DNA of 64,000 bases from assembly GCF_000337775.1 (NCBI RefSeq), contig NZ_AOLQ01000042.1:1-64000 (forward strand). The letters run 5' to 3'. Source of the DNA: Haloarcula vallismortis ATCC 29715. Its GTDB lineage: Archaea; Halobacteriota; Halobacteria; Halobacteriales; Haloarculaceae. Positions 1 to 64,000 of this stretch are shown one piece after another. The notes below the pieces were generated by a model, which saw nothing but the letters and a program-made list of their open reading frames with translations, was not told the origin of the DNA and made no database searches. Numbering within the stretch: the stretch's first letter is position 1; each line of letters opens with the position of its first letter. The position numbers and the translations under genes are program-made.

Positions 1-1
1 A

Positions 2-745
2 GGCGGCGGCGGATTCGCCGACTACGCGCTCGTTTCCCTCCATTGTCTCCGGATTTACCTCGACACGTCCTACCGGATGACGATCGACCTCCTGAAGGAG
101 ATGCCACAAATAACCGGGGAGATCGGCCTCAACGCGGCCGATCTCCCCTCCTCATCCACGTTGTGTAAGGCGTTCGACCGGATCAGTATGAGCGTCTGCC
201 GAGTGCTGCTGCGCCAATCGGCGCAGCTGCACGACCCCTCGAAACACGGTGCTATCGACGCTACATTCTACGAACGCTCAGCGGCAAGCCGCCACTACTG
301 CCAGCGAATTAGCTACCGCGTGCAGAAGCTCAAAGTCACGAAGCTCGTAGATACAGACTCTCAAGCCATCCTTGACGTTCATTGTTCAACGAACCGAGAA
401 GGAAGCGACGCAGACCTCGCCGAGCAGATCGCCCGCCGGAACGCGGGCGATCTGCGGTCTCTCGCCGCAGACAAGGGATACGACAAGCAATCGCTCCGCG
501 AATCCCTTCGTAACCTCGGGATTCGCCCGCTCATCAAACATCGTATCTTCGCACCCTACGACCACGCGCACAACGCCAGAATCGACGAACAGCGCTACAA
601 TCAGCGCTCGATGACAGAGACCGTGAACTCGGCTGTGAAGCGCTCGCTCGGCTTCGCCGTGCGAGCGCGTACTTGGTTCCGTGAGTTCCGTGAAATCGCG
701 CTGATGTGTGTCGTCTATAACATCAAGCGAGCCGTGAAACAGTGA
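2..745 (+). CDS. IS5-type (ISH) transposase, 5' end outside window
   Basis: This is a DDE transposase of the IS5-like haloarchaeal type and would catalyse movement of its insertion sequence. The reading frame is open from base 2 through an internal ATG at 77, so the gene enters from outside the window and that ATG is not the true start. Visible features are the acidic residue in 'GAIDATFYERS', a second in 'AADKGYDKQSLR', and a C-terminal 'RSMTETVNSAVKRSLG' block carrying the conserved E, followed by 'WFREFREIALMCVVYNIKR'. These are the usual DDE positions. The stop is TGA at 743-745. No frameshift is visible, but activity cannot be judged because the left end is missing and the DNA after the gene carries an inverted 5' fragment of a similar transposase. 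Confidence 0.85.
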   Translation, partial: GGGGFADYALVSLHCLRIYLDTSYRMTIDLLKEMPQITGEIGLNAADLPSSSTLCKAFDRISMSVCRVLLRQSAQLHDPSKHGAIDATFYERSAASRHYCQRISYRVQKLKVTKLVDTDSQAILDVHCSTNREGSDADLAEQIARRNAGDLRSLAADKGYDKQSLRESLRNLGIRPLIKHRIFAPYDHAHNARIDEQRYNQRSMTETVNSAVKRSLGFAVRARTWFREFREIALMCVVYNIKRAVKQ

Positions 746-800
746 ATTCCACTGCTGTATGGCGATTCAACACAGCCGTTGAGAACGATGTGCTTCCAGC

Positions 801-899
801 GGCGAACCCGCCGCTGGCGGGCTCGCCCGCTCGCGTCCCCAACGCTTGTTTGGCTAACTGCTTACACTCCTGAACGAAGTTGAGGAGCGAGATCTCCAT
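801..899 (-). pseudogene. Inverted N-terminal fragment of an IS5-type transposase
   Basis: On the minus strand an ATG at 899 opens a frame reading 'MEISLLNFVQECKQLAKQAL', then 'GTRAGEPASGGFA'. From memory this is the typical N-terminus of haloarchaeal IS5-type transposases. The resemblance stops at 'GGFA' near base 801, the same motif ('GGGFADYALV') at which the plus-strand transposase enters the window. The fragment therefore looks like the missing 5' end of such an element lying in the opposite orientation, 3' of the remaining gene. It is not functional as it stands. Confidence 0.65.
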
Positions 900-1059
900 G
901 CCAGGATTTCCTCCTCGACTTCATCTTCTCTAAACCACCGATTCAGACTCTCGCAGAGGCTTTTCAAAAAAGCAGATGGCTCCAAAGACACCGAATACCT
1001 AGACCATAGTTGTTAGAATATATAAATTCCGTTACCACTACTTCATTTTATTATTAGTA

Positions 1060-1244
1060 GTGGATATTATTGATTTCTCGGCTCACAACGAAGCATTCAT
1101 CAAAGACCCCCGTCAGCGAAGGTTATTTGCCGTCAGCAACTCGGTGGGATAGACGAACCCATGATTAAATACGGCGACGAAGACAATTTTAGCCGTGCCT
1201 TTGAACACGCTTATTATCGGAAGTCCCATTTAAGCCCGTACTGA
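1060..1244 (+). pseudogene. Decayed gene tail with one frameshift, family unknown
   Basis: Two plus-strand frames read like protein in succession. The first gives 'DIIDFSAHNEAFIKDPRQRR', then 'LFAVSNSVG', and stops at the TAG at 1150-1152. A one-base shift then gives 'IDEPMIKYGDEDNFSRAFEH', then 'AYYRKSHLSPY', ending in TGA at 1242-1244, just before the next gene. The composition is that of a real C-terminus, so I read it as a remnant of a gene cut by the nearby insertion sequence. I do not recognise the family. It could instead be leader DNA of the downstream gene. Confidence 0.4.
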
Positions 1245-1247
1245 ATT

Positions 1248-2651
1248 ATGTCTGAGATTATCTCAGTGAAGCCCGCCCAGGTAACGATGATTTTTGTGGA
1301 ATTGTTCGTTGCTGTGGTTGGTTTTCTTGTTCTCTCATCGTCGTACCCTCTTCACTGGCCATTCATATTCTTACTGTTGACACTGGGTGTGTTTCCATAC
1401 GCTTACGAGGGTGCTGTCGGGCGAATCGATCCATTTTCACCGGTTATGTGGTTTGCTCCGGTGTTCGCAATTGTCTACGGCATCGGCGCAGCTCGCCGAC
1501 TTCTGAATAGAGATTTCGTGTTTCAGGCGGATTACATCGTTACTAATCCGGAAACGGCGATTCTGAAAGTATTGATACTGGCGACAGTCGGAATTTCTAT
1601 GCTGTTGCTTGGCTATTACCGCCCGTGGGGACGAATACTCGCAACACGGGTCCCACAATTTGGCAGGGGGTGGTCGTCGCGCCGAGCTTGGCTGGCAATT
1701 ATCGTAACCACAGCACTCGGACTCTATGGCTTCTGGCTACTCTTACCGACATTAGGGGCTGGACCCAGGAGCCATCTGGCAAAAGGGAATTCTCGTCTCG
1801 CGTTCGTACTGGTGAATCTACTCAATGTCGCTTCAATCCTACTTCTCGCAGATGCGATGATTTCGGCAATTTCGTTTAACGACCTGACAGTCGAGATCCG
1901 CCAGCCATGGAAACTCATCGTTACAGTCCCTTTCATATTGTTTAACGTACGTCTGCTCTGGCTGCTCGGCGGGCGGGGGCGTGCGTTCAGTATATTTGTC
2001 GTCTGTGCATTCCTGATTCATTATCTGGTCTATCAGTTTTCATTGTTTCAGGGGATAATCATCTTCTTCGGTGTGAAAATTATCCCGGCCTGGGCCGCCG
2101 ACATTATGTCTGCTGCCGTGACACTAGACGTTGCAGACCTCGCGTACCACCTCCAGAACCCCCTCCTTTTCAGGGAGTCACCGACACGTCCGTTCAACAA
2201 CGTTGTCGTACTCATATCAGGTGTCCCGGAGACACAGGATTTCGTGTATGGCGAGACGTTCCTCAGCGCTTTTTTCGAAGTGATCCCGCTACAGCCGTTC
2301 CGGGAGACGAACGCAGTGTACAACGCAGCGTTCTATCCGAGCATCGCGGGTGATTACGGCGTACCCATAACCATGTTGGGAGAGCTCTATCTCAATTTCT
2401 GGCTACCAGGGGTCGTTATCGGGCTGTTGCTGGTGGGCGTCATTATTAGAGGGAGTTACGAGTGGCTGATCGTCCAGAAACAGAGCTACGCGTCAATCAT
2501 CATCTTCGCAGCGCTCACGAACGATTTCCTGCTAATGGGGAACTTCTCTAATTCGCTTCCAGGGACGGGAATGTTGCTTGTCCCGTTATTTTGTTGTTTA
2601 TATTATGTGTCAGGCGGATCTGGTTCTACGCGGTCCAAGCAGAAGACATAA
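1248..2651 (+). CDS. Wzy-like oligosaccharide repeat-unit polymerase, multi-pass membrane protein
   Basis: This 467-residue protein is almost wholly hydrophobic with about 11 predicted membrane spans. A large extracytoplasmic loop lies roughly at residues 280-385. The loop and following helix ('NAAFYPSIAGDYGVPITMLG', then 'ELYLNFWLPGVVIG') resemble the signature region of O-antigen/oligosaccharide repeat-unit polymerases. Such enzymes join lipid-linked repeat units on the outer face of the membrane. The role is inferred from topology, this motif and the neighbouring flippase and glycosyltransferases. Its DNA is visibly AT-richer than the ribosomal region, as expected for an exchanged surface-glycan locus. 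The start ATG at 1248 gives an N-terminus leading straight into a membrane helix. An O-antigen ligase-like role is the main alternative. Confidence 0.65.
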   Translation: MSEIISVKPAQVTMIFVELFVAVVGFLVLSSSYPLHWPFIFLLLTLGVFPYAYEGAVGRIDPFSPVMWFAPVFAIVYGIGAARRLLNRDFVFQADYIVTNPETAILKVLILATVGISMLLLGYYRPWGRILATRVPQFGRGWSSRRAWLAIIVTTALGLYGFWLLLPTLGAGPRSHLAKGNSRLAFVLVNLLNVASILLLADAMISAISFNDLTVEIRQPWKLIVTVPFILFNVRLLWLLGGRGRAFSIFVVCAFLIHYLVYQFSLFQGIIIFFGVKIIPAWAADIMSAAVTLDVADLAYHLQNPLLFRESPTRPFNNVVVLISGVPETQDFVYGETFLSAFFEVIPLQPFRETNAVYNAAFYPSIAGDYGVPITMLGELYLNFWLPGVVIGLLLVGVIIRGSYEWLIVQKQSYASIIIFAALTNDFLLMGNFSNSLPGTGMLLVPLFCCLYYVSGGSGSTRSKQKT

Positions 2652-2808
2652 CATTACAGTTCACGAGAGTAGACGGCCACTGGGATCCGATTTAGGTTTC
2701 TATTCCGAGAAAAGTGAGTGAACCAAAACCACCATCATCAAAGAACTCATAGCGGCACTTCCAGCAGGTTTATTCACCTAATGGAAGAATTCATATCGAT
2801 ATATCGCT

Positions 2809-3513
2809 ATGAACAACAAGATTAAAACGACGCTCTCGTGGTTAGTCTCGCTCACTGGGTATCCCAAGTCGGTTGTAAATATTATAAATAAGGCGCCAGT
2901 ATCCACCTCGGTTCATACAGGTACAGACGTTCAGATTGCACGCCGTTGCGAGCTTAGCGGGGACATACGACTACATGACGCGGTAAAAGTTGGGGAACAC
3001 TCAGTTTTGAACGGAGACATCGAAATTGGGAAACGTACAACTCTTAACGGCAGCAGTGATCTTCATGGAGAGATCACAATAGGAGATTACTGTGCTATCG
3101 CCCCACAAGTGATGTTAAGACAACATGATCACATGAGTAAAAAGCCATCGTTACAGGATCGATTTTATCGTGATATGTTCGACACTCGGCTGGAACGTGT
3201 TTCGAAAGGACCTATCACGGTTGGTAACGATGTCTGGATTGGCGCACGGGCGACAGTGCTGTCGGGCGTCACAATAGGTAATGGAGCTATCGTCGGCGCC
3301 GGAGCCATCGTCACGGATGATGTGGATCCGTACTCAGTAGTGGCTGGAGTTCCTGCAGCTCATAAAAAATGGCGGTTCCGAGAGGAAATTAGGGAAGAAC
3401 TTCTCGAAATTAAGTGGTGGGACTGGTCAGAAGAGAAAATCCAAGACAACGAGGCTTTCTTTGATACCGATCTGTCGAAAGTAAATAGCGTTCACGCACT
3501 CATCAACACTTAG
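2809..3513 (+). CDS. Hexapeptide-repeat (left-handed beta-helix) acyltransferase
   Basis: This 234-residue protein belongs to the LbetaH acyltransferase superfamily (maltose/serine acetyltransferase type). It probably acetylates a sugar of the surface glycan using acetyl-CoA. Isoleucine-led hexapeptides run from about residue 35 to 100 and again from about 135 to 175 ('[20 protein letters not shown]'). Between them a loop carries 'RQHDHMS' with candidate catalytic histidines H106 and H108. The C-terminal '[18 protein letters not shown]' is the typical family ending. The N-terminal 35 residues lack hexapeptides. It ends one base from the convergent sulfatase-like gene. The acceptor substrate cannot be read from the sequence. 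Confidence 0.8.
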
Positions 3514-3514
3514 C

Positions 3515-4696
3515 TCACTCCAGATAGCCGAGCTGTTTTAACCGTTCCCGGTCGACATCAGGTTCAGTTACACTTTCCTCACGTTCAAATTCTGGTATTG
3601 CTTCCATTGCGTCACTGAATTCGAAATCTGGATCCCCATATCTGATCTTTGATGGGAGATGAGCTTTGAACATCTCCCAGTAATTGCTCACTGAAAGAGT
3701 CCGTGCTACTGAGGCGTGTGGCCCCTTTATTAGATGGACCCCAGAAGCATAAACAAACCGATCAACCCAGGAGCCGCGGTGGGAAACGTAGCCGCCGTTT
3801 TTGTCCCATACGCCCCCAGCGACGTACGATTTTAACCGCTCGTATTTCGTTTGTTTCCAAACTTCGGAACGGAGTAACTGGCTAGAGTCAGGGGGTTGAC
3901 GCCAGATGTCCGAACCATCTACTTGTTTTGGCGGCTCCCGGCCGAGTGCATTGAGGACAGTGGGAACGATATCCGTCCCGGATAGAAGCGCATCCATCTC
4001 CTGGTCCTTCGGAAGGCCCGCACCAACGAATACGATCGGAATTTCTGTTAGCTCTGGAACCATCGGAATGGCATGGGTGAAAAGTCCTCCATGTTCACCT
4101 AATACTTCCCCGTGGTCACTAATGAATACTAATAGCGTGTTTTCTAATATACTGGCGTCTTCTAACGTGTCTATCAATTCAATAAATCGGTCTGCCGACT
4201 CATTAACACTCTCGTGATATAGCTCCCGAAGAGTTTCGGTATCTGTATATTCATCAAAAAAGGAATGCATATCAGGATACGATTCAAATGAACGGCCATA
4301 CGGGAAATGCCCCCCTCGGTCATGATACACGTAAATAAATGGAGAGGCAAGGTCATTCAGGGATTTTCGTGGTGGAGAGTTGATTATTCTAGGCTGGAGG
4401 TGGAATTCCTCGTCATAATCAAACACAGCATCTTCCGGGCCGGTAAACAGTGTGGGGAGATGTCCGAGCTCGTCTTCGAACGACCAGATATGATGGTGTG
4501 AGGGGTACTGCCCAGTCAGGATCGACGGAACGCTTGATGCGGTAAACGTACTAGGGGCAACCGCCTTTGCGGTAACCCCCTTACTCTTGACTGTGCTGGG
4601 TACTGAGTCATACCGAACAGAATCAGAAATGAAGATAACGACGTTATTGATGTTGTCAACAACAGCATTGTTCCGCAGAGGGTCACTTAGTGTCAT
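3515..4696 (-). CDS. Alkaline phosphatase superfamily protein, sulfatase-like
   Basis: This 393-residue protein has the sulfatase/phosphodiesterase fold signatures: an N-terminal metal site 'IFISDSVRYDSVP' (D25), the nucleophile loop 'STFTASSVPSILTGQYPSHH', and a C-terminal metal motif 'ISDHGEVLGEHG'. At the position where true sulfatases have the Cys converted to formylglycine (C-x-P-S-R), this protein reads S55-V-P-S-I. A serine nucleophile is likely, pointing to phosphoester transfer or hydrolysis as much as to sulfate ester cleavage. It ends in 'LKQLGYLE', common in haloarchaeal relatives. It lies 44 bases downstream of the flippase on the same strand, so co-transcription is plausible, and it probably modifies the locus glycan. 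There is no obvious signal peptide. Confidence 0.75.
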   Translation of the reverse strand: MTLSDPLRNNAVVDNINNVVIFISDSVRYDSVPSTVKSKGVTAKAVAPSTFTASSVPSILTGQYPSHHHIWSFEDELGHLPTLFTGPEDAVFDYDEEFHLQPRIINSPPRKSLNDLASPFIYVYHDRGGHFPYGRSFESYPDMHSFFDEYTDTETLRELYHESVNESADRFIELIDTLEDASILENTLLVFISDHGEVLGEHGGLFTHAIPMVPELTEIPIVFVGAGLPKDQEMDALLSGTDIVPTVLNALGREPPKQVDGSDIWRQPPDSSQLLRSEVWKQTKYERLKSYVAGGVWDKNGGYVSHRGSWVDRFVYASGVHLIKGPHASVARTLSVSNYWEMFKAHLPSKIRYGDPDFEFSDAMEAIPEFEREESVTEPDVDRERLKQLGYLE

Positions 4697-4740
4697 CAGT
4701 GTTTACCGACTCGGACAGCAGGAGTCATTAATCTGCTTAC

Positions 4741-6081
4741 TCAGAGGATCAAGAGGAACCACCCCGAAACAGGGATAGCAGTAAGAGTGATGAGAAGTAG
4801 GTATTTCTTCGAGAAAGGATGTGCACCTGTCCGTGTATACACTTGGTAGGAATAGAGACCGTTCAGAAGTGCGTATGAAGATGTCGTCGCAATGGCAGCA
4901 CCAATATAGTCAAACTGCGGTACTAAAATGATGTTTAGAATGAAATTTACAAGGGCTGCCACAGCACCATCTACCATTACTAAACGAGAGGCATCAATTG
5001 CTTTGACTATATCAGATGTTGGGCCAGTAATGGAATGGAAAAAGAACCCGAATGCGAGAATTGAGAGCGCGAGGCTTCCAACGGTGAACTCCGAACCAAA
5101 GAATAATGTGATAATCTCATTAGGGAAGAACAAAATCATGAGAAACGGTACTAGCGTTCCGGCAAGAACCCACTCTGTGACTGATTGATAATTTGATTTT
5201 ATTTTTCCATATTCATTATTGGCATGCATCTCAGAGAACGTGGGCAACGCTATGTATCCGACACTAATCATTATAATTGACAGGTGATGTGCAAGTGGAT
5301 ATACGACGTTATAAATTCCCACTGAAGCGGTTTCAGAAAAGTAAGCGATAATGAATGTGTCTGTCCCCGAATATATAACACTCATGCCTGCTGAAATCCA
5401 TAGAGGAAAGCTGTAACTGAGAAGATCTCTTCGTACTTTGATTGTACCAGAGGCCGAAATCAGTGGAGTCTGGCGGATTAGATAGTACAGTCCAAACGTA
5501 GCGGAGAGTACGAGTGAGGCCGTGTATGCACTGGCAATCGCGACTGTTCCTAGTCCAATTAAACCAAAAAGAGCGACAAGGATCACACGGGAACCTTGTA
5601 AGCAAATATCATCAATGAGAACTTTCGGGAGGGTCTGTTTGTTGCCTCGAATGGCGCTGACCGCCAATTGACCGATATTTGCAACTGGAATACCAAGAGC
5701 ACAAACACGAATTACAGGTACTAATGAGGGATCGTCGAAGATATTTGAGGAAAGAAAAGGAGCAGCAACTATCAGTGCTGTAGCAATACCGACGGAAACG
5801 GGAAGGATGATGAGACTGGCGGAGACGAGTATGTCCCGTTTTGTTTCTGGAGAATCGTATCGCGGTAGATAGCCGCTTACACCCTGACCGAGACCAACCA
5901 TGGTTAATGTTGACACAGCAGCTAGAATAGTCGTTCCGATGGACAGCGTTCCGTAGCCTATTTGTCCAAGATATCGGGCCGCAAGCACCGAAACTAGAAA
6001 GGATAGGGTCAATCGAACTGCCATTCCGACAAAATTTATCCCACCGCTTCTCAAGATATCCTTTACTCTTGAGTGGGCCAT
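4741..6081 (-). CDS. Oligosaccharide flippase, Wzx/MATE-like
   Basis: This 446-residue protein with about 12-14 predicted membrane helices belongs to the polysaccharide-exporter branch of the MOP flippase superfamily. It is expected to turn lipid-linked oligosaccharides from the cytoplasmic to the outer face of the membrane. The N-terminus 'GGINFVGMAVRLTLSFLVSV' followed by 'LAARYLGQIGYGTLSIGTTI' is typical of the family, and 'VTEWVLAGTLVPFLMILFFP' lies in the second half. It sits head-to-head with the glycosyltransferase operon starting at 6195 and ahead of the sulfatase-like gene. The gene is among the most AT-rich stretches of the window, suggesting transfer. A haloarchaeal AglR-type role in N-glycosylation is the closest known parallel. 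Confidence 0.85.
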   Translation of the reverse strand: MAHSRVKDILRSGGINFVGMAVRLTLSFLVSVLAARYLGQIGYGTLSIGTTILAAVSTLTMVGLGQGVSGYLPRYDSPETKRDILVSASLIILPVSVGIATALIVAAPFLSSNIFDDPSLVPVIRVCALGIPVANIGQLAVSAIRGNKQTLPKVLIDDICLQGSRVILVALFGLIGLGTVAIASAYTASLVLSATFGLYYLIRQTPLISASGTIKVRRDLLSYSFPLWISAGMSVIYSGTDTFIIAYFSETASVGIYNVVYPLAHHLSIIMISVGYIALPTFSEMHANNEYGKIKSNYQSVTEWVLAGTLVPFLMILFFPNEIITLFFGSEFTVGSLALSILAFGFFFHSITGPTSDIVKAIDASRLVMVDGAVAALVNFILNIILVPQFDYIGAAIATTSSYALLNGLYSYQVYTRTGAHPFSKKYLLLITLTAIPVSGWFLLIL

Positions 6082-6162
6082 ACGTGTGGTACTTAGAACA
6101 CCGGGCTAAGTCTCTTTTGAACTGATTAGCCGAGTTCTAAAAGAGGATGAGCACAAATAAGG

Positions 6163-6169
6163 TTTAAAT
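6163..6169 (+). promoter_or_regulatory. TATA-like box for the glycosyltransferase operon
   Basis: TTTAAAT is centred about 29 bases before the ATG at 6195. That is the spacing expected if transcription starts at or a few bases before the start codon. It lies in the 113-base divergent gap shared with the flippase gene. Confidence 0.55.
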
Positions 6170-6194
6170 GCCCGTCGGATAAATCACAGAACAG

Positions 6195-7295
6195 ATGGTT
6201 GACCGGGTCATTGCTATATGTCCCTCGACTAGCCAGGGGCTGCAAGACTACTCTCAGAATCTCTATGCAGAACTCTCCCAACGGGTCGTCGCATTCCGAA
6301 TGCTATGCAATCAAGATTACACCTATATAGACAAGAACCCACAAGCTACCCCGATTTATGGCAAGAATGCAATCACCGATGTCTGGCTGACAGTTGCCCA
6401 ACTGCGCCAATTCAAACCAGACATCATCCACTCACAAAGCACGAATCTGGGCCTGCTCTGTACGCTGCTGCTCTGTAAATTAGTATTTGACTTCGAACTG
6501 GTTCTCACTCCACACAGTTCGAAATCCCACTTCGGGCGACCGCTGTACGAACGGTTTCAGGTACAGATTTACAATCGTTGTGACGGCGTCATCTGGCACA
6601 CGGAACAGGATAAAGAGCGGATGGAAGCCGCCGGAGTTACGACGCCACAGGCGGTCATCGACCACGGGAGCTACGACTTCTACACGGACTATCGGCCTGA
6701 ACTGACACAGTCAACAGCTAGGCGAGAACTTGGACTCAACGAAGACGACTACGTGTTTCTCTTTTTTGGCTATCTGCGTCGTGACAAACGGCTTGACCTG
6801 CTTCTGAATGCGTTCGCACATCTGGACGACTCACAGTTAGCTAATGCGACCCTGTTGATTGCCGGGAAGTCCATCGACGACGACCTCACTGCCAGATATA
6901 TAGAGACAGCCGAGGAGTATGGAATCACGGACCACGTCGAGACACATATTGGGTTCGTGGAGAACGACGAAGTTCCAGTGTATTTCAAATCAGCTAACAC
7001 GCTCGTCACCCCATATGACACGATCTCGGAGAGCGGTGTCGTGCATATCGGCTTCGCGTTCGGTCTCCCGGTCATCGCTACCGAGGTTGAAGGGTTCGCA
7101 GAAACGTTTGAGCACGGGACGAATGGGTTGCTCGTGCCGCCGGACGACCGTTCTGAGTTGACTGGTGCGCTAAACTATTCCATGACGCACCACGCAGAGA
7201 TGCAAGAGATGGGAGCACAGAATCGAGAGCGGGCACAGGCGGAGGGCTGGCAGGAAATCGCCCAAGAGACCGTGGAGTTCTACGAGAGCCTATGA
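6195..7295 (+). CDS. Glycosyltransferase family 4
   Basis: This 366-residue GT-B enzyme of the GT4 family transfers a sugar from a nucleotide donor to the growing glycan in the cytoplasm. The N-terminal half shows 'TSQGLQDYSQNLYAEL' in place of the usual glycine-rich loop and a 'DIIHSQS' strand. The C-terminal half has 'LFFGYLRRDKRLDLLLNAFA', the usual donor-binding region, and 'SESGVVHIGFAFGLPVIATE', the EX7E-like region. The start is supported by an upstream TATA box. It overlaps the next gene by 4 bases (ATGA), so the three genes 6195-9921 form one operon. Donor and acceptor are unknown. Confidence 0.85.
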   Translation: MVDRVIAICPSTSQGLQDYSQNLYAELSQRVVAFRMLCNQDYTYIDKNPQATPIYGKNAITDVWLTVAQLRQFKPDIIHSQSTNLGLLCTLLLCKLVFDFELVLTPHSSKSHFGRPLYERFQVQIYNRCDGVIWHTEQDKERMEAAGVTTPQAVIDHGSYDFYTDYRPELTQSTARRELGLNEDDYVFLFFGYLRRDKRLDLLLNAFAHLDDSQLANATLLIAGKSIDDDLTARYIETAEEYGITDHVETHIGFVENDEVPVYFKSANTLVTPYDTISESGVVHIGFAFGLPVIATEVEGFAETFEHGTNGLLVPPDDRSELTGALNYSMTHHAEMQEMGAQNRERAQAEGWQEIAQETVEFYESL

Positions 7296-8458
7296 AACCG
7301 ACGGTTGCTGTACTTGCTGACAAAATCGTTCGGGGGGGTGGCGAGTCTCTTCTCACGGATATCATCGCCGCCATCGGAGACGAGGTAGCATTTAAGATTT
7401 GGTGTCTGGGACATATCGACGATAGTGTGCGTCCGGACTTCGAGAAACACGATATCGAGATATGTCGGGTTCGCGACGCACCGTACAGTTCGACAGAAAA
7501 GTACCAGCTGAAACCGCTCCCGGCCGTTGTCAGGCTACTACTAAAGAGTGATATTGATATTCTCCACGGCTACTCCCTGTATTGCAACGTTATTTCGCGG
7601 ATGGCGTCGACAGTCGTTTCGGGGACGAAAAGCGTCGGTCACCATCACGGCGTTGCCGACCAGTGGTCCATTCCACGGGTCGCGAACGTCCTTACTAACA
7701 GACTGTCTGGTTGTACTATCTGCGTCTCGGAGACAGTGGCCGAGGTGATTTACGGGCCCAGCAGCTCGATCCCTCGTCGAGTAGCAGGTAACAATATCGA
7801 AGTTGTACACAATCCAATCGATTTTGACCTCGTCAGAGACTCCAAACAGCACACACCAGAGGTTCTACAACGGTATAATCTTGTCAGGTACGACGACCTC
7901 ATCGTGAGTGTTGGCCGCCTTACGGAATCGAAGAACCATCAAACACTGATTCGTGCTGCCGCCAATATGGATGCGCAATATCACTTTGTGATCGTCGGTG
8001 GCGGAGACCTCAAGGCCGAACTGACGAAGACCATCGAAAAGTACGGCGTCTCAGATCAGGTCACACTCCTTGGACAGGTAGACCGTACCGAAAGTCTCGC
8101 CATCATCAACGGTGCGGACCTTTTCGTCAGCACCTCTATTAGAGAGGGGTTCGGAATTGCATTGGTCGAAGCGATGGCACTCGGCAAACCGATTATCGCA
8201 TCGAGTATCCCCGCGTATCGAGAGATCGGAAATGAAGATGTCATTAGCTATTTCCAACCACGGGACGCTGGGGCGCTATCGGACGAAATCCAGAGGCTAT
8301 CGGAGTCGCCGGCTTTACTAGCGCAGAAAATCGATGCGGCCCAAACGCAGGCCTCGAAGTACAGTGTTGAGCGGATAGCATCGAGATACCGAGAGATATA
8401 TAGTCAGCTTCATACAGATTCACATATACGTGGTATATCCACTGCTGGTGACCGATGA
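7292..8458 (+). CDS. Glycosyltransferase family 4
   Basis: This 388-residue GT4 enzyme is the second of the locus. 'DKIVRGGGESLLTDI' near the N-terminus is the acceptor-side glycine-rich loop. 'LIVSVGRLTESKNHQTLIRA' opens the donor domain, and 'IREGFGIALVEAMALGKPII' carries the classic EX7E motif with both glutamates. It overlaps both neighbours by 4 bases (7292-7295 and 8455-8458), so translation is probably coupled. The product should be a cytoplasmic or membrane-associated enzyme adding one sugar to a lipid-linked glycan. The precise sugar cannot be read from the sequence. Confidence 0.88.
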   Translation: MKPTVAVLADKIVRGGGESLLTDIIAAIGDEVAFKIWCLGHIDDSVRPDFEKHDIEICRVRDAPYSSTEKYQLKPLPAVVRLLLKSDIDILHGYSLYCNVISRMASTVVSGTKSVGHHHGVADQWSIPRVANVLTNRLSGCTICVSETVAEVIYGPSSSIPRRVAGNNIEVVHNPIDFDLVRDSKQHTPEVLQRYNLVRYDDLIVSVGRLTESKNHQTLIRAAANMDAQYHFVIVGGGDLKAELTKTIEKYGVSDQVTLLGQVDRTESLAIINGADLFVSTSIREGFGIALVEAMALGKPIIASSIPAYREIGNEDVISYFQPRDAGALSDEIQRLSESPALLAQKIDAAQTQASKYSVERIASRYREIYSQLHTDSHIRGISTAGDR

Positions 8459-9921
8459 CTGATCAAAACGTCGTTTTGATAGTAATGGATACGGCACGAG
8501 CCAGGGAGTGTTATGGACTGGTTGAGGACGAGCCAGCCGTCACTGATGAGGAAAATAGCCTCTTGTCTACTGAGTCTTTTACCAGCACCTTCACCTCGGC
8601 TCCGTGGACGCTCCCGTCACACGCGTCCCTGTTCACAGGGACTTCGCCATCGAAACATGGCGCACACGCGGGACACAAGCACCTCAACGAGACTCTCCTC
8701 ACTGTTCCTGAACTCCTCCAGAATCAAGGCTACGAGACAGTTGCCATCTCGAATAACACCTGGATAAGCGAGGAGTTCGGGTTCGGACGGGGATTCGAGA
8801 CGTTTTACAAGACGTGGCAGTACGTCCAGTCCGACACCGACCTCGGACGCATCGCCCGCCAAGAGGAGGGATTCGACAAGATACGAAGGGCAGGAAAAGC
8901 GCTGTTCGATGGGGACCCACTCACGAACATCGCAAATGCGGTCTATGGGCAATTCTTCAGAAAGACGGACGACGATGGGGCTGCCCGGACGAACGCGTGG
9001 ATCGAAGCCTGGCTTGGTGATAGAGACGATTCACGCCCATTCTTTCTGTTTGTCAACTATCTCGAGCCCCATCTAGAGTACCGTCCCCCGAAAGCTCACG
9101 CCGTTGAACATCTGCCTGCAGGCGTCACCTACGAGGAAGCGATGGAAGTCTCTCAGGACGCCTGGGGATACACCGCCGACACCGTCGAATTGACCGACGA
9201 GGACTTCGAGATTCTCCGTGCGCTCTACCGCGCGGAGATTGCTTACCTCGAAGAGAAAATCGAGGAAGTCGTCGACCTCCTCAAAGCCGAAGACGAGTGG
9301 GAAGACACCCTGTTCATCGTCACGAGTGACCACGGGGAGAACATCGGCGACCACGGTCTGATGGACCACCAGTACGCTCTCTACGACACCCTCCTTCACG
9401 TCCCGCTGTTCGTCCACGGCGGCCCCTTCGAGGAGGGCGAGATCGACGACCTGGTCCAGCTCGTCGACCTCCCACCGACGATTCTTGACGTGCTCGACAT
9501 TGACGCGCCGGCTGCCCGAGATCAGTTCCAAGGAATCTCGTTCCACCCCGACGCTGACGAAACACGCGAGTACGCTATCGCCGAATACATAGCCCCACAG
9601 CCGTCGATGGACGCCCTCGAAAAACGCGTCGGCGACCTCCCTGAACACGTCCACACATACGATCGATCACTCAGAGCCATCCGCACGGACCGCTACAAGT
9701 ACATCCGCGGTTCGGACGGCACGACGGAACTCTACGACGTCCAGGTTGACCCCGGAGAGACGAATGACCTATCCGACACACACGAGGACGTCGTCGCTGA
9801 TCTCGATACAACATTAGACGAGTGGCTTGACTCCTTCGAGCAGGCCGACCCAACTGGAGCGACGACGATGTCCGCGGACGCGAAGGATCGCCTGGAGGAC
9901 CTCGGCTACCTGCAGGACTGA
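8455..9921 (+). CDS. Alkaline phosphatase superfamily protein, sulfatase-like
   Basis: This 488-residue sulfatase-fold protein ends the glycosyltransferase operon. Metal motifs are 'VVLIVMDTARARECY' (D12) and 'VTSDHGENIGDHGLMDHQYA'. The nucleophile loop reads 'SAPWTLPSHASLFTG', placing T52 where sulfatases have formylglycine-Cys. Threonine nucleophiles are known in phosphotransferase and nucleotide pyrophosphatase branches of the superfamily, so a classical sulfatase activity is doubtful. The C-terminus has the 'RTDRYKYIRGSDGTTELYDV' segment and ends in 'LEDLGYLQD'. The DNA becomes visibly more GC-rich from about 9.0 kb onward, inside this gene, suggesting the right edge of a transferred island or a recombination joint. 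Together with the gene at 3515-4696 it gives the locus two such enzymes. Confidence 0.8.
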   Translation: MTDQNVVLIVMDTARARECYGLVEDEPAVTDEENSLLSTESFTSTFTSAPWTLPSHASLFTGTSPSKHGAHAGHKHLNETLLTVPELLQNQGYETVAISNNTWISEEFGFGRGFETFYKTWQYVQSDTDLGRIARQEEGFDKIRRAGKALFDGDPLTNIANAVYGQFFRKTDDDGAARTNAWIEAWLGDRDDSRPFFLFVNYLEPHLEYRPPKAHAVEHLPAGVTYEEAMEVSQDAWGYTADTVELTDEDFEILRALYRAEIAYLEEKIEEVVDLLKAEDEWEDTLFIVTSDHGENIGDHGLMDHQYALYDTLLHVPLFVHGGPFEEGEIDDLVQLVDLPPTILDVLDIDAPAARDQFQGISFHPDADETREYAIAEYIAPQPSMDALEKRVGDLPEHVHTYDRSLRAIRTDRYKYIRGSDGTTELYDVQVDPGETNDLSDTHEDVVADLDTTLDEWLDSFEQADPTGATTMSADAKDRLEDLGYLQD

Positions 9922-10018
9922 CGGCAGTCAGATTAGCACCGTTCAGAGCCTTCGTTCCTCCCGGGCAAGCCTTCTGAGACTGTCTGTAAATTCCATGACT
10001 TTACTCGATCTCGTTCAT

Positions 10019-11083
10019 CTACAACTCTTCAAGCACCGCCGTCGCCCGCTCGACGGTCTCCGCCCAGTCGAACTGTCCCTCGATTCGCGACCTCGGATCG
10101 GCAATCTCACCGTCGAGCACCGTCTCTAACCCCTCGGCGAACCCCGCGATGTCCCCGACGGGAACGGTCACACCGCCGTCACCAACGACGGGCGCGACCT
10201 GTTCCAGATCGCTCACCACGACTCCGATACCTGAAGCCATCGCTTCAAGCACTGTCCGCGGCAATCCCTCAGACCGACTCGGCAACACGAGCACGTCCGC
10301 TGCTCGATACACCGCGGGCATCTCCTCATAGGGTATCTGGCCAAGAAATTCGACATGCTCGGCCGCGATTGCCGACTGAAGTGGCCCCTCTCCGGCCACG
10401 TACAGTTTGGCGTTACGCTGTTCGGCGAGTGGCGAGACAGCTTCGACTGCGTTTTCCGGCCGTTTCCCGTCGACTAACCGACCAACGAAGAGCACGACCG
10501 GCCCGTCGTAGTCGATGCGGTCACTTCTCGGCCCCTCTGGGTGGAATCGGCTCGTGTCGATCCCATTGTGGACGACCTCAATGGGCGTCTTCACACCGAA
10601 CTCTCGCACGCGCTCGCGATCCTCATCAGTATAACAGAACACCACATCGGCCTTATTGAACGTCCACCGGCCAAGCGTCCGGAGATACAGATCGAACACC
10701 CACTCGGGCGCCGTCTGTGAGTACAGGCCGTGATTTGTGATCGCAAGTGGCGTCTCGCCAACCCACCGGCCAAGCGCCGCCAGATTCGTCGAGAAGTACA
10801 GGTGTGAATGGGCGTGCACGACGTCGAACTCCGAACTCCGACGGAGATATCCAGCCAACCCGGGACTAATCTCGTTTCCAAGGGGTGAGGCAATCGAGTC
10901 GAACCGCCTAACCGTATATCCATCTCGCTCTTCGACAGCTGGCGCACTTGGGTCCCGACGAATCGTCGCCACCGTCACGTCGTGGCCCATCGCCGCCTGA
11001 TCTCGGCTCATCGCATGGACGTGATAGGTCCCACCGCCGGGTACCTCGGGATAGAGTTTCTGCGCGACACGCAGTATCCGCAT
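10019..11083 (-). CDS. Glycosyltransferase family 4
   Basis: This GT4 enzyme has 354 residues when started at the ATG at 11083 ('MRILRVAQKLYPEVPGGGTY'). That start begins the family motif directly and lies 2 bases after the stop of the upstream epimerase gene. A longer frame to 11137 would add unrelated residues inside the epimerase. The acceptor loop 'PEVPGGGTYHVHAMSRDQAA', the donor region 'VVLFVGRLVDGKRPENAVEA' and the EX7E block 'SRSEGLPRTVLEAMASGIGV' are all present. It is co-transcribed with the epimerase, on the strand opposite to the other two GT4 genes, and its base composition is ordinary for the chromosome. Confidence 0.88.
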   Translation of the reverse strand: MRILRVAQKLYPEVPGGGTYHVHAMSRDQAAMGHDVTVATIRRDPSAPAVEERDGYTVRRFDSIASPLGNEISPGLAGYLRRSSEFDVVHAHSHLYFSTNLAALGRWVGETPLAITNHGLYSQTAPEWVFDLYLRTLGRWTFNKADVVFCYTDEDRERVREFGVKTPIEVVHNGIDTSRFHPEGPRSDRIDYDGPVVLFVGRLVDGKRPENAVEAVSPLAEQRNAKLYVAGEGPLQSAIAAEHVEFLGQIPYEEMPAVYRAADVLVLPSRSEGLPRTVLEAMASGIGVVVSDLEQVAPVVGDGGVTVPVGDIAGFAEGLETVLDGEIADPRSRIEGQFDWAETVERATAVLEEL

Positions 11084-11085
11084 TA

Positions 11086-12072
11086 TCAGCTCTCCAGAAC
11101 CAGCGGCTCGTACCACTCCCGATTCGCACGGTACCACTCGACGAATTCTGCGACACCCTCCCGGATCGTCCGACTCGGTTCGTAGCCGAGCAACTCCGAA
11201 GCCTTCGAGCTGTCTGCGTGGGTGTGTTCGGCGTCAGCGTCGTGGCGTTCGGCGAACTCAATTTCCAGGTCCGGCGCTAGTTGATCCCGGATCTCCTCGG
11301 CCAAGGTCAGAATCTCGATGTTATCGGTGCTCCCAATGTTGAGTGCCTCGCCGTCGGCAGCGTCCTCAGATAGCAGCGTGACGTTCGCTTCGACTATGTC
11401 TTCGATGAACGTGAAGTCCCGCGTCTGCGTGCCGTCGCCGTACACTACCGGCGGCTCACCGTTCAGACACCGCGAGACGAAATTCGAGATGGCCATATTC
11501 GGCCGCATCCGCGGCCCGTACACCGTGAAGTAGCGTAACGCGACCGCTGGCAAGTCGTAGACCTCGCTGTAGGCGCAGGCGTATCGTTCGGCCGCCAACT
11601 TCGACGCACCGTAGGGACTTACGGGTGTGGTCGGATGTGACTCGTCGTAGGGGAGGTACTCGGGCTTGCCGTACACCGACGACGACGAGGCGAGCACAAC
11701 GCGTTCGATACCGGTGCCACGAGCTGCGTCGAGGACGTTCAGCGTGCCATCGACGTTGACGTCGTCGTACTTGCGGGGATTCTGAACGCTCGGGCGCACG
11801 CCCGCCTGCGCGGCCTGGTGGTAGACGTAATCGGCTTCTTCGACCAGTTCAGTAACGAGGTCGGCATCCCGAACGTCGCCTTCGACGAGTCGATAGGTGC
11901 CGTCGCCCTCGTCAGCGCGTTCGCGGCAGACTTCGACGGTGTGGTTCTTGATTCGTGTATCGTAGAAGGGGTCGAAATTGTCCAGCACGACGACGTCATG
12001 GCCGTCGGTGACGAATCGCTCTGCAAGATGGCCGCCGATGAATCCAGCGCCTCCAGTGACGAGTATTCGCAT
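11086..12072 (-). CDS. NAD-dependent sugar-nucleotide epimerase (UDP-glucuronate/UDP-glucose 4-epimerase type)
   Basis: This 328-residue extended short-chain dehydrogenase interconverts nucleotide sugars for glycan synthesis. The NAD-binding loop GGAGFIGGH is at residues 7-15, and the catalytic Tyr154-x3-Lys158 pair lies in 'SPYGASKLAAE'. The 'DNFDPFYDTR' segment (31-40) is typical of UDP-glucuronate/galacturonate epimerases, and 'RYFTVYGPRMRPNMAISNFV' is the substrate-side motif. A leaderless promoter lies just upstream. It forms a two-gene operon with the GT4 gene. Substrate assignment (glucuronate versus glucose) is uncertain. Confidence 0.85.
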   Translation of the reverse strand: MRILVTGGAGFIGGHLAERFVTDGHDVVVLDNFDPFYDTRIKNHTVEVCRERADEGDGTYRLVEGDVRDADLVTELVEEADYVYHQAAQAGVRPSVQNPRKYDDVNVDGTLNVLDAARGTGIERVVLASSSSVYGKPEYLPYDESHPTTPVSPYGASKLAAERYACAYSEVYDLPAVALRYFTVYGPRMRPNMAISNFVSRCLNGEPPVVYGDGTQTRDFTFIEDIVEANVTLLSEDAADGEALNIGSTDNIEILTLAEEIRDQLAPDLEIEFAERHDADAEHTHADSSKASELLGYEPSRTIREGVAEFVEWYRANREWYEPLVLES

Positions 12073-12094
12073 TATCGGCTCCGAACCGTGCTAC

Positions 12095-12103
12095 AGTAAA
12101 AGG
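12095..12103 (-). promoter_or_regulatory. TATA-like box for the epimerase-GT4 operon
   Basis: Minus-strand CCTTTTACT is centred 27 bases before the ATG at 12072, placing the transcription start at or next to the start codon. A leaderless mRNA fits, and no Shine-Dalgarno is visible. Confidence 0.6.
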
Positions 12104-12269
12104 TCTACTGTATTCGCGCCACTCGATAAAAGAACCTCCTTTAGTTGATGATTTTAGATAGTTTCATCACCTCCAGCTCTTCCGAAGAGTCACTCAGCGC
12201 GCTCGTATTTTCGGGATAGCAGTGGCTGGGTGAATAATAATTGTTGCTCGGAATCGATCCGCGTCTGTG

Positions 12270-12285
12270 ACAAAGAGAAAAGAAC
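12270..12285 (-). terminator. Possible T-rich terminator of the ribosomal operon
   Basis: The minus strand reads TTCTTTTCTCTTTG about 55-70 bases after the secY stop. Oligo-T tracts end many archaeal transcripts. The tract is interrupted, so this is weak. Confidence 0.3.
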
Positions 12286-12338
12286 GGCCCGGAAAGACTG
12301 TCTCCGAGCTGCCCCCCGTTCTATAATCGTTCTACAAC

Positions 12339-13802
12339 TTAGCCAAACATCTGGCGCATCATCGGATGCATCTCCATGAGTTGCTCTTCGGCGATCTCCT
12401 CGTACAGCTTGTACGTGATGGAGACCGTCAGCAGCAGCCCGGTACCGGAGACACCGCCAATGGTGCCCAGCATGTTGGCCATCACTGCAAGCAGCCCCAC
12501 TAGAGCACCACCGATGACAGTCACCTGCGGGATGTACCGCTCGAGGACTTTCTCGATGACGCCGACGTTCTGACGGAAGCCGGGAATTTGCATCCCGGAG
12601 TTGTGGATCTGTTTGGCAGTCGCTTCCGGGCCCATGTCGGTGGTCTCGACCCAGAAGACGGCGAAGATGGCGCCGCCGACCAGCATGACGAACAGGTCGA
12701 TACCGACCCGCGTCAGGATCTGCCAGACCGGTTGGGCCGTTCCTTCGAGCCACCACATCCAGTCACCACGGCTCTGAACGGGGGCAAGGAAGTAGAACAG
12801 ACCGCCGGTTGGCTGGCCGTTAGCGTACGTGCCGAGGAACGCCGGCATCGAGCCTAGCTGGGCGTTCAGGATCCGGCCCAGGAACTGGATGTTCGCCTGC
12901 AGCGCCCGGACGAGGATCATTGGCAGGACGCTCGCGTAGATGAGCTTGACCGGGAACCGGCCACGGGCTCCTTTCACGCGGGCGTTCGACAGCGGGATCT
13001 CGACACGGACCGATTCGGCGTAGACGACCACTGCGAAGATGAGGACCGTCGTGAACAGCCCCAGCAGTTCACCCTGGAGCAGCACGGTCTGGAGGCCATC
13101 AGCAGCCAGCACTGGTCCGGTACCGCGCTGGCCGGTGATGAACAGGTACCAGGTGTAGATGATCCCTTCGCTGTTCCCGAGGAACGGGGCCGTCAGGATG
13201 CCACCGACAAGTCGTTGGCTCACGCCGGCGACAATGAACAGGCCGATACCGGAGCCGACGCCCCATTTGGAGATGACCTCGTCCATGAACAGGATGAGGA
13301 CACCGCCGACGAACATCTGGCCGAAGATGAGCCACTGGACACCGGCCGTGCCGATACCCAGTGAGTTCGCGACCGCCGTGTCAGCCGGGAGGAAGCCGCC
13401 GGCAAACACCATCGGGAGCCCGGTGAGACAGATCATCACGAGCACCAGCAGCTTCTGGAGCCCCTGATAGAGGATCTGGTCGCGCGGGTCGTCCTGGGTG
13501 TTCAGCCCGAGCAGGTCCGCCCCACCGAGGAGCTGTAACACGATGGACGCTGTGACGATCGGACCGATACCCAGCTGCATGATGCTCCCCTGGCCGGAGG
13601 CCAGAATCGAGGAGAAGCGTCCGAACACCTGTTGGCTGGCGTCGATGTCCAGCCCGAACAGCTTCACGTTCGTCAGGAAGAAATACAGCAGGAGTACGCC
13701 CCCTGTCCAGGTGAGCTTGCGCTTGAACGGAACGTGTCCGTCCGGCCGCTGGACTGCGGGCATCCGGACAAGCAGTGGTTCGGCGGTGTCCTTCCAGCTC
13801 AT
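12339..13802 (-). CDS. secY: Preprotein translocase subunit SecY
   Basis: SecY is the 10-helix membrane channel through which unfolded proteins leave the cytosol or enter the membrane, with SecE and SecG/Sec61beta. This copy has 487 residues. The archaeal N-terminus 'MPAVQRPDGHVPFKRKLTWT' precedes the first helix. A plug region follows, including 'FGLDIDASQQVFGRFSSILA', then alternating hydrophobic helices and the basic loop 'VRVEIPLSNARVKGARGRFP'. It ends 'LMEMHPMMRQMFG'. As in other archaea it is the last gene of the spc cluster, 6 bases after rpl15. No adenylate kinase gene follows here. The next genes belong to the glycan locus, read on the same strand from their own promoter. Confidence 0.97.
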   Translation of the reverse strand: MSWKDTAEPLLVRMPAVQRPDGHVPFKRKLTWTGGVLLLYFFLTNVKLFGLDIDASQQVFGRFSSILASGQGSIMQLGIGPIVTASIVLQLLGGADLLGLNTQDDPRDQILYQGLQKLLVLVMICLTGLPMVFAGGFLPADTAVANSLGIGTAGVQWLIFGQMFVGGVLILFMDEVISKWGVGSGIGLFIVAGVSQRLVGGILTAPFLGNSEGIIYTWYLFITGQRGTGPVLAADGLQTVLLQGELLGLFTTVLIFAVVVYAESVRVEIPLSNARVKGARGRFPVKLIYASVLPMILVRALQANIQFLGRILNAQLGSMPAFLGTYANGQPTGGLFYFLAPVQSRGDWMWWLEGTAQPVWQILTRVGIDLFVMLVGGAIFAVFWVETTDMGPEATAKQIHNSGMQIPGFRQNVGVIEKVLERYIPQVTVIGGALVGLLAVMANMLGTIGGVSGTGLLLTVSITYKLYEEIAEEQLMEMHPMMRQMFG

Positions 13803-13808
13803 CGTTCG

Positions 13809-14306
13809 TTATTCCTCGTCCGCGTCCGCGTCGTCGGTTTCTTCGGCCTCGGCCTGGCGCTGCTCGCCGAGGTCGGTCAGTTCGACGCTCCCGCCTGCAG
13901 CTTCGACCTTCTCGCGAGCGCCCTCGGAGAAGTCGTCGGCGATGAGCGTGAGTTCGTGGCGGACCTGGCCGGCACCGAGTACCTTCACGTAATCGGCGTC
14001 GTCGGCGTCGTCGACCACATCACGGACATCGACACGGAAGCCGCCGTCTTCGACTTCGGCGACGTCCTCGGCGGCAAGCAGCGTGACATCCTCGTCGATC
14101 TCGCGAACGTCGATAGTCGCGGCCTCTTCCTGCACCTTCTGCGGGCGCTTGAAGCCGCTCTTGCCGAGCGGTTCGTGGTTGTGGAACTCGTGTTTGTCAC
14201 GGCCTGCGGCACCGCGACCACCGCGGTGGCCGGCACCACGTCGGTTTTTGTGCGAGCCGCCGCCGTGCGTTCGCGAGCCGCGCTGTCGTTTCTTTTTACT
14301 CGTCAT
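13809..14306 (-). CDS. rpl15: Large ribosomal subunit protein uL15
   Basis: uL15 is a 165-residue 23S rRNA-binding protein near the peptidyl-transferase region. The basic, glycine-rich N-terminus 'SKKKRQRGSRTHGGGSHKNR' and 'RRGAGHRGGRGAAGRDKHEF' is diagnostic and threads into rRNA. The C-terminal half is acidic, as usual in haloarchaea, ending in a D/E-rich tail. It shares 1 base with rpl30 and lies 6 bases before secY, keeping the archaeal order rpl30-rpl15-secY. Confidence 0.97.
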   Translation of the reverse strand: MTSKKKRQRGSRTHGGGSHKNRRGAGHRGGRGAAGRDKHEFHNHEPLGKSGFKRPQKVQEEAATIDVREIDEDVTLLAAEDVAEVEDGGFRVDVRDVVDDADDADYVKVLGAGQVRHELTLIADDFSEGAREKVEAAGGSVELTDLGEQRQAEAEETDDADADEE

Positions 14307-14773
14307 TATCGCATCGCCTCCAGGAGGTCGTCGATTCCCTCGGTGTCGTGTTTCCCGAGCTGCCCGCCCTCCTTGACGGGGTGTTTGACACCGTCGTGGC
14401 CGCCGCGTGGCGGGTGCAGACGGAGTGTCGGGGACAGTCCCTGCTCGCGCAGCGTCGTTTCCTCAGAGAGGAGCGCAAAGGCGAGTCCGGAAATGTCGTC
14501 GTAGTCCGTGTTCTCGGCGACCCACTCGTCGTCCACGTCGGCGTCGCCCTCGAGCGGCTCGGCGCGCGTAGCCAGAATCGTCTCTAGCGTCTCCTGGCTT
14601 GGCTCACCGAAGGCGACGAAGTCGTTGACCTTCGTCACCATGCCGCGGTAGGCGTCCGTCTCGGGGACGAGCGTGCAGTGGTTCACGTGGTGGATGTTGA
14701 GCATCTCCAGGGTGTCCTGGATGTCGCTGTGCATGTTGACTTCGCCACGGAGCTGGACGAGCGCGTGCATCAC
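14306..14773 (-). CDS. rpl30: Large ribosomal subunit protein uL30
   Basis: This is the archaeal/eukaryotic-length (155 residues) form of uL30, much longer than the bacterial protein of about 60. '[20 protein letters not shown]' opens the ferredoxin-like domain, and '[20 protein letters not shown]' follows. The archaeal extension includes '[20 protein letters not shown]'. It overlaps rps5 by 4 bases and rpl15 by 1 base, indicating tight translational coupling within the spc part of the operon. Confidence 0.97.
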
Positions 14774-15408
14774 TCGATCACCTCTCGCTTCTCGAAGGTT
14801 CGTTCGGGGACGCGCGCCTCGGCCGTGTTCTGCAGGGCGTTGAACGTCGCCTTCGCGAAGTTGACCGTGGTGCGCGTGTTCCCGCTACTGCGTGTCCAGA
14901 TGTCCTCGATACCGGCGAGTTCGAGCACCTTGCGGACGGTCTCCCCGCCCGCCAGGCCCAGCCCGCGCGGGGCCGGCTGGAGCTCGACCTCGACGCTCCC
15001 GGCCTTGCCCTCGGTGCGTAGCGCGACCGTGTGCGGACGGCCACAGCCACACTCCCAGGACCCGCAGCCACGGGAGACATCGATGATGTTCAGCTTCGCG
15101 ATGTCGATGGCCTTCTGAATGGCACCGCCGACCTGATCGTCACGCCCTTCGGCGTAGCCGATGAGGCCGTTGCGGTTGCCAACGGCGACCACGCAGCGGA
15201 ACTTCACGCGGCGGCCGGAGTCTGTCATCCGCTGGACCATGTTGATGTCCAGCACTTCGTCTTCCAGATCGGGAACGAGCTGGTCGACGACTTCCGATTC
15301 TTTCAGCGGGAGCCCGGAGTTCAGCGCCTCCTGCATGGAGTCGATTTCGCCCTCGACAACCTGCTTGCCGAGGCGTGTCCGTGGCTCCCATCCGTTGTTA
15401 GCACTCAT
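14770..15408 (-). CDS. rps5: Small ribosomal subunit protein uS5
   Basis: uS5 (212 residues) sits at the mRNA entry side of the 30S subunit and influences decoding accuracy. The S5 double-stranded RNA-binding domain spans about residues 60-125 ('[20 protein letters not shown]'), with the C-terminal beta-alpha domain after it. '[20 protein letters not shown]' is a cysteine-rich insert seen in archaeal forms. It overlaps rpl18 and rpl30 by 4 bases each. Confidence 0.97.
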
Positions 15409-15968
15409 AGTTCGATGTCACCGTCCAGTAGGGTCTCGCGGAGCTCGTCGAAGTGCTCCGGGAGGTCTGCAGCGTCGAAGTCGCCGCTGTACAGCGGCTC
15501 CTCAAGCTGCTCGTCGTACTCGGCGATGTGGGCACCGCGCGTGCGCTGCCAGTCGGCGAGTACGTCGTCGTTGTGCGGAATGTCCAGGCCGGCGTCGATT
15601 GCGCCTTCCTGTATTGCGAATACTTTGCTTCCGGGGGTCGGGCTGTTGAGTCCGATGTCAAGCACTGCTTCCTCGATGCCCGCTTCCTGCGCGCGAAGCC
15701 CGGCGAGCAGACCGGTGAGGTACGCCGAGGGCATGTTGCCCGTCGGAGCCTCCCAGCCGTACTCGGCGAGGTCGCTCGAGTGAGCGGACGCGAGGGTGTC
15801 GTCGCCGTTGGGGCCAAGCGTCACCAGCTGCGCCCTGACGTGTTTATTGCTCTTTCGAGCAACGAGACGTGGCTTGCCGGATTTCAACAGGCGCAACCGC
15901 TGATGGTAATCGGTTCTGGCCTCGCGGCGTCGCCGCATCGGTACTTTATATCGTGGTCCTGTCGCCAT
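15405..15968 (-). CDS. rpl18: Large ribosomal subunit protein uL18
   Basis: uL18 (187 residues) binds 5S rRNA and helps build the central protuberance. The N-terminus '[20 protein letters not shown]' is the archaeal L18/L5-eukaryote type, and the core contains '[20 protein letters not shown]'. The C-terminal extension is acidic. It shares 1 base with rpl19e and overlaps rps5 by 4. Confidence 0.97.
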
Positions 15969-16417
15969 TATGCGTCACCGTGGTTTGCGTCGATGTAACG
16001 TTCGAGATCGGCAACGCTGTCGAACTCGCCACCGCCGGCCTTGTCGTACAGGTCGCGGTACTGCGAACTCGAAAGCGTTCCCTCGTCACGCAGTTCGCGC
16101 AGCTTCGTCCGCTGTGCGCGGATGCGTGACTCCCAGTCCTCCTTGGAGTTCTGCCGTGCGCCTGCCTTGCCCTTCCGGGAGCCGGCTCCCTTCTGGTGGC
16201 CGTACGCACGCTTCTTCTGGCGCTCCCGGGCGCGTCCACGGGAGTTGCCTTTCTTGTCTTTCGCCTGAATGGCGCCCTCATCGACCAGTTCGCGAACGTC
16301 CTCGCGGGTAATCGCGTCGGCGATGTCGCCCTGTCGCTCGGGGTTGAACCAGACGCGGTTCTTCCCGACGTCGAGGACGTCTGCCGCGAGTCGCTTCTGT
16401 GCGGAGAGATCAGTCAT
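15968..16417 (-). CDS. rpl19e: Large ribosomal subunit protein eL19
   Basis: eL19 is an archaeal/eukaryotic protein of 149 residues with a long helical tail that reaches across the subunit interface. I start it at the ATG at 16417 ('[20 protein letters not shown]'), which matches my memory of the mature H. marismortui protein. The GTG at 16420 would only add one residue. 'RGRARERQKKRAYGHQKGAG' is the basic rRNA-binding segment. The ATG shares 1 base with the rpl32e stop. Confidence 0.96.
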   Translation of the reverse strand: MTDLSAQKRLAADVLDVGKNRVWFNPERQGDIADAITREDVRELVDEGAIQAKDKKGNSRGRARERQKKRAYGHQKGAGSRKGKAGARQNSKEDWESRIRAQRTKLRELRDEGTLSSSQYRDLYDKAGGGEFDSVADLERYIDANHGDA

Positions 16418-17142
16418 CACTCACTCACCTCGACTTCAACGTAGGTGGGGTTGAGCACGCGGATACCCGCGTCCTCGGCTTCCTCTTCGATTCGCTCGCG
16501 CTTGCGAGCGCCGACCTTCGAGGCGATTCGGACGGCCTCGGTGTCGCCGTCGACGCCTTCGAGGTCGTCCACGTTGTGCACGCGGACTTCCTCGAAGCCG
16601 GACGGGTGCTTGCCGCGAACCGCGGTCGGCGAGCGGAAGCCTGCCTCGACCGTGTCGCCCTTGCCCTTGATGCCGCGGCGCTGCTTCGAGAGCTGGCCGC
16701 GGGGCTTGCGCCACGAGGTCGAGACGCGCTTTTTCTTGTGGTGGTCCTGACGGTTGAACTGCGGCTTGCCGACCCGGTGTCGCTGGGTCAGCAGCCGCGC
16801 GTCCTCGTCGGAGAGGTCCGGTGTCTTGTCGGCGAGCCCGCGGGCCTGGAGTTCCGTCTCCACGTCCTCGTCGGGCGCTTCCTCGCCACCTTCCTCTTCG
16901 ACTTCAGCTTCGGTCTCGGACTCGACTTCGAGTCCGCCGACGTCGGCCTTGATTCGGGCCGCCAGCGCGTTCCCGATACCGCTGACATCGGCGAGCGCGG
17001 ACTGGTCGGCACCGCGAACGTCTTCGACCGACTCGAAGCCGGCCTCGCGGAGTGACTCCGCCTTGGACGGGCCGACGCCGCTGATGTCGGTCAGTTCGGT
17101 GTACTCTTCCTCTGCTTCGACGTCTTCTTCATTGTCCGCCAT
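16417..17142 (-). CDS. rpl32e: Large ribosomal subunit protein eL32 with N-terminal HhH domain
   Basis: This 241-residue protein has two parts. Residues about 15-75 form a helix-hairpin-helix pair ('[20 protein letters not shown]', '[20 protein letters not shown]'), followed by an acidic linker. The conserved eL32 core starts near residue 125 ('[20 protein letters not shown]'). The extra domain is known for haloarchaea, including the H. marismortui ribosome, where as I recall it is disordered. It overlaps neighbours by 1 and up to 4 bases. The role of the HhH domain is not established. Confidence 0.96.
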
Positions 17143-17678
17143 CAGACGTCACCTCGGTTCGGTTTGCGGGTGATGTACACCCCATCCTGGAACACGCGCA
17201 CGTCCTTGTCGTTGATGCGCGTAAGCTGCTCGATGTCTGCGGCGGTCTGGCCGACGGCTTCGATGTCGGGACCGCTGATGGTCAGCTCCTCGCCGTCGAT
17301 TTCGACGTCCGTGTCGCCGTGGATCGTCGTGCGGCGGGGGGCCTTCTCGCCCAGGAAGTTCTCGATGACGACTTCGTCACCCTCGACGTCGACCTGCATC
17401 GGGAAGTGGGAGTAGAATACCTCCATACCGTACTCCCAGCCCTCGGTCACGCCGTGGAACATGTTCTCGATGTGGCTCTGGAAGGTACCGATCGTCGACA
17501 TCGTCTTGGCGTTGTCCTCGTCGGACTCGATGGCGACCGTGTCGCCGTCGACGGACACGTCGATGTCAGGGTACCAGAGCCGACGTGTGACGCTGCCGTT
17601 GTCCCCCTCGACAGTGATGTCGAGATGGTCCTGCTCGGCGTCCACGTCCTCCGGAATCTCCAGTTCTACTCGTGGCAT
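17142..17678 (-). CDS. rpl6: Large ribosomal subunit protein uL6
   Basis: uL6 (178 residues) lies near the sarcin-ricin loop and factor-binding site. Two repeated L6 folds are visible, the second with '[20 protein letters not shown]' and the C-terminal '[20 protein letters not shown]'. From memory it is nearly identical to H. marismortui L6. It shares 1 base with rpl32e, and rps8 lies 2 bases upstream. Confidence 0.97.
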
Positions 17679-17680
17679 TG

Positions 17681-18073
17681 TTAGTATACGTACGCGATGA
17701 CTTGGCCACCGACGCCCTGCTCACGAGCCTCGTAGTGGCTCATGATGCCGTGGCTGGTCGTAACGACGAGGGTCCCGTAGTCACGGGCGGGGAGGAACCG
17801 CTTCTCCCACTTTTCGAACTCGTCTGCGCCCGCAGAGTAGCGGGGCTTGACCGGGCCACACTCGTTGATGGCTCCTTTCAGTTCGACTTCGAACTCGCCG
17901 GCTTTGCCGTCGTCGACGAAGCTGAACCCGTCGATGTACCCGCGGTCATAGAAGACCTCGAGGACGCTGCCGATCTCGTTCGAAGCGGGCGATACTGTCT
18001 GCTCTAGATGCCCGACGCTTTCGGCGTTGTTAAGCGCCGACAGTGCGTTGGCAAATGGGTCGTTCCCTGTCAT
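17681..18073 (-). CDS. rps8: Small ribosomal subunit protein uS8
   Basis: uS8 (130 residues) binds helix 21 of 16S rRNA early in 30S assembly. I start at the ATG at 18073 ('MTGNDPFANALSALNNAESV'), 2 bases after the rps14 stop. The longer frame to 18133 would run into rps14 and lacks family similarity. The signature 'ARDYGTLVVTTSHGIMSHYE' is near the C-terminus. Confidence 0.97.
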   Translation of the reverse strand: MTGNDPFANALSALNNAESVGHLEQTVSPASNEIGSVLEVFYDRGYIDGFSFVDDGKAGEFEVELKGAINECGPVKPRYSAGADEFEKWEKRFLPARDYGTLVVTTSHGIMSHYEAREQGVGGQVIAYVY

Positions 18074-18075
18074 TG

Positions 18076-18261
18076 TTAGCTGTACTTCTTGAAGCCCATG
18101 CCCCGCGAGATCTCGCGGAAGCACTGGCGGCACAGCCAGATGTTGTACTTGCCGACGAGTCCCTGTTCGCGCCCGCAGCGCTGACAGGACTCGAGCTGGC
18201 CAGTTCGCTCACTGGTTGCCGTCTCGGAATCGGGCTCGTCTGTGGTTTCACTTTCGCTCAT
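18076..18261 (-). CDS. rps14: Small ribosomal subunit protein uS14, zinc-binding type
   Basis: This uS14 has 61 residues. The second half has the zinc ribbon C-x2-C-x14-C-x2-C ('[20 protein letters not shown]', then '[16 protein letters not shown]'). The N-terminal 20 residues are an acidic, S/T-rich tail not needed for the fold. It overlaps rpl5 by 4 bases. Its small size makes it easy to miss, but the motif and operon position are decisive. Confidence 0.97.
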
Positions 18262-18791
18262 TCGCTCACCTCCACGTCGTAGGTCGACTCGATGAAGGCG
18301 ACCGCGTCCGCCGGGTTGAGTCGATGCTTCGTCGGAATCGAGCGCGACGCCTTGTCGCGCTTTGCGACGCGGTAGCCGGGGCGGACGAGGTTGACCGTCA
18401 CGTCCAGCCCGTAGATTCCGATGCTCGGGTCGTACTCCTGGCTCGGGAACTCGGTGTGTTCCTCGATGCCGAAGCTGAAGTTGCCGGTGTCATCGAACTG
18501 GCTCGTCGCCAGTTCGGCGAGCGGCAGTGCGGTGTCGAGGAACTCCTCGGCTATCTCGTCGCGAAGGGTGACCTTCGCACCGATGGGGTCGCCCTCGCGG
18601 ATGTCGAACTCGCCGACGGTCCGCTTGGCCTTCGTTCGCACCGGCGCCTGCCCGGTGATCTCCCCGAGGATGTCCTCCGCGTTGGCGAGGTCGCGGCCAC
18701 CGTGGCCGATACCCATGTGAACGACGACCTTCTCGATGCGCGGCTCGCGCATCTCGTGGAAGTCGCCGCCGGACTCACTCTCGGAGCTCAT
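18258..18791 (-). CDS. rpl5: Large ribosomal subunit protein uL5
   Basis: uL5 (177 residues) binds 5S rRNA with uL18 and contacts the P-site tRNA elbow. Key segments are '[20 protein letters not shown]', '[20 protein letters not shown]' and '[20 protein letters not shown]'. The sequence matches, from memory, H. marismortui L5 with only scattered changes, a main basis for the genus call. It overlaps rps4e and rps14 by 4 bases each. Confidence 0.97.
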
Positions 18792-19543
18792 TCGTCATCA
18801 CCCTCGCTCGCGGCTTCGCCGCTCACGGTCTCCGACTCGTCGTCCGAGTCGCTCGTGAAGTTCTCGTCAATGACGACGACGTACTCTTCGACCGTTTCGA
18901 AGCCTTCACCATCGTCTTGCGAGACGATCACGTTGTTCTGGGCTGAACCCGGCGTCACCTGAATCTCTTCGATTTCGCCGACTTCGCCCGCGTGGGCGCC
19001 GTCGACGGCGGTGACGAGCGCGCCCTCTTCGTACTCGAAGTGGGCCACGATCTCGCCGTCCTCGTTACCGACGACGATGGAGTCGCCACCGTCGTAGGTC
19101 TGGCCGTCCTCGACGATGAGCGTCTCACCGTCGTGGAGACCAAGCTGGACGTCGCCACCGGAGACGTGGGTCTTGGTGACGATCTTGCCGAGCTTCGATT
19201 GGGCCGCGTCCGGGTCGATTGCGGTCAGCGCCAGCCGACCGCCCTCGCCGGGGAACACGCGGTAGTACTCCTCGCGCTCGGTGAAGGCCAGAATGTCGAA
19301 CATCCCGACGGGGCGTTCCTCGTCGGAGATGGCCTTCCCGTTGATGAGGACGTTGTCCTCGTTGAGGGCATAGCGGGCTTCCTTGCGGTTGTCGGCGTAG
19401 CCGAGCACGTCCCGAAGGACGATGAGAAGGGGAACCCCGTCCTCACCGTGCGGGCCGGCACCGGCTTTCACCGTAAACGTCGCTGTCTTGCGCTCTACGG
19501 GCCAGCTGTCCGGCACCGAGAGTCGCTTCTGGTGGTTACTCAT
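18788..19543 (-). CDS. rps4e: Small ribosomal subunit protein eS4
   Basis: eS4 is an archaeal/eukaryotic protein of the 30S body, here 251 residues. An S4-like RNA-binding region is at about 40-100 ('[20 protein letters not shown]'), followed by the central domain and a KOW-like segment near 170-195 ('[20 protein letters not shown]'). The last 30 residues are an acidic S/D/E tail typical of halophiles. It overlaps rpl24 and rpl5 by 4 bases. Confidence 0.96.
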
Positions 19544-19902
19544 GCGGAATCATCCTCCGATTCGAGACGCGCCTCGCGCTTCTCGTCTTCGAGGTCTAGG
19601 TCCGTCACGCGGACGTTTGAGGTGTCAAGCGGCCGCGGGACTTCCTCACCGTCCGTCTTTTCGAGCGTGACGTCTTCGACGTGGATGACAGCCTTGTCGA
19701 GATTGACTTCGAGGACTTCGCCTTCTTCGCCGGCGTAGTCGCCACGGAGCACCTCGACGGTGTCACCAGCGTTGACGCGGACGTTGCGCTGGCCGTACTC
19801 CTCGCGGAGGTCGGCCGTAAGCGTCGCCCGGACCTGCTTGTGCCGCTCGTGAAGCGGGGCACGTCGTTGACTCTTGCGTTGTTTGTCTGGTTGCTTGCTC
19901 AT
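19540..19902 (-). CDS. rpl24: Large ribosomal subunit protein uL24
   Basis: uL24 (120 residues) is one of the proteins starting 50S assembly and lies near the exit tunnel. The KOW motif is clear at about 40-75 ('[20 protein letters not shown]', '[20 protein letters not shown]'). The N-terminus '[20 protein letters not shown]' is the basic archaeal extension. It lies 4 bases after rpl14. Confidence 0.97.
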
Positions 19903-19906
19903 GGTT

Positions 19907-20305
19907 CTATACGATCATCGTCGCTGCTGATGCCACACTGCCGAATCGCTGTGCGACTTCCCGTGCGATGGGACCTTTCAGCTCGGTCCCGCGCGGGTCC
20001 TCGTTCTCGTCGACGATGACGGCCGCGTTGTCTTCGAACTTGACGCGGGTGCCGTCGGGTCGACGGATCGGCTTTCGCTGGCGGACGACGACGGCTTCGA
20101 GCACCTGGCGACGCATTTCGGGCGTCCCCTTGGTGACCGAGACCGTGATCTTGTCGCCCAGCCCAGCCTTGGGGTGGCGGTTCTTCGTTCCCGAGTAGCC
20201 GTGGACGGAAATGACCTTGAGTTCGCGCGCTCCCGTGTTGTCCGCACACGTGATGAGCGAGCCCTTCTCCAGGCCTTGCGTGACGTCAGCACCGAGTGCT
20301 TCCAT
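19907..20305 (-). CDS. rpl14: Large ribosomal subunit protein uL14
   Basis: uL14 (132 residues) forms part of the 30S-50S interface. '[20 protein letters not shown]' and '[20 protein letters not shown]' are strongly conserved, and '[20 protein letters not shown]' ends the fold. It shares 1 base with rps17. Confidence 0.97.
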
Positions 20306-20658
20306 CAGGCATCACCGTCCTGTTCGTCGTTCGCGGCCTCATCCGAGCCCGCGCTAACGACGACGTGGCTTTTCGTTTTCGAGAGCGGTCGACACTCTGC
20401 TATCGTGACCGTGTCACCAACCGCGAGGTCGAGACAATCGGGTGCGTGAGCCGGAACGCGGCTCCGCCGCTTCATGAAGCGGTCGTATTTCGGCACCTTC
20501 ACGTCGTACTCGCGCTCGACGACAACGGTCTTCTCCATGTCAGTGGAGGCTACCTCGCCGTTCAGTGTCTGTCCGCGCACGGAGAGCTCTCCGTGGAACG
20601 GGCAGTTCTGATCGGCACAGGTGTCCTCCGGTTCCTGTACGTTCAGTCCTAGCGCCAT
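20305..20658 (-). CDS. rps17: Small ribosomal subunit protein uS17
   Basis: uS17 (117 residues) is an early 16S rRNA binder with an OB fold. The archaeal N-terminus '[20 protein letters not shown]' precedes the OB domain '[20 protein letters not shown]'. It ends in an acidic tail. It overlaps the 3' end of rnp1 by 10 bases, the longest overlap in the operon. Confidence 0.96.
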
Positions 20659-20933
20659 AGTGAATCTCCTGTGTTCTCTGTGCGACGAGCGGGACGCGCG
20701 ACGAGTCGGTCGCCATCGACGAGAACCGTCTCGGTCGACAGGTCAAACGCGAATGTCGCGCTGTCCTTCGGCACGTGCCACACCCGGTCGGCCCCCTCGA
20801 TTGTCAGCATCTGTGTCGTCTCCATGACGACAGTTCCGCTGATACCGACGGCGTCCGGGTTGGACGCCGCGACGACCTCGCAGTCGAGGCCGACGAGTTC
20901 GTGTCGTGGGAGCGTCTCGGGTGTCAGTGGCAT
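20649..20933 (-). CDS. rnp1: Ribonuclease P protein component 1 (Rpp29 homologue)
   Basis: Rnp1 assists the RNase P RNA in tRNA 5' maturation, usually as a pair with Rpp21. The protein has 94 residues from the ATG at 20933 ('[20 protein letters not shown]'). The longer frame to 21158 is the shadow of rpl29. The Sm-like barrel is visible in '[20 protein letters not shown]' and '[17 protein letters not shown]'. Its place between rpl29 and rps17 is standard in euryarchaea and couples tRNA processing to ribosome synthesis. Confidence 0.93.
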
Positions 20934-21148
20934 TATTCGTTCTCCTGCAGGTCGCCTTCTTCGCCCTGAATCGTCTTGATGCGGGCGATGGCCTTCCGCA
21001 GCTCCTTGATGCGGCCGGGGTTCTCCGGCGCACCACCCGCGGCCTGCACGGCCCGGGCGTTCAGCAGTTCGGTCTTCAGGTCGTCGAGTTCCGCCTCGCG
21101 CTCGGCGGGCGTCATGTCCCGAATCTCTTGGACGTGGAGAACGGTCAT
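20933..21148 (-). CDS. rpl29: Large ribosomal subunit protein uL29
   Basis: uL29 is a 71-residue two-helix protein at the exit tunnel rim, next to the SRP docking site. '[20 protein letters not shown]' and '[20 protein letters not shown]' are the conserved helices. It overlaps rps3 by 4 bases and shares 1 base with rnp1. Confidence 0.97.
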
Positions 21149-22059
21149 TCGTCGTCACCCTCCTCGTCCATTTCGTCCATCAGCTCTTCGGCTTCCGCTT
21201 CGACGTCCTCGTCGAGTTCCTCGTCGACAGCGTCTTCGAGTTCGTCGACATCGACGTCCTCGACATCGTCGTCAGTCGGGACTTCGACGTCTTCCTCGAC
21301 GATTTCCTCGTCGACGAACTCCTCGTCAGCCTCGGACTCGTCGTCGGCCCCGGTGGCCACGTCTTCGTCGAGTTCCTCGGCCGTCTCGCTGTCTTCAGGC
21401 TCGCCTTCGAGGAGTTCCTCGACGGACTCGCCGTCGGTGTCGGCCACGTAGTCCTCGACATCGACATCCTCGTAGATCTCGAAGTCGTCGGGGAGCTCCG
21501 CGTCCGGCGGGATGATCTTGACTCGGACCCCGATGGTGCCGAGCTTCATCACGGCGACGCCGACACCGCTGTCGACGATCTCCTCTGCGGGTTCGCCGTT
21601 GTGCTTGACGTAGCCGCGGTTGAACTTCTCCACGCGTGAGCGTGCACCAGTGACCTTTCCGGAGAGGACGATCTCTGCGCCGAGTGCGCCCGACTCCATG
21701 ATACGGTCGATGGTGGTGTGGCCCGCTTTGCGGAAGTACCAGCCACGCTCTAAGGCGTTGGCCAGTCGGTCCGCGACGATGCGGGCGTTGAGGTCCGGCT
21801 CGTCGACTTCCTGCACGTCGACCTGTGGGTCGTCGAGGTTGAAGCGGTCCTCGAGTTCCGTCGTGATCTTCCGGATGTTCTTCCCGCCCTTGCCGATGAC
21901 CATCCCTGGCTTCTCGGCTTTGAGCACGATCTGGGTCCCCATCGGCGTCTTGGCGACGTCCATGCCGCCGTAGCCGGCGCGACCGAGTTCCTCTGCGAAG
22001 AACTCGTCGATCTGGGTCCGCTGAAGTCCGTCCTCGATGAACTGTTGTTCGTCGGCCAT
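21145..22059 (-). CDS. rps3: Small ribosomal subunit protein uS3
   Basis: uS3 (304 residues from the ATG at 22059, '[20 protein letters not shown]') lines the mRNA entry channel. The KH domain GxxG loop is in '[20 protein letters not shown]', and the C-terminal S3 domain follows ('[19 protein letters not shown]'-like region). The last 100 residues are extremely rich in D/E, a long halophilic tail. The frame continuing to 22119 belongs to the rpl22 shadow. The start shares 1 base with the rpl22 stop. Confidence 0.97.
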
Positions 22060-22526
22060 TATTCGTCGGCCTCCGGTTCTTCGAGGATGAGTTCGACGTC
22101 GACCTGTGGGCTGTTCCACGCCGAGGCACGCCCCATCGCGCGGGGCTTGCGACCCTGCTGCTCGCCGACCTTGTGGGCGGCGACGTGCTTGATCGTCATG
22201 GCTTCACCGTCGAAGCCCTGATGGTCGGCGTTGCCGACTGCGTTTTCCAGCAGGTCGAGGAAGGCCTTGCTGGCCTTCTCCGGGTAGCGCCCGGCGTCCC
22301 AGCCGTCGACCTTGCTTTTGTGGCCGACGCCCGAGTTGTGCTGTTTGAACGGAACGGGCTGGTCGCCCTCGATAACCGCCTCGAGGTAGTCGACAGCCTC
22401 GCCGGCCGTTTTGCCCTTGACCTCGCGGGCGATGGCCTTGCTGTGCTTGAAGCTCATCTGCCGCTCCCGGAGCATCGCTTTGGCCGTCGTGTCCGGGTCG
22501 GCTTCGACTGAGTAACTGATTCCCAT
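22059..22526 (-). CDS. rpl22: Large ribosomal subunit protein uL22
   Basis: uL22 (155 residues) has a long beta-hairpin that reaches into the exit tunnel constriction. 'MSFKHSKAIAREVKGKTAGE' and 'KHVAAHKVGEQQGRKPRAMG' (the hairpin) are conserved. The insert 'HNSGVGHKSKVDGWDAGRYP' marks the archaeal/eukaryotic (eL17) type. It lies 2 bases after rps19. Confidence 0.97.
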   Translation of the reverse strand: MGISYSVEADPDTTAKAMLRERQMSFKHSKAIAREVKGKTAGEAVDYLEAVIEGDQPVPFKQHNSGVGHKSKVDGWDAGRYPEKASKAFLDLLENAVGNADHQGFDGEAMTIKHVAAHKVGEQQGRKPRAMGRASAWNSPQVDVELILEEPEADE

Positions 22527-22528
22527 GA

Positions 22529-22951
22529 TTATTTGAGCGGTACGAACTTCGAGGAGCGTGTCGCTCCGATACCGGCCTGACCGTGTTCGACGCTACTCCG
22601 TGTGAGCTGGAACTCACCGAGGTAGTGGCCGAGCATCTCGGGCTCGACTTTGACGCGCTCGAAGTTCTGGCCGTCGTGGACGGCGAAGGTCAGCCCGACC
22701 ATCTCCGGGACCACCGGCATGTCGCGCAGGTGCGTCCGGATCGGGTCGTTGGCTGTCTCCTCTTCGCCGGCCTCGCGGGCCTTTTCGAGGAGCTTGTGTT
22801 TCTCCTCGGTCAGGCCGCGTACGATACTTCGCCGCTGTCGAGCGGGGAGCAGTTCCGCGACTTCCTCGAGCTCCATCTCCTGCAGCTCGTCGAGCGTGTG
22901 GCCGCGGAAGGAGAACTCTCCTTCGTGGCCGATTTGATATTCTGAGCTCAT
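22529..22951 (-). CDS. rps19: Small ribosomal subunit protein uS19
   Basis: uS19 (140 residues) sits in the 30S head. The N-terminal extension '[20 protein letters not shown]' is of the archaeal/eukaryotic kind. The core '[20 protein letters not shown]' and C-terminal '[20 protein letters not shown]' are conserved. It overlaps rpl2 by 4 bases. Confidence 0.97.
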
Positions 22952-23670
22952 TCGTTGCCACCTCGACCTGTTCGCTTCGAGGCGATGTCCCCGACCTTAC
23001 GGCCAGGCGGGGCGTTCCGCGAGATGGACTTGGGCTTGCCGGGGTGCTGGCGGCCACCGCCACCGAAGGGGTGGTCGACGGCGTTCATCGCCACACCGCG
23101 GACGTTGGGCCACTTGGTCCCTCGCGCTTTCATCTTGTGATGCTTGTTGCCAGCCTTCACGAACGGCTTGTCAGTTCGGCCGCCACCGGCGACGACGCCG
23201 ATGGTGGCGCGACACTGCGGGTCAAGCCGCTTCATCTCCCCGGATGGGAGCTTGACGACCGCGACGTTGCGGTCGTGGGTGAGCAGCTGGGCGTTGACAC
23301 CCGACGCGCGGGCGAACTTCCCACCGTCACCGGGGCTGGATTCGACGTTACACACCGGAACCCCCTCTGGGATCTCCGCCAGCGGGAGCGTGTTCCCGGG
23401 TGCGATCTCGGCGCTGACGCCGACCTGTAGCTCGTCACCCACCCCGACGCCTTCCGGCGCGAGGATGAGTCGTCGGTCGCCGTCTTCGAACTCGACGGCA
23501 GCGACCGGAGCCGAGCGGGCAGGGTCGTGCTCGATGTCGACGACCGTGCCGGCGACAACGTCGCCGTCCTCGACCTTGCGGTGCTCCAGATCAGCCTTGT
23601 AACGGTGCGACGGAGCGCGGAATGTGGAGGTCCCGCGGCCGCGCCGTTGTCCTTGGATTCGTCGTCCCAT
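22948..23670 (-). CDS. rpl2: Large ribosomal subunit protein uL2
   Basis: uL2 (240 residues from the ATG at 23670, '[20 protein letters not shown]') is needed for subunit association and peptidyl transfer. The longer frame to 24078 is a shadow of rpl23/rpl4. The OB and SH3-like domains are followed by the conserved loop '[20 protein letters not shown]' with the histidine close to the catalytic centre. It lies 2 bases after rpl23. Confidence 0.98.
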
Positions 23671-23672
23671 CG

Positions 23673-23930
23673 TTAGAACACCCCAATTCTGGAGGCGACT
23701 TCCTGAGCGTCGTCGTCTTCGGAGAGACGAACGACGGCCTTCTTCTCGCCGTCCATCGTGTTCTGCGTGTTGACCTTGACGACTGTCACGTCGTACTGCT
23801 CCTCGACGGCGTCGATGACCTCGCCCTTGGAGGCGCGGTCGTCGACGGCGAACTGGAGCTTGTTCTGGAAGTCCATGTCGTTCATGGCCTTCTCCGTGAC
23901 GTGTGGGTGCTTGATGACATCCCAGCTCAT
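23673..23930 (-). CDS. rpl23: Large ribosomal subunit protein uL23
   Basis: uL23 (85 residues) lies at the tunnel exit and docks SRP and the translocon. 'SWDVIKHPHVTEKAMNDMDF' and 'KGEVIDAVEEQYDVTVVKVN' identify it. It overlaps rpl4 by 4 bases. Confidence 0.97.
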   Translation of the reverse strand: MSWDVIKHPHVTEKAMNDMDFQNKLQFAVDDRASKGEVIDAVEEQYDVTVVKVNTQNTMDGEKKAVVRLSEDDDAQEVASRIGVF

Positions 23931-24667
23931 CGCTCGGCCACCTCCGCGAGTGCGGATTCCGTGAATACTGTGAGTCGACCGGGCACGCCGCCGGGCGCGA
24001 GGTCCTCCGAGTTGACCTCGCTGGCGGTTGCCACGTCGGCCCCCGCGAGGTTGCGGGCGGCCGTCGACGGCTCGTCACTGGTCACGAAGAGAATCGAGGC
24101 GGGACGACGGTACTTCCGTCCACGGGCCGAGCCCTGTCCAGCCTTGATCTTCGTCTCGTCGGCGCGTTCGATGTCGGCGTCGACATCGAGCGCCTCCAGC
24201 AGCGAGACGACTTCCTGCGTCTTGACGAGGTCCTCGAAGTCGTCGGAGACGACGACGGGCACTTCGTCACGGTCGAACTCGTGGCCACGGTCGGCGACGA
24301 GGTCGGCGTCGGCCGTCGCGGCCAGCGCCGAGCGAACGGCCAGCTGCCGTTCCTTGTCGTTGAGGTCGAGCGAGCGGTCCTTCTCGGCTTTCGGCGGGTG
24401 GGCGCTTCGCCCCTTGACCGCCTGCGGGACGCGGCGGGCACGGCCGTCCTGCTTCGGGACGTGTGCCTGCCCGCGGCCGCTACCGAAGGACTCGGCCGGC
24501 GTTCGGAGGCCGGCGTACTCGTCGGACCCGTAGTCCTGCTTCCGGTTGGCCTGTGCGGCACGTACAGCTTTGCCGATGAGGTCGGACCGAACCGGCGTCT
24601 CGAAGACGTCCGGCAGGTCGACCTCGCCGTCTGTGTTGCCGTCCAGGTCGTAGATTGTTGCCTGCAT
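23927..24667 (-). CDS. rpl4: Large ribosomal subunit protein uL4
   Basis: uL4 (246 residues) has a globular domain and a long loop that reaches the exit tunnel ('GSGRGQAHVPKQDGRARRVP'). 'IYDLDGNTDGEVDLPDVFET' is the archaeal N-terminus. It sits 3 bases after rpl3, keeping the order rpl3-rpl4-rpl23-rpl2. Confidence 0.97.
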   Translation of the reverse strand: MQATIYDLDGNTDGEVDLPDVFETPVRSDLIGKAVRAAQANRKQDYGSDEYAGLRTPAESFGSGRGQAHVPKQDGRARRVPQAVKGRSAHPPKAEKDRSLDLNDKERQLAVRSALAATADADLVADRGHEFDRDEVPVVVSDDFEDLVKTQEVVSLLEALDVDADIERADETKIKAGQGSARGRKYRRPASILFVTSDEPSTAARNLAGADVATASEVNSEDLAPGGVPGRLTVFTESALAEVAER

Positions 24668-24670
24668 AGG

Positions 24671-25687
24671 TTATCCCTGATTCGATTCGTTGGAGACGTA
24701 GCGCACCTCGGGGTCGAGGCGCGGCTGGTCGTTCGGACGCACCGCGGGTCGGAAGCGCACCAGGCGCTTGTCCGGACCGGGCACGGAGCCCTTCACGAGC
24801 GTGTACGACCCATCGACCTCGCCGTAGTTGACGAAACCGCCGTCGACGGTGGGCTCGTCGCCCTCGCCGATGTCGATGAGGCGCTTGTTGAGCTCGGTGC
24901 GCTGGTGGTAGCCGGTCTGCCCCTGCTGGGGGACCGTCGAGCGCACACGGGACGGGTTCCACGGACCGAGGTTGCCGATCCGTCGGCGCCATCCCTGACG
25001 GGCGTGCTTGCCTTTCCGCTTCTGGACGCCCCACCGCTTGACGGGACCCTGCGTCCCTTTGCCCTTCGTGACACCGGCCACGTCAGCGTACTCGCCGGCG
25101 CGGAAGATGTCGTTCATGGCGTGTTCGCCACCGTCCTCGACGAGGTCGAGGGCGTGGTCGAGGCGGTCCGAAACGGACCCACCGCCGACGCGAGTCTCCA
25201 TCACGTCGGGCTTTTTCTTCGGGACGCTCGGGACGGCGTCGGGGACGGTGTGCGTAATAACTCGCAGGTCCCCGAGGTCACCGGCCTCGTGAGCGTCGCG
25301 TATCTGTTCCTCAGCAGCGTCCGGGTCGTGGTCCTCCGGAACGTCCAGGGTCCGGTCGAGTTCCGAGTGGAACTCGTCGGTCCAGACTTCCGTCAGCGGA
25401 CGCTGACCGTACGGCGTGTCTTCGTACGCTCGCAGGGCGACGGCGCGCATCGGCGGCGTCTCGATGACTGTCACGGGGACAGTCTCCTCCATCCCCTCGC
25501 GGGGGGAGTTGGGTTCGTCGTTGACGAGCACGACGTGTGTCATGCCTGCCTTGTAGCCGGCGAACCCTTGGACGCCCGGCTGCCCGTCGTCAGACGGCCA
25601 GCTGTTGAAGCGAGGGGTCTCGCTCGTCGAGCGCTTGCGCGGGCCAAAGCCCATTGAGCCTTTGCGTGGTCTGCTTGGTTGTGGCAT
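24671..25687 (-). CDS. rpl3: Large ribosomal subunit protein uL3
   Basis: uL3 (338 residues) reaches towards the peptidyl-transferase centre and binds the 3' end of 23S rRNA. 'PQPSRPRKGSMGFGPRKRST' is the archaeal/eukaryotic N-terminus. 'DVAGVTKGKGTQGPVKRWGV' and 'RRIGNLGPWNPSRVRSTVPQ' include the conserved W-finger region. It begins 4 bases after the SPOUT methyltransferase gene. Confidence 0.98.
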   Translation of the reverse strand: MPQPSRPRKGSMGFGPRKRSTSETPRFNSWPSDDGQPGVQGFAGYKAGMTHVVLVNDEPNSPREGMEETVPVTVIETPPMRAVALRAYEDTPYGQRPLTEVWTDEFHSELDRTLDVPEDHDPDAAEEQIRDAHEAGDLGDLRVITHTVPDAVPSVPKKKPDVMETRVGGGSVSDRLDHALDLVEDGGEHAMNDIFRAGEYADVAGVTKGKGTQGPVKRWGVQKRKGKHARQGWRRRIGNLGPWNPSRVRSTVPQQGQTGYHQRTELNKRLIDIGEGDEPTVDGGFVNYGEVDGSYTLVKGSVPGPDKRLVRFRPAVRPNDQPRLDPEVRYVSNESNQG

Positions 25688-25691
25688 TCGT

Positions 25692-26537
25692 TTACTCCGT
25701 GAGGGTTAGACAGGTGAGGGAGGCGAACAGAGCTTCTTCCGTTCGCACGACCTCACTGCCCTGGTTCGGAACCGTATTCAGCCAGAGGTCGAACCCTTCT
25801 GGTTCGTCGCTCGTCTGGTCTCCCCCGACGGCGTCCGGGGCAACGTCGAGTATCGACGGTAACCCGCGCTCGGGTGCCCCGAAGGCGACGGTCATGCCGC
25901 CCTCGGCGTCGCGCCGCTCGGCCAGCTGGCCGAGACGGGTCGACGTTACCGGCTCGCCGTATCGCGAGGACGCGATAGTGAGCCCGGCATCGTCGCGCGA
26001 GAGTGCCGCATCGAGGTCCGCGGCGACAACGTCGAATCCCGTTGTGGGGGCGTCGACGAGTTTCGCCCGGACCGGCCGTCGCGAAGAGACCCTGACGGTC
26101 ACGCGCTCCCCCTGTTCCACGTCCATATCCGCTGGGACGGGAAGGGAGATCGGGTGTTGCATGCCGCAATTGACCCGGACGCGCCCATCAGCTCCGACCT
26201 CGGTCACGATTCCCTGTCTTAACGACCCCGAACCCTCAGATCCGGAGCCGGTCTGTGAACGCACGCGGAGCGGCGGCAGGACGCCGACGTACTCCAGTTC
26301 GTCCCGCTTACCCCACATCTCCTTTCGGAGGTGCGGGGGCGTCGCGGCGTACCGCAGCACGGTTTCGACGAACCCGTCTTCCCACTTGCCCGCCCCATCT
26401 GGGTCGGGGTACACTATCAGCCGATCAACCCGGTAGACCGCGGCCGCGCGGGCCACGTAACCGAGCTTGCGAGTTGCCTCGCGTCTGTCTTCGGCTTCCC
26501 GTGTGAGGGAAGACGGCACGAGTACGCTGGTCGTCAT
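25692..26537 (-). CDS. Putative SPOUT-superfamily RNA methyltransferase (COG2106 type)
   Basis: This 281-residue protein is encoded first in the ribosomal operon. It resembles the archaeal/eukaryotic SPOUT family that includes human SPOUT1/CENP-32 and yeast YMR310C, commonly found next to rpl3 in archaea. 'YVARAAAVYRVDRLIVYPDP' is the first strand-helix unit. An OB-like insert occupies about residues 95-165 ('ISLPVPADMDVEQGERVTVR'), and the knot region near 'MTVAFGAPERGLPSIL' is followed by 'NTVPNQGSEVVRTEEALFAS'. The last two segments match the SAM-binding trefoil knot. An rRNA uridine methyltransferase role is likely but the target is not known from the sequence. A promoter-like box lies about 60 bases upstream. 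Confidence 0.8.
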   Translation of the reverse strand: MTTSVLVPSSLTREAEDRREATRKLGYVARAAAVYRVDRLIVYPDPDGAGKWEDGFVETVLRYAATPPHLRKEMWGKRDELEYVGVLPPLRVRSQTGSGSEGSGSLRQGIVTEVGADGRVRVNCGMQHPISLPVPADMDVEQGERVTVRVSSRRPVRAKLVDAPTTGFDVVAADLDAALSRDDAGLTIASSRYGEPVTSTRLGQLAERRDAEGGMTVAFGAPERGLPSILDVAPDAVGGDQTSDEPEGFDLWLNTVPNQGSEVVRTEEALFASLTCLTLTE

Positions 26538-26593
26538 GCCGTGACGCTTCCACGTCGCGCCACTAGACTGTGCCGATATCTCCCCTTCCCGGG

Positions 26594-26602
26594 CTTAAAA
26601 AG
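26594..26602 (-). promoter_or_regulatory. TATA-like box of the S10-spc ribosomal operon
   Basis: Minus-strand CTTTTTAAG is centred about 61 bases before the ATG at 26537. It predicts a transcript start near 26572 and a leader of roughly 35 bases. No gene of this strand lies closer upstream, and all ribosomal genes down to secY are closely packed, so this may be the main promoter. Confidence 0.5.
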
Positions 26603-26886
26603 ACCCCGTTTCGTGCTCGCGATGCGTCGCGTTCACATGGTCCGTCATGCCGGTTCGGGAGCGATACGCACGGTGGCCGGTTTGCCGCTTCCGAAAGAGC
26701 GTGTCCCGTGACAGCATCACATGCTCGGGCCGTCAGCGAGGACGGCGATTGCCCTCACATCCCATGATTTTTCCCCGGAAAACGGAAGGCTTTTTACTCT
26801 CACCCCCGCCAGATTTGATTGCAACGAGGCGTTGCGCACTGGTGCTGAGCGACCCACGGTCGCGAAGGGCAGTGCAGCCGAAGTGA

Positions 26887-26958
26887 GCGCTGGTAGTGTA
26901 GTTGGTATCACGTGACCTTGCCATGGTCACAACCTGGGTTCAAATCCCAGCCAGCGCA
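26887..26958 (+). tRNA. tRNA-Gly(GCC)
   Basis: The cloverleaf is complete. Acceptor GCGCTGG (26887-26893) pairs with CCAGCGC (26951-26957), discriminator A is at 26958, the anticodon stem is TGACC/GGTCA with loop TTGCCAT and anticodon GCC (26920-26922), and the T arm is CTGGG-TTCAAAT-CCCAG. CCA is not encoded and there is no intron. A TTTTTA box (26791-26796) about 90 bases upstream may belong to its promoter. Confidence 0.96.
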
Positions 26959-27068
26959 TTTCTGTCGACGCAAACCGACGAGCGTAGCGAGTCGCGTCGC
27001 CGGAGACTATCTCTGCGCTGTCGTGAACGTCCGAGAAAATGTTGTCTCGCCAACGGGTGGAGACATCA

Positions 27069-27079
27069 TTATTTGTTAT
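27069..27079 (+). promoter_or_regulatory. TATA-like box for the DUF1508 protein gene
   Basis: TTATTTGTTAT is centred 26 bases before the ATG at 27100, predicting a leaderless transcript. Confidence 0.55.
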
Positions 27080-27099
27080 CCCGTCGACAGTGATATCAC

Positions 27100-27747
27100 A
27101 TGACAGACGAGACGGTCCACGAGTCACAGGAGAAGCGAAGTCGCAGAGGAATCGCGTCGTACTTCCGACGATTGGCGAATAGACTCAGCCGCGGCGAGCC
27201 GGCCCCGGCCGACGAGGAACAGACTGTGACGGTCGACCCGCCGGCCGAGGCCGATTTCGAGGTCGAAGTCGAACGCGAGGACGGTACTGTCAGCCTCGAG
27301 ATCGACATGGAGTGGGACGAAACGGAGGGTGAGGTTGAGACCGAGGTCGTCGCGAGCAAGGCGACCTTTGAGGTGTACGAGGACAGCGCCGAGCAGTACC
27401 GCTGGCGACTCGTTCACGACAACGGGAACATCATCGCCGACAGCGGCGAGGGCTACGCCTCCAAGCAGAAGGCAAACCAAGGGCTAGAAAGTGTCAAGAA
27501 CAACGCGCCCGGCGCGTACGTCGTCGACGAGTCCAAAGACGAAGACGCGCCCGACGACGGCGGCAGCAAGGCCACGTTCGAACTGTTCAAAGACAGTGAG
27601 GACAAGGCCCGCTGGCGGCTCCGCCACGATAACGGGGAGATAATCGCCGACTGCGGGCAGGGGTACGCCTCTAAGCAGAAAGCGAAGCAAGGACTCCAGA
27701 GCGTGAAGACGAACGCTCGCGGGGCACCGGTTGAGGACAGCGAGTAA
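27100..27747 (+). CDS. DUF1508 (YegP-like) double-repeat protein
   Basis: This 215-residue acidic protein has two copies of the DUF1508 repeat near residues 85-140 and 155-212. Each follows the pattern 'ATFEVYEDSAEQYRWRLVHD', then 'NGNIIADSGEGYASKQKANQ', then 'GLESVKNNAP'. The N-terminal 80 residues are a basic stretch ('SRRGIASYFRRLANRLSRGE') followed by an acidic beta-rich region. The family occurs in bacteria and haloarchaea; its biochemical function is not established. It is monocistronic with its own TATA box. Confidence 0.8.
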   Translation: MTDETVHESQEKRSRRGIASYFRRLANRLSRGEPAPADEEQTVTVDPPAEADFEVEVEREDGTVSLEIDMEWDETEGEVETEVVASKATFEVYEDSAEQYRWRLVHDNGNIIADSGEGYASKQKANQGLESVKNNAPGAYVVDESKDEDAPDDGGSKATFELFKDSEDKARWRLRHDNGEIIADCGQGYASKQKAKQGLQSVKTNARGAPVEDSE

Positions 27748-27827
27748 GCGCTTCGAACAGCGACTTTTTCGGCAGTCCACAGGCGAGCACCACAGCGGTT
27801 AGGTCTCGGGCGCGCGTGGGCATCAGT

Positions 27828-28160
27828 ATGACCTGCATAGGGTTTCTCTCGGTCGCACCGGTCATCGAAGACAGTATGTCGTCGCACGTCGCTGACGCCG
27901 TCGCGGCGCTTGAGGCGTTCGACGTCGAGTACGAGACGACGCCGATGGGGACGATAATCGAAGCAGAAGACAGCGAGGAACTGTTCGCGGCCACTCATGC
28001 CGCCCACGAGGCCGTCGGCGAGCAGACCGACCGTGTGAGCACATTCCTGAAAATCGACGACAAACGGACCGTCGACCAGCAGGCACAGGACAAGGTCGAC
28101 GCCGTCGAAGAGCATCTCGGTCGGGCGGCCAGAAGCGACGCGGCCGAAGGCGGAGATTAA
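27828..28160 (+). CDS. MTH1187-family thiamine-binding-like protein
   Basis: This 110-residue ferredoxin-like protein of the MTH1187/YkoF-related family (former DUF77) has some members that bind thiamine. I start at the ATG at 27828 ('MTCIGFLSVAPVIEDSMSSH'). A GTG at 27816 would add four residues without family support. 'VEYETTPMGTIIEAEDSEEL' is the most conserved part, and 'VSTFLKIDDKRTVDQQAQDK' ends the fold. It lies 24 bases before mch, which has its own TATA-like element. Confidence 0.8.
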   Translation: MTCIGFLSVAPVIEDSMSSHVADAVAALEAFDVEYETTPMGTIIEAEDSEELFAATHAAHEAVGEQTDRVSTFLKIDDKRTVDQQAQDKVDAVEEHLGRAARSDAAEGGD

Positions 28161-28184
28161 AGGGAAGGGTGCCAAAGACGGCGT

Positions 28185-29117
28185 ATGGACAGTCTCAATC
28201 GGATGGCCACGGAGCTCGTTGACGAGGCCATCGACTTCGCTGACGAACTCACGATAGACGTACACGCGCTGGAGGGGGACGCCGCAGTCCTCGATTTCGG
28301 CGTCGAGGTCCCCGGCGCTGTCGAGGCCGGCATGCTACTTGCGGAAATCCAGACGGCCGGACTGGCAACGGTCCAGTCCACGATGAACACCGTCGGTGGC
28401 GCGCCGCTGAACCACGTCGAACTGTCGACGGACCACCCGGCGCTGGCCCTGTTGTGCTCCCAGAAGGGCGGCTGGGAGCTGGCCGTCGACGACTTCGAAG
28501 CGCTGGGCAGCGGTCCTGCACGCGCGCTGGTCGCCGAGGAGGAGGCCTTCCAGCGCATCGGCTATCGCGAGGACGCCGACTTCGCTGTGCTGGCGCTTGA
28601 AACCGACGAGCTGCCGGACGAAGCCGTCGCCAGTCAGGTGGCAGAGCGCACCGGCGTCCCCGAGACGGGCGTGTTCCTGCCGTCCTTTGCGACAGCGAGT
28701 GTCACCGGGAGCGTCGTCGCCGCGGCACGGGCCGCCGAACTGGCTGTCTTCCGGCTGGCCGAACTCGGCTTCGACCCGGTGTCGGTGCTGTCGGCCACTG
28801 GCCGCGCACCGGTCGCGCCGGTCGCCGGGGACGAGGCCACGGCGATGGCCCGGACCACAGACGCGCTGGCCTACGGCAGCGAGGTCCACCTCACCGTCGA
28901 CGAGTCTTTCGACCGCTTCGACGAGGTGCCGTCCGTCGCCGCCCGAGAGTACGGCAGGCCGCTCGAAGGCGTCTTCGAGGACGCGGACTGGGACTTCTCG
29001 GAGCTCCCCGTCGAACTGTTCGGCCCGGCCGCGGTCACCATCGATGTCGTCGGCGGCGACACGCACGTGGTCGGTGAGACGAGCGAGGGCGTGTTAACCG
29101 AGAGTTTCGGCCTGTAA
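28185..29117 (+). CDS. mch: Methenyltetrahydromethanopterin cyclohydrolase
   Basis: Mch (310 residues) interconverts 5,10-methenyl- and 5-formyl-tetrahydromethanopterin (in haloarchaea probably a tetrahydrofolate-type carrier) in one-carbon metabolism. 'LDFGVEVPGAVEAGMLLAEI' and 'STMNTVGGAPLNHVELSTDH' are typical, and 'ARTTDALAYGSEVHLTVDES' carries the C-terminal signature. A possible TATA element, GATTAAAG, lies about 26 bases before the ATG. The next gene begins 12 bases downstream and is probably co-transcribed. Confidence 0.93.
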   Translation: MDSLNRMATELVDEAIDFADELTIDVHALEGDAAVLDFGVEVPGAVEAGMLLAEIQTAGLATVQSTMNTVGGAPLNHVELSTDHPALALLCSQKGGWELAVDDFEALGSGPARALVAEEEAFQRIGYREDADFAVLALETDELPDEAVASQVAERTGVPETGVFLPSFATASVTGSVVAAARAAELAVFRLAELGFDPVSVLSATGRAPVAPVAGDEATAMARTTDALAYGSEVHLTVDESFDRFDEVPSVAAREYGRPLEGVFEDADWDFSELPVELFGPAAVTIDVVGGDTHVVGETSEGVLTESFGL

Positions 29118-29129
29118 TCGTAGTCTGGT

Positions 29130-29627
29130 ATGCGCTACAAGGTCGCACCACCAGCTCGCTCGCGCTCGTTTCTGGAGACGGCAAGAGACGCAGTTCCGCT
29201 TGTCCCCGACAGCGAGGCCGACTGTTGTCGAGCGATACAGACGGCGACTGACGTGTCAGACCGCGAAACGGCCCGGGAGTACCTGGTGTTCCTGCAGGCG
29301 CTGGGGCTGGTCGCCGAGAGCGAGCGGGGCTACTACCGAACGAGGACCGACCTCGACCGGGCGGCCCTCGCGAGAGCGTTCGAGGATTCTGTCTTCGGCG
29401 TCGACGTACTCCTCGGCGCGCTCGGTCCGCAGCCGGTAGCCGCAGACGCCGCGTTCGACGCGCTCCGAAGCGAGGTTCCTCGCTGGGAGCGCGAGCGGCA
29501 CGCCGACTGGGAGGCCATCTGGCTGGAGCGCGTCACGAATCTGCTGGAGTGGGCCACGACGTTCGGGCTCGTAGAGAAAACAGCTGATGGCTACCGACAA
29601 CCCTCGGAAAACGGGACGGCTCGATAA
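29130..29627 (+). CDS. Conserved haloarchaeal protein, winged-helix-like, function unknown
   Basis: This 165-residue protein follows mch on the same strand after a 12-base gap. The first half looks like a winged helix ('ETAREYLVFLQALGLVAESE', then 'RGYYRTRTDL'), and the C-terminus repeats the pattern ('LLEWATTFGLVEKTADGYRQ'), suggesting two wHTH units. No catalytic motif is visible. I do not know a named family. DNA binding is an inference from secondary-structure pattern. Confidence 0.75.
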   Translation: MRYKVAPPARSRSFLETARDAVPLVPDSEADCCRAIQTATDVSDRETAREYLVFLQALGLVAESERGYYRTRTDLDRAALARAFEDSVFGVDVLLGALGPQPVAADAAFDALRSEVPRWERERHADWEAIWLERVTNLLEWATTFGLVEKTADGYRQPSENGTAR

Positions 29628-29639
29628 AACGGCGGGCCG

Positions 29640-31271
29640 CTACTCCGCCGGGTCGATATCTGTGACGGTGCCTACGCCCTTGGAACTCCCCTCGCGGAAG
29701 ACGAACTTCTGGCCCTCCTCGACGAGATAGGAGCGGAATTTGAATCGGACCCGGGCCGTGCCGGCGTCGCCCGGGAGCAACTGCCCGCCGTCCGGGTAGA
29801 ATGCCGCGGCTTCGCTGACCGTTTCGAGGTGGACCACGGGTTCATAACCGTCGCCGATGCGAGTGGGGTGGTTCAACACCATCACCTCGGCCTCGAACTC
29901 ACGGACCGGCGACGGGTCCGCGTCGTTCGGGAGCAGGACCATCCCGCGCTCGATGTCCTGCTCGCGGACGCCTTTCAGCGCGATACCGACGATGCGCCCG
30001 GCCTTGGCCTCGTCGACCCGGTGGTAGTGCATCTCGATTGACCGGACCTCGACCTCGCGGAAGCTCCCGTCCTGCATCGGTCCGAGGAGCAGTTCGTCGC
30101 CGGCTTCGACCTCGCCTGATTTGATGGTGCCCGATGCGACCGCGCCGACCCCCTGAACGTTGTACGTCCGGTCGACATACATCCGGAAGTCGCCGACCTC
30201 GCCGGCGGTCTTCGGCAGCGCCTCGAACATCTCGTCGAGGTCGTCCAGCCCCTCCTTCGTGACGGCGCTGGTGGTGACGACGGGGACGACAGTCTCAGAG
30301 ATCTCGTCGATAGCCGTGTCCACGCCGTGGCGCTCCACCCGGAGCGGCGTCTTGTCGACCTCTCGCAGTGCCTGCTCGACGGAGCGCTCGACCTCGGCGA
30401 CCCGTTCTTCGTCGACGAGGTCGGTTTTGGTGATAGCGACAATCGTCGGCAGGTCCGTCGCCAGCAGGATACCGAGGTGTTCCCGCGTCGTCTCTGTCAC
30501 GCCGTCGTCAGCTGCGACCGTCAGCAGTCCGTAGTCGAGTTTCTGGCCGACGAGACCGCGAATCGTCGTCCGAAGCCACGGCTCGTGACCCACAGTGTCG
30601 ACGAAAGAGACCAGCCGGTCGGACTCCTCGACGACGCGAGCGCGGTCGTCCTTCCGATGTGGGTTGTCCATGCGAATCGGCTCCCCGTCGTCGTCGAAGC
30701 CGTAGACGCCGTATGAGAGGTCTGCCGACAGTCCACGCTCGACTTCGTGCGGCTGGACATCCAGAAAGCCGCGTGTCCCGCCTTCGCCGTCGTCGGCGTC
30801 GCCGGTGACCAGCGACCCCACGAGGGTGGATTTCCCATGGTCGACGTGTCCGGCGGTTCCGACGACAATGTGGTCGTCGTCCGCGAGGACCGACCCCTCA
30901 GAGACCGTCGCGACACCCACGATACCGTCTGTGTCGGTCGCCCCGCTGTCCGAGACACCGTCGACACCCCATGTTTTGACATCCTCGATGTGTGCGCCCG
31001 CCTCCTCTGCTAGCAGGCTGAGTACGTCCATCGATTCGGAGAACTCCGCCGGCGAGATGCCGGCGAGACCGCCGTCGTCGGTGACGCCGACGACGTACGT
31101 CGCCTCCCCGTCCCCAGAGAGAACGCGGTGGCGGAGCTGGGCCGTGAGGGATTCAAGTCGCCCCTCGGACAGGTGGAGGTTTTCGGTGAGCCGTTCTTTG
31201 AACTCGACGCTGCCGCCCTCCCGCTCGCCGCGGTCAATCGCACGCCGGAGGACAGCCCGGTCGGGGCTCAT
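29640..31271 (-). CDS. GTPBP1-like translational GTPase
   Basis: This 543-residue protein is an EF-Tu-like GTPase of the GTPBP1/GTPBP2 type, known from archaea and eukaryotes. A 130-residue N-terminal domain precedes the G domain: P-loop GHVDHGKS (141-148), 'DTVGHEPWLRTTIRGLV' as G3, 'AITKTDLVDEER' as G4, 'TSAV' as G5. Domains II and III follow ('RTYNVQGVGAVASGTIKSGE'). Eukaryotic homologues act in ribosome rescue and mRNA decay; the archaeal role is not settled. A strong leaderless promoter lies upstream. It ends 12 bases from the convergent neighbour. Confidence 0.85.
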   Translation of the reverse strand: MSPDRAVLRRAIDRGEREGGSVEFKERLTENLHLSEGRLESLTAQLRHRVLSGDGEATYVVGVTDDGGLAGISPAEFSESMDVLSLLAEEAGAHIEDVKTWGVDGVSDSGATDTDGIVGVATVSEGSVLADDDHIVVGTAGHVDHGKSTLVGSLVTGDADDGEGGTRGFLDVQPHEVERGLSADLSYGVYGFDDDGEPIRMDNPHRKDDRARVVEESDRLVSFVDTVGHEPWLRTTIRGLVGQKLDYGLLTVAADDGVTETTREHLGILLATDLPTIVAITKTDLVDEERVAEVERSVEQALREVDKTPLRVERHGVDTAIDEISETVVPVVTTSAVTKEGLDDLDEMFEALPKTAGEVGDFRMYVDRTYNVQGVGAVASGTIKSGEVEAGDELLLGPMQDGSFREVEVRSIEMHYHRVDEAKAGRIVGIALKGVREQDIERGMVLLPNDADPSPVREFEAEVMVLNHPTRIGDGYEPVVHLETVSEAAAFYPDGGQLLPGDAGTARVRFKFRSYLVEEGQKFVFREGSSKGVGTVTDIDPAE

Positions 31272-31294
31272 ACCCCTTGGTTACTGTGGGGCAG

Positions 31295-31300
31295 ATATAA
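31295..31300 (-). promoter_or_regulatory. TATA box for the GTPBP1-like gene
   Basis: Minus-strand TTATAT is centred 27 bases before the ATG at 31271, predicting a leaderless transcript. A second TATA-like run on both strands (about 31379-31390) has no clear gene attached. Confidence 0.6.
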
Positions 31301-31536
31301 GCCTTCCCCGGATTTACGCCTCCAGAGCCCTCCTGAATCCGGTGGCTGAGTGTGTCTCTCACAGTAGTACTCGGACGGATATTTATACCCGATGACGTGG
31401 CCAGCACGGCTCGTGGACTGAACTGCCACGCGGAGTTCGCGATTGTGTGGTGCCGCTCCGCGTGTCTGCTCCGGCCATGGCGTCACCTGTTTGCCACTCC
31501 GTTCAGCGGCTGGTCTAAACGTCGGTCACAGGACCG

Positions 31537-32220
31537 TCAGTTCCGGTAGGGCGCAACCGCTTCGAGAAAGCCGTCACCGTAGCTCGCATCGGTCACCCGG
31601 TCGGCCCGTTCGAGCGCCGTCTCGTCGGCATTAGCAACGGCTACGGCCTCGCCGGCCAGGTCGAACATCTGGGCGTCGTTCACCGAGTCGCCGACCGCCA
31701 GAAACGCCTCCGGCTCCAGATTCAGTTCCGCACACACCGCTTCGAGACCCGTCCCCTTGTCGACGACCGGGTCCGTCACATGGTAAGCGAAGCCGGTGTC
31801 GAGGACGACGAGCCCGCGCGCTGCGGCCAGCTCCTCCAGCGGTTCGAGCGGCTGATCGAGCGACACGACAAGTTCCGTCTCGCGCCACCGGTTCCCCAGG
31901 TCGATCTGCCCGAAGCCGAGGTCGTGACCCAGGTCGCGGTAGGCTTCGCCGACCGCTAGTGCCGCCTCGTGGTCGCCTTCCAGCCTGAGTTCGTCGGTCG
32001 CTTCGACGAACACGACGCCGCCGTTCTCGGCGACGACCGTCCGTTCGATACCGAGGAACTCACAGAGGGCAATCGGGAACGGCATTGCCTTGCCGGTGGC
32101 GATGACAACACGTGCAGGCCACTCGTGGAGGACTGGCATGATATGAGGGTCGATTGCGCGGTTCTCGTCGGTCAACGTCCCGTCGATGTCGACAATAAGC
32201 GGCGGCGCGTCGTTGTCCAT
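31537..32220 (-). CDS. pgp: Phosphoglycolate phosphatase, HAD type IIB
   Basis: This enzyme (227 residues from the ATG at 32220) hydrolyses 2-phosphoglycolate and belongs to the archaeal Cof-like HAD phosphatases. Motif I is D11-x-D13-G-T ('IVDIDGTLTDENRAI'), motif II 'VVIATGKAMPF', motif III lysine in 'DKGTGLEAV', and motif IV 'VGDSVNDAQMFDLAG'. The longer frame to 32244 only adds 8 unsupported residues. Phosphatases of this subgroup vary in substrate, so the specific name is by family similarity. Confidence 0.85.
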   Translation of the reverse strand: MDNDAPPLIVDIDGTLTDENRAIDPHIMPVLHEWPARVVIATGKAMPFPIALCEFLGIERTVVAENGGVVFVEATDELRLEGDHEAALAVGEAYRDLGHDLGFGQIDLGNRWRETELVVSLDQPLEPLEELAAARGLVVLDTGFAYHVTDPVVDKGTGLEAVCAELNLEPEAFLAVGDSVNDAQMFDLAGEAVAVANADETALERADRVTDASYGDGFLEAVAPYRN

Positions 32221-32257
32221 ACGTCTGGGTTCGGAGCACCGCATATGGAAATTGCGG

Positions 32258-32815
32258 TCAATCGTCGGTCAGCGTCTCGTAGGCCGCTTGCACCTGCTTG
32301 AACTCCGCCTCGCTCCCGCTGTCGGTGTCGGGATGGACCTCTTTGACTTTCTCCCGGTAGGCGCGCTTGATCGTACTCTGGTCCGCATCCGGATCAAGGC
32401 CTAACTGCCTGTAGGCCTCTGCTGGACTCGGTCCCGATGACTGGACACGCTGTCGGCGCTGCCGGCCGCCTGCTGTCTGGCTGCGCTGTCGGCGGCGGCG
32501 TTGCCCGCCCTGAGTCGCTCGCGAGCGACGCGCTCGGCGGCCGTCCCGTGGCGGTTCCCACTCCTCGCGTGGGCCGGCCCCGAACCCACCGCGGCGGCCG
32601 GTCCCCGTGTTCTGTGCCGCCTGTCGCTCCACACGCTCGTAGAGGTTTGCGGCCATTTTCCCGCTGAGATGGTAGTACATGAAATACGTCGACACGCCGA
32701 ACATGAGCGCCAGAAAGAGCACCGCGGGATTGATCAGAAGACCCACCGCTGTCAGGACGACTGTCAGGCCTCCGAACACCACTGCGATTCCCTTGGTGAG
32801 CCCATCGTACTGCAC
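32258..32815 (-). CDS. Membrane-anchored J-domain protein
   Basis: This protein has 185 residues from a GTG at 32815. The frame is open much further upstream (to 33121), but that part is arginine-rich, lacks conserved features and reads like noncoding DNA. Two membrane helices come first ('GIAVVFGGLTVVLTAVGLLI', 'AVLFLALMFGVSTYFMYYHL'). An R/G/Q-rich linker then leads to a C-terminal J domain (about 130-185) with 'AYRQLGLDPDADQSTIKRAY' and the HPD motif in 'EVHPDTDSGSE'. It should stimulate DnaK at the membrane. Start choice is moderately certain. Confidence 0.75.
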   Translation of the reverse strand: MQYDGLTKGIAVVFGGLTVVLTAVGLLINPAVLFLALMFGVSTYFMYYHLSGKMAANLYERVERQAAQNTGTGRRGGFGAGPREEWEPPRDGRRARRSRATQGGQRRRRQRSQTAGGRQRRQRVQSSGPSPAEAYRQLGLDPDADQSTIKRAYREKVKEVHPDTDSGSEAEFKQVQAAYETLTDD

Positions 32816-33381
32816 GCACCTGTCTTCGGTCCACAGGCCTGTAAGCGTCCCGCCTCTCACGCCCGACTCGTTCGTGTACCGGGTTCGATAGCGGGCGACC
32901 ACACCGGAGTTACAACGGCGCACCGACACACTGAATCGACACCGCACGGGCTGATAGACAAGTTCTGCCAAAACCGCACCACGGCAGTACGTCTGACACG
33001 GCCTTACTACTCCCCTACGGACTGTTAGTGAGCGTCTATTACTCCCCCTGAACCCCCGCTCGTTTCTACTGGATATCTCGCTCACGTCTGGTGGTTCACT
33101 GGGGTGGGTTTTCACTTTCACCTCGGTCTAGACAGTATTAAGAAGAACCGACGGCATCTATTCCGTTGTACGCGGCTATCGTTTCACGCGTCACCAGCAC
33201 AGTTCGTCGAGCACCGTAGCCACGACTTTCGAGTTCGCTGCGGCCGCCGCCGAATCGCAGACAAGAAGGATTAAACGCTATCGATGAATACGTATTCGCC
33301 GCCAGAAATGACAGGATCACGGGTAGCTACGACGAGGGGTATCGACCGACAGACGGCCGCTGTCGGGAGGAGGAGCGGGCG
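32816..33381. other. 566-base gap before nrdJ
   Basis: This holds the control regions of the divergent J-domain and nrdJ genes. A weak TATA-like element (GCTTACAG on the minus strand near 32838-32845) fits the J-domain gene. 'GATTAAAC' (33269-33276) may serve nrdJ. A 33-codon plus-strand frame (33284-33385) ends by ATGA overlap with nrdJ. I see no further gene. Confidence 0.5.
33366..33373 (+). promoter_or_regulatory. Shine-Dalgarno-like GGAGGAGG before nrdJ
   Basis: GGAGGAGG ends 8 bases before the ATG at 33382. Most genes in this window show no such element, so it supports both the chosen start and a leadered nrdJ mRNA. Confidence 0.6.
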
Positions 33382-36300
33382 ATGAGTAACAGCGACCTTT
33401 CCGCCGACGAGATCACGCTCCCGATCAAACGTACCGACGGTGACACAATTGAAGAGCGACTCACAGGCAACGCCTACCACAACATTCTTCCGGCTCGCTA
33501 CCTCCGGAAGGATGCCAACGGCGACCTCATTGAGCAACCCGAAGACCTCTTCGACCGCGTCGCCAGGAACATCGCGCTCGCCGAGGCCGTGTTCGAGGCC
33601 AACAAGCAGGCGGTTGACGTACACGTCTCGCCGGACCAGCTGAAGCCCGACCACCCGCGCCGCGACGAACTCGCCGACGAGGTGTTCGGCAAGGGCACGT
33701 CGGTCGACGACGACGTCGAGACCGAACTCTCTGTCTACAACGTCAACAAGTTCGCTTACGAGACGATTGTGCCGGAACTGCCTGAGGGCGTCCGCGAGCA
33801 CGTCGAATCGACCGCCGATGCCTTCCGGGAGCAGATGGAGCAGCTCTCCTTTATGCCGAACTCGCCGACGCTGATGAACGCCGGCGACGAACTCCAGCAG
33901 CTTTCGGCCTGTTTCGTCGACTCGCCGGCCGATGACATCGACGACATCCACCAGACCGCAAAGGAGGCCGCACAGGTCTTCCAGTCCGGCGGCGGCATGG
34001 GCTATGCGTTCTGGAAACTCCGACCGTACGGCGACCCCGTCGGCTCGACCGGCGGCATCGCCTCCGGGCCCATCACGTTCATGCGGACCTACGACCAGAT
34101 GTGCGAGACCATCGCACAGGGTGGCGCCCGCCGCGGGGCCCAGATGGGTGTCATGCGCGTCTCTCACCCGGACGTCATCCAGTTCATCCACGCCAAGAAC
34201 AAGGACGTCTCGCTGGCCGAGACGCTTCGCCTGAACGACCCGGACGACTTCACGCACAACTCCTTCGCCGAGGCACTGGAGGAGGCCCGTGAACTCATCG
34301 ACGACGACGGTAAGGTGCCAAAGCACCTCCGCAACGCCGTCGAGGGCCACCTTTCGAACTTCAACATTTCCGTCGGCGTCACCGACGAGTTCATGGAGGC
34401 GCTGAAGGCCGGCGAGGAGTTCACGTTCACGAACCCGCGAACGGGCGAGGCCCATATTGTCACCGAGGAGACAAAGGAACTGTACGATATGTTCGGCCTC
34501 GGCGAACACGTCGAGGTCGGCGAGGAACTCTCGATCCCGGCCGAAGAGCTCTGGGACGACATCGTCGAGGGCGCCCACGAGAACGGCGAGCCCGGCGTTA
34601 TCTACCTCGAACGGGTGAACAAACAGCACTCCTTCGACGTGGAAGAGCATCCCGACCACGAGATTCTCGCCACGAACCCGTGTGGCGAACAGCCCCTCGA
34701 GGAGTACGAGGCCTGCAACCTCGGGCACATCAACCTCTCGACGCTGGCCGCCACGGACGCGCCGGACTGGCGCGTCTGGTCGGACCGGCACGCTGACGAA
34801 TACGACTCGACCGAAGCGGCCATCGACGCGTTCCTCGAAGACGCCATCGACTGGGACGAGTTCGACCGACGCATCGAACTCGGTACCCGCTTCCTCGAGA
34901 ACGTCGTCACGATGTCCGACTTCCCGGTCGAGAAGATCGAACAGAAGGTTCGGGAGATGCGCAAGATCGGCCTCGGTATCATGGGGCTGGCCCAGCTGTA
35001 CATTCAGCTCGGTGTCGCCTACGGGACCGAGGAGGCCAACGAGATCGCGCGCCAGACGATGCGACACATCAACCACGGGTCCAAGGCCGCGAGTCACGAA
35101 CTCGCCGAGGAACGTGGTGTCTTCTCCGAGTGGGAGAACTCCAAGTACGCGAACCCGACGGAGTACGCCGACTGGTTCGAGAAGCAGACCGGCGAAGACG
35201 CCGACGATTGGGCGGACGGCTACGCCATCCGAAACCACAACACCACGACCATCGCCCCGACCGGGACGACCTCGATGATCGGCAACACGACGGGCGGGTG
35301 TGAGCCGATTTACAACGTCGCCTACTACAAGAACGTCTCCGGCGACGTGCAGGGCGACGAGATGCTCGTGGAGTTCGACGACTACTTCCTCCGTGCGCTG
35401 GAGGACAACGACATCGACGTCGAGGCCGTCAAACAGGAGGCCCAGGAGCAGATGGCTAACAACGAGTTCGACGGCGTAGACGGGCTGACGACCGTGCCCG
35501 ACGCCATCGGCGAGCTGTTCGTCACGACGGGCGACCTTTCCGCTCAGCAGCACGCCGGCATTCAGGTGGCCTGCCAGGAAGGTGTCGACTCAGCCATCTC
35601 GAAGACGGTCAACGCGCCAAACGACTCGACCGTCGACGACGCCGCCGAAGTGTTCGAGTACATCTACGACCACGGCGGCAAGGGCGTCACCTACTACCGC
35701 GACGGCACCCGCAGCAAGCAGGTGCTGACGACACGCGCCCAGAACACCGAGTTCTCCGATATGGACGCCGACGAGATCGTCGCCCAGATCGAGGAGGTCT
35801 TCGGCGGTATCGAAGGCTTCCTCGAAGACGATGCCGTTCAGGCGGCCATCGACGACTCCATCGAACAGGTGCTTGGCGTCGCCGACGGGGACGCCGAGTA
35901 CGCCGAGAAGCAGACCCGACCGGACGTGCTCCACGGCGTAACACAGCGCATCGACACCGGCTACGGGAAGCTCTACGTCAACATCAACGAGGATCCCGAG
36001 GCCGACCGGCCGTTCGAGCTGTTCGCCAACATCGGCAACTCCGGTGGCTTCACCGCCTCCTTCACCGAGGCGCTGGCGAAGACCATCTCGACGGCGCTCC
36101 GCTCGGGCGTCGACCCCGAAGAGATTGCCGACGAACTGCAGGGCATCCGGTCGCCGAAGGTCGCCTGGGACAAGGGCGAGCAGATCCAGTCCATCCCGGA
36201 CGCCATCGGCACGGCCCTGCGTCGCTACCTCGACGGCGACGTCGACAAGGCCTATCCCGACCAGACCACGCTGGAGGAAACCGCCGAAAAAGCTGAAGGC

Positions 36301-36480
36301 GAGACCGCCACGCAGACCCAGACCGACGGCGGCGCGGCCGCCGCAGCCGACACGAACGGTGACCAGCAGGACATCATCGACGCCGGCGAGAGCCCGGAGT
36401 GTCCTGACTGTGGCTCGCTGTCGCTGTACTACTCAGAGGGGTGCAAGACCTGCGAGTCCTGTGGCTGGTCCGAGTGCTGA
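33382..36480 (+). CDS. nrdJ: Class II (adenosylcobalamin-dependent) ribonucleoside-diphosphate reductase
   Basis: This 1032-residue enzyme makes deoxyribonucleotides using a B12-derived thiyl radical. The N-terminal region has 'LPARYLRKDANGDLIEQPED', then 'MPNSPTLMNAGDELQQLSAC'. The radical cysteine lies in N432-P-C434-G-E436 of the class II 'NPCGEQPLEEYEACNLG' block, and 'PTGTTSMIGNTTGGCEPIYN' is the substrate-binding motif. After about residue 840 comes a TSCPD-like domain ('NINEDPEADRPFELFANIGN'), then an acidic/T/Q/A linker and a C-terminal zinc/redox ribbon with CPDCG, CKTC and 'ESCGWSEC'. No nrdR box or riboswitch is recognisable upstream. There is no intein, which is worth noting because archaeal RNR genes often carry one. 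Confidence 0.95.
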   Translation: MSNSDLSADEITLPIKRTDGDTIEERLTGNAYHNILPARYLRKDANGDLIEQPEDLFDRVARNIALAEAVFEANKQAVDVHVSPDQLKPDHPRRDELADEVFGKGTSVDDDVETELSVYNVNKFAYETIVPELPEGVREHVESTADAFREQMEQLSFMPNSPTLMNAGDELQQLSACFVDSPADDIDDIHQTAKEAAQVFQSGGGMGYAFWKLRPYGDPVGSTGGIASGPITFMRTYDQMCETIAQGGARRGAQMGVMRVSHPDVIQFIHAKNKDVSLAETLRLNDPDDFTHNSFAEALEEARELIDDDGKVPKHLRNAVEGHLSNFNISVGVTDEFMEALKAGEEFTFTNPRTGEAHIVTEETKELYDMFGLGEHVEVGEELSIPAEELWDDIVEGAHENGEPGVIYLERVNKQHSFDVEEHPDHEILATNPCGEQPLEEYEACNLGHINLSTLAATDAPDWRVWSDRHADEYDSTEAAIDAFLEDAIDWDEFDRRIELGTRFLENVVTMSDFPVEKIEQKVREMRKIGLGIMGLAQLYIQLGVAYGTEEANEIARQTMRHINHGSKAASHELAEERGVFSEWENSKYANPTEYADWFEKQTGEDADDWADGYAIRNHNTTTIAPTGTTSMIGNTTGGCEPIYNVAYYKNVSGDVQGDEMLVEFDDYFLRALEDNDIDVEAVKQEAQEQMANNEFDGVDGLTTVPDAIGELFVTTGDLSAQQHAGIQVACQEGVDSAISKTVNAPNDSTVDDAAEVFEYIYDHGGKGVTYYRDGTRSKQVLTTRAQNTEFSDMDADEIVAQIEEVFGGIEGFLEDDAVQAAIDDSIEQVLGVADGDAEYAEKQTRPDVLHGVTQRIDTGYGKLYVNINEDPEADRPFELFANIGNSGGFTASFTEALAKTISTALRSGVDPEEIADELQGIRSPKVAWDKGEQIQSIPDAIGTALRRYLDGDVDKAYPDQTTLEETAEKAEGETATQTQTDGGAAAAADTNGDQQDIIDAGESPECPDCGSLSLYYSEGCKTCESCGWSEC

Positions 36481-36561
36481 CGTAGTCGCGTGACACACGG
36501 AGCCGGCTTTCACCGCGATTGACGACGTTTCTTTTTCAGGTCTGCTGTCGACGAGCGCCTG

Positions 36562-36852
36562 CTACCGAAACTCAGACACGTCGTACACGCCGGCAATCGT
36601 TGTTTCCTCGACGGCCGCGGTGATTTCTGTTCCTTCCTCAGCCGCCGAATCTGCGACGAGCGTCACCGGCTCGATGGGCTGGCGGCGCAGAAAGGCCGCT
36701 ATCCGTTCGAGCCACGACGGCTTCCCGCCCTTGCGGCAGACGATGACATAGCGTGAGTCCGCGAGCGACGCCATCTCGGGCTCGAAGTCGTAGTCTTCGT
36801 GGTCGGCCGGTTCCACGACGTGGATGACCTCGCCCGCAATCGTCTCGTCCAT
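36562..36852 (-). CDS. Small haloarchaeal protein of unknown function
   Basis: This has 96 residues from the ATG at 36852 ('MDETIAGEVIHVVEPADHED'). A frame running further upstream overlaps the neighbouring oxidoreductase gene and is not supported. The protein has a beta-rich pattern, a basic patch 'RKGGKPSWLERIAAFLRRQP' and no cysteine pair or membrane span. It lies 43 bases downstream of the sulfite-oxidase-like gene on the same strand and may be co-transcribed. I do not recognise the family. Confidence 0.6.
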   Translation of the reverse strand: MDETIAGEVIHVVEPADHEDYDFEPEMASLADSRYVIVCRKGGKPSWLERIAAFLRRQPIEPVTLVADSAAEEGTEITAAVEETTIAGVYDVSEFR

Positions 36853-36895
36853 ACGCACGGTAGCGACTACAGCGGTATGTGCCGCTCGCTTTGCA

Positions 36896-38416
36896 CTACG
36901 AGTACTGCTTCGACACCCAGCCCGAGGCACCGCTGGGGTAGGAATCAGTCTCTGCCTCGGGCTGGACCTCGCCGCGCTGGTCGACCATCCGGACGACGAC
37001 GGTGTGACCACCCTCGGGCGGGTCGTAGGTGTACTCCCACTGTCGCCACGCGTCCTCGGCGGGACCGTCGCCACTGACCGCAGGCAGTTGCTCGGAGAGG
37101 TTCGCATCCGTCCACGTCTCGCCGTCGTCAGTCGAAACCTCGACGCGCTGGACGCCGCGCAGGCCGGCGTAGGCGTGGCCGCCAATGCGCCGACGGCCGT
37201 CCGAGAGCATGGATTCGTGGTGGAGCTTCGCGACCGGATTGACGGGGCCGGTCCCCTGCCAGCCGCGTTTCTCCCAGTAGCCGTCGGCTTCCTCGTCGAG
37301 CACTTCAATCTCAGAGAGCCACTTGACGTTGACCTCGCCCCAGTGGCCGGGGACCAGCGCCCGGACGGGGTAGCCGTGGCCGCGCGGGAGAATCTTCCCG
37401 TTCATGCCGTAGGCGAGCATCCCGCCCCGGAGCGCGTCGATTGGAAACTCCTCGTAGTAGTCATCGTCGGCGCGGAGCATGACACATTCACAGCCGCTCT
37501 GGACGCCGGCTTCTTCGAGGAGGCTATCGACGGGAACGCCAGTCCACAGCGCGGTGTCCATCTTGTAGCCGTTCAGACTCTCGCCCACGCAGCGCAGCGT
37601 CACGAACCGGTTCTCGGCGTCCATCTCTAGCAGGTCCTCGTAGGTGAGTGTGACTTCCTCCTCGACAGCACCGGTAATCGACAGCGACCAGTCGTCGGCC
37701 GAGAGCTCCGGGTCGATGGAGTTGATGTCGACTTCATAGAAGTTCTCGCTGACCAGCGGGTCGATGTCGCCGAGGTCCAAGGTGGAGTCTGCCGCGGCGG
37801 CAAGTTTCTCATCGACGTCGTCGAGATCAGCCCCCGGCGCAGTGAGTGCGGGCGCATCGTCACCCGTCGCAGCGATCGACCGCTGGCTGCCAGTCGTGTA
37901 GCCGACTGTCGCCGCGCCGACGGCCACGCCGACCGTCGAGAGCGCCCGTCTGCGTTTTGAGGAGAGAGGCGACGCCTGCCCACCGAATCTGTCGAGCACC
38001 TGCGCGAGTCCGACGACAGCGGCGGCGGGAACCGCCGGGCCGGCGGCGAGGATGACCTCGCCGGTGAGAACGACGCTGACGACCCAGGTCACGACAGCCG
38101 TTCCGACGACCGGAAGAGCGCGATTGTTCGCCAACTGGCCGGTGAGGATGGCTGCTCTGGCCGCCAGCGCGATGAACAGCCCCGCGAGGGCGGTAGCGAG
38201 GAGGAGATTGAGCTGCTGGCCGAGACTGCCAAGCGTCGAGATAGCGGTCGAAACGACGATTCCGGGCATCGACCGCGCGAGCGTTCGTTCGATAGGCGAC
38301 GCGATGAACGTGGGTGCGTAGCCGGTGACCGCATATGAGCCGGCCAGGCCCGCGACGGCTGCGGCGATGCTGACCAGCAGCCGCCCGCCGGGCGAGTCGA
38401 GAAGGTCGTCAGTCAT
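36896..38416 (-). CDS. Membrane-anchored molybdopterin oxidoreductase, sulfite oxidase family
   Basis: This 506-residue protein has four predicted membrane helices in residues 10-145, then the catalytic part. The molybdenum-ligating cysteine is C276 in 'RFVTLRCVGESLNGYKMDTA'. 'MLAYGMNGKILPRGHGYPVR' followed by 'ALVPGHWGEVNVKWLSEIEV' is the family core. The last 110 residues form the Mo-co oxidoreductase dimerisation domain ('GLRGVQRVEVSTDDGETWTD'). An RRR motif (155-157) precedes another hydrophobic stretch. Sulfite oxidase or nitrate-reductase-like activity is possible; the actual substrate is not determined by the sequence. No haem domain is present. Confidence 0.88.
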   Translation of the reverse strand: MTDDLLDSPGGRLLVSIAAAVAGLAGSYAVTGYAPTFIASPIERTLARSMPGIVVSTAISTLGSLGQQLNLLLATALAGLFIALAARAAILTGQLANNRALPVVGTAVVTWVVSVVLTGEVILAAGPAVPAAAVVGLAQVLDRFGGQASPLSSKRRRALSTVGVAVGAATVGYTTGSQRSIAATGDDAPALTAPGADLDDVDEKLAAAADSTLDLGDIDPLVSENFYEVDINSIDPELSADDWSLSITGAVEEEVTLTYEDLLEMDAENRFVTLRCVGESLNGYKMDTALWTGVPVDSLLEEAGVQSGCECVMLRADDDYYEEFPIDALRGGMLAYGMNGKILPRGHGYPVRALVPGHWGEVNVKWLSEIEVLDEEADGYWEKRGWQGTGPVNPVAKLHHESMLSDGRRRIGGHAYAGLRGVQRVEVSTDDGETWTDANLSEQLPAVSGDGPAEDAWRQWEYTYDPPEGGHTVVVRMVDQRGEVQPEAETDSYPSGASGWVSKQYS

Positions 38417-38521
38417 GGGTGAACTGACGGCCTACCCCCCAAAAGGGATTGTTCCAATTTCGCCCAGAATCCGTTCCGAAACTCCGGAAGACACAAGCGA
38501 GCGGGGCTGCTCTACGGAATC

Positions 38522-38644
38522 ATGGATGAGCACCCCGGCGGCCGGCCCTGTCCGCTCTGTGAACGGGCAATGTACCACCGACACTGCAAGTACGTCTGTC
38601 CGGAACACGGCGTCGTGTATGACTGCGCTGACACGTTTTACTGA
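38522..38644 (+). CDS. 40-residue CPxC zinc-finger micro-protein
   Basis: The frame reads 'MDEHPGGRPCPLCERAMYHR', then 'HCKYVCPEHGVVYDCADTFY', stop. C10-x2-C13 is paired with C22/C26/H29 and C35, giving enough ligands for one or two zinc sites. Haloarchaea encode many conserved zinc-finger micro-proteins of this size; from memory this resembles the HVO_2523-type family. It lies 46 bases before the large sensor kinase, which has its own promoter. It is short, but its composition (H, C, Y-rich, no stop-shadow origin) is convincing. Confidence 0.75.
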   Translation: MDEHPGGRPCPLCERAMYHRHCKYVCPEHGVVYDCADTFY

Positions 38645-38659
38645 CAAGACGCTCGCGGG

Positions 38660-38667
38660 TTTAATAT
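38660..38667 (+). promoter_or_regulatory. TATA box for the PAS sensor kinase
   Basis: TTTAATAT is centred 27 bases before the ATG at 38691. It fixes that start and predicts a leaderless mRNA. Confidence 0.65.
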
Positions 38668-38690
38668 CTTGGAACGACGAAAGAAGTGAT

Positions 38691-41243
38691 ATGAGTGGTC
38701 ACGGGGACGAGATTTCGGTGCTGCACGTCGACGACGACCCCGACCTTGGCGACCTCGTTGCGGTCCATCTGGAACGAACTCACGAAAATATCTCTGTCTG
38801 TACTGAGCGAAGCGCAACAGATGGGTTAGAGCGATTGTCCGAGCACACGTTCGACTGTGTCGTCAGCGACCACGACATGCCGGGCATGGACGGACTCGAG
38901 TTTCTGAAGGTCGTTCGCGAGGAGTACGAGGGGCTACCGTTTATTCTCTTTACAGGCAAGGGAAACGAGGAAATCGCGAGCGACGCGATCTCCGCCGGCG
39001 TCACCGAATACCTCCAGAAGGGGGTCGGAACGGACCAGTACGCCGTGCTTGCTAACCGTATCGAGCGGGCTGTGGGAGAGCGCCGGGCGAAAACAGCGCT
39101 CGAAGAGTCCGAGCGGATGCTGTCGACGCTCATTTCGAACCTCCCGGGCATGGTGTATCGCGCACGGAACGAGTCTGACTGGCCGATGGAGTTCGTCAGC
39201 GACGGCGCAGCGGAGCTGGTCGGCTACAGTTCGGAGGCGCTCGAGAGCGGCGACGTGTCCTGGGGCACGCTGATAAAGGATTCCGAGACAGAGCGTCTCT
39301 GGGAGACGGTCCAGACCTGTATCGCCGCCAACGAGCCGTTTGAAGTCTCCTACCGGATCGAGACGGCCGAAGGTGAGACCCGCTGGATGTGGGAGCGCGG
39401 GCGTGTCGTCGGCACTGACGACGACGGCGTCGAGGTCCTCGAAGGATTCATCACCGACGTAACTGCCCGAGAAGAGCGTGAACGAGAGCTTGCGAATCAG
39501 CGGGCGTTTACCGAGAAGCTCATCGACTCCGTCGACGATATGTTCTACGTGGTCGGTACCGATGGAAGTCTGGTCCGGTGGAACGATACTGTCCCGTCGG
39601 TGACCGGCTACACCAACGAGAAGCTAGCGTCGATGGACATCGGGGAACTCATCGTCGATTCCGACCACGAGAAATTATGGCGGATATTCGAGACGACGCT
39701 GGAGACCGGGTACGGAACTATCGAGGCGGGTGTCGAGACAGCTGACGGCGAGCGCCTCCAGTACGAGTTCAGGGGCTCGCTCATCGAAGACGAGCGCGGT
39801 GACCTGTTCGGGATTGCCGGCATCGGCCGCGACATCACTGAGCGAAAGCGTCGGGAGCGAGAGCTCAAAGAGTACCGGACGCTGGTTGAAAACGTCGGGG
39901 ACCCGATGTACGTCCTCGATAGGGACGGGACAATTGAGATGGTAAACGAGGCGATGGCCGCCCATCTCGGGTACGCCCGCTCGGAGATTATCGGCTCGGA
40001 ACCGGGCCGGTTCATGCCTGCGTCGGATGTCGAAAGTGGGACAGCACTCATCCATGACTTGCTTGACGACGACGAGCGGACGTGGGCGGCCTACGAGATG
40101 CGGACAATATCCGCCGACGGGACAGTCCGGATCAACGAGGACAGAATCGCACCACTGTTCGACGAGGACGGGACTTTCGACGGCTCGGTCGGCGTGATGC
40201 GCGAGACGACAGAACGCAAGCAACGCGAGCGAGAACTCGAACGCTACGAGACAATCATCGAGGCCGTCGGCGATCCGGTGTACACCCTCGACGAGGAGGG
40301 GGTGTTCACCTACGTGAACGAGGCGATAGAGCGGCTGACGGGGTTCGAACCGGGCGAGCTCATCGGCGAACATATCTCCACCATCATGGCCGGCGAGGAC
40401 ATCAACCGCGGCAGCGAGCTCATCCGGACCATGCTATCCGATCCGACCCGGCAGAACGTGACCTTCGAAACGGATATTGTCGACCAGAACGGGGACCACA
40501 CCCCTATCGAGATCCACATTGCGCTGCTTCCAGCCGTAGACGGGGAGTTCAACGGCACGGCGGGCGTCATCCGCGATATCAGCGACCGAAAAGACAGGGA
40601 ACGACAGCTCTCGGAGTTCGCATCCGTCGTCAGCCACGACCTCCGAAACCCGCTGAACGTGGTCAAAGGGCGGATATCGGTCGCCCGGACGTCAGGCAAC
40701 GTATCACACCTCGAGGCGGCGGAGTCGGCGGCCGACCGGATGGACGAACTCATCAACGATCTGTTGACGCTCGCCAGACAGGGTGATACGGTCGGCGAGA
40801 CGACGATGGTCGACCTCGTCGCTCTCGCTGGGCAGGCCTGGGCAGATGTCGAGACAGACGAGGCTAGGCTGGAAAAACACGGCACGGCGACGGTCGAGGC
40901 CGATGCGGCACGGCTCCGTACGGTGTTCGAGAATCTGTTCCGAAACAGTGTGGAACACGGGTCCACGGGCAGTCGGCCAGAGGCCGACGACAGCGCGGCC
41001 CCGATCACCGTCTCTGTCGGGACAACGGATACCGGCTTTTACGTCGCTGACGACGGCGTCGGTATCCCAGTGGAAGAACGTGACGACGTGTTCGGCCGCG
41101 GCTACACTACAAGCGACGCCGGGACCGGGTTCGGGCTGGCAATCGTCGCTGAGGTCGCACAGGCTCACGGCTGGTCGGTGTCGGCGACAGAAAGTGAAAG
41201 CGGTGGCGCGCGGTTCGAGTTCACGACGAGTTCGGAGCCGTGA
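38691..41243 (+). CDS. Hybrid sensor histidine kinase: receiver, four PAS domains, HisKA, HATPase
   Basis: This protein has 850 residues from the ATG at 38691 ('MSGHGDEISVLHVDDDPDLG'). The open frame reaches 38325 but the earlier part is not protein-like. A receiver domain comes first (about 7-125, phospho-acceptor D60 in 'VVSDHDMPGMDG'), then four PAS domains near 140-260, 270-390, 395-510 and 515-635. HisKA follows with H649 in 'VVSHDLRNPLN', then the HATPase domain with N box 'ENLFRNSVEHG' and G boxes 'DDGVGIPVEERDD' and 'TGFGLAIVAEV', all intact. There is no membrane span, so it senses a cytoplasmic signal. No cognate output gene lies beside it. Its 3' end overlaps the opposite gene by 23 bases. 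Confidence 0.92.
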   Translation: MSGHGDEISVLHVDDDPDLGDLVAVHLERTHENISVCTERSATDGLERLSEHTFDCVVSDHDMPGMDGLEFLKVVREEYEGLPFILFTGKGNEEIASDAISAGVTEYLQKGVGTDQYAVLANRIERAVGERRAKTALEESERMLSTLISNLPGMVYRARNESDWPMEFVSDGAAELVGYSSEALESGDVSWGTLIKDSETERLWETVQTCIAANEPFEVSYRIETAEGETRWMWERGRVVGTDDDGVEVLEGFITDVTAREERERELANQRAFTEKLIDSVDDMFYVVGTDGSLVRWNDTVPSVTGYTNEKLASMDIGELIVDSDHEKLWRIFETTLETGYGTIEAGVETADGERLQYEFRGSLIEDERGDLFGIAGIGRDITERKRRERELKEYRTLVENVGDPMYVLDRDGTIEMVNEAMAAHLGYARSEIIGSEPGRFMPASDVESGTALIHDLLDDDERTWAAYEMRTISADGTVRINEDRIAPLFDEDGTFDGSVGVMRETTERKQRERELERYETIIEAVGDPVYTLDEEGVFTYVNEAIERLTGFEPGELIGEHISTIMAGEDINRGSELIRTMLSDPTRQNVTFETDIVDQNGDHTPIEIHIALLPAVDGEFNGTAGVIRDISDRKDRERQLSEFASVVSHDLRNPLNVVKGRISVARTSGNVSHLEAAESAADRMDELINDLLTLARQGDTVGETTMVDLVALAGQAWADVETDEARLEKHGTATVEADAARLRTVFENLFRNSVEHGSTGSRPEADDSAAPITVSVGTTDTGFYVADDGVGIPVEERDDVFGRGYTTSDAGTGFGLAIVAEVAQAHGWSVSATESESGGARFEFTTSSEP

Positions 41244-41880
41244 CGTGGCGATAGGCCGGTCCCGCAAGCACTAGCACGGCCAGCGCCGCCGAAAGCAACA
41301 GGACGTGTGGGAGCGCGTCGATAGTGAGGCCAGTGAGCGTCAGCGACCGTAGCGACGCGCCCGCGGCAACCTCGACGGCGACCCACGGAATCTCACCGAG
41401 GAAGGTCCCGACAGCGAATGAACGTGGCGAGACGCGAGCGAATCCGGCACCATAGGACACCGGGTCCGCGGGCACCGGTGAGAGCCGCGCCGCGAGGACG
41501 CCTCGTGTCTCGCCGGTCACCTCGATGATCTGACGGCCAGAATCCCCCAGCCAGCCGAACATCCCGCCCTGTTCGCCGGCCCGGAGCGCGAACCGATAGG
41601 GGATAAGGCAGGTAACGAGTGCGCCCATTAGCGCGACCGGGAAGCCGTACTTGACACCGAGGACAAACCCGACGAACGCGGACAGCGGCATCGTCGGCCA
41701 CGCGAAAAAGGGTCGGACCAGATACAGCCCGACGATGACGCCCGCGAGGTAGACGGGATGGTCGGCAAGATGCATCGTCTGGGCTACCACCCACTCGGGT
41801 GTAAGCAGCGTCGTCGCAACGGCGACGACTACCACCAACCCGGCGGTCCCGACCAGCTGTCGCTTCGCGAGGCGGTCCAT
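41221..41880 (-). CDS. TVP38/TMEM64 (VTT-domain) family membrane protein
   Basis: This 219-residue protein has about six hydrophobic segments. The VTT/SNARE-associated region is 'AWPTMPLSAFVGFVLGVKYG', then 'FPVALMGALVTCLIPYRFAL', with the re-entrant part near 'PRSFAVGTFLGEIPWVAVEV'. Relatives include E. coli YdjX/YdjZ and eukaryotic TMEM64/VMP1, linked to lipid or small-molecule movement. A specific role cannot be assigned. It is convergent with the kinase gene, overlapping 23 bases. Confidence 0.8.
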   Translation of the reverse strand: MDRLAKRQLVGTAGLVVVVAVATTLLTPEWVVAQTMHLADHPVYLAGVIVGLYLVRPFFAWPTMPLSAFVGFVLGVKYGFPVALMGALVTCLIPYRFALRAGEQGGMFGWLGDSGRQIIEVTGETRGVLAARLSPVPADPVSYGAGFARVSPRSFAVGTFLGEIPWVAVEVAAGASLRSLTLTGLTIDALPHVLLLSAALAVLVLAGPAYRHVTAPNSS

Positions 41881-41955
41881 CTACCCGATTGAGCGGTAGC
41901 AATCGACAAACGCTTTGTGGTATCTTTTACGTTGCTCGGGGTTGAAACGCCGATT

Positions 41956-42321
41956 GTGTCCGAGACGCGTGACCCGGTCGAACTCGGCGTCGAACTGCTC
42001 GCCCATCTGGAACACGGGGAGCTGTCCGTCGCCGACGCGCTCGACCGTATCGAGACGGTGACGACCAATCCGCAGGTCCAGCGTGAGATACTCGACACTG
42101 CAGTGATGCGTGGGCTCATCGAACGCGAGAACGGCGTCGTCCGCCCGCGGTCACAGGGGTCGTACGTGAACTTCGACAGCGATGTCGCTGTCCGTGAGGG
42201 GGACTTCTCGTGTCAGCGCTGTGGCGCAGCCATCAGTACGGGCCACTTCGTCCAGTTCGACGGCGGCGAACTGGGGCCGTTTGGATCGACGTGTATTCGG
42301 AAAGTGTTAGGGCGGGAGTAG
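41956..42321 (+). CDS. Haloarchaeal wHTH plus zinc-ribbon protein (DUF5830-like)
   Basis: This has 121 residues from a GTG at 41956. A frame starting at 41917 would add 13 residues, but the box TTTTAC (41926-41931) lies 27 bases before the GTG, as expected for a leaderless gene. The N-terminal 75 residues look like a winged helix ('DRIETVTTNPQVQREILDTA', then 'VMRGLIERENGVVRPR'). The C-terminus has 'FSCQRCGAAISTGHFVQFDG' and a late cysteine in 'FGSTCIRKVLG', a likely zinc ribbon. From memory it fits the haloarchaeal DUF5830 family. A transcription role is an inference. Confidence 0.7.
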   Translation: MSETRDPVELGVELLAHLEHGELSVADALDRIETVTTNPQVQREILDTAVMRGLIERENGVVRPRSQGSYVNFDSDVAVREGDFSCQRCGAAISTGHFVQFDGGELGPFGSTCIRKVLGRE

Positions 42322-42538
42322 CGAGGGGCGCGACCGCAGGGAGCGGCCCTCGATTATGCGAGCGGTGAACGAAGTGAGCCGCGAGCAGCGAGGTCGCGGC
42401 CGCGACAGAGGCCACGGCCTCGATTAGGCGAACGGCGACCAACGGAGCCGTGAGCAGCGAAGGGCGCGACCGCAGAGAGCGGCCCTCGATTATGCGAGCG
42501 GGGAGGAACGACCCGCGAGCAAAGGAGCGTGACCGTGG
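42321..42538. repeat. Three-and-a-bit tandem imperfect repeats of 65-69 bases
   Basis: Units run 42321-42387, 42388-42456, 42457-42521 and a partial fourth to about 42538. Each starts GCGA(A/G)GG, has a GCGCGACCGCAG-like block and the phrase CCTCGATTA(T/G)GCGA, and ends GCGAGCA or GTGAGCA. Units 1 and 3 are closest; unit 2 has diverged. No reading frame is conserved across units. The array fills the 251-base gap between two convergent genes. Each unit can form a hairpin from its GC-rich halves. Confidence 0.8.
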
Positions 42539-42572
42539 TCTCAAATTTCCGACTCCGTCAGAAACAGCAGTC

Positions 42573-43583
42573 TCAGCGGCCTTGCCGGAGTTCCTTGATG
42601 AGCTGCTTGATCGTGCGCTCTTGCTTCTGGAGCTGTTCGTTCTGAGCTTCAACAGCGGCGGTCAGCTCGGCGACCTGTGCTTCGAGTTCAGCGATATCGG
42701 GGTCTGCACCGGTGTCCGGCTCGACCGAGTCGGTGTCTAGGCCGGCTGTGTCAGTGGATCGTGTTTCCGTCGTGGCTTCGGCGGTAGTCCCCTGTGCACT
42801 GGTCGATGAGGTCGCGGCCTGCGTGCTGGTGTTCGCGGATTCAGTCTCGGAATCATCACTGCCTTCCTCGTCGTTGCTCACAAGCGGGTCGATACCGGAT
42901 TCGAGGCCGAGACCGTTGCTGGCGTCACTAGCACTCTCCTCAGGGTCTGCCCCGACCTCGGCGTTGAGCTCAGCCAGCGAACCAACCTCATGATACGCGA
43001 ACAGGGCCTCTTCGAGTGTTTTCCGGACCATCGGTGCCTCCTCGGACGGGGCTTTGATGCGCTCTGGCCGCTCGTTAAACGAGAGTACGACAGCCGTAGC
43101 GACGCTGCCCTCTTCGAACTCTAGACCCGTCACGTCGTCGAAGGAGAACGCCTCGTAGTCGGCGTCCCAAGTGACGTTGCCGATGTGCTTGAGCAGCTGG
43201 CGGTCGGTGACCACCAGCGTGAGTTCGCTAAACCGGAACACGCCGGCGAGACTTTCGTCCGGGGCGATGCCGCCCGAGACAGCAAGCTTGCCTTCGAGGA
43301 GTCGTTCGAGGACGGCGTCACCGCGGTTGCCGGGAACGGACAGCTCAAGCTTCTCACTGGTGTAGCTGAGCGAGAACTTGGTCTTGCGTCGGCCTTCCGA
43401 GACCGTGAGCCGTTCGAAGTCGTGTGGATAGCTGGCGACCTTCTCGTCGCTGAGAAGGCCCTCACCGCGGTAGACGAGCGTCCGGGTCGGTGTGAAACAG
43501 GCCGCATCTTCGTCGCCGAGGTTGACACCGCCCCGGATCTCCTCGTCCCCGAGTTCCTGCTGGACGAGGTCTGGTATCTCCAT
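42573..43583 (-). CDS. Haloarchaeal protein with PH-like repeats and C-terminal coiled coil
   Basis: This 336-residue protein is likely cytoplasmic. Residues 1-195 contain what look like two PH-like beta domains ('DEDAACFTPTRTLVYRGEGL', 'VFRFSELTLVVTDRQLLKHI', 'EAFSFDDVTGLEFEEGSVAT'), a pattern of bacterial PH-type proteins. Residues 215-290 are an acidic S/T-rich linker, and the last 45 residues form a heptad coiled coil ('DIAELEAQVAELTAAVEAQN'). The function is unknown. The start is supported by a TATA box. Confidence 0.75.
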   Translation of the reverse strand: MEIPDLVQQELGDEEIRGGVNLGDEDAACFTPTRTLVYRGEGLLSDEKVASYPHDFERLTVSEGRRKTKFSLSYTSEKLELSVPGNRGDAVLERLLEGKLAVSGGIAPDESLAGVFRFSELTLVVTDRQLLKHIGNVTWDADYEAFSFDDVTGLEFEEGSVATAVVLSFNERPERIKAPSEEAPMVRKTLEEALFAYHEVGSLAELNAEVGADPEESASDASNGLGLESGIDPLVSNDEEGSDDSETESANTSTQAATSSTSAQGTTAEATTETRSTDTAGLDTDSVEPDTGADPDIAELEAQVAELTAAVEAQNEQLQKQERTIKQLIKELRQGR

Positions 43584-43607
43584 ACTGCCTGCATACCTGC
43601 GTGATGG

Positions 43608-43614
43608 CTTAAAT
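43608..43614 (-). promoter_or_regulatory. TATA box for the PH-like/coiled-coil gene
   Basis: Minus-strand ATTTAAG is centred 28 bases before the ATG at 43583 and predicts a leaderless transcript. Confidence 0.6.
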
Positions 43615-43728
43615 CCGCGGGTCGAGTATCAGCACCGATGAGTCGCCCGCGGCGTGGGACTGCCCCACAGTCCCGGCGGAGATGAGAACCTTCAAGACGG
43701 CTAACGGCCAACGCCTGAATGCACCCGC

Positions 43729-43873
43729 GCCCGGGTGGCTTAGCTGGACATAGCGCCGCACTCATAGGGTCTTTCGACTCATGCGGCAGTGCACCCGTCA
43801 TGACCCCGGGGCGCTCGTCACGCCCCAGACCTGGGCCATGCGGAGATCGAGGGTTCGGAGCCCTCCCCGGGCA
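43729..43873 (+). tRNA. Elongator tRNA-Met(CAU) with a 71-base intron
   Basis: Acceptor GCCCGGG (43729-43735) pairs with CCCGGGC (43866-43872); discriminator A is at 43873. The anticodon stem is CCGCA (43756-43760) with TGCGG (43839-43843), anticodon CAT is at 43763-43765, and the T arm is GAGGG-TTCGGAG-CCCTC. The intron 43767-43837 sits after position 37. A full bulge-helix-bulge is visible: central helix CUCA (43761-43764)/UGGG (43832-43835), bulges UAG (43765-43767) and CCA (43836-43838), flanked by the anticodon stem and GGUC/GACC. The cut between the second and third bulge bases on each side gives a 74-base tRNA with loop CUCAUAA. CCA is not encoded. Confidence 0.95.
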
Positions 43874-44065
43874 TTTTCCAGATATCATCGACCAGTAGTC
43901 ACTGAAGTCTCTGTCACGGGCCGCTCAGACGGCGCTATATCAGTTCAAGCAGTGGTGTTCCGAGCGAGCAGGTCGCTGCAGCGGCGAGTGGCGCTCAAAC
44001 GCCATTATGTTCGGCATGGCTGTTCCGGAGGTTATATTGCGGTCTTACCGGAGAATCGGCAGTGA

Positions 44066-44656
44066 TTAGCCAGACGAGAGGCCGCTGCCGGGGAACTGCT
44101 GAAAAACAGACTCAAAATCGTCAATCTCTGCGGCCGTGGCGTCGACTCTTTCACGGAGTTCGTGGAACTGTTCGTTGACAGTCTGGTACTCGTCGCTCGC
44201 TTCGAGTTTCGGCCTGGTTTTTTGCGTTTCTAGCGTTGCCTTCTTCGAAGCCACGGCGAAGTACTCCTGGACCTGACTGTCGTATGTGGTCCGAACAAGC
44301 ATCTCCGAGACAGTATCGAGGAGGTCCGCGCGGCTAACTGGCTTGGTCAGGTACTCGTCGAAGGGCATCTCGACGATGTCGAAGTCCGGGTCAACAGCCG
44401 TTACCATCACCACCGTCGGGTCAATACCCCGTTCTGCGATGGTATCGAGGACTTCGTCACCGCTCATATCAGGCATCTGCCGGTCCAGAAAAACGACATC
44501 GACGGACGCGTCGACTAACTGGAGCGCTTCCGAACCGCTGTGTGCGGTCCGAACGTCGTGTGCGGTCAGCAGCCACGTCGAATACAGGTCCGCAATATCT
44601 TGCTCATCGTCGACGACGAGTACCGTTGCTTCCTCCGTCTCACCTCGCTTTTGCAC
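44066..44656 (-). CDS. HalX-domain response regulator
   Basis: This has 196 residues from a GTG at 44656. A receiver domain spans about 10-125, with acidic pocket 'VLVVDDEQDIADLY', phospho-acceptor D58 in 'VVFLDRQMPDMSGDEV' and lysine in 'FDEYLTKPVSRADLL'. The C-terminal HalX domain (about 125-190, 'DSQVQEYFAVASKKATLETQ') is a helical output module peculiar to haloarchaea. There is no DNA-binding domain. No kinase gene is adjacent. A Shine-Dalgarno-like GGAGG lies 9 bases before the GTG, which supports this unusual start. Confidence 0.88.
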   Translation of the reverse strand: MQKRGETEEATVLVVDDEQDIADLYSTWLLTAHDVRTAHSGSEALQLVDASVDVVFLDRQMPDMSGDEVLDTIAERGIDPTVVMVTAVDPDFDIVEMPFDEYLTKPVSRADLLDTVSEMLVRTTYDSQVQEYFAVASKKATLETQKTRPKLEASDEYQTVNEQFHELRERVDATAAEIDDFESVFQQFPGSGLSSG

Positions 44657-44664
44657 TTGTTATC

Positions 44665-44670
44665 CCTCCT
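44665..44670 (-). promoter_or_regulatory. Shine-Dalgarno-like site before the HalX regulator
   Basis: Minus-strand AGGAGG ends 8 bases before the GTG at 44656, and is the main reason to accept that GTG start. Confidence 0.55.
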
Positions 44671-44849
44671 GTCGGCTGACGTACTGCTCTCACGATGACT
44701 TTCCTGAACAGCAAGATAAAGCTACCCAGCAGATTATCGATTCTGAGAATATAGTAGTTGCTCTGTTAACACGTTCGTACAGCTCTCCTGTCACAGTGTA
44801 GTGACTCATGCCAGAGATGTTAACATAGCGGCGACCGTACGCTGTGTGT

Positions 44850-45287
44850 ATGGTGACCGTCTCCGGACCGTGGACGCGCGCGGAGCTGGAACAGTTTCTC
44901 GACACGGAAACTGTGCCGCTCCGTCTCGGGTGCCGAACGCCCGCAGACAGGCCCTGGATGCTCTCGCTGTGGTACCGGTTCGTTGACGGTGTTTTCGAGT
45001 GTGCAACCGGGGCGGACGCGGCAGTTGTCGACTACCTCGACTACGACGCCGATGTCTCGTTCGAAGTCTCTACGAACGAGCCGCCGTACTGCGGCGTCAG
45101 AGGCAACGGGACAGCGACGATGACAGCTGACGAGGATAAAACGGTCCTCACCGACTTATTGCACCGATATCTTGGCGGCACTGACTCGCCGCTGGCCGAA
45201 CGGCTGCTTGCACCAGACCGCCGCGAGATACAGATCACGATTACGCCCGACAGACTCCACACATGGGACTACAGCAGCCGAATGTAA
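44850..45287 (+). CDS. Pyridoxamine 5'-phosphate oxidase-family protein
   Basis: This 145-residue split-barrel flavin-fold protein starts at the ATG at 44850 ('MVTVSGPWTRAELEQFLDTE'). The family pattern is visible in 'VPLRLGCRTPADRPWMLSLW', then 'YRFVDGVFECATGADAAVVD', and 'VSFEVSTNEPPYCGVRGNGT'. Members bind FMN or F420 and reduce or oxidise small molecules; some act on haem. The true substrate is unknown. It lies 12 bases before the next gene and is probably co-transcribed. Confidence 0.75.
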   Translation: MVTVSGPWTRAELEQFLDTETVPLRLGCRTPADRPWMLSLWYRFVDGVFECATGADAAVVDYLDYDADVSFEVSTNEPPYCGVRGNGTATMTADEDKTVLTDLLHRYLGGTDSPLAERLLAPDRREIQITITPDRLHTWDYSSRM

Positions 45288-45299
45288 CAGCCTGAACCA

Positions 45300-45731
45300 A
45301 TGGAACCCACAGACTCAACAATGGACACGGACCCAACAGACATCAAATCAATCGCGATAAACGCAACTGACCTCGTCGCAGCCATTGAAGCGACTGCCGA
45401 CGGGTCAGAGACAGTGTTACGCGTCACACCACCATTCAGCGGTCGGATGCGGGGGCGTCTCCACGTCGTCCAGCCCGACGACGACGACGAACCGATTCAG
45501 ATCGAGCCCGACTCGCTACTGGCTACGGACGCACCGTCGTATCCGACACCCGACGACACCGCCGACGAGCTTCGGAACGCGGACGACGAGACGTACTCGG
45601 TGGAACGACATCGGACCTACCACGAGCAGCGGCTCGCGGAGTGGCGGGCGTCCCTGCCGGACCACGTCGTCGATAGCACGACACTAGCGGGCACAGAACA
45701 CGACGTAACCATATCACTACTCGGACCGTAA
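45300..45731 (+). CDS. Haloarchaeal hypothetical protein
   Basis: This 143-residue acidic protein follows the PNPOx-family gene by 12 bases. Residues 15-55 form a beta-rich segment ('INATDLVAAIEATADGSETV', then 'LRVTPPFSGRMRGRLHV'), the middle is a D/P-rich linker, and the C-terminal 40 residues are helical and end 'TEHDVTISLLGP'. No membrane segment or cysteines are present. The start may instead be the ATG at 45321. I do not recognise the function; such proteins are conserved only in haloarchaea as far as I recall. Confidence 0.6.
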   Translation: MEPTDSTMDTDPTDIKSIAINATDLVAAIEATADGSETVLRVTPPFSGRMRGRLHVVQPDDDDEPIQIEPDSLLATDAPSYPTPDDTADELRNADDETYSVERHRTYHEQRLAEWRASLPDHVVDSTTLAGTEHDVTISLLGP

Positions 45732-45928
45732 TCAGTTGTACGCGCCAACCCTATCTGTCACCAAGATTGAAAGTGGCACAGAGTATCACACTATGTCTGC
45801 GCCGCCGATGAAACGTTTAACCACCGCTCAGCCGGTAATAAAATGAACCACTGGGGTGTCGCTGTGCGTGAAACGAAGCGAAACGGCCGGAAACCTCTAG
45901 AGGTTATAAGCTATCTCCAGTAGAAGCC

Positions 45929-46190
45929 GTGGATAGCCCCCCACATATCAATTTCGTCTGCATACGAATTACTCGCCCAGTTTGATGAGTCTATACCGGA
46001 GTTCGACGAGCCGTTCGTCGCTGCCGTTCGTGGTATCGCGTTCTGGACAGCAATTGCGCTCCCGTTTCTCTATCTCCCGCTGCTGATTACCGGCCTGCAC
46101 TCCGGGGCGACCCGGACCGCGTTCATCGCACTCGTCGTCTGTAACGCCGTGTCACTGCTCGTCGGCCACGCACACAGAGGCGACGATTAA
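45929..46190 (+). pseudogene. Small two-helix membrane protein gene with one-base frameshift at a C6 run
   Basis: The frame ending TAA at 46188-46190 reads 'ISISSAYELLAQFDESIPEF', then 'DEPFVAAVRGIAFWTAIALP', 'FLYLPLLITGLHSGATRTAF', 'IALVVCNAVSLLVGHAHRGD' and D. That is a convincing small protein with two membrane helices. It has no start codon of its own: going upstream the frame meets the TAG at 45921-45923. Removing one C from the C6 run (45937-45942) joins it to a GTG at 45929, giving 'MDSPHISISSAYELLAQFDE' and a protein of about 86 residues. A TATA-like TTATAAG (45904-45910) lies upstream. Recent inactivation, slippage-controlled expression, or a sequencing error are all possible. Confidence 0.6.
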
Positions 46191-46595
46191 ACGGCCCTAG
46201 TGAACAGCGATCGATGGAGCTGGGTCAGCCGTTGGTAGCTAGTTGCGGTAGTGCCCTTCTGTTGTGACCGCTGTGGCGCTGAGTAGCCACACTCTGTTCT
46301 GAGAAGTGCCTCTTGTTCGGGTTCGGGGTCTGGTACTGCTGGCTGTGCTTTCATGTAAATATTTGCCACCCCGAGAGGACAGTAGTTGTCACGTACAGCC
46401 GACAGTATGAGAAGCGTCCTGGATCATCGGTGTACGCGTCGGTCTCGACAAGCAGTCCGGACCCCGATGCTGGGATCCAGGTACGCCCCCGATGTCGCTG
46501 TCGGATAAGCATCGACACCCACAGGATACGGACTCGGTGTAGGGCCCGTATATGTAGGGAAGGGCTGATTCCGTCGCTATTACTTACCTCGCCGC
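46191..46595. other. 405-base gap without a supported gene
   Basis: It contains a minus-strand 60-codon frame (46187-46369) with no recognisable features and stop-free plus-strand stretches of low-complexity, arginine-rich translation. AAATATTT (46356-46363) is palindromic and TATA-like. I do not see an RNA gene or repeat. Confidence 0.4.
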
Positions 46596-47546
46596 ATGCG
46601 ACGGACGGTGCATCTCCTCGGTGCAGTGACCCTCGCGATGACAGCGTTGACTGTCACGGTCGCGGCTGCGAGCGGCGTCGCCAGGTTGGTACATACCCAG
46701 TCTCTCCCGTGGATCATCACACTTGCTTGTCTCCCGGCTATCTGTGTCGGCTATGTCACCACCCGGGAGACCCAGCGTGTGGTAACTGACGGCGGATTCG
46801 TCGTGACAGAGACCGACATCATGAATCTGCACGCCGTCGCGGTTGCCGCACCGGTCACGCGCTGGCTCGCGGTACAGGCCGGACTGGGGCCAGTGGTTGC
46901 CTCAGCGCTCGTCGGGCTGCTCGCCGGGCTGTTCGTCCCTGCATACGGAGCTCCGGTGTACTGTGGTTCGTTCGTCGGGATGGTCGGTCCCGGCATCTTT
47001 TCAGATCTTCAAGCAGTCGCGGGTGCAGGCCTCGTGGCAGGCGTCGTCTTCGTCGCGGCGAAACACGTATTCGACGGATTCGGCGGCAAGCTCGGCACGA
47101 CGGCGTTCGCCGGGTGTGGAATAGTCGCACTAATGACAGGCACGGGCCCGGCTGAACCAGCGGCGCTACCGACGCCTGCAACGGCAACTGGGCTCGTCGT
47201 AGCGGCGGGTATCGCTGCGGCCGTGGCTTTCGTTGTAAGCGTCCGTCTCGACCACGGTCCAGTTATCGGGTCGGCCGTCGTCGGGTTGGTCATCGGCCTG
47301 CTTGCGCCGGCGCTGCTGCCGGCAGGTGGGCAGGTCGCCGCTGTGGCATTCTGTGCCTCGTTCGTCGGGATGGTCAGCCCCGACCGGCTGCCGACTGCGG
47401 GGGTAACGTTCATCGCCGGGCTGCTCGCTGGCGGACTCTACGTCGGAACGATGCCGTATCTCGCAGGGTTCGGCGGGAAACTCGGCACGATCGCGTTCGT
47501 TGCGTGCCTCGCGACATACGGGGTGTGGACGGTCAACAACGACTAG
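46596..47546 (+). CDS. Internally duplicated multi-pass membrane protein, function unknown
   Basis: This 316-residue protein has about ten hydrophobic segments. It is built from two related halves. Residues about 97-176 ('GLGPVVASALVGLLAGLFVP', 'VYCGSFVGMVGPG', 'DGFGGKLGTTAFAGC') match about 219-304 ('DHGPVIGSAVVGLVIGLLAP', 'AFCASFVGMVSPD', 'AGFGGKLGTIAFVAC'). Each half carries a C-x-SFVGMV helix and a GFGGKLGT-AF loop, a pattern seen in carriers with inverted or tandem repeats. The first 90 residues form a separate N-terminal unit with two or three helices. I do not recognise a named family. A transporter or a surface-anchored sensor are possibilities. Confidence 0.7.
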   Translation: MRRTVHLLGAVTLAMTALTVTVAAASGVARLVHTQSLPWIITLACLPAICVGYVTTRETQRVVTDGGFVVTETDIMNLHAVAVAAPVTRWLAVQAGLGPVVASALVGLLAGLFVPAYGAPVYCGSFVGMVGPGIFSDLQAVAGAGLVAGVVFVAAKHVFDGFGGKLGTTAFAGCGIVALMTGTGPAEPAALPTPATATGLVVAAGIAAAVAFVVSVRLDHGPVIGSAVVGLVIGLLAPALLPAGGQVAAVAFCASFVGMVSPDRLPTAGVTFIAGLLAGGLYVGTMPYLAGFGGKLGTIAFVACLATYGVWTVNND

Positions 47547-47755
47547 CAAAAGGGGGTATGCCGGCAGACACGGCGGCAAGGACCAGGAGATTCCGTTGAC
47601 AGACACAGTTGGTGGCATCCCGCCGTGTCCACTCGGCGATTGGACTACACCGAAATGAGAGGGGACCGTAAGAACTGTGGTCTATTTCACACCAACGGGC
47701 GACACCTCCACACCGCAGACGGTCTGCTGGGGGACGCCTTTCGCGTCGTGCTGGC

Positions 47756-48025
47756 TCATTCTGTGTCCGTAGACCGGCTGTCAACGAGTTCGACCCACTC
47801 TCTGAGTGGCCCCCTAACACCATCGACTGAGATTGTCACGTCGCCGTCGAACCGCCACGTCGCCTGCGGGGAATCCGAGCCGAACTGCATCGGAATAGAG
47901 ACAGACAGCTCATCGGCCGAGAGGTGGAGCGGCTCGTTGCGGTCAACCGTCTCGTCAAGCAGCCGTTCGATGGCCATGCGGAGCTGTTCCGGGTCCGGAT
48001 CTGGAAGGTCCGTGGATTGACTCAT
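47756..48025 (-). CDS. Small haloarchaeal acidic protein
   Basis: This has 89 residues with a helical start ('DPDPEQLRMAIERLLDETVD') and a beta-rich second half ('ATWRFDGDVTISVDGVRGPL'). The size and arrangement recall HalOD/halo-specific small domains, but I cannot name the family. There are no cysteines or membrane spans. It is divergent from the zinc-ribbon gene at 48120. Confidence 0.6.
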   Translation of the reverse strand: MSQSTDLPDPDPEQLRMAIERLLDETVDRNEPLHLSADELSVSIPMQFGSDSPQATWRFDGDVTISVDGVRGPLREWVELVDSRSTDTE

Positions 48026-48119
48026 ATCAGTGACTTAGAGCCGAAGCTACCTCGGTGTTGTGACAGACCGGTCGGTTTGCCCCTATCATTTAGGCGTGTG
48101 TAGTCCCCAGACTTCGCCG

Positions 48120-48356
48120 ATGGAGTTGCCAACGCCCTACGCTCTCGGAGGGACCTACTACGTCGAGACGGTGTCGGTCGGGAAGCAATCAGACGACGAA
48201 ACAGTGCGCGATTGCGTGGTCTGTGGCGGTCACGTGTACGCCGACGACTGGCACCTTGTCGTCGGTGTGCTGGACACGACCGGCGACCGACAGCGCCACC
48301 ACCACTGTAGCGACGACTGCCTGACAGAGTGGCTCAAACTCATGACGGCTGCCTGA
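48120..48356 (+). CDS. Small zinc-finger protein
   Basis: This has 78 residues from the ATG at 48120 ('MELPTPYALGGTYYVETVSV'). A frame to 48060 would add 20 unsupported residues. A C-x2-C pair in 'RDCVVCGGHVYADDWHLVVG' and the later 'RHHHCSDDCLTEWLKL' give four cysteine ligands plus histidines, typical of haloarchaeal zinc-finger micro-proteins. It is possibly co-transcribed with the next gene 48 bases downstream. Confidence 0.7.
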   Translation: MELPTPYALGGTYYVETVSVGKQSDDETVRDCVVCGGHVYADDWHLVVGVLDTTGDRQRHHHCSDDCLTEWLKLMTAA

Positions 48357-48404
48357 GCGGCGTCGAGTCCACGGAGTCTTGACGATGGAGCGCGTCGGGA
48401 GCAT

Positions 48405-49055
48405 ATGGATGAGCACACGGGCGTGTTCAGGGTCTACCGGGTCGTCGACGCGGTCCCGCACATCAATCTGTTCGACACCGATGCAACGCGGCTCTACACC
48501 GTGTACCAGTCCGGCTACGGCGAGCGACAGCCGGCAGTCGACGACCTCCGGACAGGCGATCTCGTCGAGGCGACGCTGGGTGGCGACCCCGACGATTCGG
48601 ATGAGGCCTGGTCGCTGCTTTCCTTCGAGCGGCGTGACCGCGTTACGATGGATTTCGCCGTTGACGCCGAAATTCCGGCAGTGGCGGCTGACCTCTGGGA
48701 GCCCGGGCTCGAACGCCCGGCAAGCACTGTGCTCGAAGAGAACGGCGAGCCGGTCGCGGAATGCTTCGTTCAGCCGCGCGCGCCGCTACCCGGCGGTACG
48801 TTCGTCCCGAGTGTGCTCACCGGCCTCGTGCCGATGGAGTCACTGCTGACCGAACTTCCCGGTCTCGGCGAACCACCGACGAATGCTATCTTCATCGACC
48901 CCGACCCGCCTGATGCCGACTCGTACTCCCGACCCTACGGCGTCGCCGTGCTGTTCACCGCTGGCGCTGACACCCTACTGACTGAGTTCCGGGAGCGATA
49001 TGATCTTGCTGCCGACGTGGACAACAGGCCCGAATACGACCCGTACGGGCTGTGA
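48405..49055 (+). CDS. Haloarchaeal hypothetical protein (DUF6663-like)
   Basis: This 216-residue acidic cytoplasmic protein has an N-terminal beta-rich domain of about 75 residues ('TGVFRVYRVVDAVPHINLFD', 'DLRTGDLVEATLGGDPDDSD') followed by a second domain ending 'ADVDNRPEYDPYGL'. From memory it matches the haloarchaeal DUF6663 group, whose function is unknown. It is convergent with the site-2 protease gene, with 31 bases between them. Confidence 0.65.
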   Translation: MDEHTGVFRVYRVVDAVPHINLFDTDATRLYTVYQSGYGERQPAVDDLRTGDLVEATLGGDPDDSDEAWSLLSFERRDRVTMDFAVDAEIPAVAADLWEPGLERPASTVLEENGEPVAECFVQPRAPLPGGTFVPSVLTGLVPMESLLTELPGLGEPPTNAIFIDPDPPDADSYSRPYGVAVLFTAGADTLLTEFRERYDLAADVDNRPEYDPYGL

Positions 49056-49086
49056 GTCACCAGCGGCAAGAACAGGCGGCGGAGCG

Positions 49087-50190
49087 CTACATCGTGATGA
49101 CGAGCGGCACCGGGACGAAACAGAGCATCCCCAGAACGAACGTCACCAGGCCGATAGCCCAGCGACCCGGTCCCAGCGGCGTCTCGTCCAGCGGCGTCGC
49201 GGAGCCAAGCCGCCCGAACACCAGCGCCAGAATTCCCCAGAACGCCCACAGCCCGGCCGCGCGGCCCCCTTCGAAGGCGACGAGGTAGCCCGCGAGGCCG
49301 AACAGGGCGACGGGGACGGCTAGCTGGACCAGCGACAGGCGGTCGCCGAACAGCGACCGGGCGACGTGTGCGCCGTCGAGTTGGCCGACCGGCAGAAGGT
49401 TCAGGAAGGTCACGAACGCACCTACCCAGCCGCCGATGACGACCGGGTTCGGGAGGAGCTGGGGGTTCGCGTACTCCAGTTGTTCACCCATTGCTGCGGC
49501 GATACCCTGCAGTAACAGCGGGTAGCCGAGTTCGATGTTCGTGACAATACCGCGTGTCACCTCCACCGGCGGGAGCGTCACGCCGATGGCGGTCACGATG
49601 ACCGTCGCAACGAGGCCCGCCAGCGGCCCGGCGACGCCGATATCGAACAGCGCCTTGCGGTCGGGGATATGGTCGTTCATGCTGATGACCGCACCCAGCG
49701 TCCCGAGGACGTTCGGGAACGGCAGGAAGTACGGCAGGCTCGCCTCCACCTCGTGGTAGCGGCTCATGACGTAGTGGCCGAACTCGTGGACGGCGAGGAT
49801 CCCCAGTGCCGCCGCGGCGAAGGGCCATGCTTGCAGCAGTGCTGTCGGGTCTTCGAGAACAGACAGCCCGTACCAGCGGGTCCCGGCGTACAGCGTCGAC
49901 GCCAGCGTCAGGACGGCCAGCCCAACGTTCAGCCATGGAACGCCATTAACACCGAGGGAGCGCTCCCGTGCGACCAGAACCCACTCGCCCATCTCCCGCT
50001 TGAGCGCGACGCGGTACCCGCGTTGACGGAACGCCGGCGCGATTCGGTTGATGACCTGCTCGGACTCGGTCATCGGCTCGCCGTAGTACCGGACGCCGTC
50101 CTCGGCGGTCCTGTCGATCTCGTACACGTGGAACGTATCTGCGAGCGTTTCCGGGTCCGGTAACTCCGGCGGCGAGGACTGTGTCGCCAT
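49087..50190 (-). CDS. Site-2 protease family intramembrane metalloprotease (M50)
   Basis: This 367-residue protein has a cytoplasmic N-terminal part of 85 residues ('DRTAEDGVRYYGEPMTESEQ') and then about 7 membrane helices. The zinc motif HEFGH is at 135-139 ('ILAVHEFGHYVMSRYHEVEA'), and the third ligand aspartate lies in 'NLLPVGQLDGAHVARSLFG'. It cuts membrane-embedded substrates, often releasing regulators; no substrate is visible nearby. It follows scpA by 76 bases on the same strand. No PDZ domain is present, unlike bacterial RseP. Confidence 0.9.
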   Translation of the reverse strand: MATQSSPPELPDPETLADTFHVYEIDRTAEDGVRYYGEPMTESEQVINRIAPAFRQRGYRVALKREMGEWVLVARERSLGVNGVPWLNVGLAVLTLASTLYAGTRWYGLSVLEDPTALLQAWPFAAAALGILAVHEFGHYVMSRYHEVEASLPYFLPFPNVLGTLGAVISMNDHIPDRKALFDIGVAGPLAGLVATVIVTAIGVTLPPVEVTRGIVTNIELGYPLLLQGIAAAMGEQLEYANPQLLPNPVVIGGWVGAFVTFLNLLPVGQLDGAHVARSLFGDRLSLVQLAVPVALFGLAGYLVAFEGGRAAGLWAFWGILALVFGRLGSATPLDETPLGPGRWAIGLVTFVLGMLCFVPVPLVITM

Positions 50191-50266
50191 TACTTCTGTT
50201 TAGGGTTCGATCCGTTTGAACCTGTTTGCTGGCCCCACTGTACCCACGGGGTCGGGGCTGATCCAG

Positions 50267-51280
50267 TCAGTCCGCGACGGCTTCGTCCGACCCGGTCGCG
50301 GCGCTTGGGTCCTGAATCCAGAGGTCACCGAAGAGGTCGTCCTGCTGGAGTCGGACCTGACCGCGATGGGCTAAAAAGAGCAGTCCGAGGAACGTCTCGA
50401 CGCGGGTCCCGCCGGCGGTGTCGACCTCGCGGTACAGCACCTCCTCGCGGCCCTTGTCGTACTGCTCGCGGACAGCGTCGTGAACGTCGGCGATGATGTC
50501 GTCGATGTTCTCTGCGTGGGCCGTCCCGGTCACGTCGGCCGCCGACGGTTCCTCGTCCAGTCGCATGTCGTCGGCCCCGCGGTAGTCCAGCTCTTGTGTT
50601 CCGCGGTCGAAACCACTCGGGGAGTCACTGGTGTCGTACTCCCGGGACTCTTTCCACCACGAGTCGCGCTCGGCGTCCCGGAGGTCCCGGACAAGTTCGT
50701 CTAGCGTCTGTGGCATTCCGCGGGCACGGCGGCGTTCGAGCCGCCGGTCCATCTCCGACTCCAGCGCGGCGAAGGGGTCCGGCTCCTCGATGGGCGCGTC
50801 TTCGTGCATCGCCTGCTCCCATGGCTCGGCCGGTTCCTCCTCGTCCTCGCCCTCCCCGAGCATCGCGTCGCTTTTCATCCGGATGAGGACGCTCGCGTAG
50901 AACAGCGCCCGCCCCGACGTGCGCAGGTCCGCGTCGTCGATGCGCTGGAGGAACTTGTCGGTGACCCGCACCACGTCGATGTCCCAGGGGTCGATTTCGC
51001 CGTCGTCCGCCAGTTGGACCAGTACCTCGACCGGTTCGACATCCTCGTCCTCACTGCTGTCGGCAGAGTCGTGCTCGGAACTGTCCCGCGCCGTATCGTC
51101 ATCTGCATCGGCGGACTCACCCAGTAGTGCCGCGGCGTCACCCGACTCACCGGGCGGCTCGCGGTCCTCGTGGCCGGTGATGTCGAGCGGAATGTCATCA
51201 TCATCTTCTGGCTCACGGGTCGCGTCGCTCCCCGTTCGCGATTTCGAGCCGCGGGGCGGCTCGCTCTCCTCGCTAGTCAT
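50267..51280 (-). CDS. scpA: Segregation and condensation protein A (kleisin)
   Basis: This has 337 residues from the ATG at 51280, inside the smc stop region, so the two overlap by 8 bases. A GTG-type frame to 51301 is less likely. An acidic linker fills residues 1-80. The ScpA core follows: 'VEPVEVLVQLADDGEIDPWD', 'IDVVRVTDKFLQRIDDADLR', 'SGRALFYASVLIRMKSDAML'. The C-terminal winged helix is near 'RVETFLGLLFLAHRGQVRLQ'. As a kleisin it bridges SMC heads. No scpB gene is in this window. Confidence 0.9.
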   Translation of the reverse strand: MTSEESEPPRGSKSRTGSDATREPEDDDDIPLDITGHEDREPPGESGDAAALLGESADADDDTARDSSEHDSADSSEDEDVEPVEVLVQLADDGEIDPWDIDVVRVTDKFLQRIDDADLRTSGRALFYASVLIRMKSDAMLGEGEDEEEPAEPWEQAMHEDAPIEEPDPFAALESEMDRRLERRRARGMPQTLDELVRDLRDAERDSWWKESREYDTSDSPSGFDRGTQELDYRGADDMRLDEEPSAADVTGTAHAENIDDIIADVHDAVREQYDKGREEVLYREVDTAGGTRVETFLGLLFLAHRGQVRLQQDDLFGDLWIQDPSAATGSDEAVAD

Positions 51281-54200
51281 CAGCTGGTACCTCCTCGTCA
51301 CCGTCGCCCTCGCCCGAGAGGTCGATGCCGGTCACGGCGCTCACGTTGTCGCCCTGCATCATCACACCGATGGCCCGCTCGGACCGCTCCAGCATGGCCG
51401 AGCGGTGCGAGACGACGACGAACTGGGCGTCGCCGGCGAGTTCGTCCACCAGTTCGCCGACGAGATCGGCGTTGGCCGCGTCGAGGAAGGCATCCACCTC
51501 ATCGAGCGCGTAGAACGGCGCAGGGTTGTGCCGCTGGATGGCGAAGATGAACGCCAGCGCAGTCAGCGACTTCTCGCCGCCGGACATCGCGTTCAGGCGC
51601 TGAATCGGCTTGTCGCCCGGCTGGGCCTTCATCGTCAGCCCGCCCTCGAAGGGGTCGTCCTCGTTTTCGAGGTGAAGGTGGCCAGTGCCGTTCGAGAGCC
51701 GCTCGAAGATGTTCTGGAACTGGTCGTTGATCTCCGTGAACGACTCCATGAACGTCTCCTTCTTGCGGGCCTCGTAGGTGTCGATGCGCTCGCGGATGCC
51801 GTCGGCCTCCTCGACGAGCGTCGCCTTCTTGTCTTCGAGTTCCTGCAGGTCGTCGTTGACGCGGTCGTACTCCTCGATGGCGCGCATGTTGACCGGCTCT
51901 AACGTCTCCATCTCCGTTTCGAGCCGGTCAATCTCCCGCTCGACCGTGTCGTGGTCGGGCACGTCTTCCGGGTCGTAGTCGCCGACCTGCGCTTCGAGTT
52001 CGTCGATTTCCCACTCCAGACGCTCCTGCGTCTCCTGTTCGGATTCGAGGTCCCGCTCGATATCGGAGACGGCGGCCTGTTGCTCGTCCCGAGCCTCCTT
52101 TGCCTCCTGCAGGTCGGCTTTCAGGTCCTCACGTTCGGACTTGAGTTCGGCCAGCTCCTCTTCGAGGTCGGCGACGGCCTGCTCCTTCTCGGCTTTCAGT
52201 TCCTGCTTCTCGGCGACCTTTGTTTCGAGGTCGTCGATGCGCTCCTCGTGTTCGGCCTTGCGGTTCTGTGCCGCCTCGATGTCGTCGTGGAGGTCTTCGA
52301 TAGCGTCCTCGGCGTACTGCTTTTCGAGTTCGTACTCGTTGAGTTCCGCGTCGAGTTCGCCCTGCCGGTCCTCCAGCGCGTCGATGTCGTCCGTGATGGA
52401 TTCGCGCTGGTCGGTCAGGTCCGGCAGTTCGGAGTCTTCGACCTCGGCTTCGAGCTCGTCGATGTCGGACTGGAGCGCGTCGATTTCCTCGGTCTTCGAT
52501 TCGATGTCGGCCTCCAGCTCGTCCATCTGGTCGGCCACGTCCTCACGCTCCGCGGCGATCTCTTCGAGGTCGGTTTCCAGCTGCTCGATTCGGTCGCGGG
52601 TCTCTTCGAGGGCGCTCTGCTTGCGTTCGATGCTCGTCTCGATGTCCCGGACCTGCTCTGTCGCGTCAGACTCGCGGTCGCGGGCGTCGTCGAGGCGCTC
52701 CTCTACGTCCCGCAGGTCCTCCCGCACGTCCGCCCGCTCGTCTTCGAGTTCGTTGATGCGCGTGGCGACCCGTTCGAGCTTGCCTGCGCCGCCGGAGAAC
52801 GAGAAGCGCGTGCCCGAGGAGGAACCCCCGGTCATCGCGCCGGACTTCTCGACGAGGTCGCCGTCGAGTGTGACCATCCGGTAGTTGCCCATTAGTTCGC
52901 GAGCGGTGTCCATGCTGTCGACGACGACGGTGTCACCGAGGACGTACGAGAAGATGCCCGCGTACTCACGGTCGAAATCTACGAGGTTGTACGCGAAGTC
53001 GATGACGCCGTCGGCGCTGGGCAGCGAGCCCAGCGAGCGGTTCTGCATCTGTGTGATCGGCAGGAACGTCGCCCGACCGGCGCTACGTGATTTGAGGTAT
53101 TCGATGCAGCGCTGGCCGACGCTGTCGTCGTCGACGACGACGTGGGCGAGTCGCCCGCCGGCGGCCGTCTCACAGGCCGTAGCGTACTCGGGGTCGACGC
53201 CGCCAAGTTGGCCGACGGTGCCGTGGACGCCGTCCTGGCCGGCGTTGAGAATTGCCGTCACCGCGCGGCCGTACGAGGAGTCGCCGTCCTCGCCGGCCTT
53301 CGCTTCGAGCTGGGCGTATTCCTGCTGTTTCGCGCTGATTTCGTCTTCCAGCTCGTCCAAATCAGACTGGAGTTCTCGCTTCTCGGCGCGTAAGTCGTCG
53401 ACGACCTCGCCGATAGTCGCCTTGTTCTTCTCGGCCTTCTCAAGTTCCGTCTGTAAGTCCTCAATGTCGGCTTCGAGGTCCGGAATCTCGGCCTCGGCGT
53501 CTTCGATGGCGTCACGCTTCTCGTCTTCGGCGTTCGAGCGCCGTCGGGCCTCGTCGAGCAGGCGGTCCTGCTCGCGCTGGAGGTCGTTTTTCTCGCTTTT
53601 GAGCGTCTCCAGGCGCGAGCGTTTCTCCTCCAGTTCGTCCTTGACCTCCTGAAACTCCTCGCCGACCTCGTCGATGCGTTGCTGCACCTCGGCGAGCTCA
53701 GATTCCTTCTCGGCGATGTCGGCCTTGATGTTTGATTTAGCGACCTTCGTCTCGCGGATATCGCTCTCTAGGTCGTCGATGGTCTCCTGCTTGCGGTCGA
53801 TCTGGACGAACGCCTGCCGGCGCTCGTTCTCGGCGGCTTCGACCGTCTCCTCGGCGGACTCGATTTTATCCTCCAGCCGGGAGATGTCGCCTTTGATCTC
53901 CTCGATTTCGCGTTTGATGGCGAGCTGTTCGTCTTCGCCCTTGCGCTCGATTTCCCCGTTGAGCTCGTGGAGTTCGTCTTCCAGCCGGATGACCGCGCCC
54001 TGACGCTCGTCGAGTTCCGTCTGCAGTTCTTGGAGTTCCGCCTCCAGCTCGGCGATAGTTTCCTCGACGGCCGCCAGTTCCTCGCGCTTGTCTTCGAGTT
54101 CGGCGGCCTTGCGGTACCCCTCGTACTCCTCTTTCTCGTCGCGGAGGTCCTGGTACTTGAGTGCCGTCTCGCGCTCGTCTTCGAGCTGGTCGAGTCGGTC

Positions 54201-54860
54201 CTGTTTCTCCTCGATACGGAGCTCGGCCTCGTCGATGCGCTCTTGGACGACTTCTAGCTCGTCGAAGGCGTCGGCCTTCTTCGCGTCGAACTGGGCGACG
54301 CCAGCGATCTCGTCGATAATCTCTCGGCGGGAGCCGGCGGTCATGTTGATGATCTCGGTCACGTCGCCCTGCATGACGACGTTGTACCCCTCCGGCGTCA
54401 CGCCCGCCTGCGCGAGCAGATCCTGAATGTCCGAGAGGTTGACCGAGCGGCCGTTGATGTAGTAGTAGGAGTAGTAGTTATCCTCGGTCTCCTTGACCCG
54501 GCGTTTGATTGCGATCTCGTCCACGTCACCCACGTCCTCCGTACCAGCGGCGTTGACGACCTGTGACCGTGACAGTGTTCGGTCGTCGTTTGCCAGAATC
54601 ACTTCGACGCTGGCCTGCCGTTCGCCGTCGTACTCGGCGTCTTCGTCGGCGTGACCGGGGTTGTAGATGAGGTCGGTGAGTTTCTCGGCGCGGATGCCCG
54701 AGGTTCGGGCGAGGCCGAGCGCGAACAGAATCGCATCGATAATGTTTGACTTGCCCGAGCCGTTCGGGCCGCTAATGGTAGTGAAATCTTCGTAGAACGG
54801 GATTCGGGTCTTACGTCCGAAGCTCTTGAAATTGTCGAGGACGAGCTCTTTGATATGCAT
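51273..54860 (-). CDS. smc: Chromosome partition protein SMC
   Basis: SMC (1195 residues) is the ATPase that organises the chromosome by DNA looping. Walker A is GPNGSGKSN at 31-39. Long acidic heptad coiled coils fill about 170-510 and 680-1000, and a hinge lies near 520-660 ('GTVGQLGGVDPEYATACETA', 'GRLAHVVVDDDSVGQRCIEY'). The C-terminal head has signature 'LNAMSGGEKSLTALAFIFAI' and Walker B 'APFYALDEVDAFLDAANADL'. It is preceded by a coiled-coil gene and followed by scpA in one operon. It is a full-length SMC, not the Rad50 or haloarchaeal Sph1 type. Confidence 0.96.
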   Translation of the reverse strand: MHIKELVLDNFKSFGRKTRIPFYEDFTTISGPNGSGKSNIIDAILFALGLARTSGIRAEKLTDLIYNPGHADEDAEYDGERQASVEVILANDDRTLSRSQVVNAAGTEDVGDVDEIAIKRRVKETEDNYYSYYYINGRSVNLSDIQDLLAQAGVTPEGYNVVMQGDVTEIINMTAGSRREIIDEIAGVAQFDAKKADAFDELEVVQERIDEAELRIEEKQDRLDQLEDERETALKYQDLRDEKEEYEGYRKAAELEDKREELAAVEETIAELEAELQELQTELDERQGAVIRLEDELHELNGEIERKGEDEQLAIKREIEEIKGDISRLEDKIESAEETVEAAENERRQAFVQIDRKQETIDDLESDIRETKVAKSNIKADIAEKESELAEVQQRIDEVGEEFQEVKDELEEKRSRLETLKSEKNDLQREQDRLLDEARRRSNAEDEKRDAIEDAEAEIPDLEADIEDLQTELEKAEKNKATIGEVVDDLRAEKRELQSDLDELEDEISAKQQEYAQLEAKAGEDGDSSYGRAVTAILNAGQDGVHGTVGQLGGVDPEYATACETAAGGRLAHVVVDDDSVGQRCIEYLKSRSAGRATFLPITQMQNRSLGSLPSADGVIDFAYNLVDFDREYAGIFSYVLGDTVVVDSMDTARELMGNYRMVTLDGDLVEKSGAMTGGSSSGTRFSFSGGAGKLERVATRINELEDERADVREDLRDVEERLDDARDRESDATEQVRDIETSIERKQSALEETRDRIEQLETDLEEIAAEREDVADQMDELEADIESKTEEIDALQSDIDELEAEVEDSELPDLTDQRESITDDIDALEDRQGELDAELNEYELEKQYAEDAIEDLHDDIEAAQNRKAEHEERIDDLETKVAEKQELKAEKEQAVADLEEELAELKSEREDLKADLQEAKEARDEQQAAVSDIERDLESEQETQERLEWEIDELEAQVGDYDPEDVPDHDTVEREIDRLETEMETLEPVNMRAIEEYDRVNDDLQELEDKKATLVEEADGIRERIDTYEARKKETFMESFTEINDQFQNIFERLSNGTGHLHLENEDDPFEGGLTMKAQPGDKPIQRLNAMSGGEKSLTALAFIFAIQRHNPAPFYALDEVDAFLDAANADLVGELVDELAGDAQFVVVSHRSAMLERSERAIGVMMQGDNVSAVTGIDLSGEGDGDEEVPADD

Positions 54861-54881
54861 GCGGTGGTGTGGCCGACAGCC

Positions 54882-55184
54882 CTACGCAACGATGATGTCG
54901 GACTCCGAGTCCTCTTCAGTCTCGGTCTCCGACGCGGCCTCGGCTTCCTCCCTGTTATCAACCTCGTTGGTATCCTCGGTGTTAGGTGTGTCGGCCTCCG
55001 TCGAGGTGGCGGCCGATTCTTCCGAGTCGGACTCGTCGGCGCTGAATCCGTTGTCCTCGTCGACGGTGGCTTCGAGTTCCCGGATACGGACCTTGCATTC
55101 GACGAGTTCGTCGGTCAGTCCCTCGACCGACGCTTCTAGTTCTCTGACGCGCGTTTCGAGTTCCTCGACTCGGTTGCCGCACAT
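54882..55184 (-). CDS. Short coiled-coil protein encoded upstream of smc (DUF7518-like)
   Basis: This has 100 residues from the ATG at 55184 ('MCGNRVEELETRVRELEASV'). The start is set by a TATA box 29 bases upstream; a longer frame to 55229 would begin before that box. The first 45 residues are a heptad coiled coil, and the rest is a low-complexity D/E/S/T tail. It begins the operon with smc 21 bases downstream. A link to chromosome organisation is inferred from position only. From memory it matches the haloarchaeal DUF7518 group. Confidence 0.7.
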   Translation of the reverse strand: MCGNRVEELETRVRELEASVEGLTDELVECKVRIRELEATVDEDNGFSADESDSEESAATSTEADTPNTEDTNEVDNREEAEAASETETEEDSESDIIVA

Positions 55185-55209
55185 ATCCGTAACCCAGCCA
55201 TTGTGGACA

Positions 55210-55217
55210 CTTATACC
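55210..55217 (-). promoter_or_regulatory. TATA box for the coiled-coil-smc-scpA operon
   Basis: Minus-strand GGTATAAG is centred 29 bases before the ATG at 55184. It supports that start and a leaderless transcript for the operon. Confidence 0.6.
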
Positions 55218-55292
55218 TACGTCAGACATTGGCAGTCCGACTGATACATCATGCGGAGTTGCCAGAACAGCGGCACGGACAGTACGTCTGTG

Positions 55293-56054
55293 TCATGTTG
55301 AGTAGCGATTCTGTAGGTACGCCGAGATTTCGTCGACGTGGTCGGCATCAAAAGACCAGTAGCCGCGCCACTGACTCCGCCCGGTCCGCTCGGCGAGGAG
55401 TACCCCCTTCATCTCGGCGGTACAGTCCGTGTTGACGACGAACCAGGACTCCCGCAGTTCGTCACGGGGTTCGGTATGGATAGTGGAGTTCCCGGGCAGC
55501 TCGGAGACACGGTCCGGCAGGCCGTACAGGTGTAGGTCGGTGTCGCTGTCGGCCAGTCGGTCGTACACGCGTCGAGTCCCGCGCTCGTCGTCAATCCGAG
55601 AGAGGTACTGAAACCCGGCGTGGAGTGTGTTATTATCCGACTGCCAGCCGAGCGACTCGATGTACCGCGAGAGCTCGATAAGTAGCATCTTCCGCTTGCC
55701 AGTGACTGTAAAAGGGACCTCATCGAGATGCAACAGCGCCCCCGGCGTGTCGACCTCGTCGAGAGACCGCGTTCCCGTGACATACAGGTCGGAGTTGACG
55801 AGCAACACACAGGCACTGATTTCGCTGATCGAGGACACAGCCAGCTCCGTGCCGTCGGCGTCCTCGACAACCACAGCATTTCTCGGCGTTTCGGCCGAAA
55901 CTTCGCCGGCCCGGACATCGACGGCCGGTGAGTCGACCATCCGCTTGAGCATCCGGACCAGCGGCTCGGGTTCATCGTCGTTAAACACCGTGAGCGTCCG
56001 TCGAGCTAGTGAAACCGTATCGATGAACGCCGATATGGTCACACCGTCACACAT
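55293..56054 (-). CDS. DICT-domain sensory protein
   Basis: This has 253 residues from the ATG at 56054. Alternatives are the ATG at 56066 or a GTG at 56042; the AT-rich run CTTTGAATATGG at 56063-56074 would best fit the GTG as a leaderless start. The N-terminal part 'ISAFIDTVSLARRTLTVFND' and 'VLLVNSDLYVTGTRSLDEVD' is the DICT domain, a sensor module often linked to light- or redox-responsive signalling in haloarchaea and cyanobacteria. No output domain is fused. The far upstream extension of this frame lies inside gatB and is a shadow. Confidence 0.75.
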   Translation of the reverse strand: MCDGVTISAFIDTVSLARRTLTVFNDDEPEPLVRMLKRMVDSPAVDVRAGEVSAETPRNAVVVEDADGTELAVSSISEISACVLLVNSDLYVTGTRSLDEVDTPGALLHLDEVPFTVTGKRKMLLIELSRYIESLGWQSDNNTLHAGFQYLSRIDDERGTRRVYDRLADSDTDLHLYGLPDRVSELPGNSTIHTEPRDELRESWFVVNTDCTAEMKGVLLAERTGRSQWRGYWSFDADHVDEISAYLQNRYST

Positions 56055-56142
56055 TCGGTTATCCATATTCAAAGTGGCGGCACCAGGATTGTGAGCGAAT
56101 ACGGGCCTGCTGGGCGAGTCGCCGCGGATGGGGTCGTTAGCC

Positions 56143-56147
56143 TTTAG
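56143..56147 (+). promoter_or_regulatory. TATA-like box for gatB
   Basis: TTTAG within GCCTTTAGCC is centred 27 bases before the ATG at 56172, predicting a leaderless gatB mRNA. Confidence 0.5.
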
Positions 56148-56171
56148 CCACACGCCACCGAATCCCGGACA

Positions 56172-57686
56172 ATGACTGCGCAAGCGTCCGAAGCCCGCGA
56201 ACTCGCGGCCGTCATCGGGCTGGAGGTCCACGTCCAGCTCGAGACGGAGACGAAGATCTTCTGTGGCTGTTCGACCGACGTGGCCGACGCCGAACCAAAC
56301 ACCCACACCTGTCCAGTGTGTCTGGGCCTGCCCGGCGCGCTCCCGGTGGTCAACGAGGGTGCGGTCGAAGCCGCTGTCAAGGTCGGCAAGGCTATCGACG
56401 CCGACATCCCCGAGGAAACCACCTTCCACCGGAAGAACTACTACTACCCCGACCTCCCGAAAAACTTCCAGATAACGCAGTACGACTCCCCCATCTGTCA
56501 AGACGGCGAACTCGAATTCTCCGTCGAGAGCGAGCGTCGCAGCGTCGACATCCGCCGGGCGCACCTTGAAGAGGACCCCGGCTCGATCAAGCACGTCCGC
56601 GAAGGCTCCGGTCCGCTTGAGTCCCGGACCTGCTCCATCGAGCGCGCAGACTACACGCTCATCGACTACAACCGCGCCGGGACGCCGCTGATGGAGATCG
56701 TCACGGAGCCGGACTTCCGCGCGCCGGGCGAGGTCCGGTCGTTCCTCGAAAAGCTCGAAGAAGTACTGGAATACCTCGGCGTGTTCGACGCGACGCGGGA
56801 CGGCAGCCTCCGCATCGACGCGAACCTCTCGATGGTCGACGCCGGTGAGGTGAGCGAGGACGGCGACATCGACGAGTCGGTCCTCGAAGACGCCAACCGC
56901 ACCGAGGTCAAGAACATCTCTAGCCACAAGGGCGCGGAGCAGGCCCTCTCCTTCGAGGCGTCCCGCCAGCGGAAGCTCATCCAGTCGGGCCGCGCCGTCG
57001 AACAGGAGACCCGCCACTTCAACGAGACACACGGCAACACAGTGTCGATGCGCTCGAAAGAGGAGGAGAAGGACTACCGCTACTTCCGGGAGGCCGATCT
57101 GCCGCCGCTGCGAGTAAGCCACTGGAAGGACGAGGTCCCGATTCCGGAGCTTCCCGACGCCCGCCGCGAACGGTTCGTCGCCGAGTACGGTCTCAGCGAG
57201 GAAGCCGCCTCGAAGCTCACGAGTACGAAACAGGTCGCAGATTTCTTCGAGGACGTGGCCGAGCGCTTCGATGCTAATCTGGCCGCGACGTGGGTCGCCG
57301 ACAACCTGCTTGGCGAACTGAACTACCGGGACATGGCCATCACCGACATCGACGACCGTTTCGGCGAGGTGACCCGGCTCGTGGAGCTCGTCGCCGATGA
57401 CGAAATTACGGCGAAAAACGCCCATGAGACCGTGCTTCGGGAGATGCTCGACACAGGCGACGACCCCGACACCGTCGTCGACCGCGAGGGGCTGGGCAAG
57501 ACCTCCGGCGACGAGGTCCAGCAGGCTGTCGTGGAAGCCATCGACGAGAACCCCGACGCCGTCGAGGACTACCACAGCGGCGAGGACGGCGCGCTCAACT
57601 TCCTTGTCGGACAGGTCATGCAAAAGACCGGCGGGAGCGCTGACCCTGGCGACGTGAATGGGTTGTTGCAGGAAGAGCTAAACTGA
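56172..57686 (+). CDS. gatB: Aspartyl/glutamyl-tRNA amidotransferase subunit B
   Basis: GatB (504 residues) activates Glu-tRNA(Gln) or Asp-tRNA(Asn) for amidation in the GatCAB complex. 'VIGLEVHVQLETETKIF' leads into the zinc cysteines C31, C33, C47 and C50, followed by 'FHRKNYYYPDLPKNFQITQY'. The helical tail domain (about 350-504) ends in the YqeY-like 'NFLVGQVMQKTGGSADPGDV' region. No AspRS-like insertion is seen, so it is GatB rather than GatE. gatA and gatC are not in the window. A partial copy of its 3' end lies 100 bases downstream. Confidence 0.95.
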   Translation: MTAQASEARELAAVIGLEVHVQLETETKIFCGCSTDVADAEPNTHTCPVCLGLPGALPVVNEGAVEAAVKVGKAIDADIPEETTFHRKNYYYPDLPKNFQITQYDSPICQDGELEFSVESERRSVDIRRAHLEEDPGSIKHVREGSGPLESRTCSIERADYTLIDYNRAGTPLMEIVTEPDFRAPGEVRSFLEKLEEVLEYLGVFDATRDGSLRIDANLSMVDAGEVSEDGDIDESVLEDANRTEVKNISSHKGAEQALSFEASRQRKLIQSGRAVEQETRHFNETHGNTVSMRSKEEEKDYRYFREADLPPLRVSHWKDEVPIPELPDARRERFVAEYGLSEEAASKLTSTKQVADFFEDVAERFDANLAATWVADNLLGELNYRDMAITDIDDRFGEVTRLVELVADDEITAKNAHETVLREMLDTGDDPDTVVDREGLGKTSGDEVQQAVVEAIDENPDAVEDYHSGEDGALNFLVGQVMQKTGGSADPGDVNGLLQEELN

Positions 57687-57740
57687 CCGCGAACGACTGT
57701 TGGGAGTGAGCGGCATTTTCGCCCACGTTTTTCGAGGCGT

Positions 57741-57765
57741 GGTTCGCGAGCGCAGCGAGCGAACC
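57741..57765. repeat. GC-rich inverted repeat between the gatB copies
   Basis: GGTTCGCGAGCGC is followed directly by AGCGAGCGAACC. The arms pair over about 11 bases to form a short hairpin. Similar 'gcgagcgaagcgagc' motifs recur in haloarchaeal intergenic DNA. It might act as a terminator stem or a recombination target. Confidence 0.55.
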
Positions 57766-57786
57766 CAACGAGTAAAAAGGTGGCAG

Positions 57787-57853
57787 CAAGACCGGCGGGA
57801 GCGCCGACCTTGGCGACGTGAACGGGTTGTTACGCGAGGAACTGGAGAGCTGA
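57787..57853 (+). pseudogene. Duplicated 3' end of gatB
   Basis: The frame reads 'KTGGSADLGDVNGLLREELE', S, stop, closely matching the real gatB C-terminus 'KTGGSADPGDVNGLLQEELN' at 57624-57686. The nucleotide match is also strong (AAGACCGGCGGGAGCGC in both). The two copies are separated by 100 bases containing a GC-rich inverted repeat (about 57741-57765). No start belongs to it, so it is a remnant of a duplication or of exchange with another gatB allele. Confidence 0.75.
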
Positions 57854-57904
57854 GACAGTGTCCTACTTAGCCGGTTCCGTAGTGACGAGCCTGAGTTGCC
57901 GTAG

Positions 57905-58240
57905 TCACCGCTGCGGCCAGTCGTCCGGCAGTTCATCAGCATGATTTTCGAGCAGTTCGAGCATCGGTTCGATTTCGTCGAATCGCTGGCCCCGTGAGAC
58001 CTCGTCGGCCGCCCGGTCCCAGTCGATGTACGCTAAACTGGCTAGACGGGGCAGGTCGTCGTGTCGGAGTCCGGCTTCGGTGTTTTTGGTTCCGGCACTT
58101 CTGGGCAGAAAGTCGACAATCGGCCGCGGACTCCGCTGTTTCAGCATGAACAGAATCATTCGGCGTCGGCGGGTAAACAGCGCTTCAAACACCCGGTCCA
58201 TCCCTGTGTCCCATACCACGTCCGGGATAGAAGTTCCCAT
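57905..58240 (-). CDS. Winged-helix protein (DUF7344-like)
   Basis: This has 111 residues. 'DRVFEALFTRRRRMILFMLK' opens a winged helix, and 'DDLPRLASLAYIDWDRAADE' matches the recognition-helix/wing region of haloarchaeal ArsR-like proteins of the DUF7344 type. The C-terminus is helical and acidic. A TATA box supports the start. DNA binding is likely; no target is evident. Confidence 0.7.
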   Translation of the reverse strand: MGTSIPDVVWDTGMDRVFEALFTRRRRMILFMLKQRSPRPIVDFLPRSAGTKNTEAGLRHDDLPRLASLAYIDWDRAADEVSRGQRFDEIEPMLELLENHADELPDDWPQR

Positions 58241-58263
58241 CCTGTAACAAAAGACACACTACT

Positions 58264-58273
58264 GATAATAAAT
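58264..58273 (-). promoter_or_regulatory. TATA box for the winged-helix gene
   Basis: Minus-strand ATTTATTATC is centred 28 bases before the ATG at 58240, consistent with a leaderless transcript. Confidence 0.6.
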
Positions 58274-58371
58274 GTCACGATACCGCCGTTCTCTTGCCGA
58301 GTCAATCCTGAATTCTACAGGCGTGGCTACTGGACGAGACTGTCCACATATCCGCTATGCTGCGTCGCGCG

Positions 58372-58917
58372 CTACGAGTCGCTCGATGCGTTCGACTCGA
58401 CGTTCTCACGCCGCTCACCCGGGATGATTGCGGGGTCCTTCCACAGCAGCGTCACGAATATCGCAGCAGCGAGCGCTTCGAGGGTCTTGATAGCCGATTC
58501 GGTCGGTTCAGTGTTGAAGTGGTCCAGTATCAGCATGGCAGTGCTCCCGCCGTGGTGTCCGCTGCCGCCCGAGGACGGCGCGGAGAACCCCTCGACGAGG
58601 AAGGCCCCGTGCCCGGTAGCATGCCAGAACACCCAGCCGGCGATGGATGCGACCATGAGGACAGTCCCGGCGATATAGGCGTTCCGCAGGCCGATGACGC
58701 CCCGGGTGATGAGATATGGGCCGGCGAGCAACACCGCGGCGAAGGCGACAAACAGGAACGGACGAGGGTCCGGCGGGAGCCCCCGTCCGAACAGTCCCTC
58801 TATCGCCTGCGCGTAGATGATGCTTCGCGGGAGTCCCCACCAGAGGTGAAACGCCGCCGTTGCGAACACGAGTGCGGCGGCGGTTCCGCGGAGGAGTTTG
58901 GTCGTCCGGCGATCCAT
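58372..58917 (-). CDS. Four-helix membrane protein of unknown function
   Basis: This has 181 residues from the ATG at 58917 ('MDRRTTKLLRGTAAALVFAT'); the frame beyond this point is not protein-like. Four membrane segments are separated by short loops ('LFVAFAAVLLAGPYLITRGV', 'YIAGTVLMVASIAGWVFWHA'), and a loop with 'SGGSGHHGGS' carries two histidines. The last 20 residues are charged. A metal or redox role is possible but unproven. Confidence 0.65.
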   Translation of the reverse strand: MDRRTTKLLRGTAAALVFATAAFHLWWGLPRSIIYAQAIEGLFGRGLPPDPRPFLFVAFAAVLLAGPYLITRGVIGLRNAYIAGTVLMVASIAGWVFWHATGHGAFLVEGFSAPSSGGSGHHGGSTAMLILDHFNTEPTESAIKTLEALAAAIFVTLLWKDPAIIPGERRENVESNASSDS

Positions 58918-59083
58918 ACCGACAGTCGGGGTGGCAGTGGCAAGAGTGCGTCGAAGTGATGAGTAGTGCTGAGTGTTGCCATCTTCGTGGGACGGGACGA
59001 AGGCGTCGTGGCTACCTCCGCGCGAGCGCGAGCGGCCCCGCAAGCGCCTGCACACCCGCGCTGTCGCCTGATTTCCCGAAAGC

Positions 59084-59090
59084 CTTTAGA
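59084..59090 (+). promoter_or_regulatory. TATA-like box upstream of topA
   Basis: CTTTAGA is centred 29 bases before an ATG at 59116 that opens an 8-codon frame, and 52 bases before the topA ATG. The transcript therefore likely starts at the mini-frame rather than at topA itself. Confidence 0.5.
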
Positions 59091-59115
59091 ACAACTGAAT
59101 CCGTAGCGACGAGTA

Positions 59116-59142
59116 ATGATAGAGACAGGTGGTGTCCGATGA
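59116..59142 (+). promoter_or_regulatory. Eight-codon leader frame overlapping the topA start
   Basis: ATG at 59116 gives MIETGGVR then TGA at 59140-59142, sharing ATGA with the topA start at 59139. With the TATA box 29 bases upstream this mini-frame would be translated leaderlessly, and topA by coupled re-initiation. It may be chance, but the geometry is exact. Confidence 0.4.
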
Positions 59143-61622
59143 GGCTGATTATCACCGAGAAGGACAACGCCGCTCGCCGCATCGCAGAGATTCTCTCAGA
59201 AGGGGGAGCATCCGCGAATCGGCAAAACGGCGTCAACGTCTATCGGTGGGGGGACACCCGCGTCGTCGGCCTCTCCGGGCACGTTGTCGGCGTTGACTTC
59301 CCCAAGGAGTACAACGACTGGCGGGACGTCGAGCCGGTCGAACTCATCGACGCCGACGTGACGAAAGAGCCCACACAGGAGAACATCGTCGCGACGTTGA
59401 AGCAACTGGCCCGTGAGGCCGACGAGGCCACCATCGCGACGGACTACGACCGCGAGGGAGAGCTCATCGGCAAGGAGGCCTACGAGCTCATCCGCGAGGA
59501 GACCGACGCGCCCGTCGACCGCGTCCGTTTCTCCTCGATTACCGAACGGGAGGTCCGGGACGCCTTCGCCAACCCCGACGATATCGACTTCGACCTCGCG
59601 GCCGCGGGCGAGGCCAGACAGATTATCGATCTGGTGTGGGGCGCGGCACTCACTCGCTTCCTCTCGCTATCGGCCCGGCAACTGGGCGACGACTTCATCT
59701 CCGTTGGTCGGGTCCAGTCGCCGACACTGAAACTCATCGTCGACCGCGAACGCGAGATTCAGGCTTTCGACCCCGAGGACTACTGGGAGATCTTCGCCGA
59801 CCTCCAGAAGAACGGCTCGGGCTTTGAGGCCCAGTACTTCTACGACGACGACGGGAAAGAGGCCGAGCGGGTGTGGGTCGAAGACGACGCCGACGACGCC
59901 TACGCCGACCTGACGAGCGTCGACGCGGCGACGGTGACGAGTGTCCGCCGCCGGACGCGCACCGACAGCCCGCCGACGCCGTTCAACACCACCGCCTTCA
60001 TCTCCGCGGCCAGTTCGCTGGGGTACTCCGCTCAGCAGGCGATGTCCATCGCCGAGGAACTGTACACCACCGGTTACATCACCTACCCCCGGACCGACAA
60101 CACGGTGTACCCGGACGACCTCGAAGAGGACGCGCTGCTGGATGAGTTCGTCGGAGCCGGACACTTCGGCGAGGACGCCGAGGCACTGCTGGAGCAAGCG
60201 GACATCACCGCCACCGAGGGCGACGAGGAGACCACCGACCACCCGCCCATTCACCCGACGGGCGAGATTCCACCGAAAGTCGACCTCTCCGACGACGAGT
60301 GGGAGATCTACGAACTGGTCGTCCGGCGCTTCTTCGCGACGGTTGCCGAGGCCGCTACGTGGGAGCACCTCCGCGTCGTCGCCGACGCCGGCGGCCGCTC
60401 GCTGAAGGCCAACGGCAAGCGACTGGTCGAACCGGGCTACCACGAAGTGTACCCATACTCAAGCGCCAGCGAGAACCACGTCCCCGACGTCGAAGAGGGC
60501 GAGGAGCTGGCCATTTCCGAGGTCCGGATGGAGGCCAAGCAGACCCAGCCGCCCCGCCGCTACGGCCAGTCGAGGCTCATCCAGACCATGGAGGACAAAG
60601 GACTGGGGACGAAGAGCACGCGCCACAACTCAATCGAGAAACTGTACGACCGCGGCTACATCGAGGGCGACCCACCCCGCCCGACGACACTGGCGATGGC
60701 TGTCGTCGAGGCTGCCGAGGAGTTCGCCGACCACGTCGTCAGCGACGAGATGACCGCCCAGCTGGAGGCGGACATGACCGCCATCGCCAACGGCGAGGCG
60801 ACGCTCGACGAGGTGGCCGACGAGTCCCGCGAGATGCTCAAGCGGGTGTTCGATGAACTGCGCGATTCCCGCGAGGAGATTGGCGAGCACCTGCAGGAAT
60901 CGCTGAAGGCCGACAAGACGCTCGGCCCCTGCCCCAAGTGCGGCGAGGACATGCTCGTCCGGCGCTCGCGCCAGGGGTCGTACTTTGTCGGCTGTGACGG
61001 CTTCCCCGAGTGTCGCAACACGCTCCCGCTGCCGTCGACGGGCGAACCGCAGGTGCTCGAAGACCACTGCGAGGAACACGACATGCACCACGTCAAGATG
61101 CTCGCCGGCCGGGACACGTTCGTCCACGGCTGTCCCCGCTGTGAGGCCGAGAAGGCCGACGAGAGCGAGGATGAGGTCATCGGGCCGTGTCCTGAATGCG
61201 GCTCCGAACACGACGGGGAACTCGCAATCAAACACCTCCGCTCTGGCTCCCGGCTCGTCGGCTGTACGCGCTACCCCGAGTGTGACTACTCGCTGCCGCT
61301 GCCCCGCAACGGCGACATCTCGGTGACCGAGGCGTTCTGTGAGGAGCACGACCTGCCGGAGCTGGTCATCGACGCCGACAGCGACGACCCCTGGGAGCTT
61401 GGCTGTCCTATCTGCAACTACGAAGAGTATCAGGCACGCACCGCCGTCGAGGACCTAGAAGACCTGAGCGGCATCGGCTCCGCGACGGCCGAGAAACTCG
61501 GCGACGCCGGCGTCGACTCGCTGGCGGCGCTCCGGGAGGCCGACCCCGATGTCGTCGCGACCGAGGTTCAGGGCGTCAGCGCCACGCAGGTTCGGGACTG
61601 GCAGGACGAACTCGAAGCCTGA
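59139..61622 (+). CDS. topA: DNA topoisomerase I (type IA)
   Basis: TopA (827 residues from the ATG at 59139) relaxes negatively supercoiled DNA. The open frame reaches 58860, but the added N-terminus is not family-like. The Toprim domain is 'MRLIITEKDNAARRIAEILS' with the acidic 'ATDYDREGELIGKEAYELI'. The active tyrosine is Y316 in 'TGYITYPRTDNTVYPDDLE'. After about residue 580 come zinc ribbons: 'CPKCGEDMLVRRSRQGSYFV', then 'CPECGSEHDGELAIKHLRSG' and further C-x2-C pairs. A C-terminal helix-hairpin-helix ends the protein ('LEDLSGIGSATAEKLGDAGV'). Confidence 0.95.
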   Translation: MRLIITEKDNAARRIAEILSEGGASANRQNGVNVYRWGDTRVVGLSGHVVGVDFPKEYNDWRDVEPVELIDADVTKEPTQENIVATLKQLAREADEATIATDYDREGELIGKEAYELIREETDAPVDRVRFSSITEREVRDAFANPDDIDFDLAAAGEARQIIDLVWGAALTRFLSLSARQLGDDFISVGRVQSPTLKLIVDREREIQAFDPEDYWEIFADLQKNGSGFEAQYFYDDDGKEAERVWVEDDADDAYADLTSVDAATVTSVRRRTRTDSPPTPFNTTAFISAASSLGYSAQQAMSIAEELYTTGYITYPRTDNTVYPDDLEEDALLDEFVGAGHFGEDAEALLEQADITATEGDEETTDHPPIHPTGEIPPKVDLSDDEWEIYELVVRRFFATVAEAATWEHLRVVADAGGRSLKANGKRLVEPGYHEVYPYSSASENHVPDVEEGEELAISEVRMEAKQTQPPRRYGQSRLIQTMEDKGLGTKSTRHNSIEKLYDRGYIEGDPPRPTTLAMAVVEAAEEFADHVVSDEMTAQLEADMTAIANGEATLDEVADESREMLKRVFDELRDSREEIGEHLQESLKADKTLGPCPKCGEDMLVRRSRQGSYFVGCDGFPECRNTLPLPSTGEPQVLEDHCEEHDMHHVKMLAGRDTFVHGCPRCEAEKADESEDEVIGPCPECGSEHDGELAIKHLRSGSRLVGCTRYPECDYSLPLPRNGDISVTEAFCEEHDLPELVIDADSDDPWELGCPICNYEEYQARTAVEDLEDLSGIGSATAEKLGDAGVDSLAALREADPDVVATEVQGVSATQVRDWQDELEA

Positions 61623-61626
61623 GCTG

Positions 61627-63009
61627 TTACCGGGACGCTTCGATAGTCGGGAACGTGAGGCGGACGCGATCCGCCGGCGGCTGTCCGCTTAACTCCAGTC
61701 GGCCGTTCATGCTCTCGATGGTCCACTGGGCGACCCACAACCGAAGAGTGTTTGCGTGGGCCAACGCGCGTTCGCTATCGTTCTCAAAGGCGACCATCGC
61801 CGCCTCTGCGATGAATCCGTCGTCAGCGATGATTTCGACCGTTCCCGTTTCGTAGTGGTTGTCAGCTTCGACCCGAACATCGACCGTTGGGGCGGAAAGA
61901 TTGGTCCCAGCGCACCTGAGCACTTCCCGGACACTCGTCTGGACAGTCGCATCCGCGACGACGGTATCCTCCGGTCCCGCGTCAATGTCGACGGAGAGGT
62001 CGGAGTACTCACAAACGGCGTCCGCAACGCCTTCCTCGACGGTGGCGTTTAGATTTGCTGGTTCCCGTTGGCGGTCATCGAGCGTCCGGCCGACGTGTCG
62101 TGCGTTCTCGGAAAGCGCTGACAGGCGTTCCGTCGCCGAGACGACGGCGTCGAGATGTTCTCTGGCCGCTTCGTCGAACAGGCCTTGCTCCACGAGCCAC
62201 TGCAGTCGGCCGCTGATAACATTGAGTTCGTTTCGGAGATTGTGGCGAAGCACACGGTTGACGACAGAGAGACGCTCTTCTCGGCGTTCGACATCGTTAC
62301 GGAACTGGTGAATGTCGCGGGTTTGCTCTAAGAGTAGCGCCACGTTGGAAAGCGGCGCGCCGTACTCGATTGCTTCCTCCGGGGAGGTGTAGTACGGGTT
62401 TGTACAGAGCGTCTCACGGTAGATGATCATCTCGTGGGTCTGCAGTGCTTTGCCCACCGCTTCTTCCGCAAACTGTTCGAGGCTGTACTGGCACAGTGCC
62501 GTGACCGGCAGCTCCGGGCAAGCCTCGTCAAAGCGGTGCTCGAACTCCATGACCTCGTCGAAACTGCAATCGAGACCGAACGACCAGCTGTTCTCACCAG
62601 CTACGCGGAGGCCGTCGTACCCGTCCGCGACGGCATCGGCCGCTATGTCGCGGAACGCGTCGACGCTCTCGACCGGGTCGAACGCACTGTCGGAGTAAAT
62701 CTCGTTGGCGTCAATCAGTGTCAGTTGTCCGGCAGCCTGTAGCGAATCGACATCAAGCCCAACGCCGGTGAGTGCGTCCCGAATCGTCTCCACATCGTTT
62801 TCGTCGAACAGATAAACGACTCGCTCGCCCTGCCGGATACCGCGGGCGACGTACGTCGTGATGACGCGTATCTGTTCAGCGTGCGTCCGATAAAACAGAG
62901 CAAGGTGGCGGGGCAACTCGGTCGTGGCGAGCTGTGTTTGGAACTGCCGACGCCTGTCAGCGGCGGACGAGTCCGAGGCGTCCAACTCGTTCACCGGGGA
63001 CCCGGACAT
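61627..63009 (-). CDS. MEDS-domain histidine-kinase-like protein with eroded ATPase domain
   Basis: This has 460 residues from the ATG at 63009; the ATG at 63021 is possible, and a frame to 63135 is not supported. TTTAAAT (minus strand, about 63067-63073) suggests a short leader. Residues about 30-200 form a MEDS (DcmR-type) sensory domain ('PRHLALFYRTHAEQIRVITT', 'YDGLRVAGENSWSFGLDCSF'). A HisKA-like helix pair follows with H256 in 'VNRVLRHNLRNELNVISGRL'. In the ATPase domain the N box is 'EVLRCAGTNLSAP' without the usual N...H pair, G1 is 'ADDGFIAEA' without GIP, and G2 is 'HANTLRLWVAQW' without the GxGxG. Phosphotransfer is therefore doubtful. Confidence 0.85.
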   Translation of the reverse strand: MSGSPVNELDASDSSAADRRRQFQTQLATTELPRHLALFYRTHAEQIRVITTYVARGIRQGERVVYLFDENDVETIRDALTGVGLDVDSLQAAGQLTLIDANEIYSDSAFDPVESVDAFRDIAADAVADGYDGLRVAGENSWSFGLDCSFDEVMEFEHRFDEACPELPVTALCQYSLEQFAEEAVGKALQTHEMIIYRETLCTNPYYTSPEEAIEYGAPLSNVALLLEQTRDIHQFRNDVERREERLSVVNRVLRHNLRNELNVISGRLQWLVEQGLFDEAAREHLDAVVSATERLSALSENARHVGRTLDDRQREPANLNATVEEGVADAVCEYSDLSVDIDAGPEDTVVADATVQTSVREVLRCAGTNLSAPTVDVRVEADNHYETGTVEIIADDGFIAEAAMVAFENDSERALAHANTLRLWVAQWTIESMNGRLELSGQPPADRVRLTFPTIEASR

Positions 63010-63173
63010 GGTTACTATCATATGTTGAAACCCCCTTATTCCTTGGACTGTGAACGAACCACCGGAATTTAAACAAATCAACACCTCCGTCCGATTCGCG
63101 CCGGGCTGTGGCACTAGTGGATATATCCTCTCCACCGGAACCGGTGTGTTGTAGACAGCGACAGCGAGTCCGA

Positions 63174-63362
63174 CTACCCGACGAACGTCACGCCGTCACA
63201 GACCGGACACTCGACGGCGTCGGCGTTGGCAGCCGTGACTGTGTCGACAGCACCGTAGACGACTGCATGCGTTACCGGTTCGGGAATCTGGCGCTCACAG
63301 AGCGGGCACTCGACGACGCCCGCCCGCAGTCGGTCGCGGTCGATGCTGTGGCCGTCGGTCAC
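63174..63362 (-). CDS. Small double-CxxC zinc-finger protein
   Basis: This has 62 residues from a GTG at 63362. C19-x2-C22 in 'VVECPLCERQIPEPVTHAVV' and C52-x2-C55 in 'VECPVCDGVTFVG' form a zinc ribbon. The GTG overlaps the TGA of the Rieske gene (GTGA), so it is translated with it. It may help assemble or partner the Rieske protein, but that is inferred from overlap alone. Confidence 0.75.
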   Translation of the reverse strand: MTDGHSIDRDRLRAGVVECPLCERQIPEPVTHAVVYGAVDTVTAANADAVECPVCDGVTFVG

Positions 63363-63760
63363 AGTTGGAGGTGGGACGTGGAACTCGGACCGTCGTCGTC
63401 ATCGATACCGCCCTCGTGGGCGAACGTGTAGTCGTCGTCGGTGAGGAACACATCGCCGTGGGTCTCGGATATATCGACGCCGGGGAGTGTCGTCCCGGCG
63501 GCGTCGCCGTTGTCGCAGCCGCCGCCACAGGCGTCGAACAGCGACCCGTGTCGGGGACAGATGAGCTGGTCGCCCCGCATCGGGACGCCTCGCCCGGTGT
63601 CGAACCGCTGTGCCTCGTGCGTACATCGGTTGACCCACGCTTCGACGCCGTCCTCGCAGGGGACGAGGACGACCTCTTCAAGATCGCCATATGCGTCTTT
63701 GGCAGTGAACAGCCACGACCCGTCCTCATGGACCGTCTCGACTGTGGTGAGTCGCTGCAC
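63359..63760 (-). CDS. Rieske [2Fe-2S] protein
   Basis: This 133-residue soluble Rieske domain has cluster ligands C46-x-H48 ('NRCTHEAQRFDTG') and C68-x2-H71 ('LICPRHGSLFDACGG'). The insert 'DACGGGCDNGDAAG' adds two cysteines after the second site. The N-terminus 'VETVHEDGSWLFTAKDAYGD' is a beta region typical of small ferredoxin-type Rieske proteins that feed oxygenases or act alone. No oxygenase gene lies beside it. The C-terminal tail is acidic. Confidence 0.88.
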   Translation of the reverse strand: MQRLTTVETVHEDGSWLFTAKDAYGDLEEVVLVPCEDGVEAWVNRCTHEAQRFDTGRGVPMRGDQLICPRHGSLFDACGGGCDNGDAAGTTLPGVDISETHGDVFLTDDDYTFAHEGGIDDDDGPSSTSHLQL

Positions 63761-63821
63761 GACTGGCGCGTTAGGGTGCCGCTGGTATCAGCGTTACCGT
63801 CGCACGGCTATCCTGTCCGCG

Positions 63822-64000
63822 TCACTCACCGGCTTCCGCGGCGATGAGACGCACCAGTGCCGTAACGAACAGTTCGAACAGCCGCCAGATCAACACGCAA
63901 CTGACGACGAGCACGGCGAGGACAATGGCGACGAGCCACAGGAGGAGGCCGAACTGCAACTGGGTGAGCAGCCCCGTCGCCAGTCCGGCGACGAACCCGC
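63822..64000 (-). CDS. C-terminal end of a membrane protein, 5' part outside window
   Basis: The minus-strand frame ending TGA at 63822 reads 'GFVAGLATGLLTQLQFGLLL', then 'WLVAIVLAVLVVSCVLIWRL', then 'FELFVTALVRLIAAEAGE'. It includes at least one, probably two, hydrophobic helices and an amphipathic C-terminus. The start lies beyond base 64000. The family cannot be judged from this fragment. Confidence 0.6.
   Translation of the reverse strand, partial: GFVAGLATGLLTQLQFGLLLWLVAIVLAVLVVSCVLIWRLFELFVTALVRLIAAEAGE

Follow-up and report, generated by a model that had tools for sequence, protein, structure and literature searches.

The left end of contig C42 (NZ_AOLQ01000042.1) of the Haloarcula vallismortis ATCC 29715 genome raises the question of how a haloarchaeon comes to carry a Wzx/Wzy-type set of surface-glycan genes next to secY, and whether this set is a single acquisition or one version of a standing locus. 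The window analyzed here, i.e., the first 64,000 nucleotides of this contig, had been described in a first-pass annotation as containing a glycan island of seven named genes at 1248-9921, and all seven are intact open reading frames whose family assignments hold. They encode a Wzy-type oligosaccharide repeat unit polymerase (1248..2651, plus strand; TIGR04370), a hexapeptide-repeat O-acyltransferase (2809..3513, plus strand; PF00132, 67.8 bits), AP-superfamily enzyme 1 (3515..4696, minus strand; PF00884, 71.6 bits), a Wzx-type flippase with approx. 10 transmembrane segments (4741..6081, minus strand; PF01943, 99.8 bits, with PF13440 and MurJ matches), the GT4 glycosyltransferases GTa (6195..7295, plus strand; PF00534, 93.2 bits) and GTb (7292..8458, plus strand; PF00534, 121.8 bits), and AP-superfamily enzyme 2 (8455..9921, plus strand; PF00884, 125.9 bits); GTa and GTb overlap by 4 nt, as do GTb and AP enzyme 2. 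The island is, however, larger than this interval. A third GT4 glycosyltransferase, GTc (10019..11092, minus strand; PF13692, 102.1 bits), which is convergent with AP enzyme 2, and an NAD-dependent sugar epimerase/dehydratase (11086..12072, minus strand; PF16363, 231.9 bits, and PF01370, 222.6 bits) also belong to it and form an operon that reads away from secY. The epimerase gene marks the secY-proximal edge of the island, and the locus runs to within approx. 10 nt of the stop codon of secY (12339..13802, minus strand), a conserved border gene found in 32/32 congeners. All nine glycan genes are full-length, and several overlap by 4-7 nt in operon order.

The earlier observation that this DNA is poorer in GC is borne out. 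In 1-kb intervals, GC amounts to 0.45-0.54 across 1-9 kb versus 0.56-0.69 in all intervals past 13 kb; the AT-rich stretch itself covers approx. 1.2-9.5 kb, and the surrounding GC is approx. 0.63. GC3 is lowered as well, with values of 0.41-0.62 from Wzy through GTb (the flippase being lowest, at 0.41), intermediate values of 0.69-0.75 for AP enzyme 2, GTc, and the epimerase, and 0.83 for secY. The AP enzymes and glycosyltransferases contain 12-21% Asp+Glu and are thus acidic and halophile-like, so that low GC alone is no pointer to a bacterial donor; a halophilic donor suits the acidic island proteins better than a bacterial one. A second, smaller GC dip (0.557-0.576) lies at 44000-46000 of the window.

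The left edge of the island had been reported to carry insertion sequence debris, and such debris is real: an IS5-family transposase gene (1..745, plus strand; NCBIfam NF033579, 209 bits, profile positions 64-289), the frame of which is open from an ATG at 77 upstream to base 2, is accompanied by a second IS5-type fragment (785..905, no strand assigned) that shares 84% identity over approx. 100 bp with an IS5 element on contig C56 of the same genome. However, base 1 of the window is the start of C42, and the transposase frame exits there. Since the contig starts inside the IS5 element, this edge is an assembly break and not the end of the island. At the opposite border, the compared congeners cease to resemble this genome in nucleotide sequence 0-10 nt beyond the stop codon of secY (12,339). 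The far border in relatives consists of an HTH_10 regulator gene and, after it, the gene for a 567-aa protein; a DUF4330/170-aa pair often comes before them. The corresponding Har. vallismortis genes (DUF4330, HTH_10, and 567-aa) lie at the beginning of contig C67 (L073), where they adjoin IS5 and integrase fragments (the latter at 918-1274 of L073), and the HTH_10 and 567-aa genes are 80-90% and 76-87% identical, respectively, between C67 and eight congeners. From synteny, C42 and C67 can be inferred to join through the island. Contig C56 was also considered as the continuation, which is not supported, since the far border lies on C67; positions 78000-88291 of C56 (L072) hold an AT-rich glycan-type cluster (GC approx. 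0.50) with a GT4 homologue and an IS5 element at the contig end.

Replacement of the secY flank between Haloarcula species, which the first-pass annotation had named as support for transfer, is evident from the eight congeners in which both borders are visible, as they hold different AT-rich islands. The site between secY and HTH_10 spans 16.5-54.8 kb in these genomes and has a GC of 0.505-0.550, with right flanks of 0.60-0.67. Most species pairs have zero to two island genes in common at ≥60% identity, while the right-flank genes in common number 7-14 of about 14; the exceptions to low island sharing are one pair, G003/G031, and the larger, rearranged region of G028. In particular, G003 and G024 show 95-97% nucleotide identity in both flanks and no common island gene above approx. 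34%, and their alignment ends 3 nt past secY and restarts at the HTH_10 gene, whereas the more distant pair G003/G031 has 13 of 14 island genes in common. The combination of like flanks and wholly different islands in the near-sisters G003 and G024 indicates that contents are swapped as blocks. Moreover, G028 carries a second, partial secY followed by a 913-bp epimerase region 81.6% identical to that of Har. vallismortis, the arrangement that entry of a block through recombination inside secY would be expected to leave. Sharp conserved borders, non-homologous interiors, and atypical composition characterize the site as a hypervariable island.

Some further observations concern secY itself. The partial secY of G028 (C1:1843300-1863238, L048) is separated from the intact copy by about 7.5 kb, and the DUF4330 pair, normally a far-border marker, is found directly behind the intact secY in what appears to be a record of block insertion. 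Outside the core clade, the distant congeners inspected mostly have normal-GC genes after secY; G018, also outside this clade, again carries glycan genes there. In 5/32 Haloarcula genomes, smaller contigs carry another secY copy that shares 81-83% identity with the chromosomal gene (L167-L172; G003:C30, G008:C48, G015:C4, G024:C6, and G030:C4). The neighborhoods of these copies are partly conserved, and G015 has an additional broken copy. Second secY copies on plasmid-like contigs were considered as island carriers and rejected, as no relatives of the glycan genes of the window lie beside them.

A Wzx-type flippase and a Wzy-type polymerase thus lie within one cluster. The Wzy protein is polytopic, with approx. 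nine transmembrane segments by hydropathy, and scores marginally above the TIGR04370 cut-off (42.1 bits against 40); the same family is matched by all nine aligned archaeal relatives, and Arg R243 is invariant in nine sequences. Its structural model (pLDDT 66) gave no PDB match at E≤0.001. Neither uniform presence nor normal composition, which would have spoken against the earlier proposal, was found, as the window's own Wzy occurs in 0/31 other congeneric genomes. Wzy relatives are present in 8/391 Halobacteria including Har. vallismortis, the other seven being 22-33% identical, and a degenerate-pattern scan of 84,980 genomes confirmed no deep homologues. Relatives of the flippase, with a best identity of 44%, are found in 370/391 Halobacteria. 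A plasmid origin was considered and rejected: Wzy has no PLSDB match, and GTa has only distant ones (about 26-34%). Among the visible genes of the island, which is cut by the contig start, there is no initiating phosphoglycosyltransferase and no Wzz/Wzc-type co-polymerase.

The view that a Wzy pathway makes this DNA unusual is not supported, as other Wzy-type genes occupy the same site in five congeners: another TIGR04370 gene in G028 and PF04932 genes (polymerase or ligase; Wzy_C) in G004, G007, G014, and G025. Flippase families are encoded there in G004, G007, G008, G024, G030, and G031. Moreover, a 429-aa protein of G030 shows a moderate match to the Wzy profile (probability 85), and a 468-aa protein of G008 shows none. 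The islands of G003, G024, and G031 encode GT-C/PMT-like membrane proteins and no recognized Wzy; the 443-aa protein of G031 and the 452-aa protein of G003 were considered as Wzy candidates and rejected, because they match no Wzy family and carry a PMT-like DDS motif. Islands of the Wzx/Wzy type are therefore frequent, but not universal, at the secY site. Predictions of archaeal Wzy homologues date back to 2015 (arCOG03206; PMC5898192). Like the Wzy of the window, arCOG03206 proteins (e.g., MJ0420) are predicted archaeal O-antigen-polymerase-type membrane proteins, but, set beside it by description, they form an ancestral, conserved family with other neighbors (PMC5898192).

The two AP-superfamily enzymes match the Sulfatase family (PF00884). 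The predicted fold of AP enzyme 2 is S1-sulfatase-like (Foldseek E 7e-21 to S1 sulfatases). Instead of the S1 sulfatase signature C/S-x-P-x-R, it has Thr52 and His56, which align opposite the FGly Cys54 and the motif Arg of choline sulfatase; AP enzyme 1 likewise has Thr at the nucleophile position. Residues T52, D12, D292, and H293 are invariant in 13 sequences, namely AP enzyme 2, eleven haloarchaeal homologues, and AP enzyme 1. Superfamily members that act on phosphate esters (NPP, EptA, LtaS) typically use a Thr nucleophile, which rules out formylglycine chemistry. With Thr where sulfatases need Cys or Ser, both proteins are probably phosphate-ester enzymes rather than sulfatases. Neither has a transmembrane segment (by hydropathy) or a signal peptide (by eye), which makes action in the cytosol likely. 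The convergent AP enzyme 2/GTc pair recurs at the secY site of G004, G008, G018, and G024 and also, away from secY, in glycan loci of other families (L069, L070, and L071); given this recurrence across loci, the pair looks like a mobile module. In G006 (L175), the module is located away from secY, with an 81% identical epimerase nearby.

The explanation that accounts best for these findings, and that is held to be probable, is that Haloarcula has an exchangeable capsule/EPS locus between secY and a conserved HTH_10-type regulator gene, and that the island is its allele in Har. vallismortis. A scheme of its sugar chemistry can be proposed from gene content. The epimerase would supply a sugar nucleotide, and the GT4 enzymes, working at the inner face of the membrane, would assemble a lipid-carrier-bound oligosaccharide repeat unit, which the hexapeptide enzyme may acylate. 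The Wzx-type flippase would then transfer the unit to the outer side, and the Wzy-type enzyme would join repeat units into a chain; the substrates of the two probably cytosolic AP-superfamily enzymes may be phosphate-ester intermediates or substituents. Recombination in the conserved flanks would swap alleles blockwise.

The product might instead be attached to S-layer or archaellum proteins as an N- or O-linked glycan, with the flippase passing the lipid-linked oligosaccharide to AglB and the 'Wzy' acting as a ligase or as an extender of protein glycans. Haloarchaeal N-glycosylation loci are variable too, as illustrated by the approx. 37-kb divergent aglB region of Halorubrum lacusprofundi (PMC6011602), and PF04932, found at congener sites, spans ligases as well as polymerases. 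However, the visible locus contains no oligosaccharyltransferase gene, TIGR04370 is not an O-antigen ligase family, and the aglB homologue of Har. hispanica lies in a separate cluster, HAH_1202-1214 (PMC9943897), which together render protein glycosylation an unlikely role.

Two other explanations concern the history of the DNA rather than its product. The low GC and GC3 and the IS5 debris at the left edge would suit a one-off, recent horizontal acquisition of AT-rich DNA via insertion sequences at a place with no standing locus. This is contradicted by the different AT-rich glycan islands that eight congeners hold at the same site within fixed borders, and no insertion sequence is found at the secY border; such a transfer is very improbable. 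Of the first-pass proposal of a transferred, unusual cluster, the species-specific AT-rich glycan island stands, but one lone transfer does not. It is scarcely credible that the island is decaying and non-functional, retained by chance beside secY: insertion sequences do lie where the contig ends, and the far border on C67 has IS5 and integrase fragments beside it, but the nine glycan genes are complete and in overlapping operon order, and the AP enzyme catalytic residues are invariant. An exchangeable capsule/EPS locus thus remains the preferred reading. It could be taken further, to a serotype-like capsule locus that combines archaeal Wzy polymerization, antigen switching by homologous recombination at secY/HTH_10, and a Thr-type, AP-enzyme, phosphate-based glycan chemistry unlike that of bacterial capsules; in this full form, the proposal is speculative and rather doubtful.

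In bacterial K/O and cps loci, fixed conserved flanks enclose an interchangeable low-GC interior, and alleles are swapped between close relatives. The secY locus resembles bacterial Wzx/Wzy capsule/O-antigen loci in that a flippase, a polymerase, glycosyltransferases, and an acyltransferase lie within fixed flanks. It differs in its archaeal host, its secY/HTH_10 borders, its AP-superfamily enzymes devoid of signal peptides, and a visible part without initiating transferase or Wzz/Wzc. Among haloarchaea, GI1 of Haloquadratum walsbyi is likewise a hypervariable surface island, diversified through homologous recombination and mobile elements, but it encodes mainly S-layer/surface glycoproteins, whereas the secY locus encodes glycan assembly (PMC4535781). 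In the same genus, the acidic EPS cluster HAH_1661-HAH_1667 of Haloarcula hispanica, likened here by gene list, contains glycosyltransferases, a polysaccharide biosynthesis protein, and an 'arylsulfatase A family' gene, and deletion of two of its glycosyltransferase genes abolishes EPS; no polymerase is named there (PMC5467301). Exchangeable haloarchaeal surface islands and glycan loci, a similar Haloarcula EPS gene list, and archaeal Wzy predictions are therefore already known; no description of the secY-linked locus was found in the full text of open-licence papers. As a gene-knockout system works in Har. hispanica (PMC5467301), Wzy-type polymerization in archaea becomes testable in a genus with gene knockouts. 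Surface glycans determine how a cell is recognized by viruses and mating partners, and, if the reading as an exchangeable locus is true, fixed borders with swappable Wzx/Wzy-type contents would represent the antigen-switching logic of bacterial capsules in archaea.
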